64,000 bases of DNA from Arthrobacter sp. MYb229 (lineage in GTDB: Bacteria > Actinomycetota > Actinomycetes > Actinomycetales > Micrococcaceae). The translations under genes and the position numbers were made by a program. The stretch spans positions 124,001-188,000 of the forward strand of contig NZ_PCPS01000002.1 of NCBI RefSeq assembly GCF_002975405.1, read 5' to 3'. Below the pieces are notes generated by a model that was not told where the DNA came from, made no database searches, and saw only the letters and a list, made by a program, of their open reading frames with translations. Positions 1-64,000 of the stretch are shown here, in pieces. Position 1 is the first letter of the stretch; each line of letters starts with the position of its first letter.

Positions 1-1585
1 ACTTGGCGGAGAACTCGCCGATCTGCAAGCCGAATGGACGGGAGGCATTGGCGCCCGAAGCACGGCGTGGCAGGTCAGTGACGTTGAGGAATACGTGCGT
101 GCCTGCCATCTGATCGGAGTCATCGCCCTTGACCGGAACGGAGATCGATGGACCGGAGAACGAGCCCTTGGCCACAGACTTCGCATCGCCCAGATCATCT
201 GAGGTACCTACGAGGATCTCGTAGTCGCCACCGGTGGCATTCAGGCCCTCGAGATTGATTTCGGAGATTCCCGATTCCTCTTCAAGCTCCAGGATGAAGA
301 CCATATTCGAGGAGAAGCCACCGAAGTTGCTGGTGGTGTACGAGTAGGTCTTGTAGGTGCTCGAAGGATTGCCGTCGATCATGTCGCCGAGGGTGTTGTC
401 GGTTTCCGCATTAAGCTGCTGGTTGCCTGGCACCAGACGCGAGACATCATCGACCTTTGGAGCCGGCAGTGAAGGCTCGCTTGGCGTTTCAGCCTCGTCC
501 TGGGTCGGTGCGGCCGCGGTTTCGGACGGGGCGGTCGAAGGATCGGCAGTTGTGTCCTTACCTGCGCCACCCAAGAAGTTGAAGGCGAAAACGATGCCGA
601 TGATCAGCACCGCGATCAGCACGGCGCCCACGAGCAGACGTACGCCCTTCGAGGTGCCTTCGTCTTCCTCTTCCTCCAGTGGCTCTGGAACGTCCTGTGC
701 AGGAACGCCCTTGGCGGCTGCAGGGAAGGTAGAAGCCTTCGGTGCGGAAGCTGCGGCGATGCCGGCCATAGCTGCTGCCTTTTTCTGCGCAGGCTTCTTT
801 GGCTCTTCTTTTTTCGGCTCCTCTTTCTTAGGAGCAGATCCCTTGGACTGGGCCGCAGCCGCGAGGGCGGCCGTTGCGGTGACATTGGGTTCCTCATCGT
901 CGTCCAGACGGGTCACCTTGGGCTTAGGGGTCGCAGAAGCCTTGTTTGCCGGTGAGATCGGGGTTGCCACCGTGGGGGTGGTTACCTGGGCATTGGGTGC
1001 GGTCTGATCGTCGGTATTTTCTTCGACGTACTCGTCTTCATCGACGGATTCCGCGGCGGTGGCATTCTTGCGGCCAAAACGGTTCTTCAAACCGGCGAAC
1101 CCGCTGCTCAGCGCGTTGCCAACCTTGTTCTGTTCTTCAGGCTCGTCTTCGTAGCGCAGCTGTTCGTAGTATTCAGCATCGTCTTCGTAAGTCTCGGGTA
1201 CCGACTGACGGGACTCGCCGAATAGCTCGGTGCCCAGGGTATCAGTGAAGAACGGTTCGACGTACGGCGCGTCTTGTGCCTCGAGCACCAGATCCAGCAG
1301 GTCGGCTGAGCGGGCGACGTTCGCCACTAAGTAGCTTTGATTCGTTTCGGTGATCCCAAGGTCCAGTACCTGGACGTTGGCCTGACGCTCGCCCATGGCA
1401 ATTTCACGCGCGCTGGTGGCCAGCTGCGAGGAGTTGGCCGCGGAAGCGACCACGATGCTGACCGATCGGTTGAGCACCTGATCGATGCCGCCAAGCACCA
1501 GATCTCCCTCGGCTGTGGTCAGAACGGTTTCGGTGACCTGGTAGCGCCCGCTAAGGACAGAACCGACATCGATGGGCTGCGACAC
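1..1585 (-). CDS. MurJ-partner membrane protein with pseudokinase N-lobe remnant (partial)
   Basis: Single-pass membrane protein, 3' end outside the window. Residues about 10-95 look like a protein-kinase N-lobe (a GRYQV start, then VLNRSVSIVV where the strand-3 lysine should be, then a REIAMGER helix), but no glycine loop, HRD or DFG follows, so it cannot be an active kinase. An acidic then Ala/Pro/Lys-rich cytoplasmic linker leads to one membrane helix at about 313-336. From about 377 an extracytoplasmic discoidin-like beta domain follows (LGDMIDGNPSSTYKTY). In mycobacteria MurJ itself carries a pseudokinase, a membrane helix and an outer domain, so this looks like the split-off half. I chose GTG at 1585 because GGAG lies 6 nt upstream; ATG at 1591 abuts that GGAG. 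It lies 98 nt after murJ, probably in one operon. Confidence 0.75.
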   Translation of the reverse strand, partial: MSQPIDVGSVLSGRYQVTETVLTTAEGDLVLGGIDQVLNRSVSIVVASAANSSQLATSAREIAMGERQANVQVLDLGITETNQSYLVANVARSADLLDLVLEAQDAPYVEPFFTDTLGTELFGESRQSVPETYEDDAEYYEQLRYEDEPEEQNKVGNALSSGFAGLKNRFGRKNATAAESVDEDEYVEENTDDQTAPNAQVTTPTVATPISPANKASATPKPKVTRLDDDEEPNVTATAALAAAAQSKGSAPKKEEPKKEEPKKPAQKKAAAMAGIAAASAPKASTFPAAAKGVPAQDVPEPLEEEEDEGTSKGVRLLVGAVLIAVLIIGIVFAFNFLGGAGKDTTADPSTAPSETAAAPTQDEAETPSEPSLPAPKVDDVSRLVPGNQQLNAETDNTLGDMIDGNPSSTYKTYSYTTSNFGGFSSNMVFILELEEESGISEINLEGLNATGGDYEILVGTSDDLGDAKSVAKGSFSGPSISVPVKGDDSDQMAGTHVFLNVTDLPRRASGANASRPFGLQIGEFSAK

Positions 1586-1683
1586 GTGCATCTCCAAGGT
1601 TTGATTGCTTCGAACGGCAGGCAGACCCACCATCCTTCATGTTACCTGCCCAAACCCGTCATTTGTTGGTCATTTGAGCAGAA

Positions 1684-3441
1684 TCACGGCTTGGAAAGGC
1701 GCGGAATTCTGCGCATAAGCGGGCCGAGGAATCCGGCGAGCTCCGGGACCTTGGTCCGATGCAACAACAACACAAAGCTTATGGCCATAACTAGGCCCAC
1801 AACACAGATCGTGACAGCGGCGCTGAACAGCGATTCATAAGCGAATCCGAAGCTGAAACCACCCAATAAAGCCAGGGGAATGCAGCCAATAATTGCAGAC
1901 AGGGTGGCCATCCAACCGATTCGTATATAGGTGTCGATGACCTTGGTGACGCCATAGTCGCCGTAGCGTCGTTTGATCAGATAATGCGTGATGACTGCCG
2001 AGATGACATTGGTGATGCCGTAGATGAAGGCAATCGCTGCGGCAATATTTATCGGGTCGACCAGCCAGGCTGCCAACACGGCGCCGATCAGACCGATCGC
2101 GGCAATGCTGCTCTGGATCAGCATGGGAGTCCGGGTGTCTTCGTCGGCGAAAAAGACGCGCAACATGAAGAACTGGATCGACTTGAACGGAAGCCCCAGA
2201 GCGGTGAGGACCAGCAACTGGCCGATGGCGGCTGCCGCTTGAACGGAATTTTCGGAACTGCCGGCGAAGAGGCGCCCCAACGGACCGGCCAATACGATGA
2301 AGACCACGGTGAAGAAAATGATAGGGATTGCGGTAGAGCGCATGCCCTGGTTGAGCAGTGGTCCGATATCTTTGCGCCGGCGGTCGGCAAAGGCTCGGGT
2401 GAAGTCATTAAAAAGGACGGTGGCCACGGTCAGTGCGAACAGTGAATGTGGCAACACGGTGATTAGCTGCGAGGTATTCAGCGCGTATTCGCCGGCTACT
2501 GAGGCGGCCTGTTCGGCAGATAGTTCGGTACGGGCCGCCGTCGCTCCGGAGACGATTTTCGAGTAGATCAAAGAAGAGATGTTGCCGATGACCATCGCCG
2601 CCAGCGTCCAGATAGCTAGCCGGCCGACCCGGCGCAGTCCCATCCCACGCCAGGAGAAATCGAAGCGGAGCTTGAGGTGAGTCTTCTTCAATGGCCAGAG
2701 CAGTACGAGAGATTGCATGATGATGCCTAGGGTCGCACCGCCGGCAAGCCATATAGTTTTTCCGGTGCTCCAAGAATCCATCGGATCGCCCGAAGAATAG
2801 GCGCCGAAGACCAGCATGAACGAGCCGATTACCAATAATTGGATCAGGTTATTGGCCGCAGGAGCCCACATGAAGGCGGCGAATCTGCCGTGCGCATTGA
2901 GGACCTGCCCAAGCACCGCATATAGCCCGTAGAAGAAGATCTGTGGCAAGGACCAATAGGCGAACGCCGTGCCGAGCGCGATCATCGGATCGGTCCAGTT
3001 GTTAGTGAGCGCAATGATAATTGGTTGGGCGCACAAGGTCAGCACAACCGTCAGCGTACCCATCACCACGATGGTGAGGGTGACTAGCTTCGAGGTGTAT
3101 GCGGCTCCACGGTCCTTGGCCTTGGAGGCCTTGATAAGTTGTGGAATCAACACCACGTTGAAGACGCCGCCAGCTAGCAGCATGAAGATGATCGTCGGGA
3201 TGACGTTCGCCTTCTCGAAGATATCTGCCACCGAGGTGACCGAACCAATGGCCATGGCCAGCATGGCGGTGCGGACGAAGCCGAGCATGCGGGAAACCAA
3301 TGTGCCCGACGCCATCAGCGCATAGGTTTTTGATCTTCCACCGGAAGCCGGGGCCGCTGGTGTCGCTAGTTCAGTAACCTGTTCGTGGGTTCCGGTATTC
3401 GGCTGATCGGGGCTGAGCGGTGAATTAGGAACCTGAGACAT
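1684..3441 (-). CDS. murJ: lipid II flippase MurJ (MviN family)
   Basis: Polytopic membrane protein of 585 aa that should move lipid II across the cytoplasmic membrane for peptidoglycan synthesis. After a hydrophilic N-terminal tail of about 45 residues the MurJ core begins (ALMASGTLVSRMLGFVRTAM), followed by some 14 hydrophobic segments and a short basic C-terminus. It has no fused pseudokinase; that part appears to be the next gene on this strand. The start at 3441 (MSQVPNSPL) gives a normal-length tail and overlaps the last 17 nt of the NUDIX gene, suggesting translational coupling. An upstream in-frame Met at 3516 would lie deep inside the NUDIX gene and is less likely. Confidence 0.93.
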   Translation of the reverse strand: MSQVPNSPLSPDQPNTGTHEQVTELATPAAPASGGRSKTYALMASGTLVSRMLGFVRTAMLAMAIGSVTSVADIFEKANVIPTIIFMLLAGGVFNVVLIPQLIKASKAKDRGAAYTSKLVTLTIVVMGTLTVVLTLCAQPIIIALTNNWTDPMIALGTAFAYWSLPQIFFYGLYAVLGQVLNAHGRFAAFMWAPAANNLIQLLVIGSFMLVFGAYSSGDPMDSWSTGKTIWLAGGATLGIIMQSLVLLWPLKKTHLKLRFDFSWRGMGLRRVGRLAIWTLAAMVIGNISSLIYSKIVSGATAARTELSAEQAASVAGEYALNTSQLITVLPHSLFALTVATVLFNDFTRAFADRRRKDIGPLLNQGMRSTAIPIIFFTVVFIVLAGPLGRLFAGSSENSVQAAAAIGQLLVLTALGLPFKSIQFFMLRVFFADEDTRTPMLIQSSIAAIGLIGAVLAAWLVDPINIAAAIAFIYGITNVISAVITHYLIKRRYGDYGVTKVIDTYIRIGWMATLSAIIGCIPLALLGGFSFGFAYESLFSAAVTICVVGLVMAISFVLLLHRTKVPELAGFLGPLMRRIPRLSKP

Positions 3442-3964
3442 ACTTCGTAAGGACCTCGCGTGCCAGGTCAGCGATCCGGCGTTCATTAGGGAAGGAAAGA
3501 CGCTTACCGAGCGCATTCAAGGGTACCCATGCGACATCTACCGCCTCATGGTCTGGGTCGTTCTCGATCGTGAGGTGTCCGCCGGTGGCTTCCAGGAGGA
3601 AATGGTGCACGGTCTTATGAACCCGGTAATTGGTTACTGTGAACCAGTAGTCCACAGAGCCCAGCGGAGCGAGGATACGACCGGCAATGCCGGTTTCTTC
3701 TTCGATCTCGCGGACGGCAGCTTCCTCATTGATCTCTTCGCCCTCGGGGTGCCCCTTAGGAAGGCACCATTCCAAACGTCCACCGCGGTTGTACCGTGCA
3801 ATGATTGCGACTGGAAAATCAGGGTTGTCAAAGTCAATAACAATGCCGCCGGAGGAAACTTCTTCGACCGTTGGAAGTGTCTGAGGACCGCCGGACGCCT
3901 GCGCAGAAGCCATTGACGCAGTCAATGGCGTGCGCTTTGGGGCAGACGGGATCGGACGGTTCAT
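3425..3964 (-). CDS. NUDIX hydrolase (MutT4-like)
   Basis: Cytoplasmic 179-aa hydrolase of nucleoside-diphosphate-linked substrates. The NUDIX box is complete: G71, E77, R85-E86, E89-E90 and G92 fit GX5EX7REUXEEXGU. A variable Ser/Pro/Ala-rich N-terminus of about 35 residues precedes the fold. It lies divergent to the CCA-adding enzyme and directly before murJ, the same neighbourhood as mutT4 (Rv3908) beside pcnA and mviN in Mycobacterium tuberculosis. The real substrate cannot be told from sequence. Unlike many actinobacteria, no DUF6049 gene separates it from murJ; the two overlap. Confidence 0.88.
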   Translation of the reverse strand: MNRPIPSAPKRTPLTASMASAQASGGPQTLPTVEEVSSGGIVIDFDNPDFPVAIIARYNRGGRLEWCLPKGHPEGEEINEEAAVREIEEETGIAGRILAPLGSVDYWFTVTNYRVHKTVHHFLLEATGGHLTIENDPDHEAVDVAWVPLNALGKRLSFPNERRIADLAREVLTKYVSGS

Positions 3965-4088
3965 GAAACCACTCTATCGACTTTTTGGCGATCTACGCCT
4001 TAGCGACTTGGACAAGAGAGGTATCTCGCAAGGAAGTTCCGCGATTTTTCAAGCGAGAACACCAGAAATCTGGCACGCTTAAGGAACT

Positions 4089-5537
4089 ATGTACGCACTT
4101 CCATCTCATGACGCCCTGCGCCAGATCCTGCCTTCGGTCATTTTCGAGCTCGCCGATCGTTTCGTTCGTGCCGGTCATGAGATTTCCCTGGTTGGTGGTC
4201 CGGTCCGCGATCTTTATCTTGGCCGTGTCTCTCCCGACCTGGATTTCACCACCAGCGCGAAGCCGGAGCAAACCGTTAAGGTGATCTCGGGATGGGCCGA
4301 CAACATCTGGGATGTGGGACGCGAATTCGGGACCATCGCCTTGAAAAAGGGTGAGCACACATTAGAGGTCACGACTTACCGGGCTGACGCCTATGACAAG
4401 GATTCGCGCAAGCCAATCGTTGCCTTTGGCGATAACCTGCATGATGACCTGTACCGCCGAGACTTCACCATGAATGCCATGGCGTTACGTCTGCCCGATT
4501 TGGAACTGGTGGATCCCTTCGACGGGGTCAGTTCGCTGCGCGATGAACTAATCCGCACTCCAGGTTCCCCCGATATCTCCTTCTCGGATGACCCGTTGCG
4601 CATGATGCGAGCCGCACGATTCGCATCGCAGCTTCGCATCGAGGTGTCCTCCGAGGTTCGCCAGGCGATGAGCGAAATGACCGAGCGCATCGATATCATT
4701 TCTGCCGAACGAGTACGCGACGAATTGATCAAGCTGATCAACGGAGCCGACCCGCGTACGGGCATAGATTTGCTGGTCGATTCGGGTTTGGCAGACAAGG
4801 TGCTGCCCGAGGTTTCAGCGCTGCGCTTGGAAATCGATGAGCACCACCGGCACAAGGATGTCTATCAGCATTCGCTGACCGTGCTTGAACAAGCCATAGG
4901 ACATGAAACCGATAGCGAGGGCCCCGTTCCAGGGCCAGATTTCATTCTTCGCTTCGCGGCGTTGCTGCATGACGCTGGAAAGCCTGCAACTCGTAAGTTC
5001 GAGTCCAATGGCGCGGTTTCATTCCGCCACCATGACATGGTCGGTTCGAAATTGGTGAAACAGCGCATGCGCGCCCTGCGATTCGACAAGGACACCACCA
5101 AAGCGGTGGCGCGCCTGGTTGAACTGCACATGCGCTTTTACGGCTATGGAGACGCCGGTTGGACCGATTCGGCTGTGCGCCGCTATGTGACCGACGCGGG
5201 CGAACTGCTTGAGCGATTGCACCGCCTGACCCGGTCGGATGTCACGACCCGCAACCGCCGTAAGGCCGAGCGCCTCGGATTTGCCTATGACGATCTAGAG
5301 ACGCGGATAGCTGAAATTACCGAGCAGGAAGAGCTGAAGTCCATTCGTCCAGATTTGAATGGTGAACAGATTATGGCTTTGCTGGACATTAAAGCCGGGC
5401 CATTGGTAGGTCGCGCCTACAATTTCATGCTCAACCTGCGTTTGGATGACGGGCCGCTGGGAGAGCAAGTCGCCGCAGAAAGACTCCGTGCATGGTGGGC
5501 GGAACAACCGGAATCTCAGCAACCAGCAGCCGAATAG
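4089..5537 (+). CDS. cca: CCA tRNA nucleotidyltransferase
   Basis: Adds or repairs the 3'-CCA end of tRNAs in the cytoplasm. The 482-aa protein starts with the class II nucleotidyltransferase head (LVGGPVRDLYLGR, with the metal-binding DLD at residues 50-52), followed by the RNA- and SrmB-binding helical region (DDPLRMMRAARFASQL). An HD domain lies near the middle (FAALLHDAGKP and later RRKAERLG), typical of actinobacterial PcnA-type enzymes. AAGGA stands just upstream of the ATG. It is divergent from the NUDIX gene and ends before an inverted repeat at 5556-5592. Length and domain order are normal. Confidence 0.95.
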   Translation: MYALPSHDALRQILPSVIFELADRFVRAGHEISLVGGPVRDLYLGRVSPDLDFTTSAKPEQTVKVISGWADNIWDVGREFGTIALKKGEHTLEVTTYRADAYDKDSRKPIVAFGDNLHDDLYRRDFTMNAMALRLPDLELVDPFDGVSSLRDELIRTPGSPDISFSDDPLRMMRAARFASQLRIEVSSEVRQAMSEMTERIDIISAERVRDELIKLINGADPRTGIDLLVDSGLADKVLPEVSALRLEIDEHHRHKDVYQHSLTVLEQAIGHETDSEGPVPGPDFILRFAALLHDAGKPATRKFESNGAVSFRHHDMVGSKLVKQRMRALRFDKDTTKAVARLVELHMRFYGYGDAGWTDSAVRRYVTDAGELLERLHRLTRSDVTTRNRRKAERLGFAYDDLETRIAEITEQEELKSIRPDLNGEQIMALLDIKAGPLVGRAYNFMLNLRLDDGPLGEQVAAERLRAWWAEQPESQQPAAE

Positions 5538-5555
5538 TAGTTGCAATTAGCGCAG

Positions 5556-5592
5556 GTAGGGACGTTTTGGGGCAGGCCCAGAGCGTCCCTAC
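5556..5592 (+). terminator. hairpin after cca
   Basis: Perfect 9-bp arms, GTAGGGACG at 5556-5564 and CGTCCCTAC at 5584-5592, begin 18 nt after the cca stop codon. The loop is 19 nt and a short T run (GGCTTTAAAG) follows. It probably ends the cca transcript, although the tail is weak. Confidence 0.55.
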
Positions 5593-5678
5593 ACGGCTTT
5601 AAAGAAACTTATTGAAGAATTTGAGTAAATCACTGGCGCGTGCGAAATTCTCCATGTATGCTGAATATTGTGATTGGG

Positions 5679-5695
5679 AAGTCTCAATGAGACTT
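5679..5695. promoter_or_regulatory. 17-bp palindrome, operator-like
   Basis: AAGTCTCAATGAGACTT is a perfect inverted repeat with 8-bp arms around one base. It lies 80 nt before the first of three small ORFs (GTG at 5775), where a promoter or operator for them would be expected. No confident -10/-35 pair was identified. The binding protein is unknown. Confidence 0.45.
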
Positions 5696-5774
5696 GCGGA
5701 TCAAAAAGACAATACTAAGTGAGTCTCGGGCTTTTGCGCGATTGACTCGGACAGATTTTTAGGAGGTGGGAAAC

Positions 5775-5903
5775 GTGATTACAAATCGAGATAACTGGAA
5801 TTATGGCGGCATGCGATCAGGCAAAATGGCCTTTTCAAATTGCTGGTTCGGCTTTGCCGCGCGCCATGGCGTTTCCCCTGCCTCCGGAATGATGGATTCC
5901 TAG
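5775..5903 (+). CDS. micro-ORF a (42 aa), possible leader peptide
   Basis: GTG-started 42-codon frame with the strongest ribosome-binding site in the area: AGGAGGTGGG ends 4 nt before the GTG. The peptide is polar at first (VITNRDNWNYGGMRSG) and then aromatic with one cysteine (FSNCWFGF). I recognise no family. Its stop is followed 18 nt later by a 10-bp inverted repeat whose right arm contains the AGGAAC before the next ORF. That arrangement resembles ribosome-controlled attenuation, which would make this a regulatory leader peptide. It could equally be a structural small protein. Confidence 0.5.
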   Translation: MITNRDNWNYGGMRSGKMAFSNCWFGFAARHGVSPASGMMDS

Positions 5904-5921
5904 ACTTCTACGAATTCAAGC

Positions 5922-5974
5922 AAAAGTTCCTGGGGCGGTCAGTCAGTAATCGACATTCTCCCTTAGGAACTTTT
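5922..5974 (+). promoter_or_regulatory. hairpin masking a ribosome-binding site, attenuator-like
   Basis: AAAAGTTCCT (5922-5931) is the exact reverse complement of AGGAACTTTT (5965-5974). The right arm contains AGGAAC, the probable ribosome-binding site for the ATG at 5978, and runs into T6. The element could act as a terminator, a translational mask, or both. The 33-nt loop is long, so an alternative partner may exist. Confidence 0.45.
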
Positions 5975-5977
5975 TTC

Positions 5978-6133
5978 ATGTCTGCTCCACTTTTTGATAG
6001 CTCTGTTCAACGGGCCGTTCGAACCTCGGAACTCATCTTCGCAGGTCCCGAAAGCCTGAAAGCTCGCGCAGTTTCTACTACGCACCAGGACCTTCCCACC
6101 TCCCCGATCTGTTTAGAAGGGAGGGAACAATAA
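5978..6133 (+). CDS. micro-ORF b (51 aa), unknown
   Basis: A 51-residue soluble peptide starting MSAPLFDSSVQRAVRTSELI and ending LEGREQ. AGGAAC lies 7 nt before the ATG and is the right arm of the 5922-5974 hairpin. The stop overlaps the next start as TAATG, so b and c are probably translated together. No signal peptide, membrane helix or known motif is visible, and I do not recognise a family. The overlapping junction and spaced ribosome-binding sites are the evidence that this is coding. Confidence 0.5.
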   Translation: MSAPLFDSSVQRAVRTSELIFAGPESLKARAVSTTHQDLPTSPICLEGREQ

Positions 6134-6252
6134 TGAAAAAGCGTTTTGCTAAGAACCGGAAGCAACTTGATAGTGCCGAATTAAACCGCCGACTAAGTCA
6201 GCGGGAGTTGGTCAACCATGTGCCACCGGAAATGTACCTCCGTATCCGATAG
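6133..6252 (+). CDS. micro-ORF c (39 aa), very basic
   Basis: A 39-residue peptide starting MKKRFAKNRKQLDSAELNRR, rich in Lys/Arg and probably helical, possibly nucleic-acid binding. GGGAGGG lies 7 nt before the ATG, and the start overlaps the stop of ORF b (TAATG). No family was recognised. It is the last of the three frames before a GC-rich hairpin at 6329-6354. A further open frame from ATG 6303 (57 codons, AGGAAGGGG upstream) runs through both downstream hairpins and is not called. Confidence 0.5.
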   Translation: MKKRFAKNRKQLDSAELNRRLSQRELVNHVPPEMYLRIR

Positions 6253-6328
6253 TTGAGCTCAACGCCATTACCGTTGTTGCCAACTACAGGAAGGGGTGCG
6301 AAATGAACTCGCAAACAATTCAGCAGAG

Positions 6329-6354
6329 GCCCGCCGGCCTATCAGCCGGCGGGC
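6329..6354 (+). terminator. GC-rich hairpin after micro-ORF island
   Basis: GCCCGCCGGC / GCCGGCGGGC form a perfect 10-bp stem around a 6-nt loop, 76 nt after the last micro-ORF. The tail TTCTCC is only weakly T-rich, so efficiency is uncertain. Confidence 0.6.
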
Positions 6355-6398
6355 TTCTCCGCGTCCGGGGCAAGCCGCGCGCTATAGAAGGAGCATAC

Positions 6399-6452
6399 AA
6401 AAAGATCCGTGCATGGAACTCTATTCCAGAATTCCACGCACGGATCTTTTTT
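6399..6452. terminator. bidirectional terminator between micro-ORF island and ino1
   Basis: AAAAAGATCCGTGC at 6399-6412 pairs with GCACGGATCTTTTTT at 6438-6452, with further TGGAA/TTCCA pairing inside. An A run on one side and a T run on the other make it usable in both directions. It lies 20 nt downstream of the ino1 stop codon, so it surely serves ino1. Confidence 0.8.
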
Positions 6453-6472
6453 GCTTCGTCCCGGGGGACTTT

Positions 6473-7558
6473 CTAGCGTTCGATGTCGCCGCGGATGAAG
6501 GCTTCGACCTTTGCGCGAGCCGACTCGTCGTCGTACTGCTCTGGTGGGGACTTCATGAAGTAGCTCGAAGCCGACAGGATCGGGCCGCCAATGCCGCGGT
6601 CAAGCGCGATCTTGGCTGCACGCACAGCATCAATGATGACACCGGCCGAGTTTGGCGAGTCCCAAACCTCTAGCTTGTATTCCAGATTCACCGGAGCATC
6701 ACCGAAGTTGCGTCCCTCGAGGCGAACGAACGCCCACTTGCGGTCATCGAGCCAGGCAACGTAGTCGCTAGGTCCGATGTGCACGTCGTCAGCGGTGAGC
6801 TTGGCCGAGGTGTTCGAGGTGACTGCCTGAGTCTTGGAGATCTTCTTGGATTCCAAACGATCGCGTTCCAACATGTTCTTGAAGTCCATGTTGCCGCCGA
6901 CGTTCAGCTGGTAGGTGCGATCAAGCACCACGCCACGGTCTTCGAAGAGCTTGGCCATCACACGGTGTGTGATGGTGGCGCCGATCTGCGACTTGATGTC
7001 GTCGCCCACGATTGGCACGCCTGCATCGGTGAACTTCTGTGCCCACTCCGGGGTGCCGGCAATGAAGACCGGCAGGGCGTTGACGAAGCCAACGCCTGCA
7101 TCGATAGCGCACTGAGCGTAGAACTTTGCTGCGTCTTCGGAACCCACCGGCAGGTAGCAGACCATGACGTCGACCTTGTTTTCCTTCAACGCCTTGACGA
7201 CGTCAACAGGGTCGGCGGTCGACTCTTCAATGGTCTCCCGGTAGTACTTGCCCAGACCGTCCAGGGTGGGCCCGCGCTGCACGGTGACACCGGTGGCTGG
7301 TACGTCGGCGATCTTGATGGTGTTGTTTTCGCTGGCCAGGATAGCGTCGGATAGGTCGAGGCCGACCTTTTTCGCATCCACATCGAATGCCGCAACGAAT
7401 TCAACGTCGGCCACGTGGTAATCACCGAATCGCACGTGCATCAGGCCCGGAATAGAGGCATTTTCGTCGGCACTTCGGTAGTACTCGACACCTTGGATAA
7501 GGGAAGTGGCGCAGTTACCCACACCAACAATGGCAACGCGAATCGGGCTCGCCGACAC
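6473..7558 (-). CDS. ino1: inositol-3-phosphate synthase
   Basis: Converts glucose 6-phosphate to 1D-myo-inositol 3-phosphate with bound NAD, the first step to phosphatidylinositol and mycothiol in actinobacteria. The 361-aa protein begins with the Rossmann motif [14 protein letters not shown] and contains conserved [15 protein letters not shown] and [11 protein letters not shown] segments. GTG at 7558 is chosen because AGGAG lies 5 nt upstream; it gives the usual actinobacterial length of about 360 aa. Many actinobacteria have a PadR-type regulator next to ino1; here none is adjacent, and the next gene upstream belongs to the glycan cluster, about 295 nt away. Confidence 0.95.
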
Positions 7559-7852
7559 ATGAACTCCTAATGAAATATACAAATCTGTGGGCAAAATGAC
7601 CGCGCGATAGCACAGTCTATTAATGGGCCCTTAATGATCTTAAGACCTTTTGGCCAAGAAACATTCCCATAGTGGTTGCAATCACCGGATGTTTCAACGG
7701 AAGGCAGGCTGATCGTGGTGAGTTTGGCATGCAGCAATCCGGGAAAAGGCGGATCAAGGAGCTATTCTTGTACAAGAGCAAAGCCAATTATGCCTATGAC
7801 TGCTACTGAAAGAATAACGAATTTCCTACGTCACTCGCATAGATAATTTTGA

Positions 7853-9097
7853 TCATGACATGGACCTTGGGTTTGATTGTCGTGACAACTTCATGTGTCT
7901 GCGAATTTTCAGCAATACCCTGAGCACTGGTGTCGGAAGTGCCGTCCGGACCCGTTGACGAAGTGGTTGGTGCTTGATGAAAGCCAGAATCTCGGGATCT
8001 GTTTTTAGCTGACCGCCCCGGGCACGATGCGCGAGGATGGTCAAAGATTCATTGAACGTGTTGTCCACACGGTGAAAATAGTTTTCTCGTAGCCAGGGCT
8101 TGTTTGCCGGTTCAAAGTTCAGGTCCTCGAGGTCCTGCAGAGTACCGAGCAATCCGGAGGATTCGAAAACGACGTTGATCATCTGGGCATTTACGCCGAA
8201 GTCGGAGAGCACCATGGTCGGCAATCCGCGATCGATCGACTCGAGCGCTGCCGTGGATGAAACGGTCACGAGCGCGCTATGCTCCGTAAGCACTTCAGAC
8301 ATGCTGCCGGTCACGAAGCGCAGATGCGTGGACTTTCCCAACCGGCCAGAGCGAACAAGCTCTTCAAAAAGTAGGTCATAGGGGTAGGCCTCGAGATGCG
8401 TCTGCGGTTCGCCAGCGCGCGCTCGCAATTTGACCATGACTTCCAGTCCCGGATTGAGCCGAGCGGCCTGCTCGAGCGAGACCAGAATGCTCTCGCGTTC
8501 GGATTTACCGACAGGCACCTTGGCCTGCGGTGCAAAGACCAGTCGCTTGATCGGGGCAGATGAACTGGTGGGAAAACCCGAGGAACGCAGAAAGGGAAGC
8601 TTGCTGACCATGATCGTTGGCTGATGACCCTCGTGGTCGAGGTTCATAAATGAAAAATCGCGCGCCTCGGCGTGTGAATGGCAGATGAATGCGTCACCTG
8701 GCCGGCGGTAATTCCATCCTTTGCGGGTGGCAGGATAGGCGACCCCGGGAAGCGCGGAGATCAGCGCGGTGCGTCGTTGGTCCACCGGCTCGGTGCGCAG
8801 CATTCGAGCATACAACTCGGCGACCACTGGCCCAGTGGCGGCGGCGAAGACGACATCTTCGCCAACGGTTTGCGCATTGAACTGATTCAAGGCTAAGACC
8901 TCTAGATCTGCGGGGTCGAGGTCGGTTCCCTCGAATGCTGCGGCGATCTGTTCTTCGGTGGGCATGACAGGGGTGCGCGCCAATACGACGCGACGGTCCC
9001 AACTCGGGCCCAGACGGTGCAGGAATGTGGTGGCGAGTTTCAGATACGAGTCTGAATCCGCGACCGCAAGAATTGCTGGTTTCACGAGGATCGTCAC
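7853..9097 (-). CDS. DUF6716-type putative glycosyltransferase
   Basis: A 414-aa cytoplasmic protein resembling the DUF6716 family, annotated in Micrococcaceae as putative glycosyltransferases. It opens with ILAVADSDSYLKLA and has a GT-B-like second half (LVTVSSTAALESIDRGLPTM, compare nucleotide-sugar binding loops). The basic C-terminus (KIRRHMKLSRQ) may attach to the membrane surface. It overlaps the preceding gene by 4 bp (ATGA), so it is the last gene of the minus-strand glycan operon. Its likely job is transfer to, or modification of, the nonulosonic acid polymer; the donor is unknown. Confidence 0.7.
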   Translation of the reverse strand: MTILVKPAILAVADSDSYLKLATTFLHRLGPSWDRRVVLARTPVMPTEEQIAAAFEGTDLDPADLEVLALNQFNAQTVGEDVVFAAATGPVVAELYARMLRTEPVDQRRTALISALPGVAYPATRKGWNYRRPGDAFICHSHAEARDFSFMNLDHEGHQPTIMVSKLPFLRSSGFPTSSSAPIKRLVFAPQAKVPVGKSERESILVSLEQAARLNPGLEVMVKLRARAGEPQTHLEAYPYDLLFEELVRSGRLGKSTHLRFVTGSMSEVLTEHSALVTVSSTAALESIDRGLPTMVLSDFGVNAQMINVVFESSGLLGTLQDLEDLNFEPANKPWLRENYFHRVDNTFNESLTILAHRARGGQLKTDPEILAFIKHQPLRQRVRTALPTPVLRVLLKIRRHMKLSRQSNPRSMS

Positions 9098-10119
9098 ACC
9101 CTCAACGAGCTTGATAGATGGTCACGAAGATCTTGCGAGGTGCTCGGCGTCCACCAATGACCCGGCACCGGTTGCGCGTACAGGTTACGTGCTTCATTAC
9201 CGAGCAGGAGGCGCAAGGAGGGAATGACGGTAGAAGGAAGCGCCCTGATTTCTTGTCCGGGACGCAAATCGCGCAATCGCATCTCGATCGGAATCGTATG
9301 CTCCTTCAGCACCACGTTGGGAATCTGCTGTAGTTCTTCCAATATCTGCGGAGTCTCTCGGCGGTGCGGGAAGAAGGCTACTGGCCCTTCTGCGGCAATG
9401 GAACGAATCCATTGCAGATACGGCGCGGCATGAATAATTCCGTCCGCCGCCATGGCCGAGCCGATGAGCAAGGTCGGTTCGGTGAATCGTTCGGCGACGG
9501 GTTGAGTAGCTAGCCACTCGAACCTGTGCTGGGCGAACTTGATGCCCAGCGCATCCATGCGCTTCCTGATTTCCGGTTCAACCTGCAAGGCAGAGACGAT
9601 CAGCAGACGTCCCTCTCGAGCCAAGCCGCGCAGCCGGTGCCACATCGCCAAGCCCAGGCCCACGCGGGCAGCGGTGTTCTTCGCGCGGGCGCGCACCACA
9701 GCGGTAGGTTCCTCGCTGACCAGCTGCCGGATCAGCGCCAACGTGGCCAGCCCATCATCGATGATGACAATTTCCTTGGCCTTGACCCCGGTCAGCATGG
9801 TGCGCTGTATCCGGCCCGAATAGGCATCGCCGGTGACGTACCTGTCTCGCGCCGAGCTAGGCTGCGGTGGCCTTTTGGCCGCGGGCATGAAGTGCAAACC
9901 AGCCGGCGAATTTCTCAGCAGTGCGCCGGTGGTTGCCTCCAGCGGCATCCCGCGCCGCGGAATGATGCGCACCTCATCGCCGAGCAATCCGGCGGCGTGA
10001 GTTTCCACGGCCGAGAGCAGCTGCAGGGGAGATTCCACCCACACATGGGCGGTGCCAAAGCGTGGCCGTGGCACTTCCTGGGTGTCGGGTTGGGAAATTT
10101 TGATCATCGTATCGTTCAT
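9094..10119 (-). CDS. polysialyltransferase-like glycosyltransferase (second copy)
   Basis: A 341-aa enzyme with the bacterial sialyltransferase hallmarks: a D-D-G motif at residues 121-123 (VIIDDGLATL) and an HP-type motif at 251-253 (AFFPHRRE), plus the N-terminal ESPLQLLSAVE typical of alpha-2,8-polysialyltransferase-like proteins. It should use a CMP-activated nonulosonic acid and act in the cytoplasm. The start at 10119 overlaps the upstream stop as ATGA, and its own stop overlaps the next gene the same way. An internal Met four codons on is an alternative start. Confidence 0.72.
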   Translation of the reverse strand: MNDTMIKISQPDTQEVPRPRFGTAHVWVESPLQLLSAVETHAAGLLGDEVRIIPRRGMPLEATTGALLRNSPAGLHFMPAAKRPPQPSSARDRYVTGDAYSGRIQRTMLTGVKAKEIVIIDDGLATLALIRQLVSEEPTAVVRARAKNTAARVGLGLAMWHRLRGLAREGRLLIVSALQVEPEIRKRMDALGIKFAQHRFEWLATQPVAERFTEPTLLIGSAMAADGIIHAAPYLQWIRSIAAEGPVAFFPHRRETPQILEELQQIPNVVLKEHTIPIEMRLRDLRPGQEIRALPSTVIPSLRLLLGNEARNLYAQPVPGHWWTPSTSQDLRDHLSSSLRV

Positions 10120-11459
10120 TTTGCCAGTCGACTCAGGGATTTGGACATGGTGTCCAAGGTCCGTGAGCCGTGGCGCAGCATGTGGCGGGATACGCCACGG
10201 ACCTTGGCCGGCACCGAACGACGTGCTTGCAAGTGGGCCCACTGCGGTGGCAGCGCAAGCTTGGTGATGCGTCGACGCTTGAAGTGGGCGGAAAACACGC
10301 CGTAGTGTTCGGCGAGGAAAGCCTCGGCGACCGGGCGCAAATGCGGGAGCTGCGTGGACTGCATGCAATAAGAAATGGCACCGAGCAAGTCGCTGAGCAT
10401 GTCGATGCTTCCGGCGCGAGCGGGAGCCGGCAGGTCCTGGACAAAGAGCCCGTGGATGATCGATAGCGGAATACGGTTCGAGTTCTCATAGGGGGCGAGA
10501 AGCTGCAGCATCTTGGCGGTACCCACGGCCTGAACCGGCGTACCGAGCACATAGTGGGCGGTGACCAGCGCCGTGGAGAAGCAGGAGATGACAACTTCCG
10601 GCTTCGCCGCGAGGATCACGGTTTCGGCCAGATGATCGGTATCGAGCAGATGGAAATCCAGCTCGAGGTCTTGGGCGCGGGCGCGCAATCGGGCCGCCGA
10701 GGTGGCGCTGGCCGACGGGTGGGCCTTGAACAAGATGGTGTGCAGCCCTCGGTCCTTGGCGGCTCGGAGCATCTGCTCGTGCAGCTCTAGTTCTTCCTCG
10801 GCATCCATCAGGCCGAGGGAACCCAGATACTGGCCGAGGATCAGGGCGGCGCCCTCGGGCAGCTGCAGCTGCGCCTCCCGTGCAAGTTGCGCAAAGACCG
10901 GCGCCAGCGCGGTTCCCTGCAAGACCAAGCGTGATGGTTGCTGCTCGGCGAGCAGCTGCGGCTCGAGGCCCGGCACCAGATCGACGTGTATGGTCCCGGC
11001 CAGGCGCTGGGCCATTGGGACCTGCAGCTTATTGCGCGTCGGACCGTAGGACATCAGACCGTCCGAATGCACCCAGATCGACGCGTCGAAGAAGATCCGC
11101 GCCAGCGCCCGAGCCGGGTTTACCTGGATCGATTCGAGAACTAGCGTCAGCCGTTCGTCTCCCAGATCCCAGGCACTGCGCAGCAAGCGTTCGAAGATGA
11201 GCAATTCGTCTTCGCGCGGGTTGAACTGGGCAGGCCGGCGCGGGGAGATCAGCGCGGCGAAATCCACCACCCGATCGAATCGGGCGGCAAGCTCGGCGAA
11301 TCCCGGGGCTTCGTGAAGGGGCGTGGTCAGTTCGGGCAGCTGCGAGCCATTGGCGAGCACCAGAACATATTCATCTGCCTGCGGCAGCAGTCCGGCGTCG
11401 GCCATGGCGGCCAGGGAAGCTAACTGAAAATAGCTGCTGGCCTCGACTAAAGCGATCAT
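10116..11459 (-). CDS. polysialyltransferase-like glycosyltransferase (first copy)
   Basis: A 447-aa protein of the alpha-2,8-polysialyltransferase-like type. The SDG motif at residues 132-134 (WVHSDGLMSYGP) matches the (D/E)(D/E)G position, the KAHP motif at 245-248 matches the HP motif, and SCFSTAL near 292-298 fits the serine-rich motif that follows. The N-terminus MIALVEASSYFQLASL is of the same kind. The C-terminal 70 residues are basic (FKRRRITKLAL), as expected for membrane-peripheral capsule enzymes. It overlaps the GT2 gene by 4 bp. With the second copy it could build an alternating or doubly linked nonulosonate chain. Confidence 0.72.
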   Translation of the reverse strand: MIALVEASSYFQLASLAAMADAGLLPQADEYVLVLANGSQLPELTTPLHEAPGFAELAARFDRVVDFAALISPRRPAQFNPREDELLIFERLLRSAWDLGDERLTLVLESIQVNPARALARIFFDASIWVHSDGLMSYGPTRNKLQVPMAQRLAGTIHVDLVPGLEPQLLAEQQPSRLVLQGTALAPVFAQLAREAQLQLPEGAALILGQYLGSLGLMDAEEELELHEQMLRAAKDRGLHTILFKAHPSASATSAARLRARAQDLELDFHLLDTDHLAETVILAAKPEVVISCFSTALVTAHYVLGTPVQAVGTAKMLQLLAPYENSNRIPLSIIHGLFVQDLPAPARAGSIDMLSDLLGAISYCMQSTQLPHLRPVAEAFLAEHYGVFSAHFKRRRITKLALPPQWAHLQARRSVPAKVRGVSRHMLRHGSRTLDTMSKSLSRLAK

Positions 11460-12442
11460 TTAGCGGCCCCGACCTGAAGGAAGGAAAGGATGTGGCGGCG
11501 GCGCGCAATATCCATTTCGAGCGCTACCTGTTGTGCAATATTAACGTCGATGGTGGTGAATATCTTTCGTAGCTGCTGTTTCATTTCTAGCCGCACCTGT
11601 GGCGGGTAGTGCTTGGCGCGTTTCTCGTGATGGCACACGATCGCGAAGAACTGGCGCATCGCCTTGGGCAGGTGGCGGTCGGCGTGCTCATGGGCACGCA
11701 CCTCCTCCAGGATCCGCGCATAGGCCGGAATGAAGCCGAGCTGGCGCTGGTCGAAGACCTGGGTGAGCGAACCGGGCAACCCGCGGCGGTAGAACACTCC
11801 GGGGTAGGAGATCACCGCGTAGCGGCTGGTGCGCAGATGCAGCTTCCAAAGCCACAGCCGGTCCTCGGCGCTGTGCAAGTCCGCGTCGAACAGGTAGGTG
11901 TCCTTGCTGCGCATCAGTTCGGTGCGATACATTCCCGCCCAAACGAAGGCATAGTCCACCATCGAGGGGGAGTCGATCGGCTCGATATCATCTGCCGGGT
12001 TCAGGGGCAGGCCGCGCAGCGCCTGCGGGGCGCGGTGCAGCACCCGGTTAGTTCCGGTCACCCGCACGTGGTCGGTGCGGACGAAGTCCACGTGCAGGTC
12101 TTCCAAGGCCGCGGCCAGGGTGGCGAGGTGTTCCGGAGCGTACCAGTCGTCCGGGTCCAGGAAGGTGAAGAATTCGCCGGTGGCCCGCTCGAGCCCGGCG
12201 TTGCGGGCCGCGGAGACTCCGGCGTTTTCGGTGAGGCTGACCAGCTCGAGGCCCTCGAGCTTCTGCTGGTAGCCGAGCACCAGATTCGCGGTCTGATCGG
12301 TGGAAGCATCATCGACCACCAGCACCTCTAGTTCCCACTTGCCCAGCTTTTGGCGGGTCAGCGAGGTGAGGGCATCGCAGATGTATTCCTCCTGGTTATA
12401 GGCGGGAATCACCACTGATATACGACCGGGGATCAAACTCAT
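11456..12442 (-). CDS. family 2 glycosyltransferase
   Basis: A 328-aa inverting glycosyltransferase with a GT-A fold: SVVIPAYNQEEYICDAL at the start, VVDDASTDQT around residue 45, and the metal-binding FLDPDDWY near residue 100. No membrane helix is evident. It is the first gene of the four-gene block read toward ino1, separated from neuB by a strong terminator. It may make the primer or linkage sugar for the nonulosonic polymer; the substrate cannot be told. Confidence 0.88.
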   Translation of the reverse strand: MSLIPGRISVVIPAYNQEEYICDALTSLTRQKLGKWELEVLVVDDASTDQTANLVLGYQQKLEGLELVSLTENAGVSAARNAGLERATGEFFTFLDPDDWYAPEHLATLAAALEDLHVDFVRTDHVRVTGTNRVLHRAPQALRGLPLNPADDIEPIDSPSMVDYAFVWAGMYRTELMRSKDTYLFDADLHSAEDRLWLWKLHLRTSRYAVISYPGVFYRRGLPGSLTQVFDQRQLGFIPAYARILEEVRAHEHADRHLPKAMRQFFAIVCHHEKRAKHYPPQVRLEMKQQLRKIFTTIDVNIAQQVALEMDIARRRHILSFLQVGAAK

Positions 12443-12475
12443 GGTTCCTTCTGGGCTAGGCGGGGCAAAAATAAA

Positions 12476-12509
12476 CGGCGGTTGGACCCGTCGGTGAGTC
12501 CAACCGCCG
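12476..12509 (-). terminator. strong terminator between neuB and the glycosyltransferase block
   Basis: CGGCGGTTGGAC at 12476-12487 and GTCCAACCGCCG at 12498-12509 form a perfect 12-bp stem. On the minus strand it is followed by TTTATTTTTGCCCC. It starts 15 nt after the neuB stop codon and should end most neuA-neuB transcripts, so the glycosyltransferases need read-through or a promoter within the 80-nt gap. Confidence 0.82.
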
Positions 12510-12523
12510 GTTGTGTGCCGTGG

Positions 12524-13417
12524 CTAGGCGTCGACGCGGCGCAGGCGCGAAAGCGGTGCCAGCTCGCCCGGGAAGACCTTCTTCACGCCGTCGCCCATGG
12601 CCTGCTCGAGGATGCGGATGTCGCGGATCAGCGATTCGAAGCCCTTTGGCTCCAGCGAAGAAGCCTGATCCGAACCCCACATGGTGCGGTCCAGGGTGAT
12701 GTGGCGCTCGACGGTGACCGCGCCCAAGGCGACGGCTGCCAGCGAGATCTGCAGGCCGCGCTCGTGGCCCGAGTAGCCTACCGGCACCTGGTAGCGCTCG
12801 CGCAGGGTCTCGACCATGCGCAGGTTTGCCTCTTCTGGAGGCAATGGGTAGGTGGAAGTTGCGTGCATCATGACCAGCTTGTCGGTGCCCAGGGTCTCCA
12901 CCGCGGTATCGATCTGCTCGATGGTGGACATGCCGGTGGACAGGATGATTGGCTTGCCGGTCTGCGCGAGGGCCTTGAGCAGCTCGATGTCGGTGACCGA
13001 GGCCGAGGCGACCTTGTGGGTGACTGCACCCTGCTCTTCCATGAACTCAACCGAAGGAACGTCCCATGGGGAAGCGAAGGCGTGCAGGCCCTTGGAAGCA
13101 GCGTAGGAGATGAGCTCCTTGTACTGTGCCTGGTCGAACTCGACGCGGTAGCGGTAGTCCAGGTAGGTCATGTCGCCCCATGGGGTGGAGCGGATCTTGT
13201 CGCGCATGTCCATCGGGGTGGAGATCTCCGGGGTGCGCTTCTGGAACTTGACCGCGTTGGCGCCGGCCTCGGCCGAGACGTCGATCAACTGCTTGGCGAT
13301 CTCGATGTCGCCATTGTGGTTGATGCCGATCTCGCCGATGACGTAAACCTGCTGGCCGGTGCCGAGCAGGGATTCGCCGATGGCTACTGGCTTGATTTCG
13401 GTGTTCACGGAGGTCAT
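12524..13417 (-). CDS. neuB: NeuB-family nonulosonic acid synthase, no SAF domain
   Basis: Condenses phosphoenolpyruvate with a hexose (ManNAc, or a mannose/ManNAc 6-phosphate) to a nine-carbon sialic-type acid. The 297-aa protein is the TIM barrel alone: EIGINHNGDIEIAKQL, AVKFQKRTPE, KPIILSTGMST, HATSTYPLP, GYSGHERG and VERHITLDR carry the expected conserved and metal-binding positions. The C-terminal antifreeze-like (SAF) domain of about 60 residues found in most NeuB enzymes is missing; the protein stops at RLRRVDA. I start at 13417 (MTSVNTEIK) because AAAGG lies 7 nt upstream. It follows neuA by 32 nt, clearly one operon. Confidence 0.88.
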   Translation of the reverse strand: MTSVNTEIKPVAIGESLLGTGQQVYVIGEIGINHNGDIEIAKQLIDVSAEAGANAVKFQKRTPEISTPMDMRDKIRSTPWGDMTYLDYRYRVEFDQAQYKELISYAASKGLHAFASPWDVPSVEFMEEQGAVTHKVASASVTDIELLKALAQTGKPIILSTGMSTIEQIDTAVETLGTDKLVMMHATSTYPLPPEEANLRMVETLRERYQVPVGYSGHERGLQISLAAVALGAVTVERHITLDRTMWGSDQASSLEPKGFESLIRDIRILEQAMGDGVKKVFPGELAPLSRLRRVDA

Positions 13418-13449
13418 TGACTTGCCTTTCATTGGGAAAACTTGGGAAT

Positions 13450-14622
13450 TCAAACTTGAGGATTGGAGCGGGCCGCGAGGACCAGCTCGGCGAGCTCACG
13501 GACCGCACCATTCCCGCCGGGGCGGGTCAGGCGGTGCCGTGCGGCTCGATGCACCTCGTCGCTGGCGTCGGCGACCGTGATCGGCCAGCCGACCAGCTCC
13601 ATAGGTGCCAGATCATTGATGTCATTGCCTACATAGGCAACGCGGGCCGGGTTGATCGACTCGTCGACCAGCCAGCGGGCCAGGTATTCGGCCTTGTTGT
13701 CGATGCCGTGGGCGACCTCGACATTCAGTTTTGCCGCTCGGGCGGCGACTACCGGATTGCGTTCCTTGGACAGGATCAGGAACTTCACGCCGGCCGCTCG
13801 TAGCCGGGCCACGCCCATGCCATCGGAGCGCGAGACGCGCACGGTTTCGGTACCGTGTTCGTCCACGTAGGCGGTGTCCGGGGTATGCACCCCGTCAAAA
13901 TCGGTGACTACCGCATCAACTAGGATCGGTTCGCTGTGCTGCGGGACGCGCAGTTGCGCCAGCGCCAGGTCCGCTTCGGTGTCGATGTCCATCCCGTGTT
14001 CCGCGGCGACCTCGCAGATGCGAACTCGGCCGAAGAACCGGTGCTTGGCTGCCTGGAACCCGGCGGTCTCCATGGCGTAGAACGCCCCGGTCTCCAGCCA
14101 GCGTGCCTCGCGGTCTTGGCGGCGCGGCCGGTTCGCCGCGTCATGTCCGCTGGCCAGCGCGAGCCCCTGGGGATCGGCGGTCCAATGAAATCCATGGTCG
14201 GGTACCGCGGCGAAGCTGACTTCGGCTCCGCCGTCGCGGACCGCGCCCACCGCAGCGTCCAGGTCCGCAGGATCGATCAGCGGGCTGGTGCATTGAATGA
14301 ACAAGGTGATATCCGGAGTGTCGGAGACCTTGGACAAAACATCGAGAAGCACCGCTTCGCTGCTAGCCGTGTCTCCGGCGATATCTGCCGGTCGGCTGAT
14401 CACGGTGGCCCCGTAGGCGAGGGCCTCGGCCTTGATTTGTTCATGATCGGTGCTGACCACGACTTCGCTGACTGTCGTCGCAGAACGCGCCGCAAGGATG
14501 GCCCTGCCCACCAGGGAGATGCCCCCGATGGTGCGTAGATTTTTGAGCTTGACGCCTTTGGAACCACCCCGGGCTGGGATGATCGCTAGGACGCTGGGCT
14601 TGTCGGTTTTACTCACATCCAT
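13450..14622 (-). CDS. neuA: CMP-nonulosonate synthetase fused to a KdsC-like HAD phosphatase
   Basis: Residues 10-228 are an acylneuraminate cytidylyltransferase (LAIIPARGGSKGVKLKNL, CTSPLIDPADL) that activates a nonulosonic acid with CTP. Residues 232-380 are a C0-type HAD phosphatase with intact catalytic motifs: DFDG at 241-244, Ser285, a basic Lys near 298 and GNDIND at 332-337. The phosphatase would fit a route through a nonulosonate 9-phosphate, as in the Kdn and eukaryotic-type sialate pathways. The order within the minus-strand operon is neuA then neuB. No UDP-GlcNAc 2-epimerase (neuC) lies nearby. Confidence 0.88.
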   Translation of the reverse strand: MDVSKTDKPSVLAIIPARGGSKGVKLKNLRTIGGISLVGRAILAARSATTVSEVVVSTDHEQIKAEALAYGATVISRPADIAGDTASSEAVLLDVLSKVSDTPDITLFIQCTSPLIDPADLDAAVGAVRDGGAEVSFAAVPDHGFHWTADPQGLALASGHDAANRPRRQDREARWLETGAFYAMETAGFQAAKHRFFGRVRICEVAAEHGMDIDTEADLALAQLRVPQHSEPILVDAVVTDFDGVHTPDTAYVDEHGTETVRVSRSDGMGVARLRAAGVKFLILSKERNPVVAARAAKLNVEVAHGIDNKAEYLARWLVDESINPARVAYVGNDINDLAPMELVGWPITVADASDEVHRAARHRLTRPGGNGAVRELAELVLAARSNPQV

Positions 14623-14739
14623 GAGCCTAGGAAGCCGAGTTGGCCACCTGCCCTACATCAGGTTAACGCAGGGTGAAGAACAGGTTTAGCTTGCTGGGAA
14701 AACCCTGTATGCCCATGTCATTGAGCTTATCCAGTCGTT

Positions 14740-15017
14740 TTACGGTTCCCGGGCCGCTAGTTGGGCGCGAAGCACGGTCAAGTGTTCGTTTAGCTTTTGG
14801 CGTTCTTCACCGGCGAAGCGGCGGGCCTGCATATCAAGGACGGCCCGGGTGCCAGACTCGTCTACCTGCAACAGGTTGCCCAGGCTCGCCACGGCCGCGG
14901 CGCGCGAATCGACTTTTCGATTGCCGCGAAAACTTCCTCGCGCCGGTCGATGGCTTAGGTGATCGCCCGGAGGAGTTGCGCCGGCTGGCCCAGGCTTTCC
15001 TTGGGTTGACTGTGCAT
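14740..15017 (-). pseudogene. decayed small GyrA-tower-like protein
   Basis: ATG at 15017 opens a frame (MHSQPKESLGQPAQLLRAIT) that meets TAA at 14955-14957. The same frame resumes as AIDRREEVFAAIEKS, then one base is missing near 14906-14920. The next frame continues as VASLGNLLQVDESGTRAVLD and on to a clean stop at 14740. The later part, with AVLDMQARRF and GEERQKLNEHL, resembles the region of DNA gyrase A after its catalytic core (AILDMRL..L). One nonsense codon and one frameshift make it a pseudogene, unless they are sequencing errors. It sits between the nonulosonate cluster and the GT87 gene. Confidence 0.55.
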
Positions 15018-15122
15018 AGTGGCATCCTGCCGCCTGCTCGAAGTCGATGGAAGCGGTGCGAATAACCGAATCAACGGACTAAATGGTGCAGTGCGGTGCC
15101 CCGGCAAACTAGGCTGGAACCT

Positions 15123-16577
15123 ATGAGTGCCCCGAATAAACCGAGCCAGCGTGGTCCGCTGCGGATTACCGTCCCCTCGCGGGCCGACGGATTCCTGCGC
15201 CAGTTCACCGCGCTGATCGGTGGCCCGTTGGGTCGCCGCAGCGATCCGGGGCGAGTTAGTCCCGGATTCTTCAGTGTTGAACGCATCATGATCCTGCTGA
15301 CCACCCTCGGCGCGCTGTTCATGCTCTTGGCAAAGAACCCCTGCAGGCTTAATGGTTGGGGCGGTTCCAACCCCTACGTATATGCCTGCTACACCGACTG
15401 GGTGCCGCTCTTCGGGGCGCGCGGATTCGCCGACAACCCGTGGGTTCCGTTCAGCAGCGGGGCCGAATTCGAATACCCGGTGCTGATGAGCGCGGTGGCC
15501 TCGGCGGTTGCCGCGCTGGTCCCGCAGGGTCTGGAGAACCGCTCGCTGCTCTACTTCGATATGAACCTGACCATCGTGGCGATCCTCTGGGTGGTCACCG
15601 TGGTGTGCACGCTGCGCATGGGCGGGCGCCGTCCCTGGGACGCGGCGATGGTGGCGATCGCCCCGGGCATCATCCTGACCGCGAGCATCAATTGGGATAT
15701 GTGGGCCGTGGCACTGCTTGCCATGGGCATGCTGTCCTTCGCCCGCGGACGCATAGTACTTGCCGGGGTGCTGATTGGCTTGGGCGCGGCGATGAAGATC
15801 TACCCGTTTTTCATCCTCGGCGCGATACTGGTGATCGCGCTTCGCACCGGAAAACTCAAGGTCTTCTGGGTGACCGGCGGCGCCGCCGCGGCCACCTGGG
15901 TCCTGGTGAATCTGCCCTACGCGCTGGCCTATCCGGACTCCTTTAGGCACTTCTTCACCTTTTCCTCGGAACGCGGTGCCGGGCTTTCAAGTTTCTGGCA
16001 TGCGTGGAACGCGGTGGCAGCAAAAACCGATTCCATGGGTACCTTCGAGGCAGAACAGATCTCCCGTTACGGCCTGATTCTGTTCTTCATCTGCTGCGCC
16101 GGTGTTGCGGTGCTCGGTCTGCTGGCCAAGCGTACTCCGCGCCTGGGGTCGCTGGCATTCCTGATCATCGCCTCCTTCGTGCTGGTCAATAAGGTCTACT
16201 CTCCGCAGTTCATCGTCTGGCTGATTCCGTTGTTCGCGCTGGCACTGCCACGCTGGCGGTTGTTCCTGGTCTGGATGATGGTGGAGGTCGCCCACTTCTA
16301 CGGGCTATGGAACTATCTCGATGCATTCTCCGGAGAGCAAGACCCGCATAAAACCTTCCCGGAAATCGGCTACGTGGTGCTGGTGCTCGCGCATATGGGC
16401 ATGCTTGCCTACCTGATGTTCCAGGTGGTGCGCTCGATCCTTGACCCGCGCCGCGATCCAATCCGTGCGGTAGGCCAGGAGGACCCGCTGGCTGGTGCCT
16501 TTGCCGGAGCCAAAGACGTTTTCACCTTGCGCGGACTGCGCAAGTCCACTAATACTTCTCAGGAGCAACAGGTATGA
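15123..16577 (+). CDS. GT87/DUF2029 membrane glycosyltransferase
   Basis: A 484-aa polytopic GT-C type protein, probably a polyprenyl-phosphate-dependent mannosyltransferase-like enzyme of the GT87 (DUF2029) family. About ten hydrophobic segments follow an N-terminal basic stretch of 50 residues, and the outer loop after the first helix contains NPCRLNGWGGSNPYVYACYT. A related gene (Rv0051) precedes rpsF in Mycobacterium tuberculosis, where ponA1 is also adjacent; here ponA is absent. I prefer ATG 15123 (MSAPNKPSQ) over an in-frame start 27 nt upstream. The stop overlaps the next gene by 4 bp. Confidence 0.8.
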   Translation: MSAPNKPSQRGPLRITVPSRADGFLRQFTALIGGPLGRRSDPGRVSPGFFSVERIMILLTTLGALFMLLAKNPCRLNGWGGSNPYVYACYTDWVPLFGARGFADNPWVPFSSGAEFEYPVLMSAVASAVAALVPQGLENRSLLYFDMNLTIVAILWVVTVVCTLRMGGRRPWDAAMVAIAPGIILTASINWDMWAVALLAMGMLSFARGRIVLAGVLIGLGAAMKIYPFFILGAILVIALRTGKLKVFWVTGGAAAATWVLVNLPYALAYPDSFRHFFTFSSERGAGLSSFWHAWNAVAAKTDSMGTFEAEQISRYGLILFFICCAGVAVLGLLAKRTPRLGSLAFLIIASFVLVNKVYSPQFIVWLIPLFALALPRWRLFLVWMMVEVAHFYGLWNYLDAFSGEQDPHKTFPEIGYVVLVLAHMGMLAYLMFQVVRSILDPRRDPIRAVGQEDPLAGAFAGAKDVFTLRGLRKSTNTSQEQQV

Positions 16578-17992
16578 GCTCGATTGCAGTGGTTGGTTCG
16601 GGACCCAATGGCCTGGCCGCCGCCGCCGTGGCCGCCCGAGCGGGACTGCAAGTTGAGGTCTACGAGGCAAATGAAACGATCGGCGGGGCCGCGCGAACTC
16701 AGCCCCTGGAGGGCTCGAGCGCGAAGTTCGACCTGGGTAGCGCGGTGCATCCGATGGCGATGCTCTCCGAGGCGATGCATGAGCTCAACGTGCACGAACG
16801 GGTCGACTTCATTGTCCCGGAGCTATCTTTTGCGCATGTCCTTGACGAACGCACGGCCTACGCCTGGCGGGATTTGAAGCGCACCGGTGAGGACCTGGGC
16901 GCACGGGACGGGGTCGCCTATACCCGGTTGCTTGGCCCTTTGGTGGACCGAATGACGCAGCTGGGGGACACCTTGCTGAACCCGTTGCTGAGGGTGCCGG
17001 CGCATCCGTTGACCCTGGGCATCTTTGGCGCCGCAACGCTCGGCGGCATGGCGCTGAAAGATGTGCTCTCAGGGAAGTTCCCGCAGGCGGCCGCACTCTA
17101 TGCCGGTTGCGCCGCACATGTGGCTGGCGGATCGCGCGGCCCGGCCAACGCCGGGGCCGGGCTATTTCTCGCGGCCGCGGCCCACAGCCAGGGATGGGCT
17201 ATCCCGCGCGGAGGGTCGCAGGCCATCTCGGACGCGCTCGCCGCGGAAGTCACCGCCCACGGGGGCAAAATCCATACCGGGCACAAGGTGTCGCATGTTG
17301 ATGAGTTGGCTGCCGAGTCTATCCTGCTCGACACCTCTGCCGAAGACGCGGCGAACCTGACCAGCGGCAGAATTCCCGAGAAACTAGCCAAGGCGTTGTC
17401 CCAGACCCGGCGCTCGCCGGGGAGCTGCCTGATACATTTTGTGCTTCGTGAAGCGGTTCCATGGAAGGACCCGGTCCTCGGCCAAACCGGTACCGTCCAC
17501 CTAGGCGGGACCGCTCGCCAAATCGGCCGGGCCGAACGCATCGCCAACCGGCGTACCGCCGAGCATCCATACCTGATCGTTGCCCAGCCCTCGGTCTTCG
17601 ATGATTCGCGGGCTCCGGGTGGAGAACAGGTCATCTGGGCCTACTGCCATGTGCCATTGGGCTCTGCCGCCGATATGAAGCGCCAAATCACCGCTCAAAT
17701 CGAAGCCGCGGCCCCGGGCTTCAGCGACTTAGTCAGGGAAAGCTATGTCGTTCCGGCCACCGGGTTGGAACGACAGAATGCCGCGCTGGTCGGTGGTGAC
17801 CTTTCGGGTGGAACCATGGATATGCTCGGCAGCATCATGCGCCCCCGGCTCTCCCCGGAGCCGTGGTACTTGCAGTCCAAGGGGCTGTACCTGGTTTCTT
17901 CGGCGACGCCTCCGGGCCCCTCGGTGCATGGCATGGCCGGCTACCTCGGCGCCAAGGCAATGCTCCGTCGCGAATACTCTCTGGGAAGCTAA
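16574..17992 (+). CDS. FAD-dependent oxidoreductase, phytoene-desaturase-like
   Basis: A 472-aa flavoprotein. The dinucleotide-binding motif is at the N-terminus (AVVGSGPNGLAAAAVAARAG), followed by YEANETIGGAARTQ, which is typical of the CrtI/NAD(P)-FAD amine oxidoreductase superfamily. A C-terminal FAD segment reads GPSVHGMAGYLGA. Despite the similarity to phytoene desaturases there is no carotenoid gene nearby, so the substrate is open. It overlaps the GT87 gene by 4 bp and leads by 15 nt into the YdcF gene, so the three are one operon. Confidence 0.82.
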   Translation: MSSIAVVGSGPNGLAAAAVAARAGLQVEVYEANETIGGAARTQPLEGSSAKFDLGSAVHPMAMLSEAMHELNVHERVDFIVPELSFAHVLDERTAYAWRDLKRTGEDLGARDGVAYTRLLGPLVDRMTQLGDTLLNPLLRVPAHPLTLGIFGAATLGGMALKDVLSGKFPQAAALYAGCAAHVAGGSRGPANAGAGLFLAAAAHSQGWAIPRGGSQAISDALAAEVTAHGGKIHTGHKVSHVDELAAESILLDTSAEDAANLTSGRIPEKLAKALSQTRRSPGSCLIHFVLREAVPWKDPVLGQTGTVHLGGTARQIGRAERIANRRTAEHPYLIVAQPSVFDDSRAPGGEQVIWAYCHVPLGSAADMKRQITAQIEAAAPGFSDLVRESYVVPATGLERQNAALVGGDLSGGTMDMLGSIMRPRLSPEPWYLQSKGLYLVSSATPPGPSVHGMAGYLGAKAMLRREYSLGS

Positions 17993-18007
17993 GAACTGAG
18001 GACTTTG

Positions 18008-19042
18008 ATGGATTCGACGTACTTCGGGGTTTTCCCGGCATTCATCTTGCTGATCGTGTGGGCGGTCTTCATCATTCGGTACCGCAAGGATCCGCGCCGG
18101 TTGAGCAACGCGATACTGCTCTTTCCGCTGGTGCTGGGGAGTATCTCGCTGAGCATCAACTTACTGACCAGCCTGGTGCCCGGCCTCGGCTTGGTGCTTG
18201 TGCTGGTCTTCTTGCTGGCTCCACTGATCTATATCGTGTTTGCCGGAGCGTTAATCCACAACGGTGTCGTGATGTGGCGGCGTGAAGGCCCAAGGATGTC
18301 GAACCTGCTCTCGCTGGTCGCGGGCCTGGCGGTCCTTGGCCTGCCAGTCTCGGCGTTTGTGATCTTGTCCATTAATACTTGGTGGGCCTACGCGTTCGCC
18401 TTTGTCCTGTTCATGTCCTCCTCCTTGGCCGCTTGCCTCTTCTCGATGCTGCTGCTTTATGCCTGGGTGCAGGCGAAGTTCCCCTCCAAGGGGCAAGCAG
18501 CCGCGGTGGTAGTACTGGGGGCACGCACCATTAAAGGCAAAGTCACTCCCTTGCTGCGCGGTCGATTGGATAGGGGAATCTCGCTCTACGAAACCGCGTC
18601 CGAGCCTAAACCCTTGTTGGTTCCGACCGGTGGGCAAGGTGGCGACGAGGTGGAGCCCGAAGGCGTCAGCATGGCACGCTACCTGCAAGAGCAGGGCATA
18701 CCCGAAGCGCAAATCATGGTTGAAGATCAGGCAAAGGACACGATCCAGAATCTGGTCTTCTCCGATGCGTTGGTGCGTCAGCAGAAAGTCGAAGGCCAAC
18801 TGTGGGTGGTGACCAGCGACTATCATGCGCTGCGTGCAGGCTTTGCTTCTCGCCAGCTCGGGTTGGACGCACGGGCTTTCGGCGGCAAGACCGCGGCCTA
18901 CTATCGGCCGAGCGCCTTCTTGCGCGAATGCGTGGCCATCGTGCGGGATCATAAGCTGACCATGGGGTTGCTAGCGCTGCCTTTCGCCGCGGTGGTCATC
19001 GGGGCCTTGATGCTTCTGTTGAACTACGACCAGGTGCTCTAA
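18008..19042 (+). CDS. YdcF/SanA-type DUF218 membrane protein
   Basis: A 344-aa protein with about five N-terminal membrane helices (residues 5-160), a cytosol- or outside-facing DUF218 domain from about 165 to 305 (AAVVVLGARTIKGKVTPLLRGRLDRGI, WVVTSDYHALRAG) and a final membrane helix near the C-terminus. DUF218 proteins are linked to envelope integrity (SanA, ElyC) without a settled reaction. ATG 18008 is chosen, with GAGGA 5 nt upstream. Third gene of the GT87 operon, which supports an envelope role. Confidence 0.8.
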   Translation: MDSTYFGVFPAFILLIVWAVFIIRYRKDPRRLSNAILLFPLVLGSISLSINLLTSLVPGLGLVLVLVFLLAPLIYIVFAGALIHNGVVMWRREGPRMSNLLSLVAGLAVLGLPVSAFVILSINTWWAYAFAFVLFMSSSLAACLFSMLLLYAWVQAKFPSKGQAAAVVVLGARTIKGKVTPLLRGRLDRGISLYETASEPKPLLVPTGGQGGDEVEPEGVSMARYLQEQGIPEAQIMVEDQAKDTIQNLVFSDALVRQQKVEGQLWVVTSDYHALRAGFASRQLGLDARAFGGKTAAYYRPSAFLRECVAIVRDHKLTMGLLALPFAAVVIGALMLLLNYDQVL

Positions 19043-19170
19043 GCAGCAAATACGTGCACCTATAGGTGTATGCTCATCGCCGCCGAGCTGCTGGCTCAGT
19101 CTTTGGAGTGAGAGCCAAGATCAGCATTCGGGGCGGTGCTTTCCAACTGTGCGGTTTCTAAACTGGAAGT

Positions 19171-20103
19171 ATGATTCAGGCACATGAGTTAACCAAAAAA
19201 TATGGTGCGAAAACCGTAGTCGACAACGTGTCGTTTACGGTGCAGCCGGGAATGGTGACCGGATTCCTCGGCCCTAATGGCGCGGGCAAGTCAACGACCA
19301 TGCGCATGATCGTGGGGCTAGCCAAGCCGACCGTTGGGCAGGTCACCGTCAATGGCCGGAAATTCGCCTCCTCTAAACACCCGTTGACCGAGGTCGGCGC
19401 GCTACTTGAAGCCAAATCGGTACATAAGTCGCTCTCCGCGCGCTCCCACCTGCGATCCATGGCGGCCACCGGGGGAATTCCCACTTCCCGGGTGGACGAG
19501 GTTCTGGAACTCACCGGCCTGAGCCAACTTAACCGCAAGAAGGTTGGTGGCTTCTCGCTGGGCATGGGACAGCGTCTGGGGATCGCCTCGGCGCTGCTCG
19601 GGGACCCGCAAGTGCTGATCTTGGACGAACCGGTTAACGGACTGGACCCGGAAGGTGTCGCCTGGGTGCGTAACCTGGCCCGCCAGCAGGCGGCCGAGGG
19701 GAAGACCGTATTCATCTCCTCGCACCTGATGAGCGAGATGGCGCAGACCGCTGATCATCTGATTGTGATCGGCCGCGGCCGGATCCTTGCGGATGCTCCG
19801 ATCAACGAGTTCATCGATGACGGGCTCTCGCAAACCATTGTCCGCTCCAGCGATCTGGAGCTGCTGATGAGCAGCTTGGCAGCCGATGGGGTGCAATTGA
19901 CCCGTCTGGATGCGGAAACCTTGCGCGTCGCCGGCCCGGATTCCGAATCGATCGGCCGCCGCGCCCTGGAAGCCGGAGTCGTGCTGAGCGAGTTGCGTCC
20001 AATGCAGCGGACCCTGGAAGACGCGTACATGGAATTGACCCGCGACGAGGTCGAATACAAATCACGAATTCTCAACGAAGCAGTTGCCGGAGGAACGAAC
20101 TAA
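19171..20103 (+). CDS. ABC transporter ATP-binding protein
   Basis: A 310-aa ATPase with Walker A GPNGAGKST, signature LGMGQ (FSLGMGQRLGIA), Walker B VLILDEP and an H-loop SSHLMSEM. The C-terminal 90 residues form the extra domain common in drug, bacitracin-type and lantibiotic exporters (DrrA/BcrA-like). It overlaps the permease start by one base (TAATG). The permease, histidine kinase and response regulator follow, a layout typical of antibiotic- or envelope-stress-responsive exporters. The substrate is unknown. Confidence 0.93.
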   Translation: MIQAHELTKKYGAKTVVDNVSFTVQPGMVTGFLGPNGAGKSTTMRMIVGLAKPTVGQVTVNGRKFASSKHPLTEVGALLEAKSVHKSLSARSHLRSMAATGGIPTSRVDEVLELTGLSQLNRKKVGGFSLGMGQRLGIASALLGDPQVLILDEPVNGLDPEGVAWVRNLARQQAAEGKTVFISSHLMSEMAQTADHLIVIGRGRILADAPINEFIDDGLSQTIVRSSDLELLMSSLAADGVQLTRLDAETLRVAGPDSESIGRRALEAGVVLSELRPMQRTLEDAYMELTRDEVEYKSRILNEAVAGGTN

Positions 20104-20933
20104 TGAGTACCCAGCTCGCAACCCCAACACGCGGCAAGGTCACCTTCGGTGGTGTGCTGCGTTCGGAATCAATTCGTTTCTTCTCACTGAATTCCACTCG
20201 TATTCTGCTGCTTGTGGCGATCGTGCTCAATATGGGCATTGCCGCAATTGGCGTGTGGGGAGTTGGCTCCTTTGCCGGCGAGGCCCCACCGGTGCCAGGC
20301 GCCCCGGACATGTCAAGTGCGGCCTTTACCGCAGAACTCGTGGGTTCCGGCCTGGCGTTCTCCCAGCTGATCCTCGGTGTTTTGGGCGTGCTGCTCATCA
20401 GCGGCGAATTCACCACCGGTTCGGCGGTGAGCACCTTCTTGGCCAGCCCGCAGCGTCTGCGCGTCTTCGCCGCCAAGGCTACGCTGATTACCCTGCTCTG
20501 CGCCGTAGTCCAGGTCATCGGAAGCACACTTGCCTACCTGGTATGCATGCCATTGGCCAAGAACTACAACATGGAGCTGGACTACTTCGGCGGCGATTTC
20601 CAGAACGTGCTCTGGTACGGAGTTTTGGCCGTGGTAATGGCTGCGCTGATCGGTTTGGCTCTGGGTGCACTGCTGCGCAACTCTGCCGGTGGAATTACCT
20701 CGCTGGTGGCGTTGTTCTTTGTGCTTCCCGCGGTCACCGGGCTGCTCACCTTGGTTGCCGACTGGGTCCAGGACATCGTCCGTTTCCTTCCGGACAATCT
20801 GAGCATGTCATTGGCTATGCCGCTGTCCTACCCCAGCGAGCTTGAGCAGTGGCAGCAGCTGCTCGGGGTAGCCGGATGGACGCTGATTCCGCTCATTCTG
20901 GGTGCTTGGCTGTTGAAGAGCCGAGACGTCTAA
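20103..20933 (+). CDS. ABC transporter permease
   Basis: A 276-aa ABC-2 type permease with six predicted membrane helices, including the long first helix (ILLLVAIVLNMGIAAIGVWG) and a conserved ISGEFTTGSAVSTFLASP segment. It starts within the stop codon of the ATPase gene and must form the membrane half of that exporter. A proline-rich outer loop (EAPPVPGAPDMSS) follows helix 1. Specificity cannot be told from sequence. Confidence 0.9.
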   Translation: MSTQLATPTRGKVTFGGVLRSESIRFFSLNSTRILLLVAIVLNMGIAAIGVWGVGSFAGEAPPVPGAPDMSSAAFTAELVGSGLAFSQLILGVLGVLLISGEFTTGSAVSTFLASPQRLRVFAAKATLITLLCAVVQVIGSTLAYLVCMPLAKNYNMELDYFGGDFQNVLWYGVLAVVMAALIGLALGALLRNSAGGITSLVALFFVLPAVTGLLTLVADWVQDIVRFLPDNLSMSLAMPLSYPSELEQWQQLLGVAGWTLIPLILGAWLLKSRDV

Positions 20934-20971
20934 GAAGAGTTGTAGCAGTTGAGCAAACTAGACTGGATGAC

Positions 20972-22261
20972 ATGAGCCAAACATCGCTGCAGGAGCCGAT
21001 AGTCTCCTTCGACGAGCTGGCGGCCAAGCGGATGGGCCGGGTACGCAGGTACCTGCGCACCCATCCGCGTGTGGTCGTTGTGGGAACCGTAGTAATCTAC
21101 TTCTTCTTGGCGCTCCCCAACACCGTCATGATGGCCTATCTGCCACAGGTACCTCCGGCGCTGTATTTGCTGCTGACGGTGAGTATCGGGCTCGTGCTGC
21201 TCTGGCGTCGCAAGGCGCCGCTAACCGTGCTGAGCATCGTTTTTGTCCTTGAATTCGTCGGCATATTAATTGCCGGTCAAGGCGGCGGAATGGGCGGGGT
21301 CGGCATGACCATCGCCCTGTACACGGTGGGAACCAGTTATTCTGGACGGCGCGCGATCCCCATCGCGCTGCTCGCCGGCTGCTTCCAACTGTTGATGATG
21401 GTGTTGATGGGTTACCCGGACCTTTCGGATCTGACCGCGGAACCAGATGAAGAAAACCTCGATGACGCTGCGGCTTCCGGTATTCTCATCGGTGTCACCG
21501 GCGGATTCCTGATTGGTATTTACGCCGCCGCCGCGGCTATCGGTACGAACATCCGCAATGCGCGCATTCACGAGGCCGAGCTCAACCATTGGGCCTCACA
21601 GGTCTCGCGCCTTGCCCAGGTGCAGGAACGAAACCGTATTGCCCGCGAAATGCATGACGTGGTCGCCCACTCGCTTTCGGTGATGATTGCATTGTCCGAA
21701 GGGGCGCGCGTGGTCGGGCGGCGCGACCAGGAACGTTCCGAGCAGGTGCTCAAAGAACTCTCGGGCACCGGCCGGGCGGCGCTCGCCGACATGCGCCGCA
21801 TGCTCGGGGTCTTACGCCAGAACGAGACCGGTGAGCCAGAGCTTAAACCAACCGGAGGCAGCCTCGACCAATTGCTTGAGGGCTTCCGTGTTGCAGGATT
21901 GCCGCTGACCTATACATACACCGGAAAGCAACTTCCCGAGGACGCCGCCTTCCAGCTGACGATCTTCCGTATTATCCAAGAGTCATTGACCAACTCCTTG
22001 CGCTACGCCCACAATGTCAGCAACGTGCAGGTGCGCATGGAACGCTGTGCGAGCCAGGTGCGGATCGAAATCATCGATGACGGTGATGCAACCCGTGTGC
22101 CAAGTGTCGGCACCGGTCAGGGACTGCGCGGGATGCGTGAACGCGTGGCGCTTTTTGACGGAACGGTGAACGCAGGGCCGGCGGCCAACGGCGGTTGGAT
22201 CGTTAAAGCCTCCTTGCAATTGCCCGAATACAGCACGCAGAATCCAAGTCCCAAGGAGTAG
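20972..22261 (+). CDS. sensor histidine kinase (NarL/DesK type)
   Basis: A 429-aa kinase with four or five N-terminal membrane helices (residues about 40-195), then the HisKA_3 dimerisation segment (RNRIAREMHDVVAHSLSVM; the phospho-accepting His is in MHD) and a C-terminal ATPase domain ending with GQGLRGMRERV. It lacks a large external sensor domain, so it probably senses within the membrane or through the exporter. ATG 20972 is chosen; an earlier in-frame Met lies inside the permease gene. The response regulator begins 4 nt after its stop. Confidence 0.93.
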   Translation: MSQTSLQEPIVSFDELAAKRMGRVRRYLRTHPRVVVVGTVVIYFFLALPNTVMMAYLPQVPPALYLLLTVSIGLVLLWRRKAPLTVLSIVFVLEFVGILIAGQGGGMGGVGMTIALYTVGTSYSGRRAIPIALLAGCFQLLMMVLMGYPDLSDLTAEPDEENLDDAAASGILIGVTGGFLIGIYAAAAAIGTNIRNARIHEAELNHWASQVSRLAQVQERNRIAREMHDVVAHSLSVMIALSEGARVVGRRDQERSEQVLKELSGTGRAALADMRRMLGVLRQNETGEPELKPTGGSLDQLLEGFRVAGLPLTYTYTGKQLPEDAAFQLTIFRIIQESLTNSLRYAHNVSNVQVRMERCASQVRIEIIDDGDATRVPSVGTGQGLRGMRERVALFDGTVNAGPAANGGWIVKASLQLPEYSTQNPSPKE

Positions 22262-22264
22262 CTC

Positions 22265-22966
22265 ATGGAAGAAAATATTAAAGTGTTGCTGGTCGACGAT
22301 CAGCCGCTGCTGCGCATGGGCTTCCGGCTGATTCTCGAAGGCGAAACCGATATGCATATCGTTGGGGAGGCTGCAGATGGCCTGGAAGCGTTGACGCAGA
22401 CCGCGGCGTTGACCCCGGACGTGGTGCTGATGGATGTGCGCATGCCGAAGATGGATGGCCTTGAGGCGACCGAACGGATCGCCAAGCAGCATCCGGAAAC
22501 GAAGATCATCATCTTGACCACCTTCGACCTGGATGAGTACGCGTTTTCCGGTTTGCAGGCCGGTGCCAGTGCCTTCTTGCTCAAGGATGTGGCCCCAGAG
22601 GAGCTGGTCTCCGCGGTACGGCTGGTTGCTTCGGGGGACGCGGTTGTTGCACCGCGTGTGACCGCGCGACTGCTTGAGACCTATGTGCGCAACGGCGCTA
22701 AAGGCCAGCCTGCGAAGAATGCGGAGGCTGTGGAACGCGATCCGTTACTCGATGATCTGACGCCTCGTGAACAGGAAGTGCTGCGCGCCCTGTCCGAGGG
22801 GTTGTCCAATGCGGAGATTGCGCATCGGTTTTTCCTCTCCGAGGCGACGGTCAAAACGCATGTGCGACGGATCCTGACCAAACTTCATCTGCGAGATAGG
22901 GTGCAGGCCGTGGTCTATGCGTACGAGACAGGATTGGTCATCCCTTCGCAGGGGCTGGACTTCTAA
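22265..22966 (+). CDS. NarL-family response regulator
   Basis: A 233-aa regulator: receiver domain with acidic DD near the start (VLLVDDQPLL), phospho-acceptor Asp in VVLMDVRMP, Thr and Lys further on (LTTFD, LLKDV), then a LuxR-type helix-turn-helix (LTPREQEVLRAL, SNAEIAHRFFLSEATVKTHV). It follows its kinase by 4 nt, and the pair probably controls the upstream ABC exporter. A very strong terminator follows. Confidence 0.95.
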   Translation: MEENIKVLLVDDQPLLRMGFRLILEGETDMHIVGEAADGLEALTQTAALTPDVVLMDVRMPKMDGLEATERIAKQHPETKIIILTTFDLDEYAFSGLQAGASAFLLKDVAPEELVSAVRLVASGDAVVAPRVTARLLETYVRNGAKGQPAKNAEAVERDPLLDDLTPREQEVLRALSEGLSNAEIAHRFFLSEATVKTHVRRILTKLHLRDRVQAVVYAYETGLVIPSQGLDF

Positions 22967-22980
22967 GGCTTTCGCAAAAA

Positions 22981-23025
22981 AATCGCTGTTGGCGGCACCC
23001 GTATAGGGTGCCGCCAACAGCGATT
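22981..23025. terminator. very strong bidirectional terminator
   Basis: A perfect 20-bp stem (arms 22981-23000 and 23006-23025, AATCGCTGTTGGCGGCACCC as left arm) around a 5-nt loop, with an A run on the left. It separates the convergent response regulator and LapA-like genes and can end transcription from both sides. Confidence 0.9.
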
Positions 23026-23031
23026 CTGCGC

Positions 23032-23451
23032 TTAACGGCGCTTCTGAGCCTTGCGCTCTTTCCTGGCGGTGGCGCGCAACTGAATCACGCGGGCAGCCCC
23101 AGCTGCAGCAATCAACAAGCCACCGCCGACGGCGGCAATGAAGAGCGCCAGTCCAAGATTTACCTGGCCTTCGTAGGTGAAGTAGCGCAGCGTCACCTGA
23201 TCCTGATTCTGGGCAATGAAAATGATGAGCAGCACCAGGACAATGAGCCCCAGCACGGATGCCGTCCAGATCCGTCCGAGCCTGGTGACAGGCAACTTGG
23301 CCTCCGGTTCAGGTGGCGGGGTCTTACCCTTGGATTTTTTCGGTTGGTCGACCGGACCGGTTACCGGTTTTGTTACCGCAACTTCGTCTGGATCTGGTGT
23401 TGGCTCGTGACCAACCGGGATCTCATCTGGGCTGTGAGGAGTCGATGTCAT
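23032..23451 (-). CDS. LapA-domain (DUF1049) membrane protein
   Basis: A 139-aa protein with a Pro/Glu-rich cytoplasmic N-terminus of 60 residues, two membrane helices (SVLGLIVLVLLIIFIAQNQ and LALFIAAVGGGLLIAAAG) and a very basic C-terminus (RATARKERKAQKRR). The helix pattern with IAQNQDQVTLRYF between is characteristic of the LapA/DUF1049 family, which in Gram-negatives works in envelope assembly; the role in actinobacteria is unknown. It is a single gene convergent with the two-component operon. Confidence 0.85.
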   Translation of the reverse strand: MTSTPHSPDEIPVGHEPTPDPDEVAVTKPVTGPVDQPKKSKGKTPPPEPEAKLPVTRLGRIWTASVLGLIVLVLLIIFIAQNQDQVTLRYFTYEGQVNLGLALFIAAVGGGLLIAAAGAARVIQLRATARKERKAQKRR

Positions 23452-23762
23452 GATTTCGCTCGTTTCCTAGTTGGCTACTTTCTGCCAGCATTGCCCGAAT
23501 ATGGGCACTTCGTCAAGTGCAATACCTTTTGATTCGCTGGTCAGAGCTATTCGATGATCAAGAATGCCGAAGTTGAGCCATGCATCGGGTCAGCCCGTAT
23601 GCGCCAAGCCAGCCCGGACTCCAAGGATCCGCAGGCAAGTTGCTGAAAACTCCATGGTGCATTCGTTGGCATAGCCGCTAACGGCAGAAGCCCACTAAGC
23701 TGGACAAAGCTCGGCAATTCAGGCCGACACCGAAACCTGATGAAAGAAGTGAGCACCCAGTT

Positions 23763-25043
23763 ATGGCACAAGCCGCAGCAATGGCCCACATTGCAGACCT
23801 GGCCGAATACGTAGCGACCTCCCCGTCGAGCTTCCACGCGGCAGCCAGCGCCGCCAAACGATTGGATGCCGCGGGCTTCACCGCATTGGACGAATCGGCC
23901 GCGTGGAAGCTGAGCGCGGGCTCCTACTATGTGGTGCGTGACGGCGCCGTCATCGCCTGGGTCCAGCCCGAAGCCGCCACCGCAACCAGCGGTTTCCACA
24001 TCCTCGGTGCGCACACCGATTCACCCGGTTTTAAGCTCAAGCCCAAACCAACCACCGGCTCCAATGGATGGTGGCAGGCAGGGGTTGAGGTCTACGGCGG
24101 TCCGCTGCTGAATTCCTGGCTGGACCGCGAACTGGTGCTCGCCGGACGTCTGGTGCTGCGCGACGGGTCCGTGCACCTGGCTCAGACCGAACCACTGCTG
24201 CGCATCCCGCAGCTCGCGATTCACCTGGACCGCCAGGTCAACGACGGCCTGACCTTGGACAAGCAGGCCCACACCAACCCCATCTTCGGCGCCGGGGAGC
24301 TGGCAGACGCAGACATTCTAGGTATTCTGGCGGCCGCAGCGGGCGTGGACCCGGGCTTGGTTGCAGGCTATGACGTGCTGACCGCTCCGGCCCAGCGTGG
24401 CGAGGTATTCGGCCACGGCAAGGACTTCTTCGCCAGTTCACGACTGGACAACCTCACTAGCGTGCATGCCGGGCTGATTGCGTTGACCGGTTACTCGCGG
24501 AACCCATCGGGCAACCACATCGCCATGCTCGCCGCCTTCGACCATGAGGAAATCGGTTCGGCATCGCGTTCCGGTGCCAGTGGACCATTCTTGGAAGAAC
24601 TGCTGGGCCGGATCCAGGCATCCTTCGGCGCGAGCACCGAAGACACCGCCCGGGCGATGTCGGCCTCGGTCTGCCTCTCCGCGGATGCCGGCCACGCGGT
24701 GCACCCGAACTATGCGGAGCGCCATGACCCGGCCAACCGACCGCAGCTCAACGGCGGACCCTTGCTGAAGATCAACGCCAATCAGCGCTACGCCACCGAC
24801 GCAGTCGGAGCAGCTGCCTTCGCGAATTGGTGCGAGAACGCAGGAGTTCCATACCAAGAGTTCGTCTCGAACAACCGGGTACCGTGCGGTTCGACCATCG
24901 GCCCGCTGACCGCCACCCGTTTGGGCATCCGCACCCTGGACGTAGGCGTCGCGCTGCTATCGATGCATTCGGCCCGCGAGATGTGCGGCGTGGATGATCC
25001 TTGGTACCTCTCGAAGGTCTCCCGCGAGTTCTTCGGAGCCTAG
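23763..25043 (+). CDS. M18 family aminopeptidase
   Basis: A 426-aa cytosolic dinuclear zinc aminopeptidase (aspartyl/leucyl type). The metal and catalytic positions appear in order: His in LGAHTDSPGF, the DHEEIGSASRSGA segment with the catalytic Glu, SADAGHAVHPNY, and the final His in LLSMHSAREM. The length is usual for the family. ATG 23763 follows a loose purine-rich stretch (GAAAGAAGTGAG). A long inverted repeat begins 16 nt after the stop. Confidence 0.94.
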   Translation: MAQAAAMAHIADLAEYVATSPSSFHAAASAAKRLDAAGFTALDESAAWKLSAGSYYVVRDGAVIAWVQPEAATATSGFHILGAHTDSPGFKLKPKPTTGSNGWWQAGVEVYGGPLLNSWLDRELVLAGRLVLRDGSVHLAQTEPLLRIPQLAIHLDRQVNDGLTLDKQAHTNPIFGAGELADADILGILAAAAGVDPGLVAGYDVLTAPAQRGEVFGHGKDFFASSRLDNLTSVHAGLIALTGYSRNPSGNHIAMLAAFDHEEIGSASRSGASGPFLEELLGRIQASFGASTEDTARAMSASVCLSADAGHAVHPNYAERHDPANRPQLNGGPLLKINANQRYATDAVGAAAFANWCENAGVPYQEFVSNNRVPCGSTIGPLTATRLGIRTLDVGVALLSMHSAREMCGVDDPWYLSKVSREFFGA

Positions 25044-25058
25044 GGAAAATGATCTCAG

Positions 25059-25105
25059 CTCCAAATGAACTCAAGATCTTGCTTTGATTCCGAGTTCATT
25101 TGGAG
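25059..25105 (+). terminator. inverted repeat after the aminopeptidase gene
   Basis: CTCCAAATGAACTC (25059-25072) and GAGTTCATTTGGAG (25092-25105) are exact reverse complements separated by 19 nt that contain a smaller palindrome (AAGATCTT). TTTGAG follows. It fits a terminator for the aminopeptidase gene but could be a regulatory stem for the LURP-one gene starting at 25187. Confidence 0.55.
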
Positions 25106-25186
25106 TTTGAGTTGGTCGTTGCCGCTGAGTTCGCTGGCAACTTCGAGCCTCGAGGTACCGCGGCGCTTGATGGCATAATCGCCTTC

Positions 25187-25738
25187 ATGACGATCTTCGC
25201 TCAGGACCTGTTGGTGTTCCAGCAGACCAAAAACATCTCGAAGAATGACTTCGCCATCAGGGACGGCGCTGGCGTGCAGGTTGCCCACGTTGAAACGGGT
25301 GGCAGCGCGCTGGGCCGGATGTTTGCCGGGGCCCGGCAGCTTACGGTTTTTGACGGTCCAGACAATCCGGTCATACAGGTGAAAGACACCATGACCTTAG
25401 GCCGCGACCGCTTGGAAATCCTAGATGGCCCGGGCAATCCGCTGGCTAGTCTGGTCAAGCGAATCACCTTCTTCAAAACTCGAATCACCATCGATTTTCA
25501 GGGTGAGGAGCTGGAAATGTCCGGTGATATTTGGGGATTCGATTTCCAAGTCACCGGAGCGGCGGGTGTGCTAGCCAGCGTTGCGCGCGAATGGTCGGGT
25601 GTGGGCAATGCCCTGCTCGGTAAATCCACCTATGCCTTGCGGCTTGCCCCAAGCCTCACAATTGGGCAGCGTCAGGCCGTCATCGGGTCGATCTTGGCCC
25701 TCGACCTCATTCGGGAGAAGCAAAAACGTAGTAGCTGA
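25187..25738 (+). CDS. LURP-one-related / scramblase-like protein
   Basis: A 183-aa soluble protein of the LURP-one-related (Tubby-like C-terminal) fold, seen from the repeating beta segments DFAIRDGAGVQVAHVE, LTVFDGPDNPVIQVKD and LEILDGPGNPLASLVK and the late helix RQAVIGSILALDLIREKQK. The bacterial members have no settled function; eukaryotic relatives bind membranes. The start at 25187 (MTIFAQDLLV) matches the family N-terminus better than an in-frame Met 87 nt upstream, which would lie in the inverted repeat. It appears monocistronic. Confidence 0.75.
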   Translation: MTIFAQDLLVFQQTKNISKNDFAIRDGAGVQVAHVETGGSALGRMFAGARQLTVFDGPDNPVIQVKDTMTLGRDRLEILDGPGNPLASLVKRITFFKTRITIDFQGEELEMSGDIWGFDFQVTGAAGVLASVAREWSGVGNALLGKSTYALRLAPSLTIGQRQAVIGSILALDLIREKQKRSS

Positions 25739-25904
25739 GCAGAATCCCGCACCTTAGCTCCCGGGCACGCGCATCGGCGAGGCAGGGAAGCCTGATATCG
25801 AGCCAGCAGTGCCCCGGAGCGGCAGGTGCATGGAGATACGGATTCTCTGGCTTCTTGCAGCTCCGGCGCAGGGGATTGGTACCTGCCGATGGCCTGCGAG
25901 TCAT

Positions 25905-25944
25905 CGGATAGTTACTATCCGTTAACCCGGCGGTGGTCGGATAG
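25905..25944 (+). promoter_or_regulatory. CGGATAG repeat cluster, operator-like
   Basis: CGGATAG TTA CTATCCG (25905-25921) is an inverted repeat of 7-bp arms, and a third copy of CGGATAG occurs at 25938-25944, 6 nt before the acyltransferase ATG. The spacing suggests a repressor site over the promoter or start region of that gene. The binding protein is unknown. Confidence 0.4.
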
Positions 25945-25950
25945 AACTCT

Positions 25951-28047
25951 ATGAGCTCCCCTCCTGCTGCCCCCAAGAACTTCCGGCCCGAGATCCAGGC
26001 GCTGCGTGCCCTCGCGGTCCTTTTGGTGGTTGCCTACCACCTGGAGCCTGGACTGCTGCCCGGCGGTTATATTGGCGTGGACATCTTTTTCGTGATCTCC
26101 GGCTTCCTGATCACCTCGCACCTATTGCGGGAGGCGCAGCGTACCGGGACGGTGAACCTGGCCTCCTTCTTCGCCGGGCGTGCCCGCAGGATCTTGCCAG
26201 CCGCAATGCTCGTCATATTGGTGGTCGTTGCGGCGGCCCTGGCCATCTTCCCCAAAACCCAGTGGGGGACACTGACCGTGCAGGGCCTCGCCTCGGCCTT
26301 CTCGGTGCAGAACTGGGTGCTGGCCGCGGATTCCGTGGACTATCTTGCGTCCGAGCAGGCACCCGGACCCCTGCAGCACTTTTGGTCCCTAGGGGTTGAG
26401 GAGCAGTTCTACCTGTTCTGGCCACTGCTGGTGCTGGCGGCCTGCCTGCTGGTCAAACACAACCTCCCCGGCCCGCGAGCCGATCGCTTTGCCTCCCGCC
26501 GCCGGATGCTGTGGATCGCCTTTACGGTTATCGCACTGCTTTCCTTGGGCTATTCGATCTTCACCGGATATTCCGGGGACGCCGCGGGCTACTTCGTGAC
26601 AACTACGCGCATCTGGGAACTAGCGGCCGGAGGGCTGCTCGCCCTTGCAGCGGATGGGCATGCCAATGGCGCCTTCACGCTTCCGCGCTGGGTCAGCTCC
26701 TGGTCGGTGCGCAATGCGGTGGTGCTGCTCGCGCTCGCCGCAATTCTCGGTGCGGCCTTCAGCTATGACGCGCAGACCGTATTCCCCGGAATCGCTGCCG
26801 CCGTTCCGGTGCTTGGCTGTGCGGCAATCATTGCCGCAGGCACCACCTCGGGTCCCGGTTCGCTGCACGCGCTGGTGAATTTTGCCCCGGTGCAATGGAT
26901 CGGGTTGGCCTCATACTCTTTGTATCTCTGGCATTGGCCGTTGATAGTTTTCGCCACCCATCTCACCGGGCATGATCCGACCCCGGTGGAATCATTGGCG
27001 CTCATGGCAGGATCCCTGGCGCTGGCCTGGGCCAGCCTGCGTTTCGTCGAAACCCCGGCACGCCATTGGCAGCCAGTGGCGGCCTCCGCGAAGCGCTCGC
27101 TGCTCGCAGGGGCCACCATGATCGCGGTGGTTGCGTCCGTGGCGCTGATTCCGGGCGTAGCGCAGCGCGAATCGATCGAGCGCGAGCAGCAACAAGTCGC
27201 GGCGCTGCTGCAGAACCCGCCGGCCGGCTTCGGCGCCGCCTCCGTATCCGCTGGCGCCCCGGCCTACCTGGCAGATCAGCCCCAGATCATTCCGGTGCCG
27301 GCAACGGCCGAAGATGATCAGCCGGATCTAGGCGAATGCGTGCAAGACCCGCAATCCACCCAGATCAAGGAATGCGAATTCGGCAGCAAGGACGCCACCC
27401 TTACGGTGGCCCTAGTAGGTGACTCCCACGCGGCCCACTGGTTCGAGGCGCTCGCCGGCCACGCCAAGGAGCGCGGCTGGAAGATCGTGACCTATTTGAA
27501 GAACTCCTGCCCGTTCAGCGCCGAAAGTCGCACCGCCGAACGCGAGGGAGGGATCAACTGCGCCGAAGCCAATGAGCAGACACTGATGAAACTCAGTGAA
27601 CGCGAGGACCTCAACGCGGTCGTTGCGGCCAACTGGGGCGGCGCGAGCTTCGTCGGGGACGCGGCTCAGGGATACGCCGAGCAGTGGGGCAAGCTAGAAA
27701 ACGCAGGACGCCAGGTGTACGCGGTGGTTGATACGCCGCGGCCGCCGCAGGATTCCTATGCACGCGACTGCGTGGAGGAACACTCCTCCAACCCCGAGCA
27801 GTGCTCCTTCGACAAGGAGTCCGCCTTCGAAGAGGGGGATGCCACGCGGCAGGCCGCGAAGCTTGAGCCGCGGGTTCAGGTGCTGGATTTCAGCGATCAG
27901 TTCTGCATCGACCAGCGCTGCCCGGCGGTCATCGGAAATGTGCTGGTCTACCGGGATAAGCATCATGTCTCGGACACCTATATGCGCACACTGGCGCCGG
28001 TTTTCGGTCAGCGTCTGGAAGCTGCAATGGACGGCGAGCAAAAATGA
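25951..28047 (+). CDS. acyltransferase-3 / SGNH O-acetyltransferase (OafA-type)
   Basis: A 698-aa envelope protein. The N-terminal acyltransferase-3 domain has about ten membrane helices and the family marks RPEIQALRALAVLLVVAYH and FFVISGFLITSHL. After the last helix (about residue 395) a linker leads to an outside SGNH domain: the GDSHAAHW nucleophile block near residue 490 and HHVSDTYMR at the end. Such proteins move acetyl groups onto cell-wall or surface polysaccharides (OatA/OafA type). It is monocistronic, with a repeat-bearing region upstream. Confidence 0.92.
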   Translation: MSSPPAAPKNFRPEIQALRALAVLLVVAYHLEPGLLPGGYIGVDIFFVISGFLITSHLLREAQRTGTVNLASFFAGRARRILPAAMLVILVVVAAALAIFPKTQWGTLTVQGLASAFSVQNWVLAADSVDYLASEQAPGPLQHFWSLGVEEQFYLFWPLLVLAACLLVKHNLPGPRADRFASRRRMLWIAFTVIALLSLGYSIFTGYSGDAAGYFVTTTRIWELAAGGLLALAADGHANGAFTLPRWVSSWSVRNAVVLLALAAILGAAFSYDAQTVFPGIAAAVPVLGCAAIIAAGTTSGPGSLHALVNFAPVQWIGLASYSLYLWHWPLIVFATHLTGHDPTPVESLALMAGSLALAWASLRFVETPARHWQPVAASAKRSLLAGATMIAVVASVALIPGVAQRESIEREQQQVAALLQNPPAGFGAASVSAGAPAYLADQPQIIPVPATAEDDQPDLGECVQDPQSTQIKECEFGSKDATLTVALVGDSHAAHWFEALAGHAKERGWKIVTYLKNSCPFSAESRTAEREGGINCAEANEQTLMKLSEREDLNAVVAANWGGASFVGDAAQGYAEQWGKLENAGRQVYAVVDTPRPPQDSYARDCVEEHSSNPEQCSFDKESAFEEGDATRQAAKLEPRVQVLDFSDQFCIDQRCPAVIGNVLVYRDKHHVSDTYMRTLAPVFGQRLEAAMDGEQK

Positions 28048-28095
28048 GTTCATGATCTAGGACACCAAGGGTTCTGCCCCGACCGACATCTCGGG

Positions 28096-28101
28096 TAGGA
28101 T
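28096..28101 (+). promoter_or_regulatory. probable -10 element of the rpsF operon
   Basis: TAGGAT, the actinobacterial housekeeping -10 form, lies 116 nt before the rpsF start. A TTCTGC at 28072-28077 with an 18-nt spacer is the only -35 candidate and is weak. The position would give a leader of about 110 nt. Confidence 0.4.
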
Positions 28102-28163
28102 TGAAAGGTCTGTGCTACTGCACGCCCGAAACTTGGGTGCCGCGGAGCACGGATAACGCAAGA

Positions 28164-28208
28164 ACCTCCTGTTGCGGAAATGCCGCGACCGTTTAGCCCA
28201 AAGGAGGT
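28164..28208 (+). promoter_or_regulatory. rpsF leader with anti-Shine-Dalgarno pairing
   Basis: ACCTCCT at 28164-28170 is exactly complementary to AGGAGGT at 28202-28208, the ribosome-binding site of rpsF. The enclosed segment has its own GCGG/CCGC stem-loop. A helix that hides the site would suit feedback control by the S6:S18 complex, known for rpsF operons in other bacteria, but this particular structure is inferred. Confidence 0.4.
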
Positions 28209-28216
28209 GGGTTCAC

Positions 28217-28513
28217 ATGCGTGCTTATGAACTTATGGTCCTCATCGATCCAGAGGTCGATGACCGCACCGTAGAACCAACCATCGAGAAGTACCTCGAG
28301 GTTGTTCGCGCTGCTGGTGGATCGATCGAGAAGGTCGATATCTGGGGACGTCGCAAGATGTCTTACGAGATCCAGAAGAAGGCAGAAGCCATCTACATCG
28401 TGGTGAACTACACCGCGGATCCAGCTACTTCGTTCGAGCTTGAGCGTCAGCTCAAGATCAACGAGCAGATCCTGCGCCACAAGGTCACCCGTCCGGAAGA
28501 GGCCCGCGTTTAA
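28217..28513 (+). CDS. rpsF: 30S ribosomal protein S6
   Basis: A 98-aa small-subunit protein that pairs with S18. It begins MRAYELMVLIDPEVDDRTV and contains the conserved VDIWGRRKMSYEIQKKAEAIY. ATG 28217 follows AAGGAGGTGG with ideal spacing; longer in-frame starts upstream lack this. First gene of rpsF-ssb-rpsR-rplI. Confidence 0.97.
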   Translation: MRAYELMVLIDPEVDDRTVEPTIEKYLEVVRAAGGSIEKVDIWGRRKMSYEIQKKAEAIYIVVNYTADPATSFELERQLKINEQILRHKVTRPEEARV

Positions 28514-28571
28514 TTACGCTGGCAACATCTTCCGTTGTACGACAAACGTTCATTCTGAGTAAGGAGAGTCA

Positions 28572-29159
28572 ATGGCAGGCGAGACTGTTATTACCGTCAT
28601 CGGAAATCTGACCGCCGATCCGGAGCTGCGATTCACGCCATCCGGTTCAGCCGTAGCGAACTTTACGATCGCTTCGACTCCTCGCACCTTCGATCGCCAG
28701 TCCAATGAATGGAAGGACGGGGAAGCCCTGTTCTTGCGTGCATCGGTGTGGCGTGAGGCTGCAGAAAACGTAGCCGAGACGTTCACCAAGGGCATGCGAG
28801 TCATCGCCCAGGGTCGTCTGCGCTCGCGTTCGTACGACACCAAGGAAGGCGAACGTCGCACCGTCATGGAGCTCGAGGTCGATGAAATCGGCCCGTCGCT
28901 CCGCTTTGCCTCTGCCAAGGTAACCCGCACCCAGCGCTCCGGCGGTGGCCAGGGCGGCTTTGGCAACAACGGTGGCGGTGGAGGTTTCTCCAACGCGCCG
29001 CAGCAAAATGCCCCACAGCAGCCGCAGCCGCAGCCGCAGCAGGGCGGTGGATGGAATGCTCCATCCAACGACCCGTGGAGCACCGGAGGCAACTCCGGCG
29101 GTAACAACGGCGGCGGCGGTGGCTGGGGCAACCCAGGCAACGACGAGCCACCTTTCTAA
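28572..29159 (+). CDS. ssb: single-stranded DNA-binding protein
   Basis: A 195-aa SSB: an OB-fold over residues 1-115 ([32 protein letters not shown]), then a Gly/Asn/Gln/Pro-rich flexible tail with a short PQ repeat, and the acidic tip NDEPPF that recruits partner proteins. AAGGAGAG precedes the ATG. Its place between rpsF and rpsR is the standard bacterial arrangement. Confidence 0.97.
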
Positions 29160-29220
29160 CAATTATTTATTCACCATCCCGCAGATCTCTCTGCGGGCTC
29201 CAAACCTAAGGAGCTCCACG

Positions 29221-29460
29221 ATGGCTAAGGCTGAAATCCGTAAGCCCAAACCAAAGTCCAATCCCTTGAAGGCCGCTGACATCACCGTCATCGACTACAA
29301 GGACGTAGCGTTGCTGCGCAAGTTCATCTCTGATCGCGGAAAGATCCGCGCTCGTCGCGTGACCGGCGTATCGGTTCAGGAACAGCGCAAGATCGCACAG
29401 GCAATCAAGAACGCACGTGAAGTAGCCCTGCTGCCTTACTCCGGCGCTGGCCGAGGCTAA
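29221..29460 (+). CDS. rpsR: 30S ribosomal protein S18
   Basis: A 79-aa protein starting [19 protein letters not shown] with the conserved [19 protein letters not shown] and [20 protein letters not shown]. No CXXC zinc motif is present at the N-terminus. AAGGAG lies 7 nt before the ATG at 29221. S6 partner within the ribosome and in the same operon. Confidence 0.97.
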
Positions 29461-29477
29461 GGAAGAGGGATAGCAAA

Positions 29478-29936
29478 ATGGCAAAGATCATTCTGACTCA
29501 CGAAGTATCCGGTCTGGGTGCTGCGGGCGACATTGTTGAGGTAAAGAACGGCTACGCCCGTAACTACCTCCTTCCACGCGGGTTCGCACTCGTGTGGACC
29601 AAGGGCGGTGAGAAGCAGGTTGAGTCCATCAAGGCTGCTCGTGCCGCTCGTGCCGTTGCAAACCTTGAGGAAGCTCAGGCAATTGCGGCGAAGCTGAAGT
29701 CCCAGCCGGTGAAGATCACCGTCAAGGCTGGCGCTAACGGCCGCCTGTTCGGCACCGTTAAGACCGCTGACATCGCTGACGCAGTTGAGGCTGCCGGTCT
29801 GGGTAAGATCGACAAGCGCAACGTTGAGGTCAACGACCACATCAAGTCGACTGGCAACTACAGCGCAACCGTTCGCATTCACGCGGATGTTGTTGCAAAC
29901 CTGAAGCTTCAGGTTGTAGCTGCTGCCAAGAAGTAA
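29478..29936 (+). CDS. rplI: 50S ribosomal protein L9
   Basis: A 152-aa large-subunit protein with the N-terminal L9 signature ([20 protein letters not shown]), the long connecting helix (residues about 40-75, Ala/Glu-rich) and the C-terminal domain ([19 protein letters not shown]). It ends the operon and is followed by a strong hairpin. In many bacteria dnaB comes next; here dnaB is 9.5 kb further on. Confidence 0.97.
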
Positions 29937-29959
29937 GTCTGCCTAGACTCACCTCTTCT

Positions 29960-30003
29960 CAATGGGTGGTGCATTCTCCGCAAGGGGAGTGCACCGCCCA
30001 TTG
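29960..30003 (+). terminator. terminator after rplI
   Basis: A long stem joins CAATGGGTGGTGCA (left, from 29960) with TGCACCGCCCATTG (right, to 30003), with a CTCC/GGGG stretch inside and a GCAA loop. It lies 23 nt after the rplI stop and before the convergent HAAS gene. Confidence 0.82.
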
Positions 30004-30007
30004 GCGT

Positions 30008-30400
30008 TTAGCGGGTCTTCCGGGAACGGCTTAGCGCGCGTGAGAAGTCGATGAGGATTCCAAGTGCGATAAAGCCCAACGCTGGGAGCCAGGTTTTGGC
30101 TATCGTTCCGAGCCCGTTGAGCCCATCGGGGTCTTGGGCGCGATCGATCAGCTGAAATGCTGGCCACAGTATTCCCAAGGCCACTCCGATCATCATGAAC
30201 ATTTGATGCCCCTTTGCCGCGCCCTTTTTGGGGAAGCTGCCGGCGTAGTCATTTGGCGTGCCGAAGTTGTCCGTTGCCTCTTCGTAGTTATTGCACTCTG
30301 AGCTCACTTCGCGCAGAATATCGCGAATGGTGTCGGCGTTCAGGTTGCGCAGTGAAAGGCTGAAGCGCAGCTCTTCGAGGTAAGTGTCAATATCTTGCAT
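30008..30400 (-). CDS. HAAS-domain membrane protein
   Basis: A 130-aa protein with an N-terminal HAAS (DUF1700-like) helical domain: DTYLEELRFSLSLRNL, ILREVSSECNNYEEA, FGTPNDYAGSF. Two membrane helices follow (MFMMIGVALGILWPAFQ and WLPALGFIALGILIDF). HAAS proteins are co-encoded with PadR-type regulators and are thought to pass a membrane signal to them. It lies 9 nt after the PadR gene on the same strand. Confidence 0.78.
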   Translation of the reverse strand: MQDIDTYLEELRFSLSLRNLNADTIRDILREVSSECNNYEEATDNFGTPNDYAGSFPKKGAAKGHQMFMMIGVALGILWPAFQLIDRAQDPDGLNGLGTIAKTWLPALGFIALGILIDFSRALSRSRKTR

Positions 30401-30409
30401 AAGGCGCTC

Positions 30410-30712
30410 CTAGCCAATCTGGCGTAGCCAGAGTCGAATTTCTTGCAGGGTCTGTTGGCCCTGCTCGGTGATGGTGAAGTTCTTGCGCGCCGGTCCGCGG
30501 TCGGCGATTTCCCACTCGGCTGCGATATCTCCGGCCTCTTCCATGCCGCGTAGCAGGGGGTACAAGGTGCCGCTCTTGATCCCGGTGATGCCGTGCTCAT
30601 CGAATTTTGAAAGCATTGAATAACCGTGGCTTGGCCCCTGGAGCAATTGGCTCAAGATCACGACGGGCAGCATGGACCGTCTGATTTGATGAACTACCTT
30701 ATTCTCGTCCAT
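30410..30712 (-). CDS. PadR-family transcriptional regulator
   Basis: A 100-aa winged-helix protein with the PadR core GPSHGYSMLSKFDE, GTLYPLLRGMEEAG and a short C-terminal helix. It is of the small subfamily usually paired with an HAAS protein, as here. A TATG-N7-CATA repeat at 30721-30735, just before its start, could be the autoregulatory site (PadR sites are typically ATGT-N8-ACAT). It has no physical link to ino1, which often carries a PadR neighbour. Confidence 0.88.
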   Translation of the reverse strand: MDENKVVHQIRRSMLPVVILSQLLQGPSHGYSMLSKFDEHGITGIKSGTLYPLLRGMEEAGDIAAEWEIADRGPARKNFTITEQGQQTLQEIRLWLRQIG

Positions 30713-30947
30713 CCCTTAAGTATGATTCTTACATAGCTAGGTTTTCATCCTGCTTTCGGATGATATTTCCCGATTTTCCCTAGTCGTTCGCGCTTAACTA
30801 CATTCCATGCCATGGCGAAACCCTGTGTTGGCCCATAATTCACCAAATTGACCGGAACTAATGTCGTCATAATCATTGGGGAACGCTGCTGCCGCCCATA
30901 GCCTCGAATGTGAGAGTGGCTATGGTTGACCTAAATAAAGAGAAGCG

Positions 30948-31262
30948 GTGGAACACATGGGCTTTGCGTATGCCGATCCAGATGTATTAACTGATTCCCA
31001 GCGCGACGCGGTTGCCGAGCATCGGCGTACCGTGCAGGAAGAATCCCGCAAGCTGTCACTACGCGAAATGCGCGAAGATGCGCAAATGAGCCAGGTGGAA
31101 CTGGCCGCATCGCTGAAGCTCAGCGTTGATCGCGTGGCCCGCATGGAAACCGGAGATATCGATCGCGTGCAGTTCGCAACCTTGCGCCGTTACGTCGAAG
31201 CGATGGGTGGCAGGCTGCAGGCAAGGGTTGTCGGCGAAACCATTCACGTGGACCTGAACTAG
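30948..31262 (+). CDS. XRE-type helix-turn-helix protein
   Basis: A 104-aa DNA-binding protein. A helix-turn-helix is clear at about residues 40-75 (MREDAQMSQVELAASLKLS, DRVARMETGDIDRVQ), and the C-terminal beta part (MGGRLQARVVGE) resembles HigA-type antitoxins. No toxin gene is adjacent on either side. The start is either GTG 30948 (AGAG upstream) or ATG 30957 (GGTGG upstream). Confidence 0.72.
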   Translation: MEHMGFAYADPDVLTDSQRDAVAEHRRTVQEESRKLSLREMREDAQMSQVELAASLKLSVDRVARMETGDIDRVQFATLRRYVEAMGGRLQARVVGETIHVDLN

Positions 31263-31395
31263 GCCAAGGGGCCGCCGCAGGCTAGACCGGTCGGCGCAAA
31301 TTGGACGCACCTCGTCGCTAATATCCCCACCTATCGCGGATAAGGCCTGGTAGAGGTCTAACTGCAGGCGAATAACGGCTAAAGTATTCCGGTGA

Positions 31396-31418
31396 GATGC
31401 AGGTTATAGACCTGCATC
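31396..31418 (+). promoter_or_regulatory. operator-like inverted repeat before the CoA-transferase gene
   Basis: GATGCAGGT (31396-31404) and ACCTGCATC (31410-31418) form a perfect repeat with a 5-base centre, ending 25 nt before the TTG start. It may be a repressor site or a short 5' UTR stem. Confidence 0.4.
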
Positions 31419-31443
31419 ACAAGGAAGTTTAGAAGGGGTTATT

Positions 31444-32961
31444 TTGCACGAGCGTATTCACCACCGAGCCTTTGTTGACCGTTTGATGAGTGCCGAACAG
31501 GCGGCAACTTTTATCAAACCCGGCATGACTGTGGCCATGAGTGGCTTCACCGGTGCGGGATACCCCAAGGCGGTACCCGGCGCGCTCGCGGCGCAGATGG
31601 AACGCCAGCATGGCGAGGGCAAGGACTTCAAGATCAACGTGCTCACCGGCGCGTCGACCGCCCCCGAGCTCGACGGAGTGCTGGCCAAGGCCGAGGGCAT
31701 GAATTTGCGCCTGCCGTACATGTCCGATCCGGAACTGCGCCGCCGCATCAACGACGGCAACATGGAGTACATGGACATTCACCTGTCCCACGTCGCCCAG
31801 CACGCCTGGTTCGGCTTCTACGGCAAGATCGATGTGGCTATCGTCGAGGTCGTCGGGGTGACCGCAGAAGGCGACCTGATCCCTTCCAGCTCGGTGGGCA
31901 ATAACAAGACCTGGCTGGAAATGGCAGACCGGATCATCATCGAGGTCAACACTCAGCAGTCCGCCTCCTTGGACGGCATGCACGATATCTACTGCGGCAC
32001 CGCGCTGCCACCGCACCGCAAACCCATCAACCTGACCACGGTGCGCGACCGCATCGGCCAGAAATACCTGGACATCGACGTCACCAAGGTGGTCGCGGTC
32101 GTCGAAACCGACGCGCCCGACCGCTTGAGCCCCTTTGCCCCGGTGGACGAGACCAGCACGCAGATTGCCGATCACCTGCTGGACTTCCTGGATTACGAGA
32201 TCCGCGCCGGACGGCTCACCGAGAAGCTGCTGCCACTGCAGTCGGGCGTGGGAAACATTGCCAACGCGGTGCTCGCAGGCCTGGCCCGCGGCGGCTACAA
32301 GGGCTTGACCGCCTACACCGAGGTCATCCAGGACGGGATGCTGGAGCTGATCAAGGACGGCACCATCGAGTTCGCCTCCGCCACCAGCTTCTCACTGTCG
32401 GCGGCGGGCATCGACGAGTTCAACAAGCACGTGGCCCACTACCGCGATCGCATCTTGCTGCGCGCCCAGGAAATCTCCAACCACCCGGAGATCATTCGCC
32501 GGCTGGGCTGCATCGCGCTGAACGGCATGATCGAGGCGGACATCTACGGCAACGTGAACTCCACCAACGTGCTCGGCTCGCATGTGATGAACGGGATCGG
32601 CGGCTCGGGCGACTTTGCGCGCAATGGCTACCTGTCGGTGTTCATGTCTCCGTCGGTGGCCAAGGGCGGCAAGATCTCGGGCATCGTGCCCATGGCCAGC
32701 CACGTGGACCACACCGAGCACGACACCATGATCCTGATTACCGAACAGGGCCTGGCCGACCTGCGCGGGCTGTCGCCGAAGCAGCGCGCCCAGCTGATTA
32801 TCGACAAGTGCGCGCACCCGGCGTACCGCCCAATGCTCCAGGACTACTTCGACCGGGCCCGGAGCGAAAGCTACGGCAAGCACACCCCGCACCTGCTGGG
32901 CGAGGCCTTGAGCTGGCACCAGCGCTACTACGAAACCGGGGATATGCGCCTGGCCCAGTAG
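31444..32961 (+). CDS. succinyl-CoA:acetate CoA-transferase type protein
   Basis: A 505-aa acetyl-CoA hydrolase/transferase family enzyme, most like the succinate CoA-transferase (YgfH/AarC) group, which exchanges CoA between carboxylic acids. Conserved features are GMTVAMSGFTGAGYPKAVP at the N-terminus, the YTEVIQDGM segment that likely holds the active-site Glu, ASATSFSLS, and GNVNSTNVLGSHVMNGIGGS with GDFARNGYLS. The TTG start at 31444 is supported by AAGGGG 6 nt upstream. Monocistronic. It could assist acetate use or overflow; the acid partner is inferred from family only. Confidence 0.85.
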   Translation: MHERIHHRAFVDRLMSAEQAATFIKPGMTVAMSGFTGAGYPKAVPGALAAQMERQHGEGKDFKINVLTGASTAPELDGVLAKAEGMNLRLPYMSDPELRRRINDGNMEYMDIHLSHVAQHAWFGFYGKIDVAIVEVVGVTAEGDLIPSSSVGNNKTWLEMADRIIIEVNTQQSASLDGMHDIYCGTALPPHRKPINLTTVRDRIGQKYLDIDVTKVVAVVETDAPDRLSPFAPVDETSTQIADHLLDFLDYEIRAGRLTEKLLPLQSGVGNIANAVLAGLARGGYKGLTAYTEVIQDGMLELIKDGTIEFASATSFSLSAAGIDEFNKHVAHYRDRILLRAQEISNHPEIIRRLGCIALNGMIEADIYGNVNSTNVLGSHVMNGIGGSGDFARNGYLSVFMSPSVAKGGKISGIVPMASHVDHTEHDTMILITEQGLADLRGLSPKQRAQLIIDKCAHPAYRPMLQDYFDRARSESYGKHTPHLLGEALSWHQRYYETGDMRLAQ

Positions 32962-32981
32962 TCCGCCGCATACCGTGCAAG

Positions 32982-33015
32982 GAGCCCGCGAAAACCCTTG
33001 GGTTCTCGCGGGCTC
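32982..33015. terminator. hairpin between CoA-transferase and TetR genes
   Basis: GAGCCCGCGA pairs with TCGCGGGCTC, with AACCC/GGGTT inside. It sits between two convergent genes, 20 nt past one stop and 9 nt before the other. There is no clear T tail. Confidence 0.65.
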
Positions 33016-33023
33016 GCGCGCGT

Positions 33024-33647
33024 TCACTGCCCCGAGTTCATCCCGGAGCAGACCAGGTCCGCGGCCAGGCGCAGCTCCATGGCGGACCGCTGCCCGCCGG
33101 TTGCCGCGCCCGGCAACGGCAGAGTCCTCAAATAGCCGGCCCAGAGCCGGCTGGCGGCCTGCAGAAATCGCTGATCCACCGCGGAACTCACGCTCAGGCT
33201 CAGCAGCTGCTCGATTGACTGCTCCAAATCATGCAGATAGCTTGCCAAGGCTGCCGCCACCTCCGCGTGGGTATGCTGTTCGCGCCACAGCACCACCCGG
33301 AGCATGGTGGAGCGCGCCTGCTCCGCGCAGTAGCGTTCGGCGATCATCACGAGGCCCGAGGCAGGATCGCCGGGAACTGCCAGCGCGCCGGAATCGATCT
33401 CCGTGCCCTGGAGGCGTTCCTCCAGCAAGGCCGTGAGCAGGGCGAACTTCGCCGGGAAATAGTAGAACAGGAGCCCTTTGGGTACGCCGGCATCCCTGGC
33501 GATATGCGAGGTAGGGGTCCCATCGAAGCCTTGCGCCGCGAACAGCTGTTCGGCTGCATTCAGGATGCGGGTGCGTGCGGAGGCTCCGGTTTCGTCGTTG
33601 GCACGAGGAGAGTGCTTGCCGCCGTGGGTCGGGGTGCGCAGGGGCAT
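33024..33647 (-). CDS. TetR-family transcriptional regulator
   Basis: A 207-aa repressor: the N-terminal helix-turn-helix is at residues about 20-65 (RILNAAEQLFAAQGFDGTP, SHIARDAGVPKGLLFYYFP), followed by an all-helical ligand domain. The start at 33647 (MPLRTPTHGG) is preceded by AAGGA. The SPW-protein gene lies upstream on the same strand behind a perfect TetR-type operator (34189-34206), so the two probably form an operon repressed by this protein. Confidence 0.9.
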   Translation of the reverse strand: MPLRTPTHGGKHSPRANDETGASARTRILNAAEQLFAAQGFDGTPTSHIARDAGVPKGLLFYYFPAKFALLTALLEERLQGTEIDSGALAVPGDPASGLVMIAERYCAEQARSTMLRVVLWREQHTHAEVAAALASYLHDLEQSIEQLLSLSVSSAVDQRFLQAASRLWAGYLRTLPLPGAATGGQRSAMELRLAADLVCSGMNSGQ

Positions 33648-33753
33648 TGGGGAGATCCTTCCGCGATTGAGCTGCGGGCAAGAATGACGCGTGCGACTCA
33701 GCGGGCTCTGCCCGTTGTCCCGCACGCGTCCGGTTGCGTGTTGCAGATGGTTG

Positions 33754-34125
33754 TCAGTGCGCTGCCCGCGTGCCGCCGTGGGCTTCGTGGCGCATGTGCA
33801 TCGCCGGTGCTATTGCCCAGAGAGAAGCAACCAGGCCGACGGCGCCACAGATCCACGAGACCCAAGAAGCAGTGGCATAGCCGCTTGCATAGGATCCGAG
33901 CCAAGGGGAGACGACCAAGAGCGCGCTGACCGCGGCCAGCACCCACTCCAAGCTGACCAGCCGTGGCATGGCGACACTCCATATGCCGACTACGACCATC
34001 AGGGCGCCAAGGCCCACCATCAGGTTCATGGACATCGTGGTGCCCGCGACCCATGTTGTCGACAGCGCGGCGTATGCGCCAGCCACCACGACAACCCAAT
34101 CTTGCCACCGAGTCCACTTCTTCAT
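33754..34125 (-). CDS. SPW-repeat membrane protein
   Basis: A 123-aa protein with four membrane helices. It carries the SPW-repeat family pattern: RWQDWVVVVAGAYAAL at the start and LLVVSPWLGSYA in the second half. The function of the family is unknown. GGAAGGTG lies 7 nt before the ATG. It is first in an operon with the TetR gene, behind a promoter whose -35 lies inside the operator. Confidence 0.85.
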   Translation of the reverse strand: MKKWTRWQDWVVVVAGAYAALSTTWVAGTTMSMNLMVGLGALMVVVGIWSVAMPRLVSLEWVLAAVSALLVVSPWLGSYASGYATASWVSWICGAVGLVASLWAIAPAMHMRHEAHGGTRAAH

Positions 34126-34176
34126 TGAAAATCACCTTCCTAGAGGTCGGAGTGCTCCCTTTGGGAGTCAATTTCC

Positions 34177-34206
34177 AATTTATGTTTGATTGACCGCCCG
34201 GTCAAT
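34177..34206 (-). promoter_or_regulatory. promoter with overlapping TetR operator
   Basis: Reading the minus strand, TTGACC (34205-34200) and TAAATT (34182-34177) are spaced by 17 nt. The -35 lies within ATTGACCGCCCGGTCAAT (34189-34206), a perfect 18-bp palindrome of TetR type. The SPW gene starts about 50 nt downstream, so TetR binding should block this promoter. Confidence 0.75.
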
Positions 34207-34331
34207 AGTTTATCCGGGGTACCGGACTGCGGCTGGGGAGCCGATTCGCGCCGCGCATGCCGCCGGGCAAGCAGCCCTCTGATGGTCGTATTTCCGGTAG
34301 CCAACGACGACTTTTTGCCGGTTCACCGGCG

Positions 34332-34910
34332 CTAGTGATGCAGGCTCGGGCGATAGATGAGCTCTTGCGTCCGGCCATCGAGCAGTCGGGACTCTACGAG
34401 TTCCAGGTCGAAGTCCTCGGCCCCCTCGAAGATCGGTGATTGCCCGGTCAGTCCGGTGAGCACCGGGAAGATGGTGACTTGGATATAGTCGACGAGGCCG
34501 GCTGCCAACAGCGAACGATTCATGGACAGCGAACCGTGAGAGCGCAGCGGCACCAGCGACTCGGCTTTCAGCCGCGGAACTACGGCAAGGGCATCACCGC
34601 GCTCAATGGCCGCGTCGGGCCAGTCCAGCGGGCCGACGAGGGAGTTGGAAATGACGGTGGCAGGCTGCTTGTGCATGGCCTCGCCCCAAGGGTCATCCAC
34701 ATCCGTATATTTCTCCGCCTCGGCCCAGAACTGGGCAAAGAGCCGATAGGTGTTTGCGCCGAAGACCATCCGGCAGGGTGGCGAGTAGTGCTCGAGCCGC
34801 CGAGCGAGCAGCTCCGGGCCCTGTTTGCCCCAGTAGCCGCCCCAATTTCCGGTGGCGCTGCCGAAGCCGTCGAGGCTGGAGAAGATGTCGAAGGTATATG
34901 TCGCTGCCAT
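34332..34910 (-). CDS. dihydrofolate-reductase-like (RibD C-terminal) protein
   Basis: A 192-aa NADPH-type reductase of the RibD_C/DHFR-like family common in actinobacteria: TFDIFSSLDGFGS at the start, RMVFGANTYRLFAQF, then SHGSLSMNRSLLAAGLVDYIQVTIFPVL, which carries the cofactor and substrate loops. GGGGAG lies 5 nt before ATG 34910. Small-molecule target unknown. Single gene. Confidence 0.86.
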   Translation of the reverse strand: MAATYTFDIFSSLDGFGSATGNWGGYWGKQGPELLARRLEHYSPPCRMVFGANTYRLFAQFWAEAEKYTDVDDPWGEAMHKQPATVISNSLVGPLDWPDAAIERGDALAVVPRLKAESLVPLRSHGSLSMNRSLLAAGLVDYIQVTIFPVLTGLTGQSPIFEGAEDFDLELVESRLLDGRTQELIYRPSLHH

Positions 34911-34993
34911 GGGAACTCCCCGTGAAATCGGCGCTAAGTGCACCTCACCTTACGCCTCGCAGGTGCGCGGGGGAACCCAAAGCAGGCATCAAG

Positions 34994-36604
34994 TCAGGCG
35001 TTCTCTGAATGCGCTGCAAGGCTTCGATTGCGCAGCACGTTCTTTTGCACCTTGCCGGTAGAGGTGCGCGGCAGATCCTGCGGGAACACGATGGTGCGTG
35101 GCACTTTAAATCCAGCTAGCCGTTCGCGGGCAAAATTGATCAGGGTCGCCTCGTCCAGGCTCGAACCTGTGGTGCGAATGACATAGGCGACCGGACGCTC
35201 GCCCCATTTGTCGTCGGGGACGCCCACCACCGCAAGATCCAGCACCTGCGGGTGCGCGGCGAGAGCCTGTTCGACCTCAATGGTGGAGATGTTCTCTCCA
35301 CCTGAAATGATGATGTCCTTGGCCCGGTCACGGACCTGGAGGTAGCCGTCCGGGTGCATCACTCCCAGATCGCCGGTATGGAAGTAACCGCCGAAAAAGG
35401 CCTGCTCGGTGGCTGCCTCATCGCGGTAGTAGCCAATCATCACGTTGTTGCCGCGCAAGACGATCTCACCCATGGTTTGCCCATCGGCGGGAACGTCCAC
35501 CATATTCTCGTCGACGATGCGTGCGCTTTCGGCGGTCAGCATGCCCACGCCTTGGCGGGAGAGCATTGCGGCTCGCGTGTCCGCATCCAGTTGATCCCAG
35601 TCATCCTGGTATTCACAGATGGTGTAGGGGCCATAGACCTCGGTGAGCCCATATACATGGACCACCTCGATGCCCAGCTTCTGCAGCTTCGTGATGATTG
35701 CCGGGGACGGCGGGGCGCCGGCGGTGGTGATACGCAGCGGATCGCACAGGGCGTGGGCGCGCGGTGAGTCGGCAATGATCGAGCAGACCGTGGGGGCTCC
35801 GCACAGATGTGTGGCGCAAAGATTCTCAATGGCGTCCCACACCGCATCCTCGCGCACGCCGCGCAAGCACAGGTGCGTGCCACCCGCGGCGGTGACCGCC
35901 CAAGGGGTGCACCAGCCGTTGCAGTGGAACATCGGCAGGGTCCACAGGTAACGGGTCTTTGCGGTGAAGCCTTGGTGATGGGCCTCGCTCAGCGAGTTCA
36001 GGTAGCTGCCGCGGTGCGAGTACAGCACGCCCTTGGGTTTGCCGGTGGTGCCCGAGGTGTAGTTCAACGTGATCGGGGCGCGCTCATCTGCCACCTCGTA
36101 GCTCAGGCGTTCCTCGCCGGCCGCGTCCAGCAGCTCGCAGAGCACCGCGTCCACGGCGACGGTCGGGCGCGTACCGGCGTATTGGTCATCGGTGATCTCG
36201 ATCAACGCTTCCAAGCTCGGAATCTCGGAACGCAGGGTCGAAGTATTTGCCAACAATTCGGTATCGGCGAACAGCAGCTTCGACTCGGAATGATCCATAA
36301 TATAGCGCAGCTCGGGCGCCGACAGGCGGGTGTTCAGTGCGATCAGCACGCCCCCGGCCAGCGGAACCGCGTAGTGGGCCATGAGCATCTCGGGAGTATT
36401 CGGCGCAAGTACCGCGACGCGGTCCCCGGGCGCGATCCGCGCCTTGACGACCTGGGCGAAGCGTTGCACGCGCCGCTCGAATTCGGCGTAGCTGTACCTG
36501 CGGGTCCCGTGGATCACCGCGGTCTTCGACGGGTATACCTCGGCCGAACGCTGCAGGAATCGCAGGGGTGTGAGTTCCGAGTGGTTAGCCTGAGTCATGA
36601 CCAT
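34994..36604 (-). CDS. acyl-CoA synthetase (AMP-binding, fatty-acyl type)
   Basis: A 536-aa ligase that adenylates a carboxylic acid and transfers it to CoA. The P-loop YTSGTTGKPKG is near residue 188, the adenylate motifs VYGLTEVYGP and YFHTGDLG follow, and the C-terminal catalytic Lys lies in RTSTGKVQKN. It resembles medium/long-chain fatty-acyl-CoA or methylmercaptopropionyl-CoA ligases; the acid cannot be fixed from sequence. ATG 36604 has AAGGA 10 nt upstream; ATG 36598 is an alternative. Confidence 0.92.
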   Translation of the reverse strand: MVMTQANHSELTPLRFLQRSAEVYPSKTAVIHGTRRYSYAEFERRVQRFAQVVKARIAPGDRVAVLAPNTPEMLMAHYAVPLAGGVLIALNTRLSAPELRYIMDHSESKLLFADTELLANTSTLRSEIPSLEALIEITDDQYAGTRPTVAVDAVLCELLDAAGEERLSYEVADERAPITLNYTSGTTGKPKGVLYSHRGSYLNSLSEAHHQGFTAKTRYLWTLPMFHCNGWCTPWAVTAAGGTHLCLRGVREDAVWDAIENLCATHLCGAPTVCSIIADSPRAHALCDPLRITTAGAPPSPAIITKLQKLGIEVVHVYGLTEVYGPYTICEYQDDWDQLDADTRAAMLSRQGVGMLTAESARIVDENMVDVPADGQTMGEIVLRGNNVMIGYYRDEAATEQAFFGGYFHTGDLGVMHPDGYLQVRDRAKDIIISGGENISTIEVEQALAAHPQVLDLAVVGVPDDKWGERPVAYVIRTTGSSLDEATLINFARERLAGFKVPRTIVFPQDLPRTSTGKVQKNVLRNRSLAAHSENA

Positions 36605-36743
36605 GTGTGCGATATCCTTCGATTCGTATCCGTGGTTTCCTTCAGCCTGCGCCTGTGAGCTGAAGCACTTGCGACCTTCATGGTGGCATGGACCTCGGGT
36701 TCAATCCAAGAACCGCAGTATCAATTCGTTCAGTGGCCGAAAT

Positions 36744-37865
36744 TCAGCGCCGGGTGGCAGTTCGGTCGATGAGCGTCTCCGGGGAGATGCCGAGAATCCT
36801 GTCGTCACCCTCTTGCGGGGTGCCGCGACCGTCGGTGTTATTCGTCAGCACCCAGAGCTCGCCGGTCTCGCTGACCTTCACGTCCCGCAGGCGCCCATGG
36901 TCACCTACGAGGAACTCGGTGGAATCGTGAGGCGTGCTCAGCTCCACGGTTCGCAGGCGCTCCCCGCGCAGGTTGGCGATGTAGAGGACCCCGTCGTAAA
37001 TGGTGATGCCGCTGGGGCTCGCGGACTGCGTGCTCCATTGCTGGATCGGGTCGCGGTATTCGGGATCTTCCGCAATGCCTTCGTGCGCCGGCCAGCCGTA
37101 GTTGGCTCCGGGCTCAATAATGTTCAATTCATCCCAGCGGTTCTGCCCAAACTCGCTGGCATACATGGTTCCGTCGGGAGCCCAAGCGATACCTTGTGGA
37201 TTGCGATGGCCGAAACTGAATACCGGCGAACCGGGGAAGGGGTTGTCGCCGGGGACCTCGCCCTGAATGGTCAGCCGCAGGATCTTTCCGCCTAAACTTT
37301 CCAGATCTTGAGCCGAGGATTCATTTCCAGCGTCTCCCACGGTCGCGTAGAGCATCGAATCCGGTCCGATGGCTAGACGCCCCCCGTTGTGAATTCCTGC
37401 CGATGGCAATTCGGACAGGATCGTCCGCGGATGACTCAGCGCGAGCGCACCGCTGTCGCCGGAAAGTTCGAATCGCTGGATGCGGTTGCCGTCTTCTGCG
37501 GTGGAGTAGGCGAAAAGGTAGGGCTGTTGAAAGGCCAGCCCAAGCAGTCCGCCTTCGCCACCATGAACTACGTCGTCCAAGCGGATGATTTGCCGGGCAT
37601 TGCCCGCTGAATCTATTTCCACGATCCGCCCCGAATCGCGTTCTGAAACGATCAGCGTATTTTCGGCGAAGACCATGGACCAGGGGGCGGCTAGCTCGGC
37701 TGCGATCCTTCGCGGTTCGGGCGACTTGGTATCGACTGCCCTGCTGCTTGACGTGGCGCCGGGGGAACGCGGTGCTTCGGCGGCGCATCCGGTGAGCATC
37801 GCGGCGCAGGCGAGAATTCCAAGGAAAACCGTGATCTTCGGATTACCAGCTATTCGAGGCCGCAT
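36744..37865 (-). CDS. PQQ-type glucose/sorbosone dehydrogenase-like lipoprotein
   Basis: A 373-aa secreted lipoprotein: signal peptide with lipobox LTGC (Cys near residue 27), then a six-bladed beta-propeller of the glucose/sorbosone dehydrogenase family (AAPWSMVFAE, GGEGGLLGLAF, GIHNGGRLAIGPDSMLY, FGHRNPQGIAW, NRWDELNIIEPGANYGWPAHEG). Such proteins oxidise sugars outside the cell with PQQ, although the window has no PQQ genes. Single gene, with no obvious functional partner beside it. Confidence 0.88.
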   Translation of the reverse strand: MRPRIAGNPKITVFLGILACAAMLTGCAAEAPRSPGATSSSRAVDTKSPEPRRIAAELAAPWSMVFAENTLIVSERDSGRIVEIDSAGNARQIIRLDDVVHGGEGGLLGLAFQQPYLFAYSTAEDGNRIQRFELSGDSGALALSHPRTILSELPSAGIHNGGRLAIGPDSMLYATVGDAGNESSAQDLESLGGKILRLTIQGEVPGDNPFPGSPVFSFGHRNPQGIAWAPDGTMYASEFGQNRWDELNIIEPGANYGWPAHEGIAEDPEYRDPIQQWSTQSASPSGITIYDGVLYIANLRGERLRTVELSTPHDSTEFLVGDHGRLRDVKVSETGELWVLTNNTDGRGTPQEGDDRILGISPETLIDRTATRR

Positions 37866-38059
37866 GGTTTCAGGCTAGCAAGATCCGTTCGCTATGCAAG
37901 AGGCTGGGCGCTTCGTATCGCAGCGAAGGGGAGCGGTATCAGCGGGCCGCGCAGCCGCATCCGAACCCTCCTGTGATTGAATAAATTTCCGATGGACCCT
38001 CGAATACTTGTGGCTCATCGAATTTTGGGTTGAATATTTCGATTTGCGAAGCAATTTGT
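37866..38059. other. gene-free stretch before the riboswitch promoter
   Basis: No coding signal, repeat or structure was seen in this AT-richer stretch between the divergent dehydrogenase gene and the riboswitch. It presumably holds the promoter of the dehydrogenase gene. Confidence 0.4.
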
Positions 38060-38089
38060 TTGACGCGCGGGAGCTTAGGCCAATATCGT
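38060..38089 (+). promoter_or_regulatory. promoter of the SAM-riboswitch transcript
   Basis: TTGACG (38060-38065) and TATCGT (38084-38089) are spaced by 18 nt. The start point they predict, about 38096, coincides with the first stem of the riboswitch, which supports both calls. Confidence 0.6.
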
Positions 38090-38097
38090 TTTAATCA

Positions 38098-38215
38098 GAA
38101 TCATGAGCGTCAGCTAAAGGCCCTGGCTAGCTGGCCGGCAACCCTCTATACGGTAGCGGGGTGCTCCAGGTGAAGATTCGGTGTCGCGCAACACCGCACG
38201 ATACAAGTACCGCAC
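38098..38215 (+). ncRNA. SAM riboswitch (SAM-I/IV superfamily, SAM-IV-like)
   Basis: The core reads ATGAGCG, then GCTAAAGGCCCTGGCTAGC, GGCCGGCAACCCTC, CGGGGTGCTCCAGGTGAAGA, closely matching the actinobacterial SAM-IV/SAM-I-IV consensus. GAATC (38098-38102) with GATTC (38175-38179) forms the closing stem, and CCTGG with CCAGG an inner one. A GGTGT/ACACC hairpin follows at 38180-38195. Binding of S-adenosylmethionine should lower expression of the flavin reductase gene 107 nt downstream. Confidence 0.85.
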
Positions 38216-38321
38216 ATCGAGGCGTTAAACCTTCGACGGCGGGTAAGAGCAAGTCAAAGCTGCTTTAGCCTGCCGCCGACCGTCGCCGTACCGGTGGGCA
38301 TGAAGCAAAGGAAGTCAAGGC

Positions 38322-38822
38322 ATGTCTTTGAATCAAGAACTTGACGCACTGACGCTGCGCAAGGTTTTCGCCCAGCACCCATCGGGAATTGCCACTCTGT
38401 GCGCCGAAGTCAACGGGGAAAAGACGGGAATCGTCGCCTCCTCATTCACCGTAGGGGTTTCCTTGGAACCGGCGTTGGTGATGTTTGCCGTGCAGAAAAC
38501 CTCGAACACTTGGCCGAAGCTGCGGGACGCAAATCGAATCGGCGTTTCGGTGCTCAGCGAGCGCAATGAAGGGGTCTGCAGGCAGATCGCTTCCAAGAGC
38601 GGAGATCGATTCCGCGGTGTGGACACCCACACCAGCGACGACGGCTCGTTGTTCATCCATGACTCAACGCTGTGGCTCGACACGACGATCTACAGTGAGG
38701 TTGAGGCCGGAGACCATTGGGTCATCCTGTTGCAGGTCCATGGCCATAAGGTCGCCGAGCATTCACCGTCGATTTTCCATGATTCACGATTTCACTCGTT
38801 ACCAGTCCCGGAACTCGTCTAA
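38322..38822 (+). CDS. flavin reductase family protein
   Basis: A 166-aa FMN-binding protein of the flavin-reductase-like split-barrel type (VFAQHPSGIATLCAE, GIVASSFTVGVSLEPALVMFAV, WPKLRDANRIGVSVLSE). Such reductases feed FMNH2 to two-component monooxygenases. Control by a SAM riboswitch suggests a role in sulfur or methionine supply, for example use of organosulfur compounds, but no monooxygenase lies beside it. GGAAG precedes the ATG at 38322. Confidence 0.87.
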   Translation: MSLNQELDALTLRKVFAQHPSGIATLCAEVNGEKTGIVASSFTVGVSLEPALVMFAVQKTSNTWPKLRDANRIGVSVLSERNEGVCRQIASKSGDRFRGVDTHTSDDGSLFIHDSTLWLDTTIYSEVEAGDHWVILLQVHGHKVAEHSPSIFHDSRFHSLPVPELV

Positions 38823-38956
38823 ATAGTTGTCTTCGCTTCGCGCCACCTGTCATTTTCGCTGACAAGTGGCGCGCAGTCGTTTAACTGGCCCGGCGAGCTT
38901 GGACCGCGCGGGCGCGTTAAGTTCATATGACCGCAGAGGGGTGCTCTGCATCGAAT

Positions 38957-39370
38957 TGTGGATTACTCGCCTCGAAGTTACGTTTCAGTAGCTTTTTGGA
39001 GCGGTGACTACCGCGTTCTTCACGAAGATTCTTTCCACAAAACTATCCACACCTCTGTGGATGGTACGTTGATAAGTCGATGAAGCGGGTTGAAAACACC
39101 GGAATCCCGCGAGATATGCTGTGGATAACGTCATTTGCGAAGGTTGACTCTACAAAGAAATTAACTTTCTATCCACAGGTGTGCAAACAACAAACTCCAA
39201 GTCAGATAGTCATTAGCGCAACTTAAGTGGGGTAATCCACAAGCTTCTCCCCAAGTCGCACACAGGGTCATCCACAGCTAGAGGGGGATTATCCACAGAT
39301 CTTGTGGATAACAGAGTTTGCGGCTATGGATAAGAGACCTACTGTTGGCTTTGGGACTGATATATCCACA
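38957..39370. repeat. array of DnaA-box-like 9-mers upstream of dnaB
   Basis: Three exact TTATCCACA boxes (39120-39128 and 39303-39311 on minus, 39289-39297 on plus) and about eight boxes with one or two changes (38957-38965, 39031-39039, 39043-39051, 39056-39064, 39169-39177, 39233-39241, 39268-39276, 39325-39333, 39362-39370) lie in 414 bp, in both directions, with AT-rich stretches between (AAAGAAATTAACTTTCT). No ORF with a convincing start fills 38823-39461. This resembles an origin or DnaA-titration region more than a simple promoter. Confidence 0.7.
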
Positions 39371-39461
39371 GGTACCGCCGACACGATAACGTCGGTTGGC
39401 GGTGACATGCTTGAGTGTTGCCATCATGGCACAAGGGTATTTCCCAGAGGGTCAATAGGGG

Positions 39462-40832
39462 ATGGAAGTGTCAGTTATGAGCGCGGAGCCGGTCTACGAG
39501 AGTCAGGGTTCGGAAGCGGGTCGCACCCCGCCACAGGATATTCCTGCCGAAATGTCGGTTCTTGGCGGCATGATGCTGTCGAAGGATGCGATCGCCGACG
39601 TGGTCGAGGCGCTGCGCGGAACAGATTTCTATCGCCCGGCCCATGAATCCATTTTTGACGCAATCATCGATCTCTACGGACGAGGCGAACCAGCCGATGC
39701 CGTGACGGTCTCCGATCTGCTCACCAAGCGCAGCGAGATCGCCCGCGTGGGTGGCGCCGCCTATCTGCACAACCTCATCCAGCAGGTGCCCACCGCCGCG
39801 AACGCCGGCTACTACGCCGAAATCGTGCGCGAACGCGCCGTATTGCGCCGCCTGGTCGATGCCGGGACCCGGATCGTCCAGATGGGCTATTCGCCCGATG
39901 GTGAGGTTGACGCGATCGTCAACGAGGCGCAGGCCGAGGTGTACAAGGTCGCCGAGAACCGCAACAGCGAAGACTACGTGCGCCTGAGCGACATCATCGA
40001 GGGAACCGTCGATGAGATCGAGAATGCGGCGAACGCCGGCGACGGAATTACCGGCGTGCCAACCGGGTTCTACGAATTCGACGAACTGACCCAGGGGTTG
40101 AAGGGTGGTCAGATGATCATCATCGCCGCCCGCCCCGCAGTGGGTAAGTCGACCTTCGCCCTGGACTTCGCCCGTTCCGCGGCAATTAAGAACAACATGG
40201 CCACCGTCTTCTTCTCGCTGGAAATGGGCCGCAACGAAATTGCGATGCGCCTGCTCTCGGCAGAAGCATCCATCCAGCTGCAGGATCTGCGCAAGGGTTC
40301 GGTGGAAGACGCACAATGGACGAAGATTGCGACCACGATGGGTCGCTTGAACGAAGCTCCGCTGTTCATCGACGATTCGCCGAATATGTCCATGATGGAA
40401 ATCCGCGCCAAGTGCCGACGGCTGAAGCAGCGCAACGAGCTGCGCATGATCATCCTCGACTACCTGCAGCTGATGAGCTCGGGCAAGCGCGTGGAATCGC
40501 GCCAGCAGGAAGTGTCCGAGTTCTCGCGTAACCTCAAGCTGCTGGCCAAGGAACTCGACGTTCCGCTGGTTGCCCTCTCGCAGCTGAACCGTGGTTCCGA
40601 GCAGCGCACCGACAAGAAACCAATGATCTCGGACCTTCGTGAATCGGGATCGATCGAGCAGGACGCCGATATGGTAATCCTGCTGCACCGTGACGATGTC
40701 TACGACAAGGAAAACCGTCCGGGTGAAGCCGACGTGATCATCGCAAAGCACCGTGCCGGCCCCACCAAGACCATCACCGTGGCGTTCCAGGGCCACTATT
40801 CGCGCTTCAGCAACATGCAGAACGACGGCTAG
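39462..40832 (+). CDS. dnaB: replicative DNA helicase DnaB
   Basis: The hexameric fork helicase, 456 aa. The N-terminal domain (PPQDIPAEMSVLGGMMLSKDA) is followed by a RecA-like domain with Walker A (ARPAVGKST, near residue 225), Walker B (MIILDYLQLM) and SQLNRGSEQRTDKKP. No intein interrupts it, unlike some actinobacterial dnaB genes. The start may be ATG 39462 or ATG 39477 (MSAEPVYES). The upstream region is packed with DnaA-box-like sequences. Confidence 0.96.
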   Translation: MEVSVMSAEPVYESQGSEAGRTPPQDIPAEMSVLGGMMLSKDAIADVVEALRGTDFYRPAHESIFDAIIDLYGRGEPADAVTVSDLLTKRSEIARVGGAAYLHNLIQQVPTAANAGYYAEIVRERAVLRRLVDAGTRIVQMGYSPDGEVDAIVNEAQAEVYKVAENRNSEDYVRLSDIIEGTVDEIENAANAGDGITGVPTGFYEFDELTQGLKGGQMIIIAARPAVGKSTFALDFARSAAIKNNMATVFFSLEMGRNEIAMRLLSAEASIQLQDLRKGSVEDAQWTKIATTMGRLNEAPLFIDDSPNMSMMEIRAKCRRLKQRNELRMIILDYLQLMSSGKRVESRQQEVSEFSRNLKLLAKELDVPLVALSQLNRGSEQRTDKKPMISDLRESGSIEQDADMVILLHRDDVYDKENRPGEADVIIAKHRAGPTKTITVAFQGHYSRFSNMQNDG

Positions 40833-40857
40833 CCTGCCGAGGCAGGCCTACGGCACA

Positions 40858-40898
40858 GGGCAGGGTCCAGGAATCCGCAAGATTTCTTGGCCCTGCCC
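40858..40898 (+). terminator. terminator after dnaB
   Basis: GGGCAGGG (40858-40865) and CCCTGCCC (40891-40898) close a stem extended by CCA(A)G pairing and GAATC/GATTTC around a small loop. A second, smaller hairpin (GCCTGCC/GGCAGGC) lies just before it, immediately after the dnaB stop. Confidence 0.72.
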
Positions 40899-40988
40899 CT
40901 TGGTTCAGCTGCGTTCTCCGTGCATCGCTGCGTGCCGATGATAGTGCTGAAAGCGCCGTCCATTCGCGCCGCGCGTGGGGCTGGCTGC

Positions 40989-41099
40989 CTAGAAAAGGCC
41001 AAGGACACCGCTGGAGAGTATCCCGGTAGCTCCCACCATCAGCGCTAGGCAGAGCGCGGTGATCTTGACCAGTCGGCGACGCGTATCTTCGTTAAGCAT
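40989..41099 (-). CDS. 36-aa putative membrane micro-protein
   Basis: A short frame beginning MLNEDTRRRLVKITALCLAL and continuing as MVGATGILSSGVLGLF. A charged N-terminus followed by one hydrophobic helix that runs to the end is the pattern of a single-pass micro-protein. The ribosome-binding site is weak. It lies divergent from the MFS gene (87 nt apart). Family not recognised; coding status uncertain. Confidence 0.45.
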   Translation of the reverse strand: MLNEDTRRRLVKITALCLALMVGATGILSSGVLGLF

Positions 41100-41185
41100 G
41101 GGTTCAGCTTACAAAGCCATGCGGTGCATCCACTAACCATCGGTGCCGAATCGGCGTCCGAGAAGTTCAATGAAAGAATGGCCGC

Positions 41186-42574
41186 ATGCCATCACCACGT
41201 GACTCTGCGGTAGATTCCGCAACGGTTGAGTCGATCTATGCCGCCAAATATTTGGCGACCACCCTGGGCATGTTCGTCCTGGTCTTCTTGGTGGGTTTCG
41301 AAGCGTTGGCGGTTTCCACGATCATGCCGCTGGTCAGTGAGCTGCTCGATGGACAGAAGTACTTCGCGCTGGCCTTTGCCGCACCGATTGCCAGCGCGAT
41401 GCTTGGCATGGTTGCTGCGGGAGAGGTTTCGGACCGAAGAGGCCCGAAGATTCCGCTGTACGCTTCCGTGGCTATTTTTGCCGGCGGCCTGCTTATCTGC
41501 GGCACCGCGGCGGATATGCAGGTGCTGATCCTCGGAAGAATTTTGCAAGGCATCGGTGGCGGCGCCGTGACCGTGGCAATCTTTGTGCTGATCGCTCGGG
41601 CATATCCGGCAAAATTGCACAGCAAAATTTTCGCACTTTTCGCCGCCGCCGGGGTGATCCCGGCGTTGCTCGGACCGTGGATTGCGGGCCTGATCGCCAC
41701 ATACCTCGGTTGGCGTTGGGTATTCCTTGGGGTGCTGATCTTCATCGCCTTCGCGATCGTGGCGGTCATCCCGACCCTGCATCGCATGGATTCTGCACGC
41801 GATGCAACCCTCGGTCCGGTCTCCATCAAGCGGCTACTGCTCGCGGGGTTCACCGGGGCTTCGGTGATCGCCATGAACCTGCTTGGGCTCATGGACAATG
41901 GGTGGCCCTCCGTCGTCGCCCTGCTGTCAGCGTTGGCGCTCGCCCTGTTGGCGATCCGGCCGCTGCTGCCCGTAGGGACCTTCAGCGCCCGGCGTGGAAT
42001 GCCAGCCACGGTGCTGACCCGATCGCTGGTGGCTGGAGCATTTTTCGGCACAGAGGTCTACCTGCCGTATTTGCTGCGCGAAGACTATTTTCTGCCTCCG
42101 GACCGCGCGGGTCTGGTGCTCACCGCCTCCGCATTGTCCTGGGCCCTGGGCTCGTGGCTGCAGGGGAAAGCCGGTGAACGTTTAAGCAATTCCGCATGCA
42201 TCGGAATCGGCGCCCTGGCCGGGGCGTTCGCCATCTCCACCGCGCTTTATGCCGCGTTGTTCCACCCGTCGGTGGCCATCATCGTGGTTGGTTGGGCGAT
42301 AGGCGGATTTGGAATGGGAATGATCTTCCCACGCCAAAACGTGAATATGCTGGCCCTCTCCGGCAAGCAGGAACAAGGGTTCAACTCCTCGGCGATGACC
42401 ATGGCGGATGCGCTGGGCAACGCGGGAGTGACCGCGCTTGGCGGGGTCATCTTCGCCACGGTGGCAGTGGGGCTGGGCTTCGCCGCGGTCTTTGCCTTCT
42501 CGTTGTTCCTGATCATCGTACTGCTGGTCGTTACGCCGCGGATCGAATCCCCGGCGGCGGCTGGCCCTAAGTAG
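41186..42574 (+). CDS. MFS transporter
   Basis: A 462-aa major facilitator with 12-14 membrane helices. The loop 2-3 motif A is present (GEVSDRRGPKIPLY) and helix 4 has GRILQGIGGGAVTVAIFVL, both seen in drug:proton antiporters. A hydrophilic N-terminus of 20 residues precedes helix 1. The substrate is unknown. The HHH gene follows after 9 nt. Confidence 0.9.
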   Translation: MPSPRDSAVDSATVESIYAAKYLATTLGMFVLVFLVGFEALAVSTIMPLVSELLDGQKYFALAFAAPIASAMLGMVAAGEVSDRRGPKIPLYASVAIFAGGLLICGTAADMQVLILGRILQGIGGGAVTVAIFVLIARAYPAKLHSKIFALFAAAGVIPALLGPWIAGLIATYLGWRWVFLGVLIFIAFAIVAVIPTLHRMDSARDATLGPVSIKRLLLAGFTGASVIAMNLLGLMDNGWPSVVALLSALALALLAIRPLLPVGTFSARRGMPATVLTRSLVAGAFFGTEVYLPYLLREDYFLPPDRAGLVLTASALSWALGSWLQGKAGERLSNSACIGIGALAGAFAISTALYAALFHPSVAIIVVGWAIGGFGMGMIFPRQNVNMLALSGKQEQGFNSSAMTMADALGNAGVTALGGVIFATVAVGLGFAAVFAFSLFLIIVLLVVTPRIESPAAAGPK

Positions 42575-42583
42575 CCCAGGCGT

Positions 42584-42772
42584 ATGGAAACTGAGCTCCC
42601 AGCCATCGGCGCACCGGCCACCAGGGCGCTGCTAAGCGCTGGTATCACGAGCCTCGAACAAGCGGGCGAAACCGGCGAGAAAGCGCTGCTTCGGTTGCAT
42701 GGCGTCGGACCAAAAGCGCTGCGCATCCTCCGTGAAGCCCTGGACAAGCAGGGTCTTGAGCTGCGCAGCTAG
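42584..42772 (+). CDS. small helix-hairpin-helix protein
   Basis: A 62-aa protein consisting of one helix-hairpin-helix DNA-binding unit: LPAIGAPATRALLSAGI then LLRLHGVGPKALRILREAL. This resembles the RNA polymerase alpha C-terminal domain and other HhH2 minimal proteins. It follows the MFS gene by 9 nt, and its stop overlaps that of the convergent GNAT gene by 4 bp. Target unknown. Confidence 0.8.
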   Translation: METELPAIGAPATRALLSAGITSLEQAGETGEKALLRLHGVGPKALRILREALDKQGLELRS

Positions 42773-43101
42773 GCGCGTGGCAGGACTTTCAGGTGCTCTG
42801 GGGTCGTCGCGACGAGGTGTGGCTGGTATTCGGCGTGCTTAGCGACATAGGCCTTGACGTACGGGCAAACTGCCACGATCTTGGCTCCACCGGCGATGGT
42901 GTTGTCCAACGCGAATTTCACCAGCACACTGGCCAGTCCTTGTCCGCCGTATTCTTCGTCCACGGTCGTGTGGAAAAAGATCCGCTCGGTGCCAGCGGAA
43001 CCGGTGAATTCTCGAAAGTGGGTTGCGCCAATGACCTTTCCATCATCGTCCAGTGCATATCGCCGACGTTCGGGCAGGAAAACAGGGGTGATTTCGCTCA
43101 T
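42769..43101 (-). CDS. GNAT-fold N-acetyltransferase (YjdJ-like)
   Basis: A 110-aa small acetyltransferase with HTTVDEEYGGQGLASVLVKFAL as the acetyl-CoA loop and helix, and AVCPYVKAYVAKHAEY at the end, the pattern of the short YjdJ-type GNAT proteins. Acceptor unknown. It follows the pirin gene by 14 nt on the same strand, and its 3' end overlaps the HHH gene. Confidence 0.87.
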   Translation of the reverse strand: MSEITPVFLPERRRYALDDDGKVIGATHFREFTGSAGTERIFFHTTVDEEYGGQGLASVLVKFALDNTIAGGAKIVAVCPYVKAYVAKHAEYQPHLVATTPEHLKVLPRA

Positions 43102-43115
43102 TTGGTGGCCGCTTT

Positions 43116-44117
43116 CTAGGAGGGGTTAACTCGTGTACGTAGTCGGACGGTAGGTAGCGCCGGCGCCGGCAATGGCGCGGGAGTGTTTTCCGGAAATGGG
43201 CCAAAGCGGTCCTCCGAGCTGTCTCCTGGTTCGGCGCCGATTTCCGCTTGGTACTGCGCGCGGAATGCGAGGACTTCTTCATGGCTGCGTCCCACGAAGT
43301 TCCACCACATGAGGATCTCCTCTTTCAGCGGCTCTCCGCCGATCAGCAAAGCGCGGACCGGCTGCTCGCCGGCAGTGATGCGCAGCGTGGTGCATCCGGC
43401 CCGGACGAAGCCCAGTTCGCGGTGCTCAAGTGGTTTGCCGTTGACCGTCGGGCGGCCCTGATCAACGAGTACACCGTGTTCGTGATGTGCGGGGACCACG
43501 ATTTCGACCTCGGTATGCGGGTCGAGGTGCAGTTCGGCCCCGCTGAGTTCGGTATGCGTCTTCACCGGGGAGGTGAGGCTCTGCTCGCCAATCGCGAGAG
43601 TGCCGAGGAAAACGTTGAGCATCCATCCTTGGCCGTATATCGGTTCGGGACGGTAATTTTCGAAGGTTGGTTCCATATTGCGCACCCGGTCAGGCAGGGC
43701 GGTCCATAGCTGGGCTCCGTGCAAGATCGTGGTTTCTTCGCAGAGCATTTCGGAATGCGTGATTCCGTATCCAGCGGTCATGAGGTTCAATTCACCGGGG
43801 CGCACTTTGGCCTTATGCCCGGCCGAGTCGATGTGTTCGATTTCGCCGGAGAAGAGCCAGGAGACGGTCTGCAGTCCGGTGTGCGGATGCCGTGGAACGT
43901 TCATCCCGCCGGTGAGCGCTACGTCGTCCGGTCCGTAGTGGTCGAGGAAGCACCACGCGCCGATCAGGCTGCGCTGTTTCTGCGGAAGAGTCCGGGAGAC
44001 CGTCATGGCTCGCGGGCCACCGAGGGGGACTGGGCGGGGCTCCAGCGCCTGAACCTCTGAGCGTGCATCGAGGTTGCTGCAGTCGATTTCCGCCGGTGCC
44101 TGTTCAAGGTTGCTCAT
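43116..44117 (-). CDS. pirin-family protein
   Basis: A 333-aa double cupin. The metal-binding N-terminal cupin has GMNVPRHPHTGLQTVSWLF and the later HSEMLCEET; the C-terminal pirin domain reads ALLIGGEPLKEEILMWWNFVGRS. Pirins act as iron-dependent quercetinase-like enzymes or redox sensors. It lies between the TDT transporter gene and the GNAT gene, in one direction with gaps of 9 and 14 nt. Confidence 0.93.
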   Translation of the reverse strand: MSNLEQAPAEIDCSNLDARSEVQALEPRPVPLGGPRAMTVSRTLPQKQRSLIGAWCFLDHYGPDDVALTGGMNVPRHPHTGLQTVSWLFSGEIEHIDSAGHKAKVRPGELNLMTAGYGITHSEMLCEETTILHGAQLWTALPDRVRNMEPTFENYRPEPIYGQGWMLNVFLGTLAIGEQSLTSPVKTHTELSGAELHLDPHTEVEIVVPAHHEHGVLVDQGRPTVNGKPLEHRELGFVRAGCTTLRITAGEQPVRALLIGGEPLKEEILMWWNFVGRSHEEVLAFRAQYQAEIGAEPGDSSEDRFGPFPENTPAPLPAPALPTVRLRTRVNPS

Positions 44118-44126
44118 AACCTAAGA

Positions 44127-45158
44127 CTAGGCAGGATGCCTGATTCGTGCCACCCATAGGGCGATGGTTCCCGCCCAGCTGGCCACGGCCACCCAAATCA
44201 CTATCTGCCCCAGCGTAAAGAGAGCCGAGAAATCCGGTATTGATCCCAGGGAAAGGCATGCGGTGGCGAGCATGCCCAGCGGGAAGACAATCGCCCAAAG
44301 GCCCGTTTCATAGCTCAGCGGGTGGCGGTGGATGATGTGCCGCCAGATTCCGAAGACCAGCAGCAGGGGGATGAACCATAACCCTATGGCGAGCAACGCC
44401 AAGGTGGTAAAGGCGATATTTGCTTGCAGCCAGTTCGGAATCTCACCGCGGTTTGCCAAGCCGAGTAGTTGCGAACCGGTCAATACGCTGATCGCGGTGG
44501 ACCCCATGAAGATCCAATACGTCGGTGAAAGCGTCTCGGCGCGGTTCGGATAGCGGATCATGCGCACCGTCACGAGGGTAGCGGTCAGCAGATAGAGCGC
44601 GCAGCCTAGCAACCAGATAGCTAAGGCAAGCATGGCGGCCCAGGCGCCGAAGCTCGTATGATGCGCTAATCCGCCGGCAACGGATTGGGTGGCCACCACC
44701 CAGAGGAACCACGACCCATTTGCGTGGGTCAGTGCCGGTTCCGGACGTTCATGCAGCACCAGCCCGGCGGGAATCGCGTAGGTGGTGATCAGCCAAATGA
44801 GCGTCCCGAATATCAGCGCGGTCAGTGCGGCGCCCGGGAGCTTCAAAACCGCCAGTGCGAGGGCTAGGACATTCGAGGCTGCGACCACGGTGAAGAACCC
44901 AAAACCAAGGGCCGGGTTCAGCGCATCAATTTGCACCGCCGTCGGATAGCGCACGACGCGCAGGACCAGCACCGTGAGTAGTCCGAGGAACATGATACCG
45001 GCCAGGATGCAGAAAGCCTGGCCGAGGGCGGAGAACCCGGAAAGCAGCAGACCCATGCCTACGATGCCGGTGGCCATCACGCTGGAGAATACCGACGGGG
45101 CAAGGGTGGCTACCCATCGGGTGAATCGTGAGCGGCTAGCACGCAGTTCTGGGTTCAC
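44127..45158 (-). CDS. TDT-family (SLAC1/TehA-like) transporter
   Basis: A 343-aa membrane protein with ten predicted helices and the TDT family start (LAPSVFSSVMATGIVGMGLLL). Members carry C4-dicarboxylates, tellurite-related ions, sulfite or other anions; which one is open. First gene of the TDT-pirin-GNAT run, divergent from the OhrR-like gene. Confidence 0.87.
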   Translation of the reverse strand: MNPELRASRSRFTRWVATLAPSVFSSVMATGIVGMGLLLSGFSALGQAFCILAGIMFLGLLTVLVLRVVRYPTAVQIDALNPALGFGFFTVVAASNVLALALAVLKLPGAALTALIFGTLIWLITTYAIPAGLVLHERPEPALTHANGSWFLWVVATQSVAGGLAHHTSFGAWAAMLALAIWLLGCALYLLTATLVTVRMIRYPNRAETLSPTYWIFMGSTAISVLTGSQLLGLANRGEIPNWLQANIAFTTLALLAIGLWFIPLLLVFGIWRHIIHRHPLSYETGLWAIVFPLGMLATACLSLGSIPDFSALFTLGQIVIWVAVASWAGTIALWVARIRHPA

Positions 45159-45296
45159 CTAGGTCTCCTTGAAGTCTTCTTTGCCGAGATGTTGAGGCTA
45201 ACGCCTGTGGCGCTCTGCCGCCAAGCCCCGACTCAGGATGCTGGCGTACGATCTTAGTGTCGGTACCGGCATGAACCCCAAGGAGAACAAAACATC

Positions 45297-45758
45297 GTGG
45301 ACAGCTCCAATCTTCGTCGTGATGATCTGCTCAAGCTTGAGCGGCAGTTGTGTTTTGGACTGGCCGTCGCCTCACGATCGGTGATTTCAGCTTATAAGCC
45401 GGTGCTCGACCCATTGGGGCTGACCCACCCGCAATACCTGGTGATGCTGGCCCTGTGGGAATCTGCTCCAATCGGTGCGCGGGAGCTCAGCGAAAAGCTG
45501 CATCTGGATCCCGGGACGCTCTCCCCGCTGGTCAAGCGCCTTGAAAAAGCCGGATTGCTCGAGCGCAGAAAGAATCCGCGCGATGAACGCGCGATCTTGA
45601 TTGAGACTACGCAGAAGGGTGAAATGCTGCGTGAGCAGGCGTTGGATATTCCCCATGAGATGCTGAGTCGGCTGAACTTAAGCGAGCAAAAAGTCGTTGA
45701 ATTGTGCAAGATTCTGGGCGATGTGGTGGACGCGGGAATCGCGGCGCCCGCCGAGTGA
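45297..45758 (+). CDS. MarR-family regulator, OhrR-like
   Basis: A 153-aa winged-helix repressor. The N-terminal LERQLCFGLAVASRSVISAY has a cysteine at residue 19 in the place of the peroxide-sensing Cys of OhrR, with conserved Tyr residues following (YKPVLDPLGLTHPQYLVML). The wing is ERRKNPRDERAILI. No ohr peroxidase gene lies within the neighbourhood. GTG start with AAGGAG upstream. A perfect 20-bp palindrome lies 8 nt downstream of the stop. Confidence 0.85.
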   Translation: MDSSNLRRDDLLKLERQLCFGLAVASRSVISAYKPVLDPLGLTHPQYLVMLALWESAPIGARELSEKLHLDPGTLSPLVKRLEKAGLLERRKNPRDERAILIETTQKGEMLREQALDIPHEMLSRLNLSEQKVVELCKILGDVVDAGIAAPAE

Positions 45759-45766
45759 TTAAGGAT

Positions 45767-45786
45767 ATAGTTGGTGCACCAACTAT
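45767..45786. promoter_or_regulatory. 20-bp perfect palindrome, MarR-type operator candidate
   Basis: ATAGTTGGTGCACCAACTAT is fully self-complementary with no loop, which fits a dimer-binding DNA site better than a terminator. It lies between the OhrR-like gene and the 84-aa gene at 45849 and could control the latter. Confidence 0.5.
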
Positions 45787-45848
45787 TGGAGTAGGCTTAA
45801 GTCACGGACGCAATTGGCTCCGGCGCCCTGACAAATTGAGGTTTCCCC

Positions 45849-46103
45849 ATGGACGAGTCACCACTGCCCATCATCAGCGACACCACCGGCTTGAGGCTTG
45901 GATATCGTGCCCGATGGCGCCTGAAGTATTTGGGGTTGAGTATTTTCGGCCCGGCCGAACGCTCGATCATGACCAGCCCACGCGAACGCATTAAATGGGA
46001 CCGCGCCATGATGGTGCTGCGCGCCCACGAGGCCGCCGGAACTCAGGCCGATGAGCTAACCGTATATACCGCTAGCCGCATGGAATCCCGTCGCCCCAAA
46101 TAG
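45849..46103 (+). CDS. hypothetical protein (84 aa)
   Basis: A small soluble protein starting MDESPLPIISDTTGLRLGYR, basic and rich in Arg, with LKYLGLSIFGPAERS and RERIKWDRAMMVLRAHEA segments. No domain recognised. It begins 62 nt after a perfect palindrome, and the SRPBCC gene follows after 42 nt on the same strand, so the three genes could form a transcription unit with the OhrR-like gene. Confidence 0.6.
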   Translation: MDESPLPIISDTTGLRLGYRARWRLKYLGLSIFGPAERSIMTSPRERIKWDRAMMVLRAHEAAGTQADELTVYTASRMESRRPK

Positions 46104-46145
46104 CCGGCTTTAGATTCCCCGCCGAGAGCACGGTAAAATCCGAGT

Positions 46146-46595
46146 ATGCAGGAAATGAATGAACTTGTCTTGTCCCGGCAATTCGCCGCTCCTCGTGCTG
46201 CGGTCTGGGCCGCATTCGTCGAACCGGAGATTATTACGCAGTGGTGGGGACCGCATGGCTGGACGGTGCAGGAGGGCTCGGTAATTCTCGAGCCGAAGGT
46301 CGGGGGACGCCATGAGCTGACCATGGCACAAAGCGATAACCCGGAAGCTCAGGTGCCGCTCAAGGCAGTGGTCACGATCTTTGACGAACAGGTATGCCTG
46401 GCCAGCGCCGATGGTCCGCATGAGATGACGCTGGATCTGGTCATTCACACCAAGCTGGACTTCAAGGAATTTGCCGGCCAGACCTATGTGACCTTGACGC
46501 AGGGCCCATTGCCACATGAAGTCATCGAGAGCAGCCAAAAGGCCTGGAATTCCGCGTTTGCAAAGCTTGAATCGTTCTTGGCCGAGTACTTCTAA
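46146..46595 (+). CDS. SRPBCC (AHSA1-like) domain protein
   Basis: A 149-aa helix-grip protein: LVLSRQFAAPRAAVWAAFVEPEIITQWWGPHGW at the start is the AHSA1/START-like signature, and the long C-terminal helix ends SFLAEYF. Such proteins bind small hydrophobic ligands or act with chaperones; the ligand is unknown. Its stop overlaps the convergent NTF2-like gene by 4 bp. Confidence 0.87.
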   Translation: MQEMNELVLSRQFAAPRAAVWAAFVEPEIITQWWGPHGWTVQEGSVILEPKVGGRHELTMAQSDNPEAQVPLKAVVTIFDEQVCLASADGPHEMTLDLVIHTKLDFKEFAGQTYVTLTQGPLPHEVIESSQKAWNSAFAKLESFLAEYF

Positions 46596-46990
46596 ATTGG
46601 CTTCGACACCAGATAGCTGCGCGCGGACTTGATCCGTGCGGTTTTCGCTGCTCCGGTAAAGCGCAGCACATGGCTAAAAGCCGCGGAGATATCCTGACCG
46701 TTGGTGATATTTCCATCGGTGCTTCCTTCGCGACCGTGAGTGAGCACGCTTTTGAATTCGAGTGATTTCGTATCTCCTGAAATCATTACCCAGCTACAGA
46801 GCGCCTCGATCCCGTGCAGCGTTTCAAAGCCAACTATTTCCCATTCAATGTCCTCGGTGAGCCACAGCCTGAGATGATCCAGATCTCGCCCGTGCAGCGC
46901 CACGATCACTTCCTGAATCACCAGATGCCGTGGGGCATTACCGCAATTCTCCGGATAGCTCACTTGCATTGCTGACGGTTCGGCGCTCAT
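46592..46990 (-). CDS. NTF2-like (SnoaL-type) protein
   Basis: A 132-aa alpha-plus-beta barrel protein judged by IQEVIVALHGRDLDHLRLWLTEDIEWEIVG and SHVLRFTGAAKTARIKSARSY, which fit the SnoaL/NTF2 fold used by small cyclases, isomerases and ligand-binding proteins. Catalytic role not predictable. Single minus-strand gene convergent with the SRPBCC gene. Confidence 0.7.
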   Translation of the reverse strand: MSAEPSAMQVSYPENCGNAPRHLVIQEVIVALHGRDLDHLRLWLTEDIEWEIVGFETLHGIEALCSWVMISGDTKSLEFKSVLTHGREGSTDGNITNGQDISAAFSHVLRFTGAAKTARIKSARSYLVSKPI

Positions 46991-47068
46991 CTTCTCACTT
47001 GCCTGAATTTGGACTCTAAACGGTTCGTCCCACTATAGCCACCAGCTGAACTCCGCGCGCAAAGCGAA

Positions 47069-47824
47069 CTAACCGCGGCCAATATAGGGCATCCCTGCAG
47101 CGGTAATGGTGAGCTGATTGACCGAGACGGTGAGTGGGCTGTTAGCCAGGAAGGCTACGGCTTGCGCTGCCTGTTGCAGGTCGAATGTTGGCTCAACCTT
47201 GCGCGAGCCGTCGGCTTGCAAGGCTCCTTGCGAGGTGCCGAGTTCGTCCATGATGTCGCTAGCAGTGTTGCCGATGTCGATCTGTGAAGCGCAGATGCCA
47301 AACGGGCGGCCATCGAGTTCAATGGACTTAGTCAGCCCCGTGATGGCGTGCTTGGTAACTGCATAGGCCACCGACCGTGGTCGGGGCACTTGAGCGGAAA
47401 TTGATCCATTGTTGATAATTCTTCCGCCGCCATGCAGCTTCATATGCTTAAAAGCTTCGCGGGCACAATTCATCGCTCCGGTCAGGTTCACCTGGCAGAC
47501 TTTCTCCCAGTCCTCCGCGCTTAGCTCATCGATGGAGACCGCGGGACCGAACGTTCCGGCATTGTTGAATAGCGTATCGAGACGACCAAAATGCTCGGTC
47601 GCCTTCGCAAATAGGCATCGAACCTCTTCGGCGGAGGAGACATCGGCTTGGACCACTAGAGCGTTGCCGTGGCCTTGTGCTGCTTCCTGCAGTGTCTGTT
47701 CGGTGCGTCCGGCCAAGACCACATTCCAGCCCTGGGCTAGTAGCAGCCGTGCGGTGGCCCGACCTATGCCGGAGCCGGCTCCGGTGATCAGGATGCTGGA
47801 CGTCGGCATGTTTGCAGATGGCAT
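47069..47824 (-). CDS. short-chain dehydrogenase/reductase
   Basis: A 251-aa SDR enzyme: cofactor loop TGAGSGIGRA, NNAGTFG, the active-site Ser in NNGSISAQ and the YAVTKHA motif with catalytic Tyr and Lys. The later part (IDIGNTASDIMDELG) is usual for classical SDRs. I start at 47824 because AAAGGAG lies 5 nt upstream; an earlier Met at 47842 would include that site. Substrate unknown. Confidence 0.92.
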   Translation of the reverse strand: MPSANMPTSSILITGAGSGIGRATARLLLAQGWNVVLAGRTEQTLQEAAQGHGNALVVQADVSSAEEVRCLFAKATEHFGRLDTLFNNAGTFGPAVSIDELSAEDWEKVCQVNLTGAMNCAREAFKHMKLHGGGRIINNGSISAQVPRPRSVAYAVTKHAITGLTKSIELDGRPFGICASQIDIGNTASDIMDELGTSQGALQADGSRKVEPTFDLQQAAQAVAFLANSPLTVSVNQLTITAAGMPYIGRG

Positions 47825-47992
47825 ATTAACTCCTTTTGGCATCTAGCCTAGTCGCAGGTGCCATGGCAGCCGCGTATGTGAATCCGCCGGAGCATGCCTG
47901 AAGTTCGGCAGGTCCAGCGAAGCCGATGCAGGTTGCCGCGGGAAGGACAACTAGGCTTGGAAAGACTCAAAAATGAACTTTGAAGGAGTCTT

Positions 47993-48994
47993 GTGTTCCT
48001 CGACGTGCTGTTCGGTGTCCTGCCGCTGTTCTTCGTGATGCTCATTGGCTACGCGGTCAGTTATTCACCGAAATTCCCGCCCAGCGTGGAACCGGCTCTG
48101 AACGTTTTTGTCTTTTACGTGGCACTGCCTGCATTGCTGTACAAGGTGGTTGCCCGGGCCGATGTTAGTCGGGGAGTTCCGTTCGATTTCCTGTGGGTCA
48201 GCATCGTCTCGACGTTGGCATTCGCCCTCATCTGTTGGGTCCTTTTCCGCTATGTGTTGCGCGTAGAGCGCGGGCGGAGCCTGGCTGGCATGCTCAGCAC
48301 CAGCTTTGGCAACGTCTCCTATCTGGGAATTCCGGTAGTTCTCGGGGTGCTCGGCAGCCAAGCCGGTCTCGCCGCAGGCATGGGGCAGCTGGTCCACAAC
48401 GTTATTTTTATGGTGGGTTTTCCCATCTTGGCCCAGCTGATGATGCCGGCAGGCCCGGGAAACAGGCATAAGCCCAGCGGTCGCCGGATCGCGTTGACGG
48501 TTCGCAATGCACTGCTTTATAGCCCGGTTACCTGGGCCATGGTGTTTGGCGGAGCAGTGGTGATGTGGGGGATCCCCATTCCAAAACCGCTTGATGACAC
48601 CGTAGACCTCATTGCCGCCGCGGCAGCCCCCGGAGCCTTGTTCGTAATCGGTCTATCCTTGCGGCGCACCGTTCAGCGCACCCTGGACCGGCGGGCGGGG
48701 ACGGCGCATACCAAGGTGCGTGGAGCCAAGCGAACCATGCTGGTCATGGTGGTTGGCAAGCTGGCGGCATTGCCTCTGCTGACCGTTTCGATGCTCTGGA
48801 TTTTCGCGCCGGATCTCGAATCGATGTGGTTCAACACCGCGGTGCTTATGGCAGCTATGCCGACCTCCGCCACGGCCTACATCATGGCTCACAATGACAC
48901 CGGTGACGGTGAGCCGACGGCGCTGGCCATCGTGATTACCTGCGCCCTGTCGGTAATCGCGCTTCCGGTCTTGGCGCAGCTGGTGCTCAAGTAG
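47993..48994 (+). CDS. AEC-family transporter
   Basis: A 333-aa membrane protein with ten helices in two repeats, of the auxin efflux carrier family: LFGVLPLFFVMLIGYAV, SFGNVSYLGIPVVLGVLG and, in the second half, MAAMPTSATAYIMAHN. Bacterial members carry small organic acids such as malate or malonate. GTG start with AAGGAG 5 nt upstream. Divergent from the SDR gene. Confidence 0.9.
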   Translation: MFLDVLFGVLPLFFVMLIGYAVSYSPKFPPSVEPALNVFVFYVALPALLYKVVARADVSRGVPFDFLWVSIVSTLAFALICWVLFRYVLRVERGRSLAGMLSTSFGNVSYLGIPVVLGVLGSQAGLAAGMGQLVHNVIFMVGFPILAQLMMPAGPGNRHKPSGRRIALTVRNALLYSPVTWAMVFGGAVVMWGIPIPKPLDDTVDLIAAAAAPGALFVIGLSLRRTVQRTLDRRAGTAHTKVRGAKRTMLVMVVGKLAALPLLTVSMLWIFAPDLESMWFNTAVLMAAMPTSATAYIMAHNDTGDGEPTALAIVITCALSVIALPVLAQLVLK

Positions 48995-49148
48995 ATCCTC
49001 GCGGGCAGCACTTCTCTTCATGGTTGAAGCTCGCGCCGAAGCGGGTTCGTGGAACGATCCCGGTGCCAAGCACGCCAAGCACGCAGCGCAATGATCTTTC
49101 GATGCCTCCCTTGAGCCCCACGTCCGTTTGACGTGGGCCATTTAAGAA

Positions 49149-49190
49149 CATAAAGGCCATGCTCGGCGCCTCCGGAACATGGCCTTTATG
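49149..49190. terminator. hairpin between AEC transporter and small minus-strand gene
   Basis: CATAAAGGCCATG (49149-49161) and CATGGCCTTTATG (49178-49190) form a perfect 13-bp stem with a 16-nt loop, between convergent genes. A short T run follows on the plus strand (GAAGTTTTG). Confidence 0.7.
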
Positions 49191-49218
49191 AAGTTTTGCA
49201 CCCCTAGGGGTCGGCGAA

Positions 49219-49404
49219 CTAGTTTCTGCGCAGCAGGCGGTCCAGGAAGCTCGGTGCCGAAGTGTTGATGCGTGCCCGCGGGGACATGTCAGGGTCCAGA
49301 TTCTCGATTGGCTGGAACATGCCCGTCTGGAGCGCCGCGGTCGCCGAGAGGACCCGCGCTTCCTTAGGTGAGTAGTTGATGCTTGCCGACTGGTTGGCGG
49401 TCAT
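49219..49404 (-). CDS. hypothetical small protein (61 aa)
   Basis: A 61-aa soluble protein starting MTANQSASINYSPKEARVLS and ending SFLDRLLRRN. AAAGGAGGG lies 5 nt before the ATG, so translation is likely good. No family recognised. It is divergent from the urate operon, 318 nt from its first gene, and ends close to a strong hairpin. Confidence 0.6.
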   Translation of the reverse strand: MTANQSASINYSPKEARVLSATAALQTGMFQPIENLDPDMSPRARINTSAPSFLDRLLRRN

Positions 49405-49579
49405 GGCGACCCTCCTTTTGCGATAAGTTGATTCCGTAATGCGGAAGTTTATTTTTGTCCTACGAAAACAGTATGTCGGGTGAGCGCGGCTCCTGGCAAG
49501 GGTTTCGGCCTAAAAACTTCCCTGCGACCGAAATTTCCGACAATAAATCACACTTCAAAAAATTTCCCTCGAAAACCAC

Positions 49580-49629
49580 TTGACGGAGGTAGTGTGAGTT
49601 GGCTTACAGTAGTGGAACGAAGATTCCAC
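49580..49629 (+). promoter_or_regulatory. promoter and operator-like repeat of the urate operon
   Basis: TTGACG (49580-49585) and TACAGT (49605-49610) form a plausible promoter with a 19-nt spacer. Immediately downstream, GTGGAA (49612-49617) and TTCCAC (49624-49629) form an inverted repeat with a 6-nt centre over the expected start point. The placement suits a repressor, perhaps of the IclR/GntR type known to control purine catabolism, but no regulator gene is adjacent. Confidence 0.55.
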
Positions 49630-49698
49630 GATCCAAAAACATCGAGTCGAAGCCGATAGAACCATCGGTGGTAAGGGTGTTCAGCCATCGGATCGTGG
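49626..49698 (+). promoter_or_regulatory. possible structured leader of the urate operon
   Basis: CCACGATCC (49626-49634) pairs perfectly with GGATCGTGG (49690-49698), enclosing 55 nt that contain a CCGAT/ATCGG hairpin (49653-49668). It ends 24 nt before the first start codon. It could be a metabolite-sensing or attenuating RNA; no known riboswitch class was recognised. Confidence 0.35.
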
Positions 49699-49722
49699 TG
49701 TAAGAAAAGAGCTGATCACCCG

Positions 49723-50217
49723 ATGGACCTGCATGTTTTTAACAACTTACCCGAGGCAGACGCTGCCGCCGTCTTGCGGCCATGCCTCGATGTGGAGCGT
49801 TGGATCAACGAGCTTGTGGCCGCACGCCCCTATGCAGACAGTGCTGCGCTAACGGCCGCAGCCCAACGCAGTGCCGCGCCCTTTGGCGAGTCAGAAATCG
49901 CTGCGGCGCTGGCGCATCACCCCCGCATCGGCGAGCGGGCTCAGGGAGATTCCGCCGAAGCTTCGCTCTCCCGGGGCGAGCAAGCAAGCCTGCGGCTCGA
50001 TGACGATGTCACCTCCCGTCTGGCCGAAGCCAACCGCCGCTATGAAGCCCGCTTCAACAGGGTTTTCCTCATCCGTGCCGCGGGGCGGAGCAGCAATGAA
50101 ATCCTCGCCGAATGCGAACGCCGCCTCGGCAATGACGAGGACACCGAATTGCGCGAAGTAGCCGAGCAGTTGCGTGCGATTGCGCTGCTCCGCATGTCCA
50201 GCGCGGTCAGCGGCTAA
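49723..50217 (+). CDS. uraD: 2-oxo-4-hydroxy-4-carboxy-5-ureidoimidazoline decarboxylase
   Basis: Third step of uric acid breakdown: decarboxylates OHCU to S-allantoin. The 164-aa all-helical protein has the family motif HPRIGER around residue 66, the LSRGEQASL segment and NRVFLIRAAGRSSNEIL near residue 108. First gene of the urate operon; uraH follows after 28 nt. Confidence 0.94.
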   Translation: MDLHVFNNLPEADAAAVLRPCLDVERWINELVAARPYADSAALTAAAQRSAAPFGESEIAAALAHHPRIGERAQGDSAEASLSRGEQASLRLDDDVTSRLAEANRRYEARFNRVFLIRAAGRSSNEILAECERRLGNDEDTELREVAEQLRAIALLRMSSAVSG

Positions 50218-50245
50218 AGCCAACCCTTGAGCTAAGGAGTACTTC

Positions 50246-50602
50246 ATGGATGAATCGACCGCAGCACGCAGTCACATCACCACCCACATTCTCGACACCG
50301 GGACCGGGAGGCCTGCCTCCGGTGTCAAGGCCACGCTGGAAGCCAACAGGGCATCCGGCTGGCAAGAAATCGGATCCGGACTCACCGATGCGGACGGCCG
50401 CATCAAGACTCTGGGGCCGGCTCAGGTTGAAGCAGGACGCTACCGGATTTCCTTCGAAACCGGCGACTACTTCGGGAAGCAGGGAACGGAAAGCTTCTTC
50501 CCCGCGGTAAGCATCGACTTTTACGTCAATGACGTCGACCAGCATTACCACGTACCTCTTCTTATCAGCCCGTTTGCATATTCCACGTACCGAGGAAGTT
50601 AG
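50246..50602 (+). CDS. uraH: 5-hydroxyisourate hydrolase
   Basis: Opens 5-hydroxyisourate to OHCU, the second step of urate breakdown. The 118-aa transthyretin-like protein begins with SHITTHILDTGTGRPASGV and ends with YRGS, the tetrapeptide that identifies true HIU hydrolases; FPAVSIDF and DQHYHVPLLISPFAYSTYRGS carry the other family marks. The uricase gene starts 4 nt after its stop codon. Confidence 0.96.
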   Translation: MDESTAARSHITTHILDTGTGRPASGVKATLEANRASGWQEIGSGLTDADGRIKTLGPAQVEAGRYRISFETGDYFGKQGTESFFPAVSIDFYVNDVDQHYHVPLLISPFAYSTYRGS

Positions 50603-50606
50603 AACC

Positions 50607-51530
50607 ATGACTACCGAAATCAATGCCCCAGCAGGAACCAAGATCGTGCTTGGATCCAACCAGTATGGCAAGGCCGAGGTCCGCCTGGTAAAAATCACCC
50701 GCGACACCGATCGCCACCAGATCCAGGATCTGAACGTCACCAGCCAGCTGCACGGCGACTTCACTGCCGCCCACATCGACGGAGACAACGCCCGAGTCGT
50801 ACCCACCGACACCCAGAAGAACACCGTCTACGGATTGGCCCGCAACGGCGTGGGCGCCATCGAAGACTTCCTAGTTCAGCTGGGAAATCATTTCACCGGC
50901 GAATTCGACTGGATCACCGGTGGCCGATGGGCGGCGCAGCAGTTCTTCTGGGACCGCATCAACGACCACGACCACGCCTTCTCGCAGAACAAGTCCGAAA
51001 TTCGCACGGCCGTCCTGGAAATCGGGTCCGACGGAGAAAAGAGCATCGTCGCGGGGCTGGAAGGCCTCACCGTCCTGAAGTCCACGGGCAGCGAGTTCCA
51101 CGGATTCCCGGTTGATCGGTACACGACGCTGAAGGAAACCACCGACCGCATCCTGGCCACCGATGTCACCGCCCGCTGGCGCTATAACCCGGAGGCCGTG
51201 GCGGCCGGCATCGACTACGACGCCGTATACAGCTCGGTGCGTTCGCTGATGCTCACCCAGTTTGCGCAGACCCACTCGTACGCGCTGCAGCAGAGCATGT
51301 ACAACATGGGCCAAGCGGTTCTTGAGGCGCATCCGGAAATTGCAGAGATCAAGATGTCCCTGCCGAACAAGCACCACTTCCGGGTGGACCTGGAAGTCTT
51401 CGGCCAGGACAACCCAAATGAAGTGTTCTTTGCCGCAGATCGGCCCTATGGACTGATCGAAGCTACCCTCTCCCGCGAGGGAACCGAGGTCAACCATCCG
51501 GTGTGGGCCAATATCCCTGCATTTATCTAA
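50607..51530 (+). CDS. uox: urate oxidase (factor-independent urate hydroxylase)
   Basis: Oxidises uric acid with O2 to 5-hydroxyisourate, without cofactor. The 307-aa protein has NQYGKAEVRLVKITRD at the start with the catalytic Lys, DTQKNTVYGLAR with the catalytic Thr, FHGFPVDRYTTL, and LPNKHHFRVDLEVFG with the late His. ATG 50607 is chosen; an in-frame start 78 nt upstream lies within uraH. A hairpin separates it from the permease gene. Confidence 0.96.
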   Translation: MTTEINAPAGTKIVLGSNQYGKAEVRLVKITRDTDRHQIQDLNVTSQLHGDFTAAHIDGDNARVVPTDTQKNTVYGLARNGVGAIEDFLVQLGNHFTGEFDWITGGRWAAQQFFWDRINDHDHAFSQNKSEIRTAVLEIGSDGEKSIVAGLEGLTVLKSTGSEFHGFPVDRYTTLKETTDRILATDVTARWRYNPEAVAAGIDYDAVYSSVRSLMLTQFAQTHSYALQQSMYNMGQAVLEAHPEIAEIKMSLPNKHHFRVDLEVFGQDNPNEVFFAADRPYGLIEATLSREGTEVNHPVWANIPAFI

Positions 51531-51540
51531 CCCGATGTGA

Positions 51541-51578
51541 AAAGGGTGTGCCGGTGCGGACACACCGGCACACCCTTT
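51541..51578 (+). terminator. strong hairpin between uricase and permease genes
   Basis: A perfect 16-bp stem, arms 51541-51556 and 51563-51578, loop CGGACA, starting 10 nt after the uricase stop. The tail (ATGGC) is not T-rich, so it may attenuate rather than stop transcription into the permease gene 30 nt downstream. Confidence 0.65.
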
Positions 51579-51607
51579 ATGGCAGCGACTGACGTAGGAG
51601 GTCAGCC

Positions 51608-53143
51608 TTGAGCGCTACACCTGATGAATCTATCAAAGCACTACGGCCAGAGGACGCTAAATTACCATTTGGCAAGTCACTGGCCTACGGGCTTCAGCAT
51701 GTCCTGACCATGTACGGGGGAATCATCGCCCCGCCCTTGATCATCGGCGGTGCGGCGGGGCTGAGCAGCGAAGAAGTCGGATTGCTCGTGGCCAGCTGCC
51801 TGTTCATTGGCGGGCTGGCAACTATCTTGCAGACTGTAGGAATTCCCTTCTTCGGAGCTCAGCTGCCGCTGGTCCAGGGAACCTCCTTTGCCTCGGTCGC
51901 CACGATGGTTGCCATCGTCAACGGGGGAGGAGGCATCCAGGCGGTCTTCGGCGCGGTTCTCGTTGCCGCGCTCATCGGGTTCCTCATCGCGCCGTTCTTC
52001 GCGCGGGTGATTAGGTACTTCCCGCCGGTGGTCACCGGGGTGGTCATTACGATGATCGGCATCTCGCTGACTCCGGTCGCGGCGAACTGGGCCATGGGAG
52101 GAAGCGCCGAGGCTCCCGATTACGGTTCCTTGCCGAACATCGGGCTCGCCGCCGGTACGCTGCTCGCCGTGCTGCTGCTTTCCAAGGTCGGCAACGCCGC
52201 AATTTCGCGGATGTCGATCCTTTTGGCTATCGTCTTCGGCACCGTGGCCGCGGCCCTGCTCGGGATGGCAGATTTCTCCGCGGTCGGTACCGGCTCGGTC
52301 TTCGCCTTCCCGCAGCCGCTGGCCTTTGGCATGCCGGTCTTTGAGCTGGGCGGAATCATTTCCATGACCATCGTGGTCCTGGTTATCCTGACCGAAACCA
52401 CCGCCGATATTCTGGCAGTCGGTGAGATCGCCGGATCCCGGGTGGATTCAAAGCGCATTGCCGACGGGCTGCGTGCCGATATGGCCTCCTCGGCCGTGGC
52501 TCCGCTGTTCAACACCTTCACGCAGTCGGCCTTCGCGCAGAACGTCGGTTTGGTGGCCATCACCGGGATCACCAGCCGCTTCGTGGTCGCGGCCGGTGGC
52601 GGCATTCTGGTGGTGCTCGGCCTGCTGCCGATCCTGGGGCGTGTGGTCGCCGCGATTCCTACCCCGGTGCTCGGCGGTGCCGGAATCGTGCTCTTCGGCA
52701 CCGTAGCCGCCTCCGGAATTCGAACCCTGTCCAAGATCAAATATGACGGGATGAACCTAGTCATCGTGGCCGCATCGATCTCCTTTGGCTGCGTCCCGAT
52801 CGTCAAGCCGGACTTCTATGCGAATTTCCCAACCTGGTTCGAAACCATCTTCCACTCGGGGATCTCTTCGGCCGCGATCATGGCGGTGCTGTTGAACTTG
52901 CTATTCAACGAACTGAAATTCGGGAACTCGAAGAACTCTTCGGTGTTCTCCGCCGCCCCGCCGCGCATGGTGAAGCGCGAAGAAATCTGCGGGCTGATAG
53001 AGGGCGACCACTATGAAGGTGGAAAGCTCATCGACAAAGAGGGTTACGAGATCCCCGTGGTCACGCCGGAAGAATTCGAGCAGATCCAGACGGGGGCCAT
53101 CGAGATGCCTGTACCCAGAGTTGCCAAAACCGCGGAACACTGA
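51608..53143 (+). CDS. NCS2-family purine (urate/xanthine) permease
   Basis: A 511-aa nucleobase:cation symporter-2 protein with 12-14 membrane helices. QHVLTMYGGIIAPPLIIGGAAG opens the core, and the family signature QNVGLVAITGITSR is near residue 315. A cytoplasmic C-terminal tail of about 75 residues follows. Its place behind the urate genes points to urate or xanthine. The TTG start at 51608 has TAGGAGGT 6 nt upstream. The terminator at 53211-53240 ends the unit. Confidence 0.93.
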   Translation: MSATPDESIKALRPEDAKLPFGKSLAYGLQHVLTMYGGIIAPPLIIGGAAGLSSEEVGLLVASCLFIGGLATILQTVGIPFFGAQLPLVQGTSFASVATMVAIVNGGGGIQAVFGAVLVAALIGFLIAPFFARVIRYFPPVVTGVVITMIGISLTPVAANWAMGGSAEAPDYGSLPNIGLAAGTLLAVLLLSKVGNAAISRMSILLAIVFGTVAAALLGMADFSAVGTGSVFAFPQPLAFGMPVFELGGIISMTIVVLVILTETTADILAVGEIAGSRVDSKRIADGLRADMASSAVAPLFNTFTQSAFAQNVGLVAITGITSRFVVAAGGGILVVLGLLPILGRVVAAIPTPVLGGAGIVLFGTVAASGIRTLSKIKYDGMNLVIVAASISFGCVPIVKPDFYANFPTWFETIFHSGISSAAIMAVLLNLLFNELKFGNSKNSSVFSAAPPRMVKREEICGLIEGDHYEGGKLIDKEGYEIPVVTPEEFEQIQTGAIEMPVPRVAKTAEH

Positions 53144-53210
53144 GGAAACGGCTGAACCTGCCCCCAGCGTCGACGAAGTGCTCGATGACGAGAAATAACC
53201 ATCAGCGGAT

Positions 53211-53240
53211 AGTGCTCGCAAACCCCGGTTTGCGAGCACT
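53211..53240 (+). terminator. terminator of the urate operon
   Basis: AGTGCTCGCAAACC and GGTTTGCGAGCACT form a perfect 14-bp stem with a 2-base loop in the DNA (4 or more once folded), followed by TTTCATTTG. Classic intrinsic terminator, 67 nt after the permease stop. Confidence 0.87.
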
Positions 53241-53841
53241 TTCATTTGTGCTCCAACTATTCTCCGGCCGCACTTGCGCGGGCGATGATGCCCGCGGCAG
53301 CGAAGATGGACTACCAGCGGACCCCGAGGGCATTGAATTCGGGCGTTCCCATGGAAACAAGCAATGCATTGAATCCCTTGGTCGATGGGCGCAGTGAACC
53401 GATTTCCTGTGAAGGCCCTGGGACGGATCCTTCCGGTGCATGCTGCACGAATTCGAACCTGGTGCGGCCACGTTCCGCTCGACGTTTTCCGCACTATGAG
53501 CAGTCGGCATGGCAAGCGAGGGAAATCTCGGAAATGGTACAAACCCCAATTCAGCCCATAGCCGTTGGGTGTCTTCCCGGACTGCGACATCTCGCGAGCG
53601 GATGCTACCTTGTAGCCAATCATTTAACCCGGAATTTAGACCCTGAATCGTTCGGGAGCAGCCCGCTTGGCGGGGGCGGGTCGAAAAGAATCGTAGCTGG
53701 CGGTAAATAGCCTGCATGAGTCCTGAATTCGCAGGGATGCCAGATGGTGGGCAACGCGTGGAAGGTCGCGCCCGCGCGTGAACAGTCCTAGGCGGCAGCA
53801 GCGCAATGGAACTGTCGGCGTTTTGCGAGGGTCTAAGCTGG
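53241..53841. other. gene-free, possibly decayed region
   Basis: No complete gene with a credible start was found. On the minus strand a frame ending at about 53319 reads RFEFVQHAPEGSVPGPSQEI and then GFNALLVSMGTPEF before TGG TAG, with a stop codon upstream and no start; it may be the tail of a decayed gene. Its third positions look less GC-rich than those of neighbouring genes. The glucokinase promoter should lie at the right end. Confidence 0.35.
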
Positions 53842-54810
53842 ATGACTGTGAGTCCAGCAAATCTTTCCATCGGCGTTGACATCGGTGGCACCAAAATCCT
53901 TGCAGCCCTCGTCGACGAAGAGGGGAACGCCTTCGGGCAGATCCGCCGCGAGACACCCGACCACGATGTGGCGGGGACAGAACGTGCCCTGGCTGAGATG
54001 ATTCGCGAGCTCTCGGAGGGCAGCGAAGCGTTGCCGGTGGGTATTGGCGCCGCTGGCTGGATGGACCGCAAGGGGCAGAATGTGCTGTTCAGCCCCCACC
54101 TGTCCTGGCGAAATGAACCGGTGCGCGACCGCCTGATGAAGCTCGTTGGACACGAGGTGACTCTGGTAAATGACGCTGACGCTGCCGGCTGGGCCGAGCA
54201 CCGTTTCGGCGCGGGCCGCGGTGAGAGCGATATGGTGTGCCTGACCCTCGGAACGGGAATCGGCGGGGCAGTGATCCTCGGAGGGCAGATCCACCGAGGC
54301 AAGTCCGGCATTGCTGGAGAATTCGGGCACCAGGTGATCGTTCCCGGCGGCCATCGGTGCGCCTGCGGCAACCGCGGCTGCTGGGAGCAATACGCTTCTG
54401 GCAATGCCTTGGGCCGAGAAGGAGCCGAACTTGTGCGCAGCAAATCGCCGGTGGCCTTCCGGCTGCGCGAGGCCGTGGACGATGACCCGGAGGCCGTCAC
54501 CGGCGCAGAGGTAACTCGACTTGCCGCAGAGGGCGACCCGGCCTGTGCCGATCTCATTGCGGATATGGGCGAATGGCTTGGTCTGGGCATCTCGAATCTG
54601 GTCTCGGTTCTGGACCCGGGAACCGTCGTTATCGGTGGCGGTTTGGGTGCTGCGTCGAAGCAACTGGTTTCCACGGCGGAGGAGACCTATCGCCGCACCC
54701 TGCCTGGCAGGGGATACCGTCCTTTTGCGAAGATCAGCCAGGCGGAATTGGGCCCGGTGGCCGGACTGATTGGGGCTGCTGATTTAGCGCGGTTTAATCA
54801 GCAACAATAA
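53842..54810 (+). CDS. ROK-family glucokinase
   Basis: A 322-aa sugar kinase: ATP-binding GVDIGGTKILAAL, the catalytic Asp in VNDADAAGW, TLGTGIGGA, and the zinc-binding GHRCACGNRGCWEQY. This set is typical of actinobacterial ROK glucokinases. ATG 53842 is chosen over an earlier Met 36 nt upstream, which has no family-like sequence. Probably supplies glucose 6-phosphate, the substrate of Ino1 among others. Confidence 0.92.
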   Translation: MTVSPANLSIGVDIGGTKILAALVDEEGNAFGQIRRETPDHDVAGTERALAEMIRELSEGSEALPVGIGAAGWMDRKGQNVLFSPHLSWRNEPVRDRLMKLVGHEVTLVNDADAAGWAEHRFGAGRGESDMVCLTLGTGIGGAVILGGQIHRGKSGIAGEFGHQVIVPGGHRCACGNRGCWEQYASGNALGREGAELVRSKSPVAFRLREAVDDDPEAVTGAEVTRLAAEGDPACADLIADMGEWLGLGISNLVSVLDPGTVVIGGGLGAASKQLVSTAEETYRRTLPGRGYRPFAKISQAELGPVAGLIGAADLARFNQQQ

Positions 54811-54883
54811 TGAATAACATTGACAGGACATTAGGACTTATCTAGGCTCGGGTTGTTACGCAACATGGGAGCGAGGTCTTGGC

Positions 54884-56095
54884 ATGGTCCTGCGCACAAA
54901 ACCAAGCCGAATCCGCGGCTGGCCCTTGACTGTCGTTTTGGGGACCTATGCGGTCGCCATGTGCGGTACCACGATGCCCACCGCGTTGTATCCGATGCTT
55001 CAGGATGAATACGGCCTAAGCACCGCCGCCTCAACGCAACTTTTTGCGATATACGCCATCGTGGTGCTCGCGGTATTGTGCATCTTCGGTTCCCTATCTG
55101 ATGCCATTGGCCGAAAACCCGTCATGATCCTGGGGCTTCTCGCTTCGGCCGCCAGCGGAATACTCTATGCAATGGCCGCCGAGGCACCCATGCTGTTCAT
55201 TGCCCGCACCCTTTCCGGGGTGTGTGCCGGGCTGGTCACTGGAACGGCGACCGCCTATCTGACTGATCTGGTCTCCAGCTCCGGACGCGGTGCCAGCATT
55301 TCCAGCGTGGCCAATATGGTGGGTCTGGGCAGCGGGCCAGCCCTGGCTGCATTTCTGACCTTCTTCTTCCCATCCGTCCCGATGATTGCTTTCAGCGTTC
55401 ACGCAGTACTTACAGGTCTGTGCATCGCATTGCTTGCCATGGCCCCGGACAGCGTGATGCACCGCGGACACGGATTGAAACTCAGCCTTCCGCTGGTGCC
55501 ACGCGTCACATTGCGCGACTTCTGCATGGGCGGGCTGATGACCTTGGGCTTCGCGGTGATGGGCGGTTGCACCGCGATGACTTCCATTTTGGTGGTCCGT
55601 GCCTTCGGCATTACGGACCTGCGATTGCTGGGGCTCATCGGATCATTGATTTTTGTCGCCACAGCGGTGGGCCAGAAGGCCGGAGGGAAGCTGGTGAGCG
55701 AAAAAATTCACCTAGGGTATGCCGGCTTGGCGATTGGTGCGGTGCTGATAGCTCTAGCACCAAGACTTGGCGGAAGCTTGGCGATGGCGATGTATCTTGC
55801 CGGCTTGATCGTTGCGGGACTGAGCCACGGCGCATTGTTCCCGGTAGGCCTGGGAATCGTGTTGCGCCGCATTGAGCCGCGACATCGAGGCAGCGCCAGC
55901 TCAGCCTTTTGGGTGCTGGGCTACGCACTGACTGCACTGGGTGCCTTAGGGCTGGGCTGGGTAGGCCAGATCAGCGGCGAATCGATGGCGGTAACCTACT
56001 TTGGTGCAGCCATCGCGCTGTGTGCGCTCGGCTGTGCCAAGCTGCATCGCCGCTGGGCCGGTCCTGGGAATCGAGTGATCTCAACTAGTTTTTAG
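54884..56095 (+). CDS. MFS transporter
   Basis: A 403-aa major facilitator with 12 helices. Motif A lies after helix 2 (GSLSDAIGRKPVMILG) and a proton-antiporter-like helix 4 follows (RTLSGVCAGLVTGTATAYL). The substrate is unknown; sugar or drug efflux are both possible. It starts 73 nt after the glucokinase gene. Confidence 0.9.
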   Translation: MVLRTKPSRIRGWPLTVVLGTYAVAMCGTTMPTALYPMLQDEYGLSTAASTQLFAIYAIVVLAVLCIFGSLSDAIGRKPVMILGLLASAASGILYAMAAEAPMLFIARTLSGVCAGLVTGTATAYLTDLVSSSGRGASISSVANMVGLGSGPALAAFLTFFFPSVPMIAFSVHAVLTGLCIALLAMAPDSVMHRGHGLKLSLPLVPRVTLRDFCMGGLMTLGFAVMGGCTAMTSILVVRAFGITDLRLLGLIGSLIFVATAVGQKAGGKLVSEKIHLGYAGLAIGAVLIALAPRLGGSLAMAMYLAGLIVAGLSHGALFPVGLGIVLRRIEPRHRGSASSAFWVLGYALTALGALGLGWVGQISGESMAVTYFGAAIALCALGCAKLHRRWAGPGNRVISTSF

Positions 56096-56279
56096 GGCCG
56101 GATTTGGCTCGGCAGGTGCTGGCCCGGAAGCCGTGGTTCACGCTTGCCGCTGTTCTCCTTGTTGCATAGAACACGCTAATAATTGGAATGAGGCGAAGCT
56201 GTTCTTAGTTGGATATCGGTAGAAGAAGACCGAGCCCGGCAGTGGCCCAATCCAGTGGCCGCGGGCCGATCCGAAAGGT

Positions 56280-56891
56280 ATGAGTATGACTATTGCATCT
56301 GACGAAACCCAGATCGGCTCCGGCGCGATCAACTCCATCTTTGGCGACTCACGCACCGCCAACGCCTTCGCCGGCGAAGTCACCGAGGCGCAGGCCCAGG
56401 AGATCTACGAGCTGGCCAAGTTCGGCCCAACTGCCTTCAACTCCCAGCCGCTGCGCGTGACCTACGTACGGTCCGACGCAGCACGCGCGAACCTGGTCGA
56501 CGCGCTGTCGCATGGCAACAGGGCCAAGACTGCCGCAGCTCCGCTGGTGGCAATCCTCAGCTATGACACCGCATGGCACGAGCAGTGGGATAACTTCCTG
56601 CCAGGCTACAACGCACCCAAGGCCATGTACGACGCCGATGCCGACTTCACTGCCTCCACCGGCAACAACAACGCCCACCTGCAGGCAGGCTACTTCATCC
56701 TGGCTGCACGCAGCCTGGGCTTCGCCGTTGGTCCCATGACCGGTGCAGACTTCTCCGCCATTGATGCTTCCTTCTTCCCAGAAGGCGACCAGAAGAGCTT
56801 CTTGGTCCTGAATATCGGCCAACCAGCCGAAGGCGAAATCGGTGCACCAAAGGACCGCTTCGACTACGAAGCAGTCGTCCGCACTGTCTAG
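56280..56891 (+). CDS. nitroreductase-family malonic semialdehyde reductase (RutE-like)
   Basis: A 203-aa FMN protein of the RutE/HadB-like nitroreductase type: SRTANAFAGEVTEAQAQEIYELAKFGPTAFNSQPLRV, then SFFPEGDQKSFLVLNIGQP near the end. RutE reduces malonic semialdehyde in pyrimidine breakdown, but no rut genes are adjacent, so a general reductase is also possible. A strong terminator follows. Confidence 0.86.
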   Translation: MSMTIASDETQIGSGAINSIFGDSRTANAFAGEVTEAQAQEIYELAKFGPTAFNSQPLRVTYVRSDAARANLVDALSHGNRAKTAAAPLVAILSYDTAWHEQWDNFLPGYNAPKAMYDADADFTASTGNNNAHLQAGYFILAARSLGFAVGPMTGADFSAIDASFFPEGDQKSFLVLNIGQPAEGEIGAPKDRFDYEAVVRTV

Positions 56892-56922
56892 AGGCCGCTC
56901 GACGAACTTTAGCAACGCACAA

Positions 56923-56962
56923 GCGAAGCCCGGAATTCATTTTCGTGAATTCCGGGCTTCGC
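56923..56962. terminator. bidirectional terminator
   Basis: A perfect 17-bp stem (GCGAAGCCCGGAATTCA and its complement) with loop TTTTCG between the convergent nitroreductase and sugar isomerase genes. Confidence 0.82.
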
Positions 56963-56981
56963 TAGTTGTTGAGCCAGTTTG

Positions 56982-57995
56982 CTAGCGGGTAGCCAGCGAA
57001 GACCTCAGCGCAGCATCGGCGTCGAGAAGTACCTTGGCGGCCACCTCAAGCCCCTCAACTGCACCCAATTCGGTATCCTCGTGCTCGATATTCACCAGCA
57101 TCTCTGGGTCCACTTCGTGCAGGGCACGCAGGAACTCGGTCCAGAACGCGGTCCCGTGTCCCTTGCCCAAGGCCACGAAGTCCCAGGCCGAGTTATCCGG
57201 CCATTCATTAACCCATTCGTCCCCGCCCATATTGGTGCGTGGTTCGTCCGCGCTCTTTTTGCGGAAGCTGTTGTCCAGCACCCCTTGGATAGCCGCATGC
57301 GGGTTAATGCGCACGTCTTTGGCGGCGGCATGGAAGACCCATGAGCCAAGATCCCGAACCACGGCCACGGGATCCATCTGCTGCCAGAACAGGTGCGAGG
57401 CATCGAGCTCAACGCCGATGTTGCTGGTGCCGGCGCGTTCGATGAGTTCACGGAAGCTGGCCGGATTAAAAGCAAGGTTCTGCGGGTGCAGCTCCAGGGC
57501 GACCTTGACGTTGTTGTCCTGGGCCAGGATATCCATCTCCTTCCAGAACTCGGCCGCGAGGCCGTACTGGTAATCCAACTGCTCCAGTGCTGCCGAGTTC
57601 CAAGCGTTCACCACCCAATTGACTCGGGTGGCACCCGGTTCACCGCCGGGCAAGCCGGACATGGTCACAACACGATGCTGTCCCAGGCGCTGCGCGAGCC
57701 TAATGCTGCGGCGGATATCTTCGGCGTGCCGGTCGCCAATAACCGGGTTGGGATGCAAGGGGTTGCCATTGCAGTTCAGCCCGGCAATCTGCACGCCGGC
57801 GTGGTCAAAGATCTCCAGGAAGTCGTCCCGGGCGCTATCGCTTTGCAGAATCTGGTCGAAATTGGGCACATGGACTGCTGGCAAGAATCCGCCAGTGTTC
57901 AGCTCGATGCCGGTCAGTCCCAGGTCTTTGATGATCTTGAGCGCTTCGGGCAGGGGGCGGTCGTGGAGGATTGCGTTGTATACACCGAGTTTCAC
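56982..57995 (-). CDS. sugar phosphate isomerase/epimerase (TIM barrel)
   Basis: A 337-aa AP-endonuclease-2-fold enzyme as used for inosose, keto-sugar and related epimerisations: KLGVYNAILHDRPLPEALK, GLTGIELNTGGF, NIGVELDASHLFWQQMDP (metal-binding Glu, Asp, His) and LVNIEHEDTELG. The GTG start at 57995 overlaps the dehydrogenase stop by 4 bp. The pair resembles inositol- or hexose-derivative breakdown modules. A LacI-type site lies upstream of the pair. Confidence 0.87.
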   Translation of the reverse strand: MKLGVYNAILHDRPLPEALKIIKDLGLTGIELNTGGFLPAVHVPNFDQILQSDSARDDFLEIFDHAGVQIAGLNCNGNPLHPNPVIGDRHAEDIRRSIRLAQRLGQHRVVTMSGLPGGEPGATRVNWVVNAWNSAALEQLDYQYGLAAEFWKEMDILAQDNNVKVALELHPQNLAFNPASFRELIERAGTSNIGVELDASHLFWQQMDPVAVVRDLGSWVFHAAAKDVRINPHAAIQGVLDNSFRKKSADEPRTNMGGDEWVNEWPDNSAWDFVALGKGHGTAFWTEFLRALHEVDPEMLVNIEHEDTELGAVEGLEVAAKVLLDADAALRSSLATR

Positions 57996-59164
57996 AGGGC
58001 TGCCTTCTTTCCGTCGTTGCCGGCGGACTGGACGACCGCCTGCAGGATTTGCATATTGTGCACTCCCTCGTCGAATGTCGCATTCGGGGGAAGGTCGGTG
58101 TCCAGGCCGCAGACTTCGTCGAGGAAGGCACGGGCTTGATAGCTGAAGGCGTCGTTTTGGCCGAAGCCGACACCTGGTGCGTCCATGGGCAGCCCGCCGC
58201 CGAGGTAAGCATGCTCCGGACCGAGGTTCACCGTGCGATAGCCGTTGGTCGCCGAGGGCCCTTCGCTGAGCATGATTTCGATTTCCGACGGACGCAGCTG
58301 GCTGAAGCGCGCGGCGCCCTTCTCGCAAAAGACCTCGAAGGCCAGTGAGTTCGGGTGGCCGGCGGCGACACGGGAGACTTCCAGGCTGCCGGAGGCTTCG
58401 GCGAACTGGACGTTGAACGCCGCATAGTCGTCGTTCTCCACCGGTTCCGATTTATCACTTAGTTTCACCAGGTCGTGTCCGGTCACGGCGCCGGCCGGCA
58501 GGAAGCGTTCGGTGATGCTGGTGCTCAGCTGCCCGCCGCTGACCGAAACGATGTCGCCTGCCAGGAATTCGGCGATGTAAGACAGGTGGCTTCCCACATC
58601 GGCCAGTGCGCCAGAGCCGGCCTCACCCTTGAACCGCCAGCTCATTGGAGCCTGTGGATTGTGGCCGTAGTCGGTCCAATAGCGACCAGAAAAATGCAAT
58701 ACCTTGCCCAGGGTGCCATCGGTGATTAGGTTCCGGATCGTGGCGATACCCGGGGTGCGGCGGAAGGTGAAGCCGACGCGGGCAATGGAGTTGGCGTTGC
58801 GGGCCGCTGTGGCCATGGCCTGGGCTTCTTCTAGGGTGTCGGCCAGCGGTTTCTCGCACAATACGTGCTTGCCGGCGGCCAGCAGACCTTCAACGGCTTC
58901 GCGGTGGAAGCGGTTTGCAATCACTACCGAAACGACATCGATGTCCGGATCGTTGGCCACCTCTTGCCAGGAGCCCAGTGCCTTTTCGTAGCCGTAGCGT
59001 TTGGCAACTTTGGCTGCGAGCTCGGTGTTCACATCGGCCACCGCGACGTAGCGCAGCGGTGGCAGGTTGGATTCGTAGAGGGTGGGGGCGGTGCGGTAGC
59101 CGGCGATGTGGGACAAGCCTGCCATGCCTGCGCCGATGACGGCGATGCCGATGCTTTTTGTCAC
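57992..59164 (-). CDS. Gfo/Idh/MocA-family oxidoreductase
   Basis: A 390-aa NAD(P)-dependent sugar or inositol dehydrogenase. The Rossmann start GIAVIGAGMAGLSHIAGYR is followed by the EKP motif (CEKPLADTLEEAQ) that holds the catalytic Lys, and the C-terminal domain has DVGSHLSYIAEFL with the conserved His. The GTG at 59164 has AGGAG 5 nt upstream and lies 33 nt after a perfect LacI-type palindrome. First gene of a two-gene operon with the isomerase. Confidence 0.92.
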   Translation of the reverse strand: MTKSIGIAVIGAGMAGLSHIAGYRTAPTLYESNLPPLRYVAVADVNTELAAKVAKRYGYEKALGSWQEVANDPDIDVVSVVIANRFHREAVEGLLAAGKHVLCEKPLADTLEEAQAMATAARNANSIARVGFTFRRTPGIATIRNLITDGTLGKVLHFSGRYWTDYGHNPQAPMSWRFKGEAGSGALADVGSHLSYIAEFLAGDIVSVSGGQLSTSITERFLPAGAVTGHDLVKLSDKSEPVENDDYAAFNVQFAEASGSLEVSRVAAGHPNSLAFEVFCEKGAARFSQLRPSEIEIMLSEGPSATNGYRTVNLGPEHAYLGGGLPMDAPGVGFGQNDAFSYQARAFLDEVCGLDTDLPPNATFDEGVHNMQILQAVVQSAGNDGKKAAL

Positions 59165-59196
59165 GGATTCTCCTGGGTGGAAGTTGTTCAGGGGGA

Positions 59197-59214
59197 TTTT
59201 GGAGCGCTCCAAAA
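59197..59214 (-). promoter_or_regulatory. LacI-type operator
   Basis: TTTTGGAGCGCTCCAAAA is an 18-bp perfect palindrome with the central CG typical of LacI/GalR-family sites. It lies between the lacI-type gene and the operon start at 59164, the natural place for repression of the dehydrogenase-isomerase operon. Confidence 0.8.
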
Positions 59215-59266
59215 AAGTGTAAAGGCGAATCCAAGTGGCGGTCAAGGGGTATTGAGCGGGGATTAT

Positions 59267-60274
59267 CTAGGCGGGGCGAACGGGGGCGCAGGTGCCGCGC
59301 TCAACCAGTGCTGGCTCCAGTGACACCTTTTGCGCAGCGCGTTCAGGGTCCGCGAGCCGGGAAAGCACCTGTTCGGCCACGTGCATGCCGAGCTCGCGGT
59401 TGCGACTGTCCACGGTGGTCAAGCGCAGCAGGTGCGTGCCGGAGAGCGGCGAGTTGTCGTAGCCGATAATCGACAGATCCTCGGGGACCGAGAGGCCGTT
59501 CTCGCGGGCCGCGGCCAGCGCGCCCATGGCCATCGAATCATTGCCGGCCAGGATGGCGGTAATTTCCGGGGTTTCGCGCAGAAGCTGATTCGTGCACTGA
59601 TAGCCGCTGTCCTCGGTGGTGTGCGGGGTGAGGATGACGATGCGCTCGTCCAGGTCCGCCGCGCTCATCGCATCTTGGTATCCGTTGCGCCTGAGCATTG
59701 ATGCGCCTCCGCCGCCACCGATGTGCCCGATGTGCCGATGCCCCAGTGAAATCAGGTATTCGATGGCTCGGCGTGCGCCAAACCGGTCGTCGCTTGCTGA
59801 AATATCCGCTCCGGTCACCTGTGTTGCTCGATTACCTGCCACGATCACCGGGATCTGGGAGGGGAAGCGCATGGCCGGTGTAGGTTCGGTGGCCAGGACC
59901 AAGGCCTCGACGCGGGTGCTGAGAAATCCATCCAGCGGGTCCGACTCCACATGCGCGTTCAGCGTGCGGTCCGAGACGGCGATGCGCAGTCCGGCCTTGC
60001 CCAGCCCCTCTTGCAGCCCGCGAAGCAATTCGACAAACCAGACGTTGGTGTAGTCGTCGATCACCACGCCGACGGTCTGGCTGGTGCCACCGGCCAGTGC
60101 GGCCGCGGCTTGGCTCGGGCGGTAGTTCAGCTGCTCGATGGCAGCCAGCACCGCGGCGCGGCGTGGTTCGGAGACGCTGGGGGAGCCGCGCAGCACCAGG
60201 GATACCAGCGATTTGGAGACGCCGGCGGCTTGGGCGACATCGTAAATCGTCGCGCGGCGGCGTCCTGCTGCCAT
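59267..60274 (-). CDS. LacI-family transcriptional regulator
   Basis: A 335-aa repressor: N-terminal helix-turn-helix and hinge (ATIYDVAQAAGVSKSLVSLVL, LNYRPSQAAAALA) and a periplasmic-binding-protein-like sensor domain from about residue 65 (VGVVIDDYTNVWFVELLRGL). The perfect operator at 59197-59214 is probably its site. It is divergent from the iolC operon; no matching operator was seen upstream of iolC. Confidence 0.94.
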   Translation of the reverse strand: MAAGRRRATIYDVAQAAGVSKSLVSLVLRGSPSVSEPRRAAVLAAIEQLNYRPSQAAAALAGGTSQTVGVVIDDYTNVWFVELLRGLQEGLGKAGLRIAVSDRTLNAHVESDPLDGFLSTRVEALVLATEPTPAMRFPSQIPVIVAGNRATQVTGADISASDDRFGARRAIEYLISLGHRHIGHIGGGGGASMLRRNGYQDAMSAADLDERIVILTPHTTEDSGYQCTNQLLRETPEITAILAGNDSMAMGALAAARENGLSVPEDLSIIGYDNSPLSGTHLLRLTTVDSRNRELGMHVAEQVLSRLADPERAAQKVSLEPALVERGTCAPVRPA

Positions 60275-60613
60275 GGTGCCTCCTGGGCTTGGTCCGGGTT
60301 CTTGTTAAGAGCCTAGCGTTCCGCCTGCTTCGAATGCGGCAACGTCAGCTTCGGAGCAGGAATTCCAAACTAGTCAGGTCTTAACGTCAGGACATAGTTC
60401 TCGAGAAGACCATAAACTTTTGTCGACTTGGCCTGGTTGATATCCGCAGAATTCCACGGTTTTCCACTCGCAGTGTTACTCATGTTGTAAATATGTCAGT
60501 ACAAACCTTTGACAGAGCTAGATTCATGGTGCAAAGTATTTCTTGTGGCACCGTTCACATCTTCGGCAGCTGGCCGATCCCTGAACTTCTGACTCGAAAG
60601 GACGTCGATCTGC
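60275..60613 (+). promoter_or_regulatory. divergent promoter region, lacI / iolC
   Basis: The 339-nt gap holds TTGACA (60509-60514), a perfect -35 whose best -10 is CAAAGT after 17 nt, pointing to iolC. Possible regulatory repeats are TTCTCGAGAA, TTGTA...TACAA, and GGTGC...GCACC just downstream of the -35. No copy of the TGGAGCGCTCCA operator was found here. No coding signal. Confidence 0.45.
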
Positions 60614-61606
60614 GTGACTTACGACGTACTCACCCTCGGACGCATCAGCGTTGACGTCTACCCGAACGACATCGGCGTTTCCCTCGCCGACGTGAACTCC
60701 TTCAGCAAGTATCTCGGTGGCTCTGCCACCAACGTCGCTGTGGCAGCTGCCCGGCACGGCCGCGCGGCCGGGGTGATCACCAAAATCGGCGACGACGACT
60801 TCGGCACGTTCCTGGAACGCGAATTGGACCGCTACGGCGTGGACCGCGCCCAGGTAGCCCGCGATGCCAGCTTGCAGACCCCGGTCACCTTTTGCGCCAT
60901 CATGCCACCAGATGACTTCCCGCTGTACTTCTACGGACGCTTCCCGATGGCACCGGACTGGAATATCAAAAGCAGCGATATCGACCTCGACACGGTCAAG
61001 AACTCCAAGATTTTCTGGAGCACCGTCACCGGCTTGAGCCGAGAGCCTTCGCGCACCGCGCAGCTGGAAGCCTACGAGGCCCGCCCGGCCGGTTCGCTGG
61101 CCCCAGGGCAGTTCACCATCCTGGACTTGGACTACCGCCCAATGTTCTGGGACTCCGTTGAGCAAGCCCGCGAGCAGGTAGCCCGGGCTCTGCCCTCGGC
61201 CACGGTGGCCATCGGCAACGATACCGAATGCTCGGTAGCCGTTGGAGAAGGAACCCCGGATGAGCAGGCCGACCGCCTGCTGGAGGCCGGAGTGCAGATC
61301 GCCGTGGTCAAGCTCGGCCCCGAAGGCGTCATGGCCAAAACCCGCACCGAACGTGTGGTTTCCGCGCCGGTTCCGGTGCAGACCGCCAACGGACTGGGCG
61401 CCGGCGACTCCTTCGGCGGCGCCTTCTGCCACGGCCTGCTCTCCGGTTGGCCGCTGGAGCAGGTCTTGGACTACGCCAATGCCGCTGGGGCGATCGTGGC
61501 CTCGAAGGTCGCTTGCTCCGATGCGATGCCGGACCCAGAAGAAGTGAACGCCCTGCTGGCCGAGCGCGGCCGCACCGTACCCGCCTCCCAGAAAGACCTG
61601 GTCTAG
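60614..61606 (+). CDS. iolC: 5-dehydro-2-deoxygluconokinase
   Basis: PfkB-type sugar kinase (330 aa) of inositol breakdown. LTLGRISVDVYPNDIG at the start, SKYLGGSATNVAVAAARHGRAAG, and the C-terminal PfkB signature GLGAGDSFGGAFCHGLL with the catalytic Asp. The GTG start follows GAAAGGACG. It starts the operon iolC - aldolase - iolD. Confidence 0.93.
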   Translation: MTYDVLTLGRISVDVYPNDIGVSLADVNSFSKYLGGSATNVAVAAARHGRAAGVITKIGDDDFGTFLERELDRYGVDRAQVARDASLQTPVTFCAIMPPDDFPLYFYGRFPMAPDWNIKSSDIDLDTVKNSKIFWSTVTGLSREPSRTAQLEAYEARPAGSLAPGQFTILDLDYRPMFWDSVEQAREQVARALPSATVAIGNDTECSVAVGEGTPDEQADRLLEAGVQIAVVKLGPEGVMAKTRTERVVSAPVPVQTANGLGAGDSFGGAFCHGLLSGWPLEQVLDYANAAGAIVASKVACSDAMPDPEEVNALLAERGRTVPASQKDLV

Positions 61607-61608
61607 TT

Positions 61609-62538
61609 ATGAAACAGGCATCCGACCTGCACGTGGACCGCGAAGACCCGCGCCGCTACGAATCCATCACCCGCCAGCGGCTAGAAGACCCGGCAGCGGT
61701 GCAGCGCGCCGCCTCGCTGCGCCAGAAGCATGCCGGCCCGGTGCTGGGCCGGCAGAACTTCATCATCGCCGCCGACCACCCGGCCCGCGGGGCGCTATCC
61801 GTAGGCAAGCGCGCCACGGCCATGGCCGACCGCCGCGAACTGCTGGACCGGCTGCGGATCGCCTTGCAGAACCCCGCCTGCGATGGGGTCCTGGCCTCGC
61901 CGGATATCCTCGATGACCTGCTGCTGCTGGGCGCACTGGAAGGCAAGCTGGTTTTCGGCTCGATGAACCGCGGCGGGCTCGCCGGCCTGGTCAACGAGAT
62001 TGATGACCGCTTCACCGGGCATAGCGCTGCGGCCCTGGCCGCCTTGGGCGCAGACGGCGGCAAGATGCTCACCCGGATCAGCTACGAGGATCCGGACACC
62101 GTGAAAACCCTGGCTGCCACCGCCGATGCCGTCTCCGATTTGGCTCGGCACCAGCTGGTCGCCATGGTCGAACCGTTCATCTCCAAGCGGGCCGAGGGCA
62201 AGGTAGTCAACGACCTGCGCCCGGAGGCAGTGATCAAGTCCATGGGCATCGCCTCCGGACTGGGCGAAACCAGCGCCTACACCTGGCTGAAAATCCCCGT
62301 GGTCCAGGAAATGGAGCGGGTTATGGCCGCCACCACCCTGCCCACGGTCCTGCTCGGCGGAGATCCCGCAGGCAGTCCCGATAAGGTGTTCGCCTCCTGG
62401 CAGGATGCCCTGGCCCTGCCCGGGGTACAGGGACTGACCGTGGGCCGGACCCTGCTGTATCCCGAGGACGGGGATGTGGCCGCCGCCGTGGCCACCGCCG
62501 CATCGCTCTTGAACACCACCACTCCTGTACGCAGCTGA
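61609..62538 (+). CDS. Cgl0159-family inositol-catabolism aldolase
   Basis: A 309-aa (beta/alpha)8 protein like Cgl0159 of Corynebacterium glutamicum, found in actinobacterial iol clusters and thought to act as the aldolase of the pathway. Marks are QNFIIAADHPARGAL, VFGSMNRGGLAGLV and VEPFISKRAEGKVVNDL; VLLGGDPAGSPDKVF follows. The start is 2 nt after the iolC stop with a poor ribosome-binding site, so translation is probably coupled. Confidence 0.85.
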   Translation: MKQASDLHVDREDPRRYESITRQRLEDPAAVQRAASLRQKHAGPVLGRQNFIIAADHPARGALSVGKRATAMADRRELLDRLRIALQNPACDGVLASPDILDDLLLLGALEGKLVFGSMNRGGLAGLVNEIDDRFTGHSAAALAALGADGGKMLTRISYEDPDTVKTLAATADAVSDLARHQLVAMVEPFISKRAEGKVVNDLRPEAVIKSMGIASGLGETSAYTWLKIPVVQEMERVMAATTLPTVLLGGDPAGSPDKVFASWQDALALPGVQGLTVGRTLLYPEDGDVAAAVATAASLLNTTTPVRS

Positions 62539-62553
62539 GAAGGACAAAGCTCG

Positions 62554-64000
62554 ATGACTACACGCAGAATGACCGTTGCTCAGGCGGTCGTAGAATTCCT
62601 GGGACGACAGTACACGGTGGACAACATCGGTGGAGCTGCCTATCGAGAGCGCCTGATTCCAGGAATGTTCGGCATCTTCGGCCACGGCAATGTCGCCGGG
62701 GTGGGGCAGGCCCTGAAGCAATGGCAGCTCAAAGACCCGAGCCTCATGCCGTACTACCAAGGTCGCAACGAGCAGGCGCAGTCGCATCAGGCGGTGGCCT
62801 ATGCCCGGCATACCCGCCGCCGCGCCACCTATGCGGTCTCCACCTCCATCGGTCCTGGCTCCTCCAACCTGCTCACCGGTGCCGCGCTGGCCACCGCTAA
62901 CCGTTTGCCGGTATTGCTCTTGCCCAGCGATACCTTCGCCACCCGTGCCGCCGATCCAGTACTCCAGCAACTGGAAATGCCGCACGGCTACGACATCACC
63001 GTTAATGATGCCTTCCGCCCGCTATCCAAGTACTTTGACCGGGTCACCCGGCCGGAACAGTTGGCCAGCGCACTGCACCACGGTCTGCGCGTGCTCACCG
63101 ATCCGGCCGAAACTGGCGCGGTGACCATCTCCTTGCCGCAGGACGTCCAGGCCGAGGCCTTTGATTTCCCGGAAGAGTTCTTTGCCGAACGCGACTGGAA
63201 GATCCGCCGCCCGGCCCCGGAAACCGAAGACATAGCCCAGGCTGCGCAGCTGATTCGTGCTGCCAAGCGCCCGTTGATCGTTGCCGGTGGCGGAGTGCTC
63301 TATGCCTATGCGTCCGAGGAGCTTGCGGCCTTCGCTGAGGCCACCGGAATTCCGGTGGGCAATACCCAAGCCGGCGTTGGCGCCCTGCCTTGGGACTCGA
63401 AGCATTCGCTAGGAGCCATTGGTTCCACCGGTACTTCTGCGGCCAACGCGTTGGCCGCAGAAGCCGATCTGATCATCGGTATTGGTACCCGTTATGAGGA
63501 CTTCACCACGGCCAGCCGTACGGCCTTCCAAAACCCCGGAGCGAAGTTCGTAAATATCAACGTTGCCGCACTTGATGCGTACAAGCACGCCACCGTGCTG
63601 CCGATCGTCGCGGATGCTCGCAAGGCGCTCATTGCCCTGCGCGAAGCGCTCACCGGGTATCGGGTGGAAGGCGCTCTTGAGGTGTTCACCGCCCAAGAGA
63701 AACAACGTTGGGATGCGACCGTGGATGAGGCATTCGCCGAAAGGCTCAGCCCGTTAGTCAGCCAGAATGCCATTATCGGCGCAACCAACCAGGCCATGGA
63801 TTCCCGCGACGTTGTAGTGTGCGCGGCAGGATCTTTGCCCGGAGACCTGCATAAGATGTGGCGGGTTTCGGACCCCTTCGGATATCACGTGGAATACGGC
63901 TTCTCCTGCATGGGTTACGAAATCGCCGGTGGGCTGGGACTGAAGCGTGCGGTGCTTGCGGAGACCGCGCGCGGCGCGGAAAACCGTGACGTAGTGGTCA
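62554..64000 (+). CDS. iolD: trihydroxycyclohexanedione hydrolase IolD (partial)
   Basis: ThDP-dependent ring-opening enzyme of inositol breakdown, cut by the window edge after about 482 residues. TVAQAVVEFLGRQYTVD starts the ThDP fold, the catalytic Glu lies in YYQGRNEQAQSHQAVAYA, and the central domain carries PLIVAGGGVLY. GFSCMGYEIAGGLG near the end precedes the ThDP phosphate-binding motif, which lies outside. AAGGA lies 9 nt before the ATG. Confidence 0.93.
   Translation, partial: MTTRRMTVAQAVVEFLGRQYTVDNIGGAAYRERLIPGMFGIFGHGNVAGVGQALKQWQLKDPSLMPYYQGRNEQAQSHQAVAYARHTRRRATYAVSTSIGPGSSNLLTGAALATANRLPVLLLPSDTFATRAADPVLQQLEMPHGYDITVNDAFRPLSKYFDRVTRPEQLASALHHGLRVLTDPAETGAVTISLPQDVQAEAFDFPEEFFAERDWKIRRPAPETEDIAQAAQLIRAAKRPLIVAGGGVLYAYASEELAAFAEATGIPVGNTQAGVGALPWDSKHSLGAIGSTGTSAANALAAEADLIIGIGTRYEDFTTASRTAFQNPGAKFVNINVAALDAYKHATVLPIVADARKALIALREALTGYRVEGALEVFTAQEKQRWDATVDEAFAERLSPLVSQNAIIGATNQAMDSRDVVVCAAGSLPGDLHKMWRVSDPFGYHVEYGFSCMGYEIAGGLGLKRAVLAETARGAENRDVVV

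Follow-up and report, generated by a model that had tools for sequence, protein, structure and literature searches.

Introduction

In the translational attenuation of erm and cat genes, the leader RNA forms either the pairings 1:2 and 3:4 or the competing pairing 2:3, a mechanism by which the downstream ribosome-binding site is hidden. Amino-acid leader peptides of Actinobacteria are built from a leader frame followed by alternative stems. To our knowledge, there are few descriptions of leader-controlled genes that span only about 40 to 50 codons, and loci of this size tend to be passed over in annotation.

Two further systems are relevant here, of which the DUF1127 uORF of S. meliloti appears by analogy to be the nearest known in logic to the locus described below, with toiL-topAI of E. 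coli next. In S. meliloti (PMC12218461), the ribosome-binding site of the short uORF can form base pairs with C-rich codons within its own frame. This uORF lies ahead of a gene whose product is small, rich in arginine and without a clear function, and it has been proposed to sense ribosome availability and translation efficiency. In toiL-topAI (PMC12121999), a toxin-antitoxin system is controlled by a uORF that responds to several antibiotic classes, and ribosomes stalled on this uORF are proposed to alter the RNA structure over the next ribosome-binding site.

Results

Organization of the locus

The window analysed is a stretch of 64,000 nt from Arthrobacter sp. MYb229 (contig NZ_PCPS01000002.1, positions 124,001 to 188,000), and all coordinates refer to it. 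An earlier note on this DNA, made from its letters alone, had described three small frames of 42, 51 and 39 codons with ribosome-binding sites, the last two overlapping as TAATG, together with an upstream 17-bp palindrome and a 10-bp stem that covers the ribosome-binding site of the second frame and runs into a T6 tract. All of these features are present (Table 1): the TAATG overlap of ORFb and ORFc lies at 6133, the palindrome AAGTCTCAATGAGACTT at 5679-5695, and the stem is formed by AAAAGTTCCT (5922-5931) with AGGAACTTTT (5965-5974), T6 being at 5971-5976. The start of ORFa is preceded by TAGGAGGTGGG, the AGGA ribosome-binding site of ORFb lies inside the second arm of the hairpin, and that of ORFc lies within the end of ORFb. 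The locus seems to be a stand-alone operon made up of a candidate promoter, a structured 5' UTR, the leader frame ORFa, the linked ORFb and ORFc, and a closing hairpin.

Table 1. Features of the locus, in window coordinates.
Feature	Position	Strand	Remarks
Candidate promoter pair TGGCG (5634-5638), 18-nt spacer, TATGCT (5657-5662)	5634..5662	+	Permissive two-box pattern
5' stem P1 (RNA hairpin), palindrome at tip, AAU loop	5672..5702	+	23-nt element kept in the genus
P2 hairpin	5721..5748	+	Covariation
Segment 1, ORFa ribosome-binding site GGAGGTGGGAAAC	5762..5774	+	Complementary to the ORFa end
ORFa, leader frame, GTG start, 42 codons	5775..5903	+	Stop at 5903; strong ribosome-binding site
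Segment 2, ORFa end, GTTTCCCCTGCCTCCGGAA	5871..5889	+	Complementary to segments 1 and 3 (duplexes, permutation tests)
Segment 3, hairpin 5' arm, AAAAGTTCCTGGGG	5922..5935	+	Can pair with segment 2 or segment 4
Segment 4, 3' arm including the ORFb ribosome-binding site, then T6	5960..5976	+	
ORFb, ATG start, 51 codons, core SELIFAGPESLKAR	5978..6133	+	TAA at 6133; AGGA ribosome-binding site
ORFc, ATG start, 39 codons, basic, ends PPEMYLRIR	6133..6252	+	
Hairpin between ORFc and ORFd, loop CATTAC	6260..6276	+	Loop and inner pairs kept in the genus
ORFd (tentative), start codon and frame entering final hairpin 6329-6354	6303..6354	+	

Conservation and distribution

The stretch 5540-6460 matches all 18 Glutamicibacter genomes (the window genome included) at 67-100% identity, the match being split into two pieces in two of them. 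Each of the 18 carries a single locus match, ORFa, ORFb and ORFc can be read in every one, and the 23-nt palindrome element is present with at most one mismatch throughout. When up to three mismatches were allowed, the 23-nt pattern was found in 38 of 295 family genomes: 18 of Glutamicibacter (g1), 15 of Paeniglutamicibacter (g23), three of an A. rhombi-like genus (g18) and two others. The reversed pattern, used as a control, gave one match among those listed, in G293, and the matches in G099 and G027 proved on inspection not to be this locus. Profiles of ORFb and ORFc recovered the pair in Paeniglutamicibacter. A scan of genome_contigs (84,980 species) with the palindrome pattern returned 25 stretches, all in records titled Arthrobacter, Glutamicibacter, Paeniglutamicibacter or Micrococcaceae bacterium; species named in these records include Glutamicibacter ardleyensis, protophormiae, soli, nicotianae, uratoxydans and creatinolyticus, among others.

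Merging gave 35 distinct loci (18 Glutamicibacter, 14 g23 and three g18). Three of the 25 stretches (L123, L134 and L135) are not among them, having too little DNA after the palindrome, L134 being a repeat genome; one of the 15 g23 genomes with the pattern, G138, gave no locus and is outside the 35. The earlier note had staked its reading on conservation of the frames and start codons in relatives, and ORFa, ORFb and ORFc were found in 35/35 loci, one of which has an N inside ORFa. The ORFa frame is accompanied by a strong ribosome-binding site in all 35.

To cover further genera, stretches of up to 5.4 kb around and downstream of the cca end were taken in 40 genomes belonging to 28 genera. 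Searches with ORFb or ORFc profiles turned up relatives, judged clear or probable, in g11, g21 and g27; on inspection, g5, g25, g31, g19, g8, g26 and g28 carry the same arrangement with products that have diverged. In g10 and g20 only the layout was recognisable, and this more weakly in g14, g7 and g32; g24 has the operon about 57 kb from cca, and g30 has remnants only. Nothing was recognised in 12 of the 32 sampled genera (g2, g3, g4, g6, g9, g12, g13, g15, g16, g17, g22 and g29), among which g29 contributed no sequence and the g9 stretch was shortened. A layout test requiring two strong ribosome-binding sites with frames of 18-60 codons, 100-500 nt apart, a criterion chosen after the loci had been seen, picked out 10/40 loci in 8/28 genera, against 0/40 on the opposite strand. 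The protein sequences change rapidly and the layout persists.

Searches at the level of the order found a diverged ORFc set in 3/297 genomes and an ORFb set in 4/297, all in the locus's own family. These models are insensitive, the ORFc set having missed G072 (the second g31 genome) and the ORFb set genera that show the layout, so that absence outside the family is not firm. A phage origin was considered and rejected: 17 pattern matches in viral contigs yielded no confirmed case.

In one g30 locus (L168, genome G046), ORFa, ORFb and ORFc have apparently been lost and, by eye, the 5' element GTGATTGGGG..CCAATGG is kept, as are ORFd and its hairpin directly before an fhs-like gene.

The 5' untranslated region

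Of the 35 loci, 34 (all but L090) match a permissive two-box pattern ahead of the palindrome, and 18 of those 34 have TGGCG or TGGCA as the first box. A sigma-70 scan reported no site. The candidate promoter pair would put the transcript start near 5669.

In stem P1, 97.6-100% of the cells are paired and there is hardly any variation within the genus, so this stem gives no covariation evidence there. By eye, the stem differs in g11 and g25 and the AAU loop is retained; since the palindrome also lies after the inferred transcript start, we favour reading it as RNA. A protein-binding operator is possible for a palindrome of this kind and was set aside in favour of RNA, as the element sits just past that start. 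P2 has double-sided changes in 10 of its 11 pairs. Scored as a whole, the P1/P2 structure, which came from folds of the same sequences, reached a covariation score of 0.338, with 0.175 in shuffles (0/500 as high) and no more than 0.095 for slid versions; in the number of additional pair types it did not exceed the shuffles (138/500). We interpret the 5' UTR as a covarying structured RNA.

Rfam 15 gave no match at gathering score over the locus (five were below threshold), nor in eight relatives outside g23. A hammerhead-like CTGATGA between segments 3 and 4 in g23 was rejected by eye, the rest of the core being absent and the motif being absent in g1. The only Rfam match at gathering score within the window is a SAM-IV riboswitch at 38099-38215.

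A four-segment leader

The leader has the predicted layout of a four-segment attenuator: segment 2 is complementary both to segment 1 (pairing 1:2) and to segment 3 (2:3), and segment 3 is complementary to segment 4 (3:4). With genera and leader starts chosen after the loci had been seen (starts by eye in several genera) and one representative from each of 17 genera, the 1:2 duplex energy averaged -20.9 in cis versus -17.8 when permuted, with 2 of 20000 permutations as low. Pairing of the ORFa end with the 110 nt after its stop, which counts any pairing in that stretch and not segment 3 alone, gave -34.1 versus -31.6 (86/20000) in the same 17 genera. Leaving out five weak-leader genera (g7, g10, g26, g28 and g32) changed these figures to 8/20000 for 1:2 and 73/20000 for the 110-nt test. 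In g20, for example, GGAGGTTGC lies opposite GCAGCCTCC; GGAGGTGG and CCNCCTCC are more usual elsewhere.

The 3:4 stem has 94.4% of its cells paired over 26 distinct rows and is nearly invariant, the one compensatory change (G-C to A-U, at one pair) occurring in two g23 loci. Its covariation of 0.038 was lower than the 0.069 of a control slid by +1, and the stem is therefore supported by position and not by covariation.

Our main reading, to which we give a probability of roughly one half, is that the locus is a stand-alone operon in which leader attenuation, driven by ribosome traffic on ORFa, controls the linked ORFb and ORFc. We infer that the leader would gauge this traffic as follows. With no ribosome present, segment 2 would cover the ribosome-binding site of ORFa (1:2) and the 3:4 stem would hide that of ORFb. 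During free translation to the ORFa stop, ribosomes would cover segment 2, so that 3:4 forms and little ORFb and ORFc is made; in Glutamicibacter the T run may then also stop transcription. A ribosome held up at the ORFa start, or shortly past it, would leave segment 2 free to capture segment 3 during RNA synthesis, and formation of 2:3 would leave the ribosome-binding site of ORFb open, allowing both proteins to be made. The trigger would probably be slowed initiation or early elongation, as caused by a ribosome-targeting antibiotic, cold or a shortage of charged tRNA, and not one amino acid.

In folds of partial transcripts ending after segment 3, with the ORFa start masked, the expected number of 2:3 pairs was at least four in 18/18 Glutamicibacter and 13/13 g23 loci, compared with 9/18 and 10/13 when unmasked; in g18, 2:3 as defined was found in 0/3. 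Masking the ORFa end abolishes 2:3 by construction, the mask itself forcing the result for a ribosome at the stop. Equilibrium folds of the full leader showed no switch: in Glutamicibacter, mean access to the ORFb start was 0.34 for the free RNA, and placing a ribosome on ORFa gave 0.35 (at its start), 0.34 (six codons further) and 0.32 (at its stop). In g23, masking the start of ORFa reduced access from 0.32 to 0.28, opposite to the model. L122, with its N in ORFa, was omitted from both kinds of fold. As the ORFb start did not open at equilibrium, any switch must be kinetic and occur during RNA synthesis. The conflict between equilibrium and partial-transcript folds is the main weakness of the attenuation model. 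The earlier proposal of leader-type attenuation is partly supported, by frame conservation, selection on ORFb and ORFc, the cis pairings and covariation in P2, with the equilibrium folds standing against it.

Transcription termination and Rho

The lowered access in g23 and the slid control that outscored 3:4 reduced our confidence in the main model and raised that in a rival, namely transcription attenuation under ORFa, either intrinsic or dependent on Rho. Free translation would here expose C-rich RNA or let 3:4 terminate transcription, stalled ribosomes would prevent this, and ORFb and ORFc would be regulated as in the main model. The equilibrium folds, in which no switch is seen at the ORFb start, fit this explanation, as does the S. 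meliloti DUF1127 leader, which is reported to act via Rho (PMC12218461). A run of five or more T after the stem is present in 17/18 Glutamicibacter loci, and C/T-rich, G-poor gaps precede ORFc in other genera by eye; in g10, g20 and g28, where no ORFb was recognised, such a C/T-rich gap lies between the leader and ORFc. Against it, the T run is absent from the g23 and g18 loci examined (0/13 listed Paeniglutamicibacter, 0/3 g18), the terminator scan of the window did not list the 3:4 stem with its T6, and the ribosome-binding site of ORFb lies within the stem in both g1 and g23, which points to control of translation. We regard this rival as possible if doubtful. The terminator-like stem with T6, which the earlier note had included in its attenuator-like layout, is in its T run a detail of Glutamicibacter, and the proposed mechanism is better placed in competition between the stem over the ORFb ribosome-binding site and the ORFa end (g1 and g23). 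In Glutamicibacter, termination of transcription may come on top of this, and where genera show C/T-rich gaps Rho may be at work.

The 3' end of the operon

In the 6260-6276 hairpin, the CATTAC loop and five inner pairs are kept in 18/18 Glutamicibacter loci, two of the inner pairs showing changes from C-G to T-A; the outer pairs are open in many loci. Further on, an ORFd-type frame with PAG was found by script in 34/35 loci, and the frame passes through the final hairpin without a stop. A stricter filter, which asked for a ribosome-binding site and a start, retained 4/18 Glutamicibacter loci, the window not among them. A start with a ribosome-binding site precedes the final hairpin in g23 (13/14) and also in g18, g5, g25, g19, g26, g8, g21, g10 and g24 loci; none was recognised in g31, g11, g20 and g27.

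On an extended reading, the locus would be a stress operon, widespread in Micrococcaceae, whose fast-evolving micro-proteins, new ribosome or RNA stress factors, are made only when ribosomes are slowed. Both mRNA ends would act as sensors of this state. The 5' sensor would be ORFa, whose ribosome-binding site pairs with the closing codons of that frame; the 3' sensor would be ORFd, which begins shortly ahead of the final hairpin and lacks a stop, so that ribosomes would reach the end of the mRNA and ribosome rescue would decide what becomes of the message. The ribosome-binding site of ORFd in just four of 18 Glutamicibacter loci lowers the odds of such two-ended sensing, and we consider this reading unlikely.

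Neighbouring genes

In relatives the common order is presumably cca, a phosphatase-like gene, the locus, and then fhs and ino1; in g18, Paeniglutamicibacter, g27 and g30 loci, what we take to be an fhs-like gene follows the locus and shares its strand. A gene resembling that for formate-tetrahydrofolate ligase (fhs) follows the operon on the same strand in L117, L118 and L121. This arrangement, which we recognised by eye or from a motif, raises the possibility that ORFb and ORFc are extra leader frames and that the whole locus is one long leader of fhs. In the window genome, fhs (a PF01268 match) is 137 kb away and ino1 faces the locus in opposite orientation, and in g24 the operon stands apart from cca; these distances indicate that ORFb and ORFc are not merely the leader of a neighbour, and both are under purifying selection in Glutamicibacter (see below). 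With fhs elsewhere in the window genome, we dropped this as the whole explanation and give it little credence.

A long inverted repeat with T runs at 6396-6455, listed on the minus strand, is likely a terminator between the operon and ino1; the sub-threshold Rfam microRNA matches at the same position look like chance.

Coding constraint on the three frames

Pooled pairwise dN/dS values, from pairs that differ by no more than 35% and are not independent of each other, were 0.23 for ORFb and 0.15 for ORFc in Glutamicibacter (121 and 95 of 153 pairs kept) and 0.38 and 0.24 over 12 of the 14 Paeniglutamicibacter loci, without L107 and L122 (66 and 62 of 66 pairs). For ORFa the value was 1.05 in Glutamicibacter, representing 32 close pairs of the 153, and 0.46 over the same 12 Paeniglutamicibacter loci (66 of 66 pairs). 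Read in the +1 and +2 frames, ORFb and ORFc gave 1.29-2.38. The comparison of synonymous and non-synonymous change that the earlier note had called for therefore finds ORFb and ORFc constrained in Glutamicibacter and ORFa not. Both ORFb and ORFc appear to encode genuine proteins kept by purifying selection. The ORFa peptide looks free of constraint in Glutamicibacter, where the frame would serve mainly as a path for the ribosome. Substitutions in ORFb and ORFc of this genus are concentrated at third positions, and this, with the presence of the layout in 18/18 genus genomes and 35/35 loci, argues that the layout is beyond chance.

A stall at a specific sequence is a further alternative, in which, in the presence of a small molecule, the nascent peptide would arrest at the end of ORFa (..SPASGTA.. 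or ..SPTSGT.DS) in the manner of the TnaC and Erm leaders. The last residues of ORFa are indeed the part most alike between g1 and g23. The same codons form base-pairing segment 2, which can account for their conservation, dN/dS of ORFa is near 1 in Glutamicibacter, and several other genera end ORFa in unrelated residues; we judge this explanation improbable. By eye, the 34 complete ORFa sequences have no run of a single codon in common; what runs there are remain short, for example GGG in some Glutamicibacter loci and the initial MMM of L107.

The earlier note had placed the controlled genes in no known family, and the ORFb and ORFc peptides tested gave no Pfam or NCBIfam match above cut-off. 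When 13 of these peptides were compared with Pfam, DUF1127 was not found and the sole hits, DUF7071 (E 0.025) and AtzH-like (E 0.086), were both under the cut-off. The structure model of ORFc is a helix at low confidence (pLDDT 66) and that of ORFb is mostly without structure, also at low confidence (pLDDT 61). The suggestion that the locus is toxin-like finds no support, as no Pfam or NCBIfam match reached the cut-off: a small toxin or toxin-antitoxin locus, for which two linked genes and the small, basic, tentatively helical ORFc could speak, is very improbable given the largely unstructured ORFb model, the single match in each of the 18 Glutamicibacter genomes and the unconfirmed viral matches.

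Discussion

The locus shares with the DUF1127 uORF a ribosome-binding site complementary to codons of its own frame, and differs in where the complementary element lies: in S. meliloti, a C-rich element is at the uORF start and is reported to act via Rho, whereas here the element is at the ORFa end and competes with the stem over the ORFb ribosome-binding site (PMC12218461). The products differ as well, the ORFb and ORFc variants tested having no match to DUF1127. In toiL-topAI, the uORF controls a toxin-antitoxin system (PMC12121999), whereas the products here have no family match and no toxin role was seen. Compared with erm and cat attenuation, there is no resistance gene here, the leader peptide is unconstrained in Glutamicibacter, and the part of segment 1 is played by the ribosome-binding site of ORFa itself. 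Compared with the Actinobacterial amino-acid leaders (PMC1262725), ORFa has no shared run of one codon and no biosynthetic gene follows.

The earlier note had suggested that the locus was not described before, and our search of the open-access literature, in which no paper on it was found, is consistent with this. We put it at about even odds that the locus is a uORF sensor of ribosome traffic that drives new micro-protein families. We assign it neither to DUF1127 nor to a known riboswitch or toxin-antitoxin family. The likely job of ORFb and ORFc would be a small trans-acting stress response, in which the basic and perhaps helical ORFc may, as a guess, bind RNA or ribosomes.

Conserved throughout one genus, and with counterparts that can be recognised in many others of its family, the locus offers a test of ribosome-traffic sensing without a specific stall peptide, and provides two protein families of no known function as a starting point.
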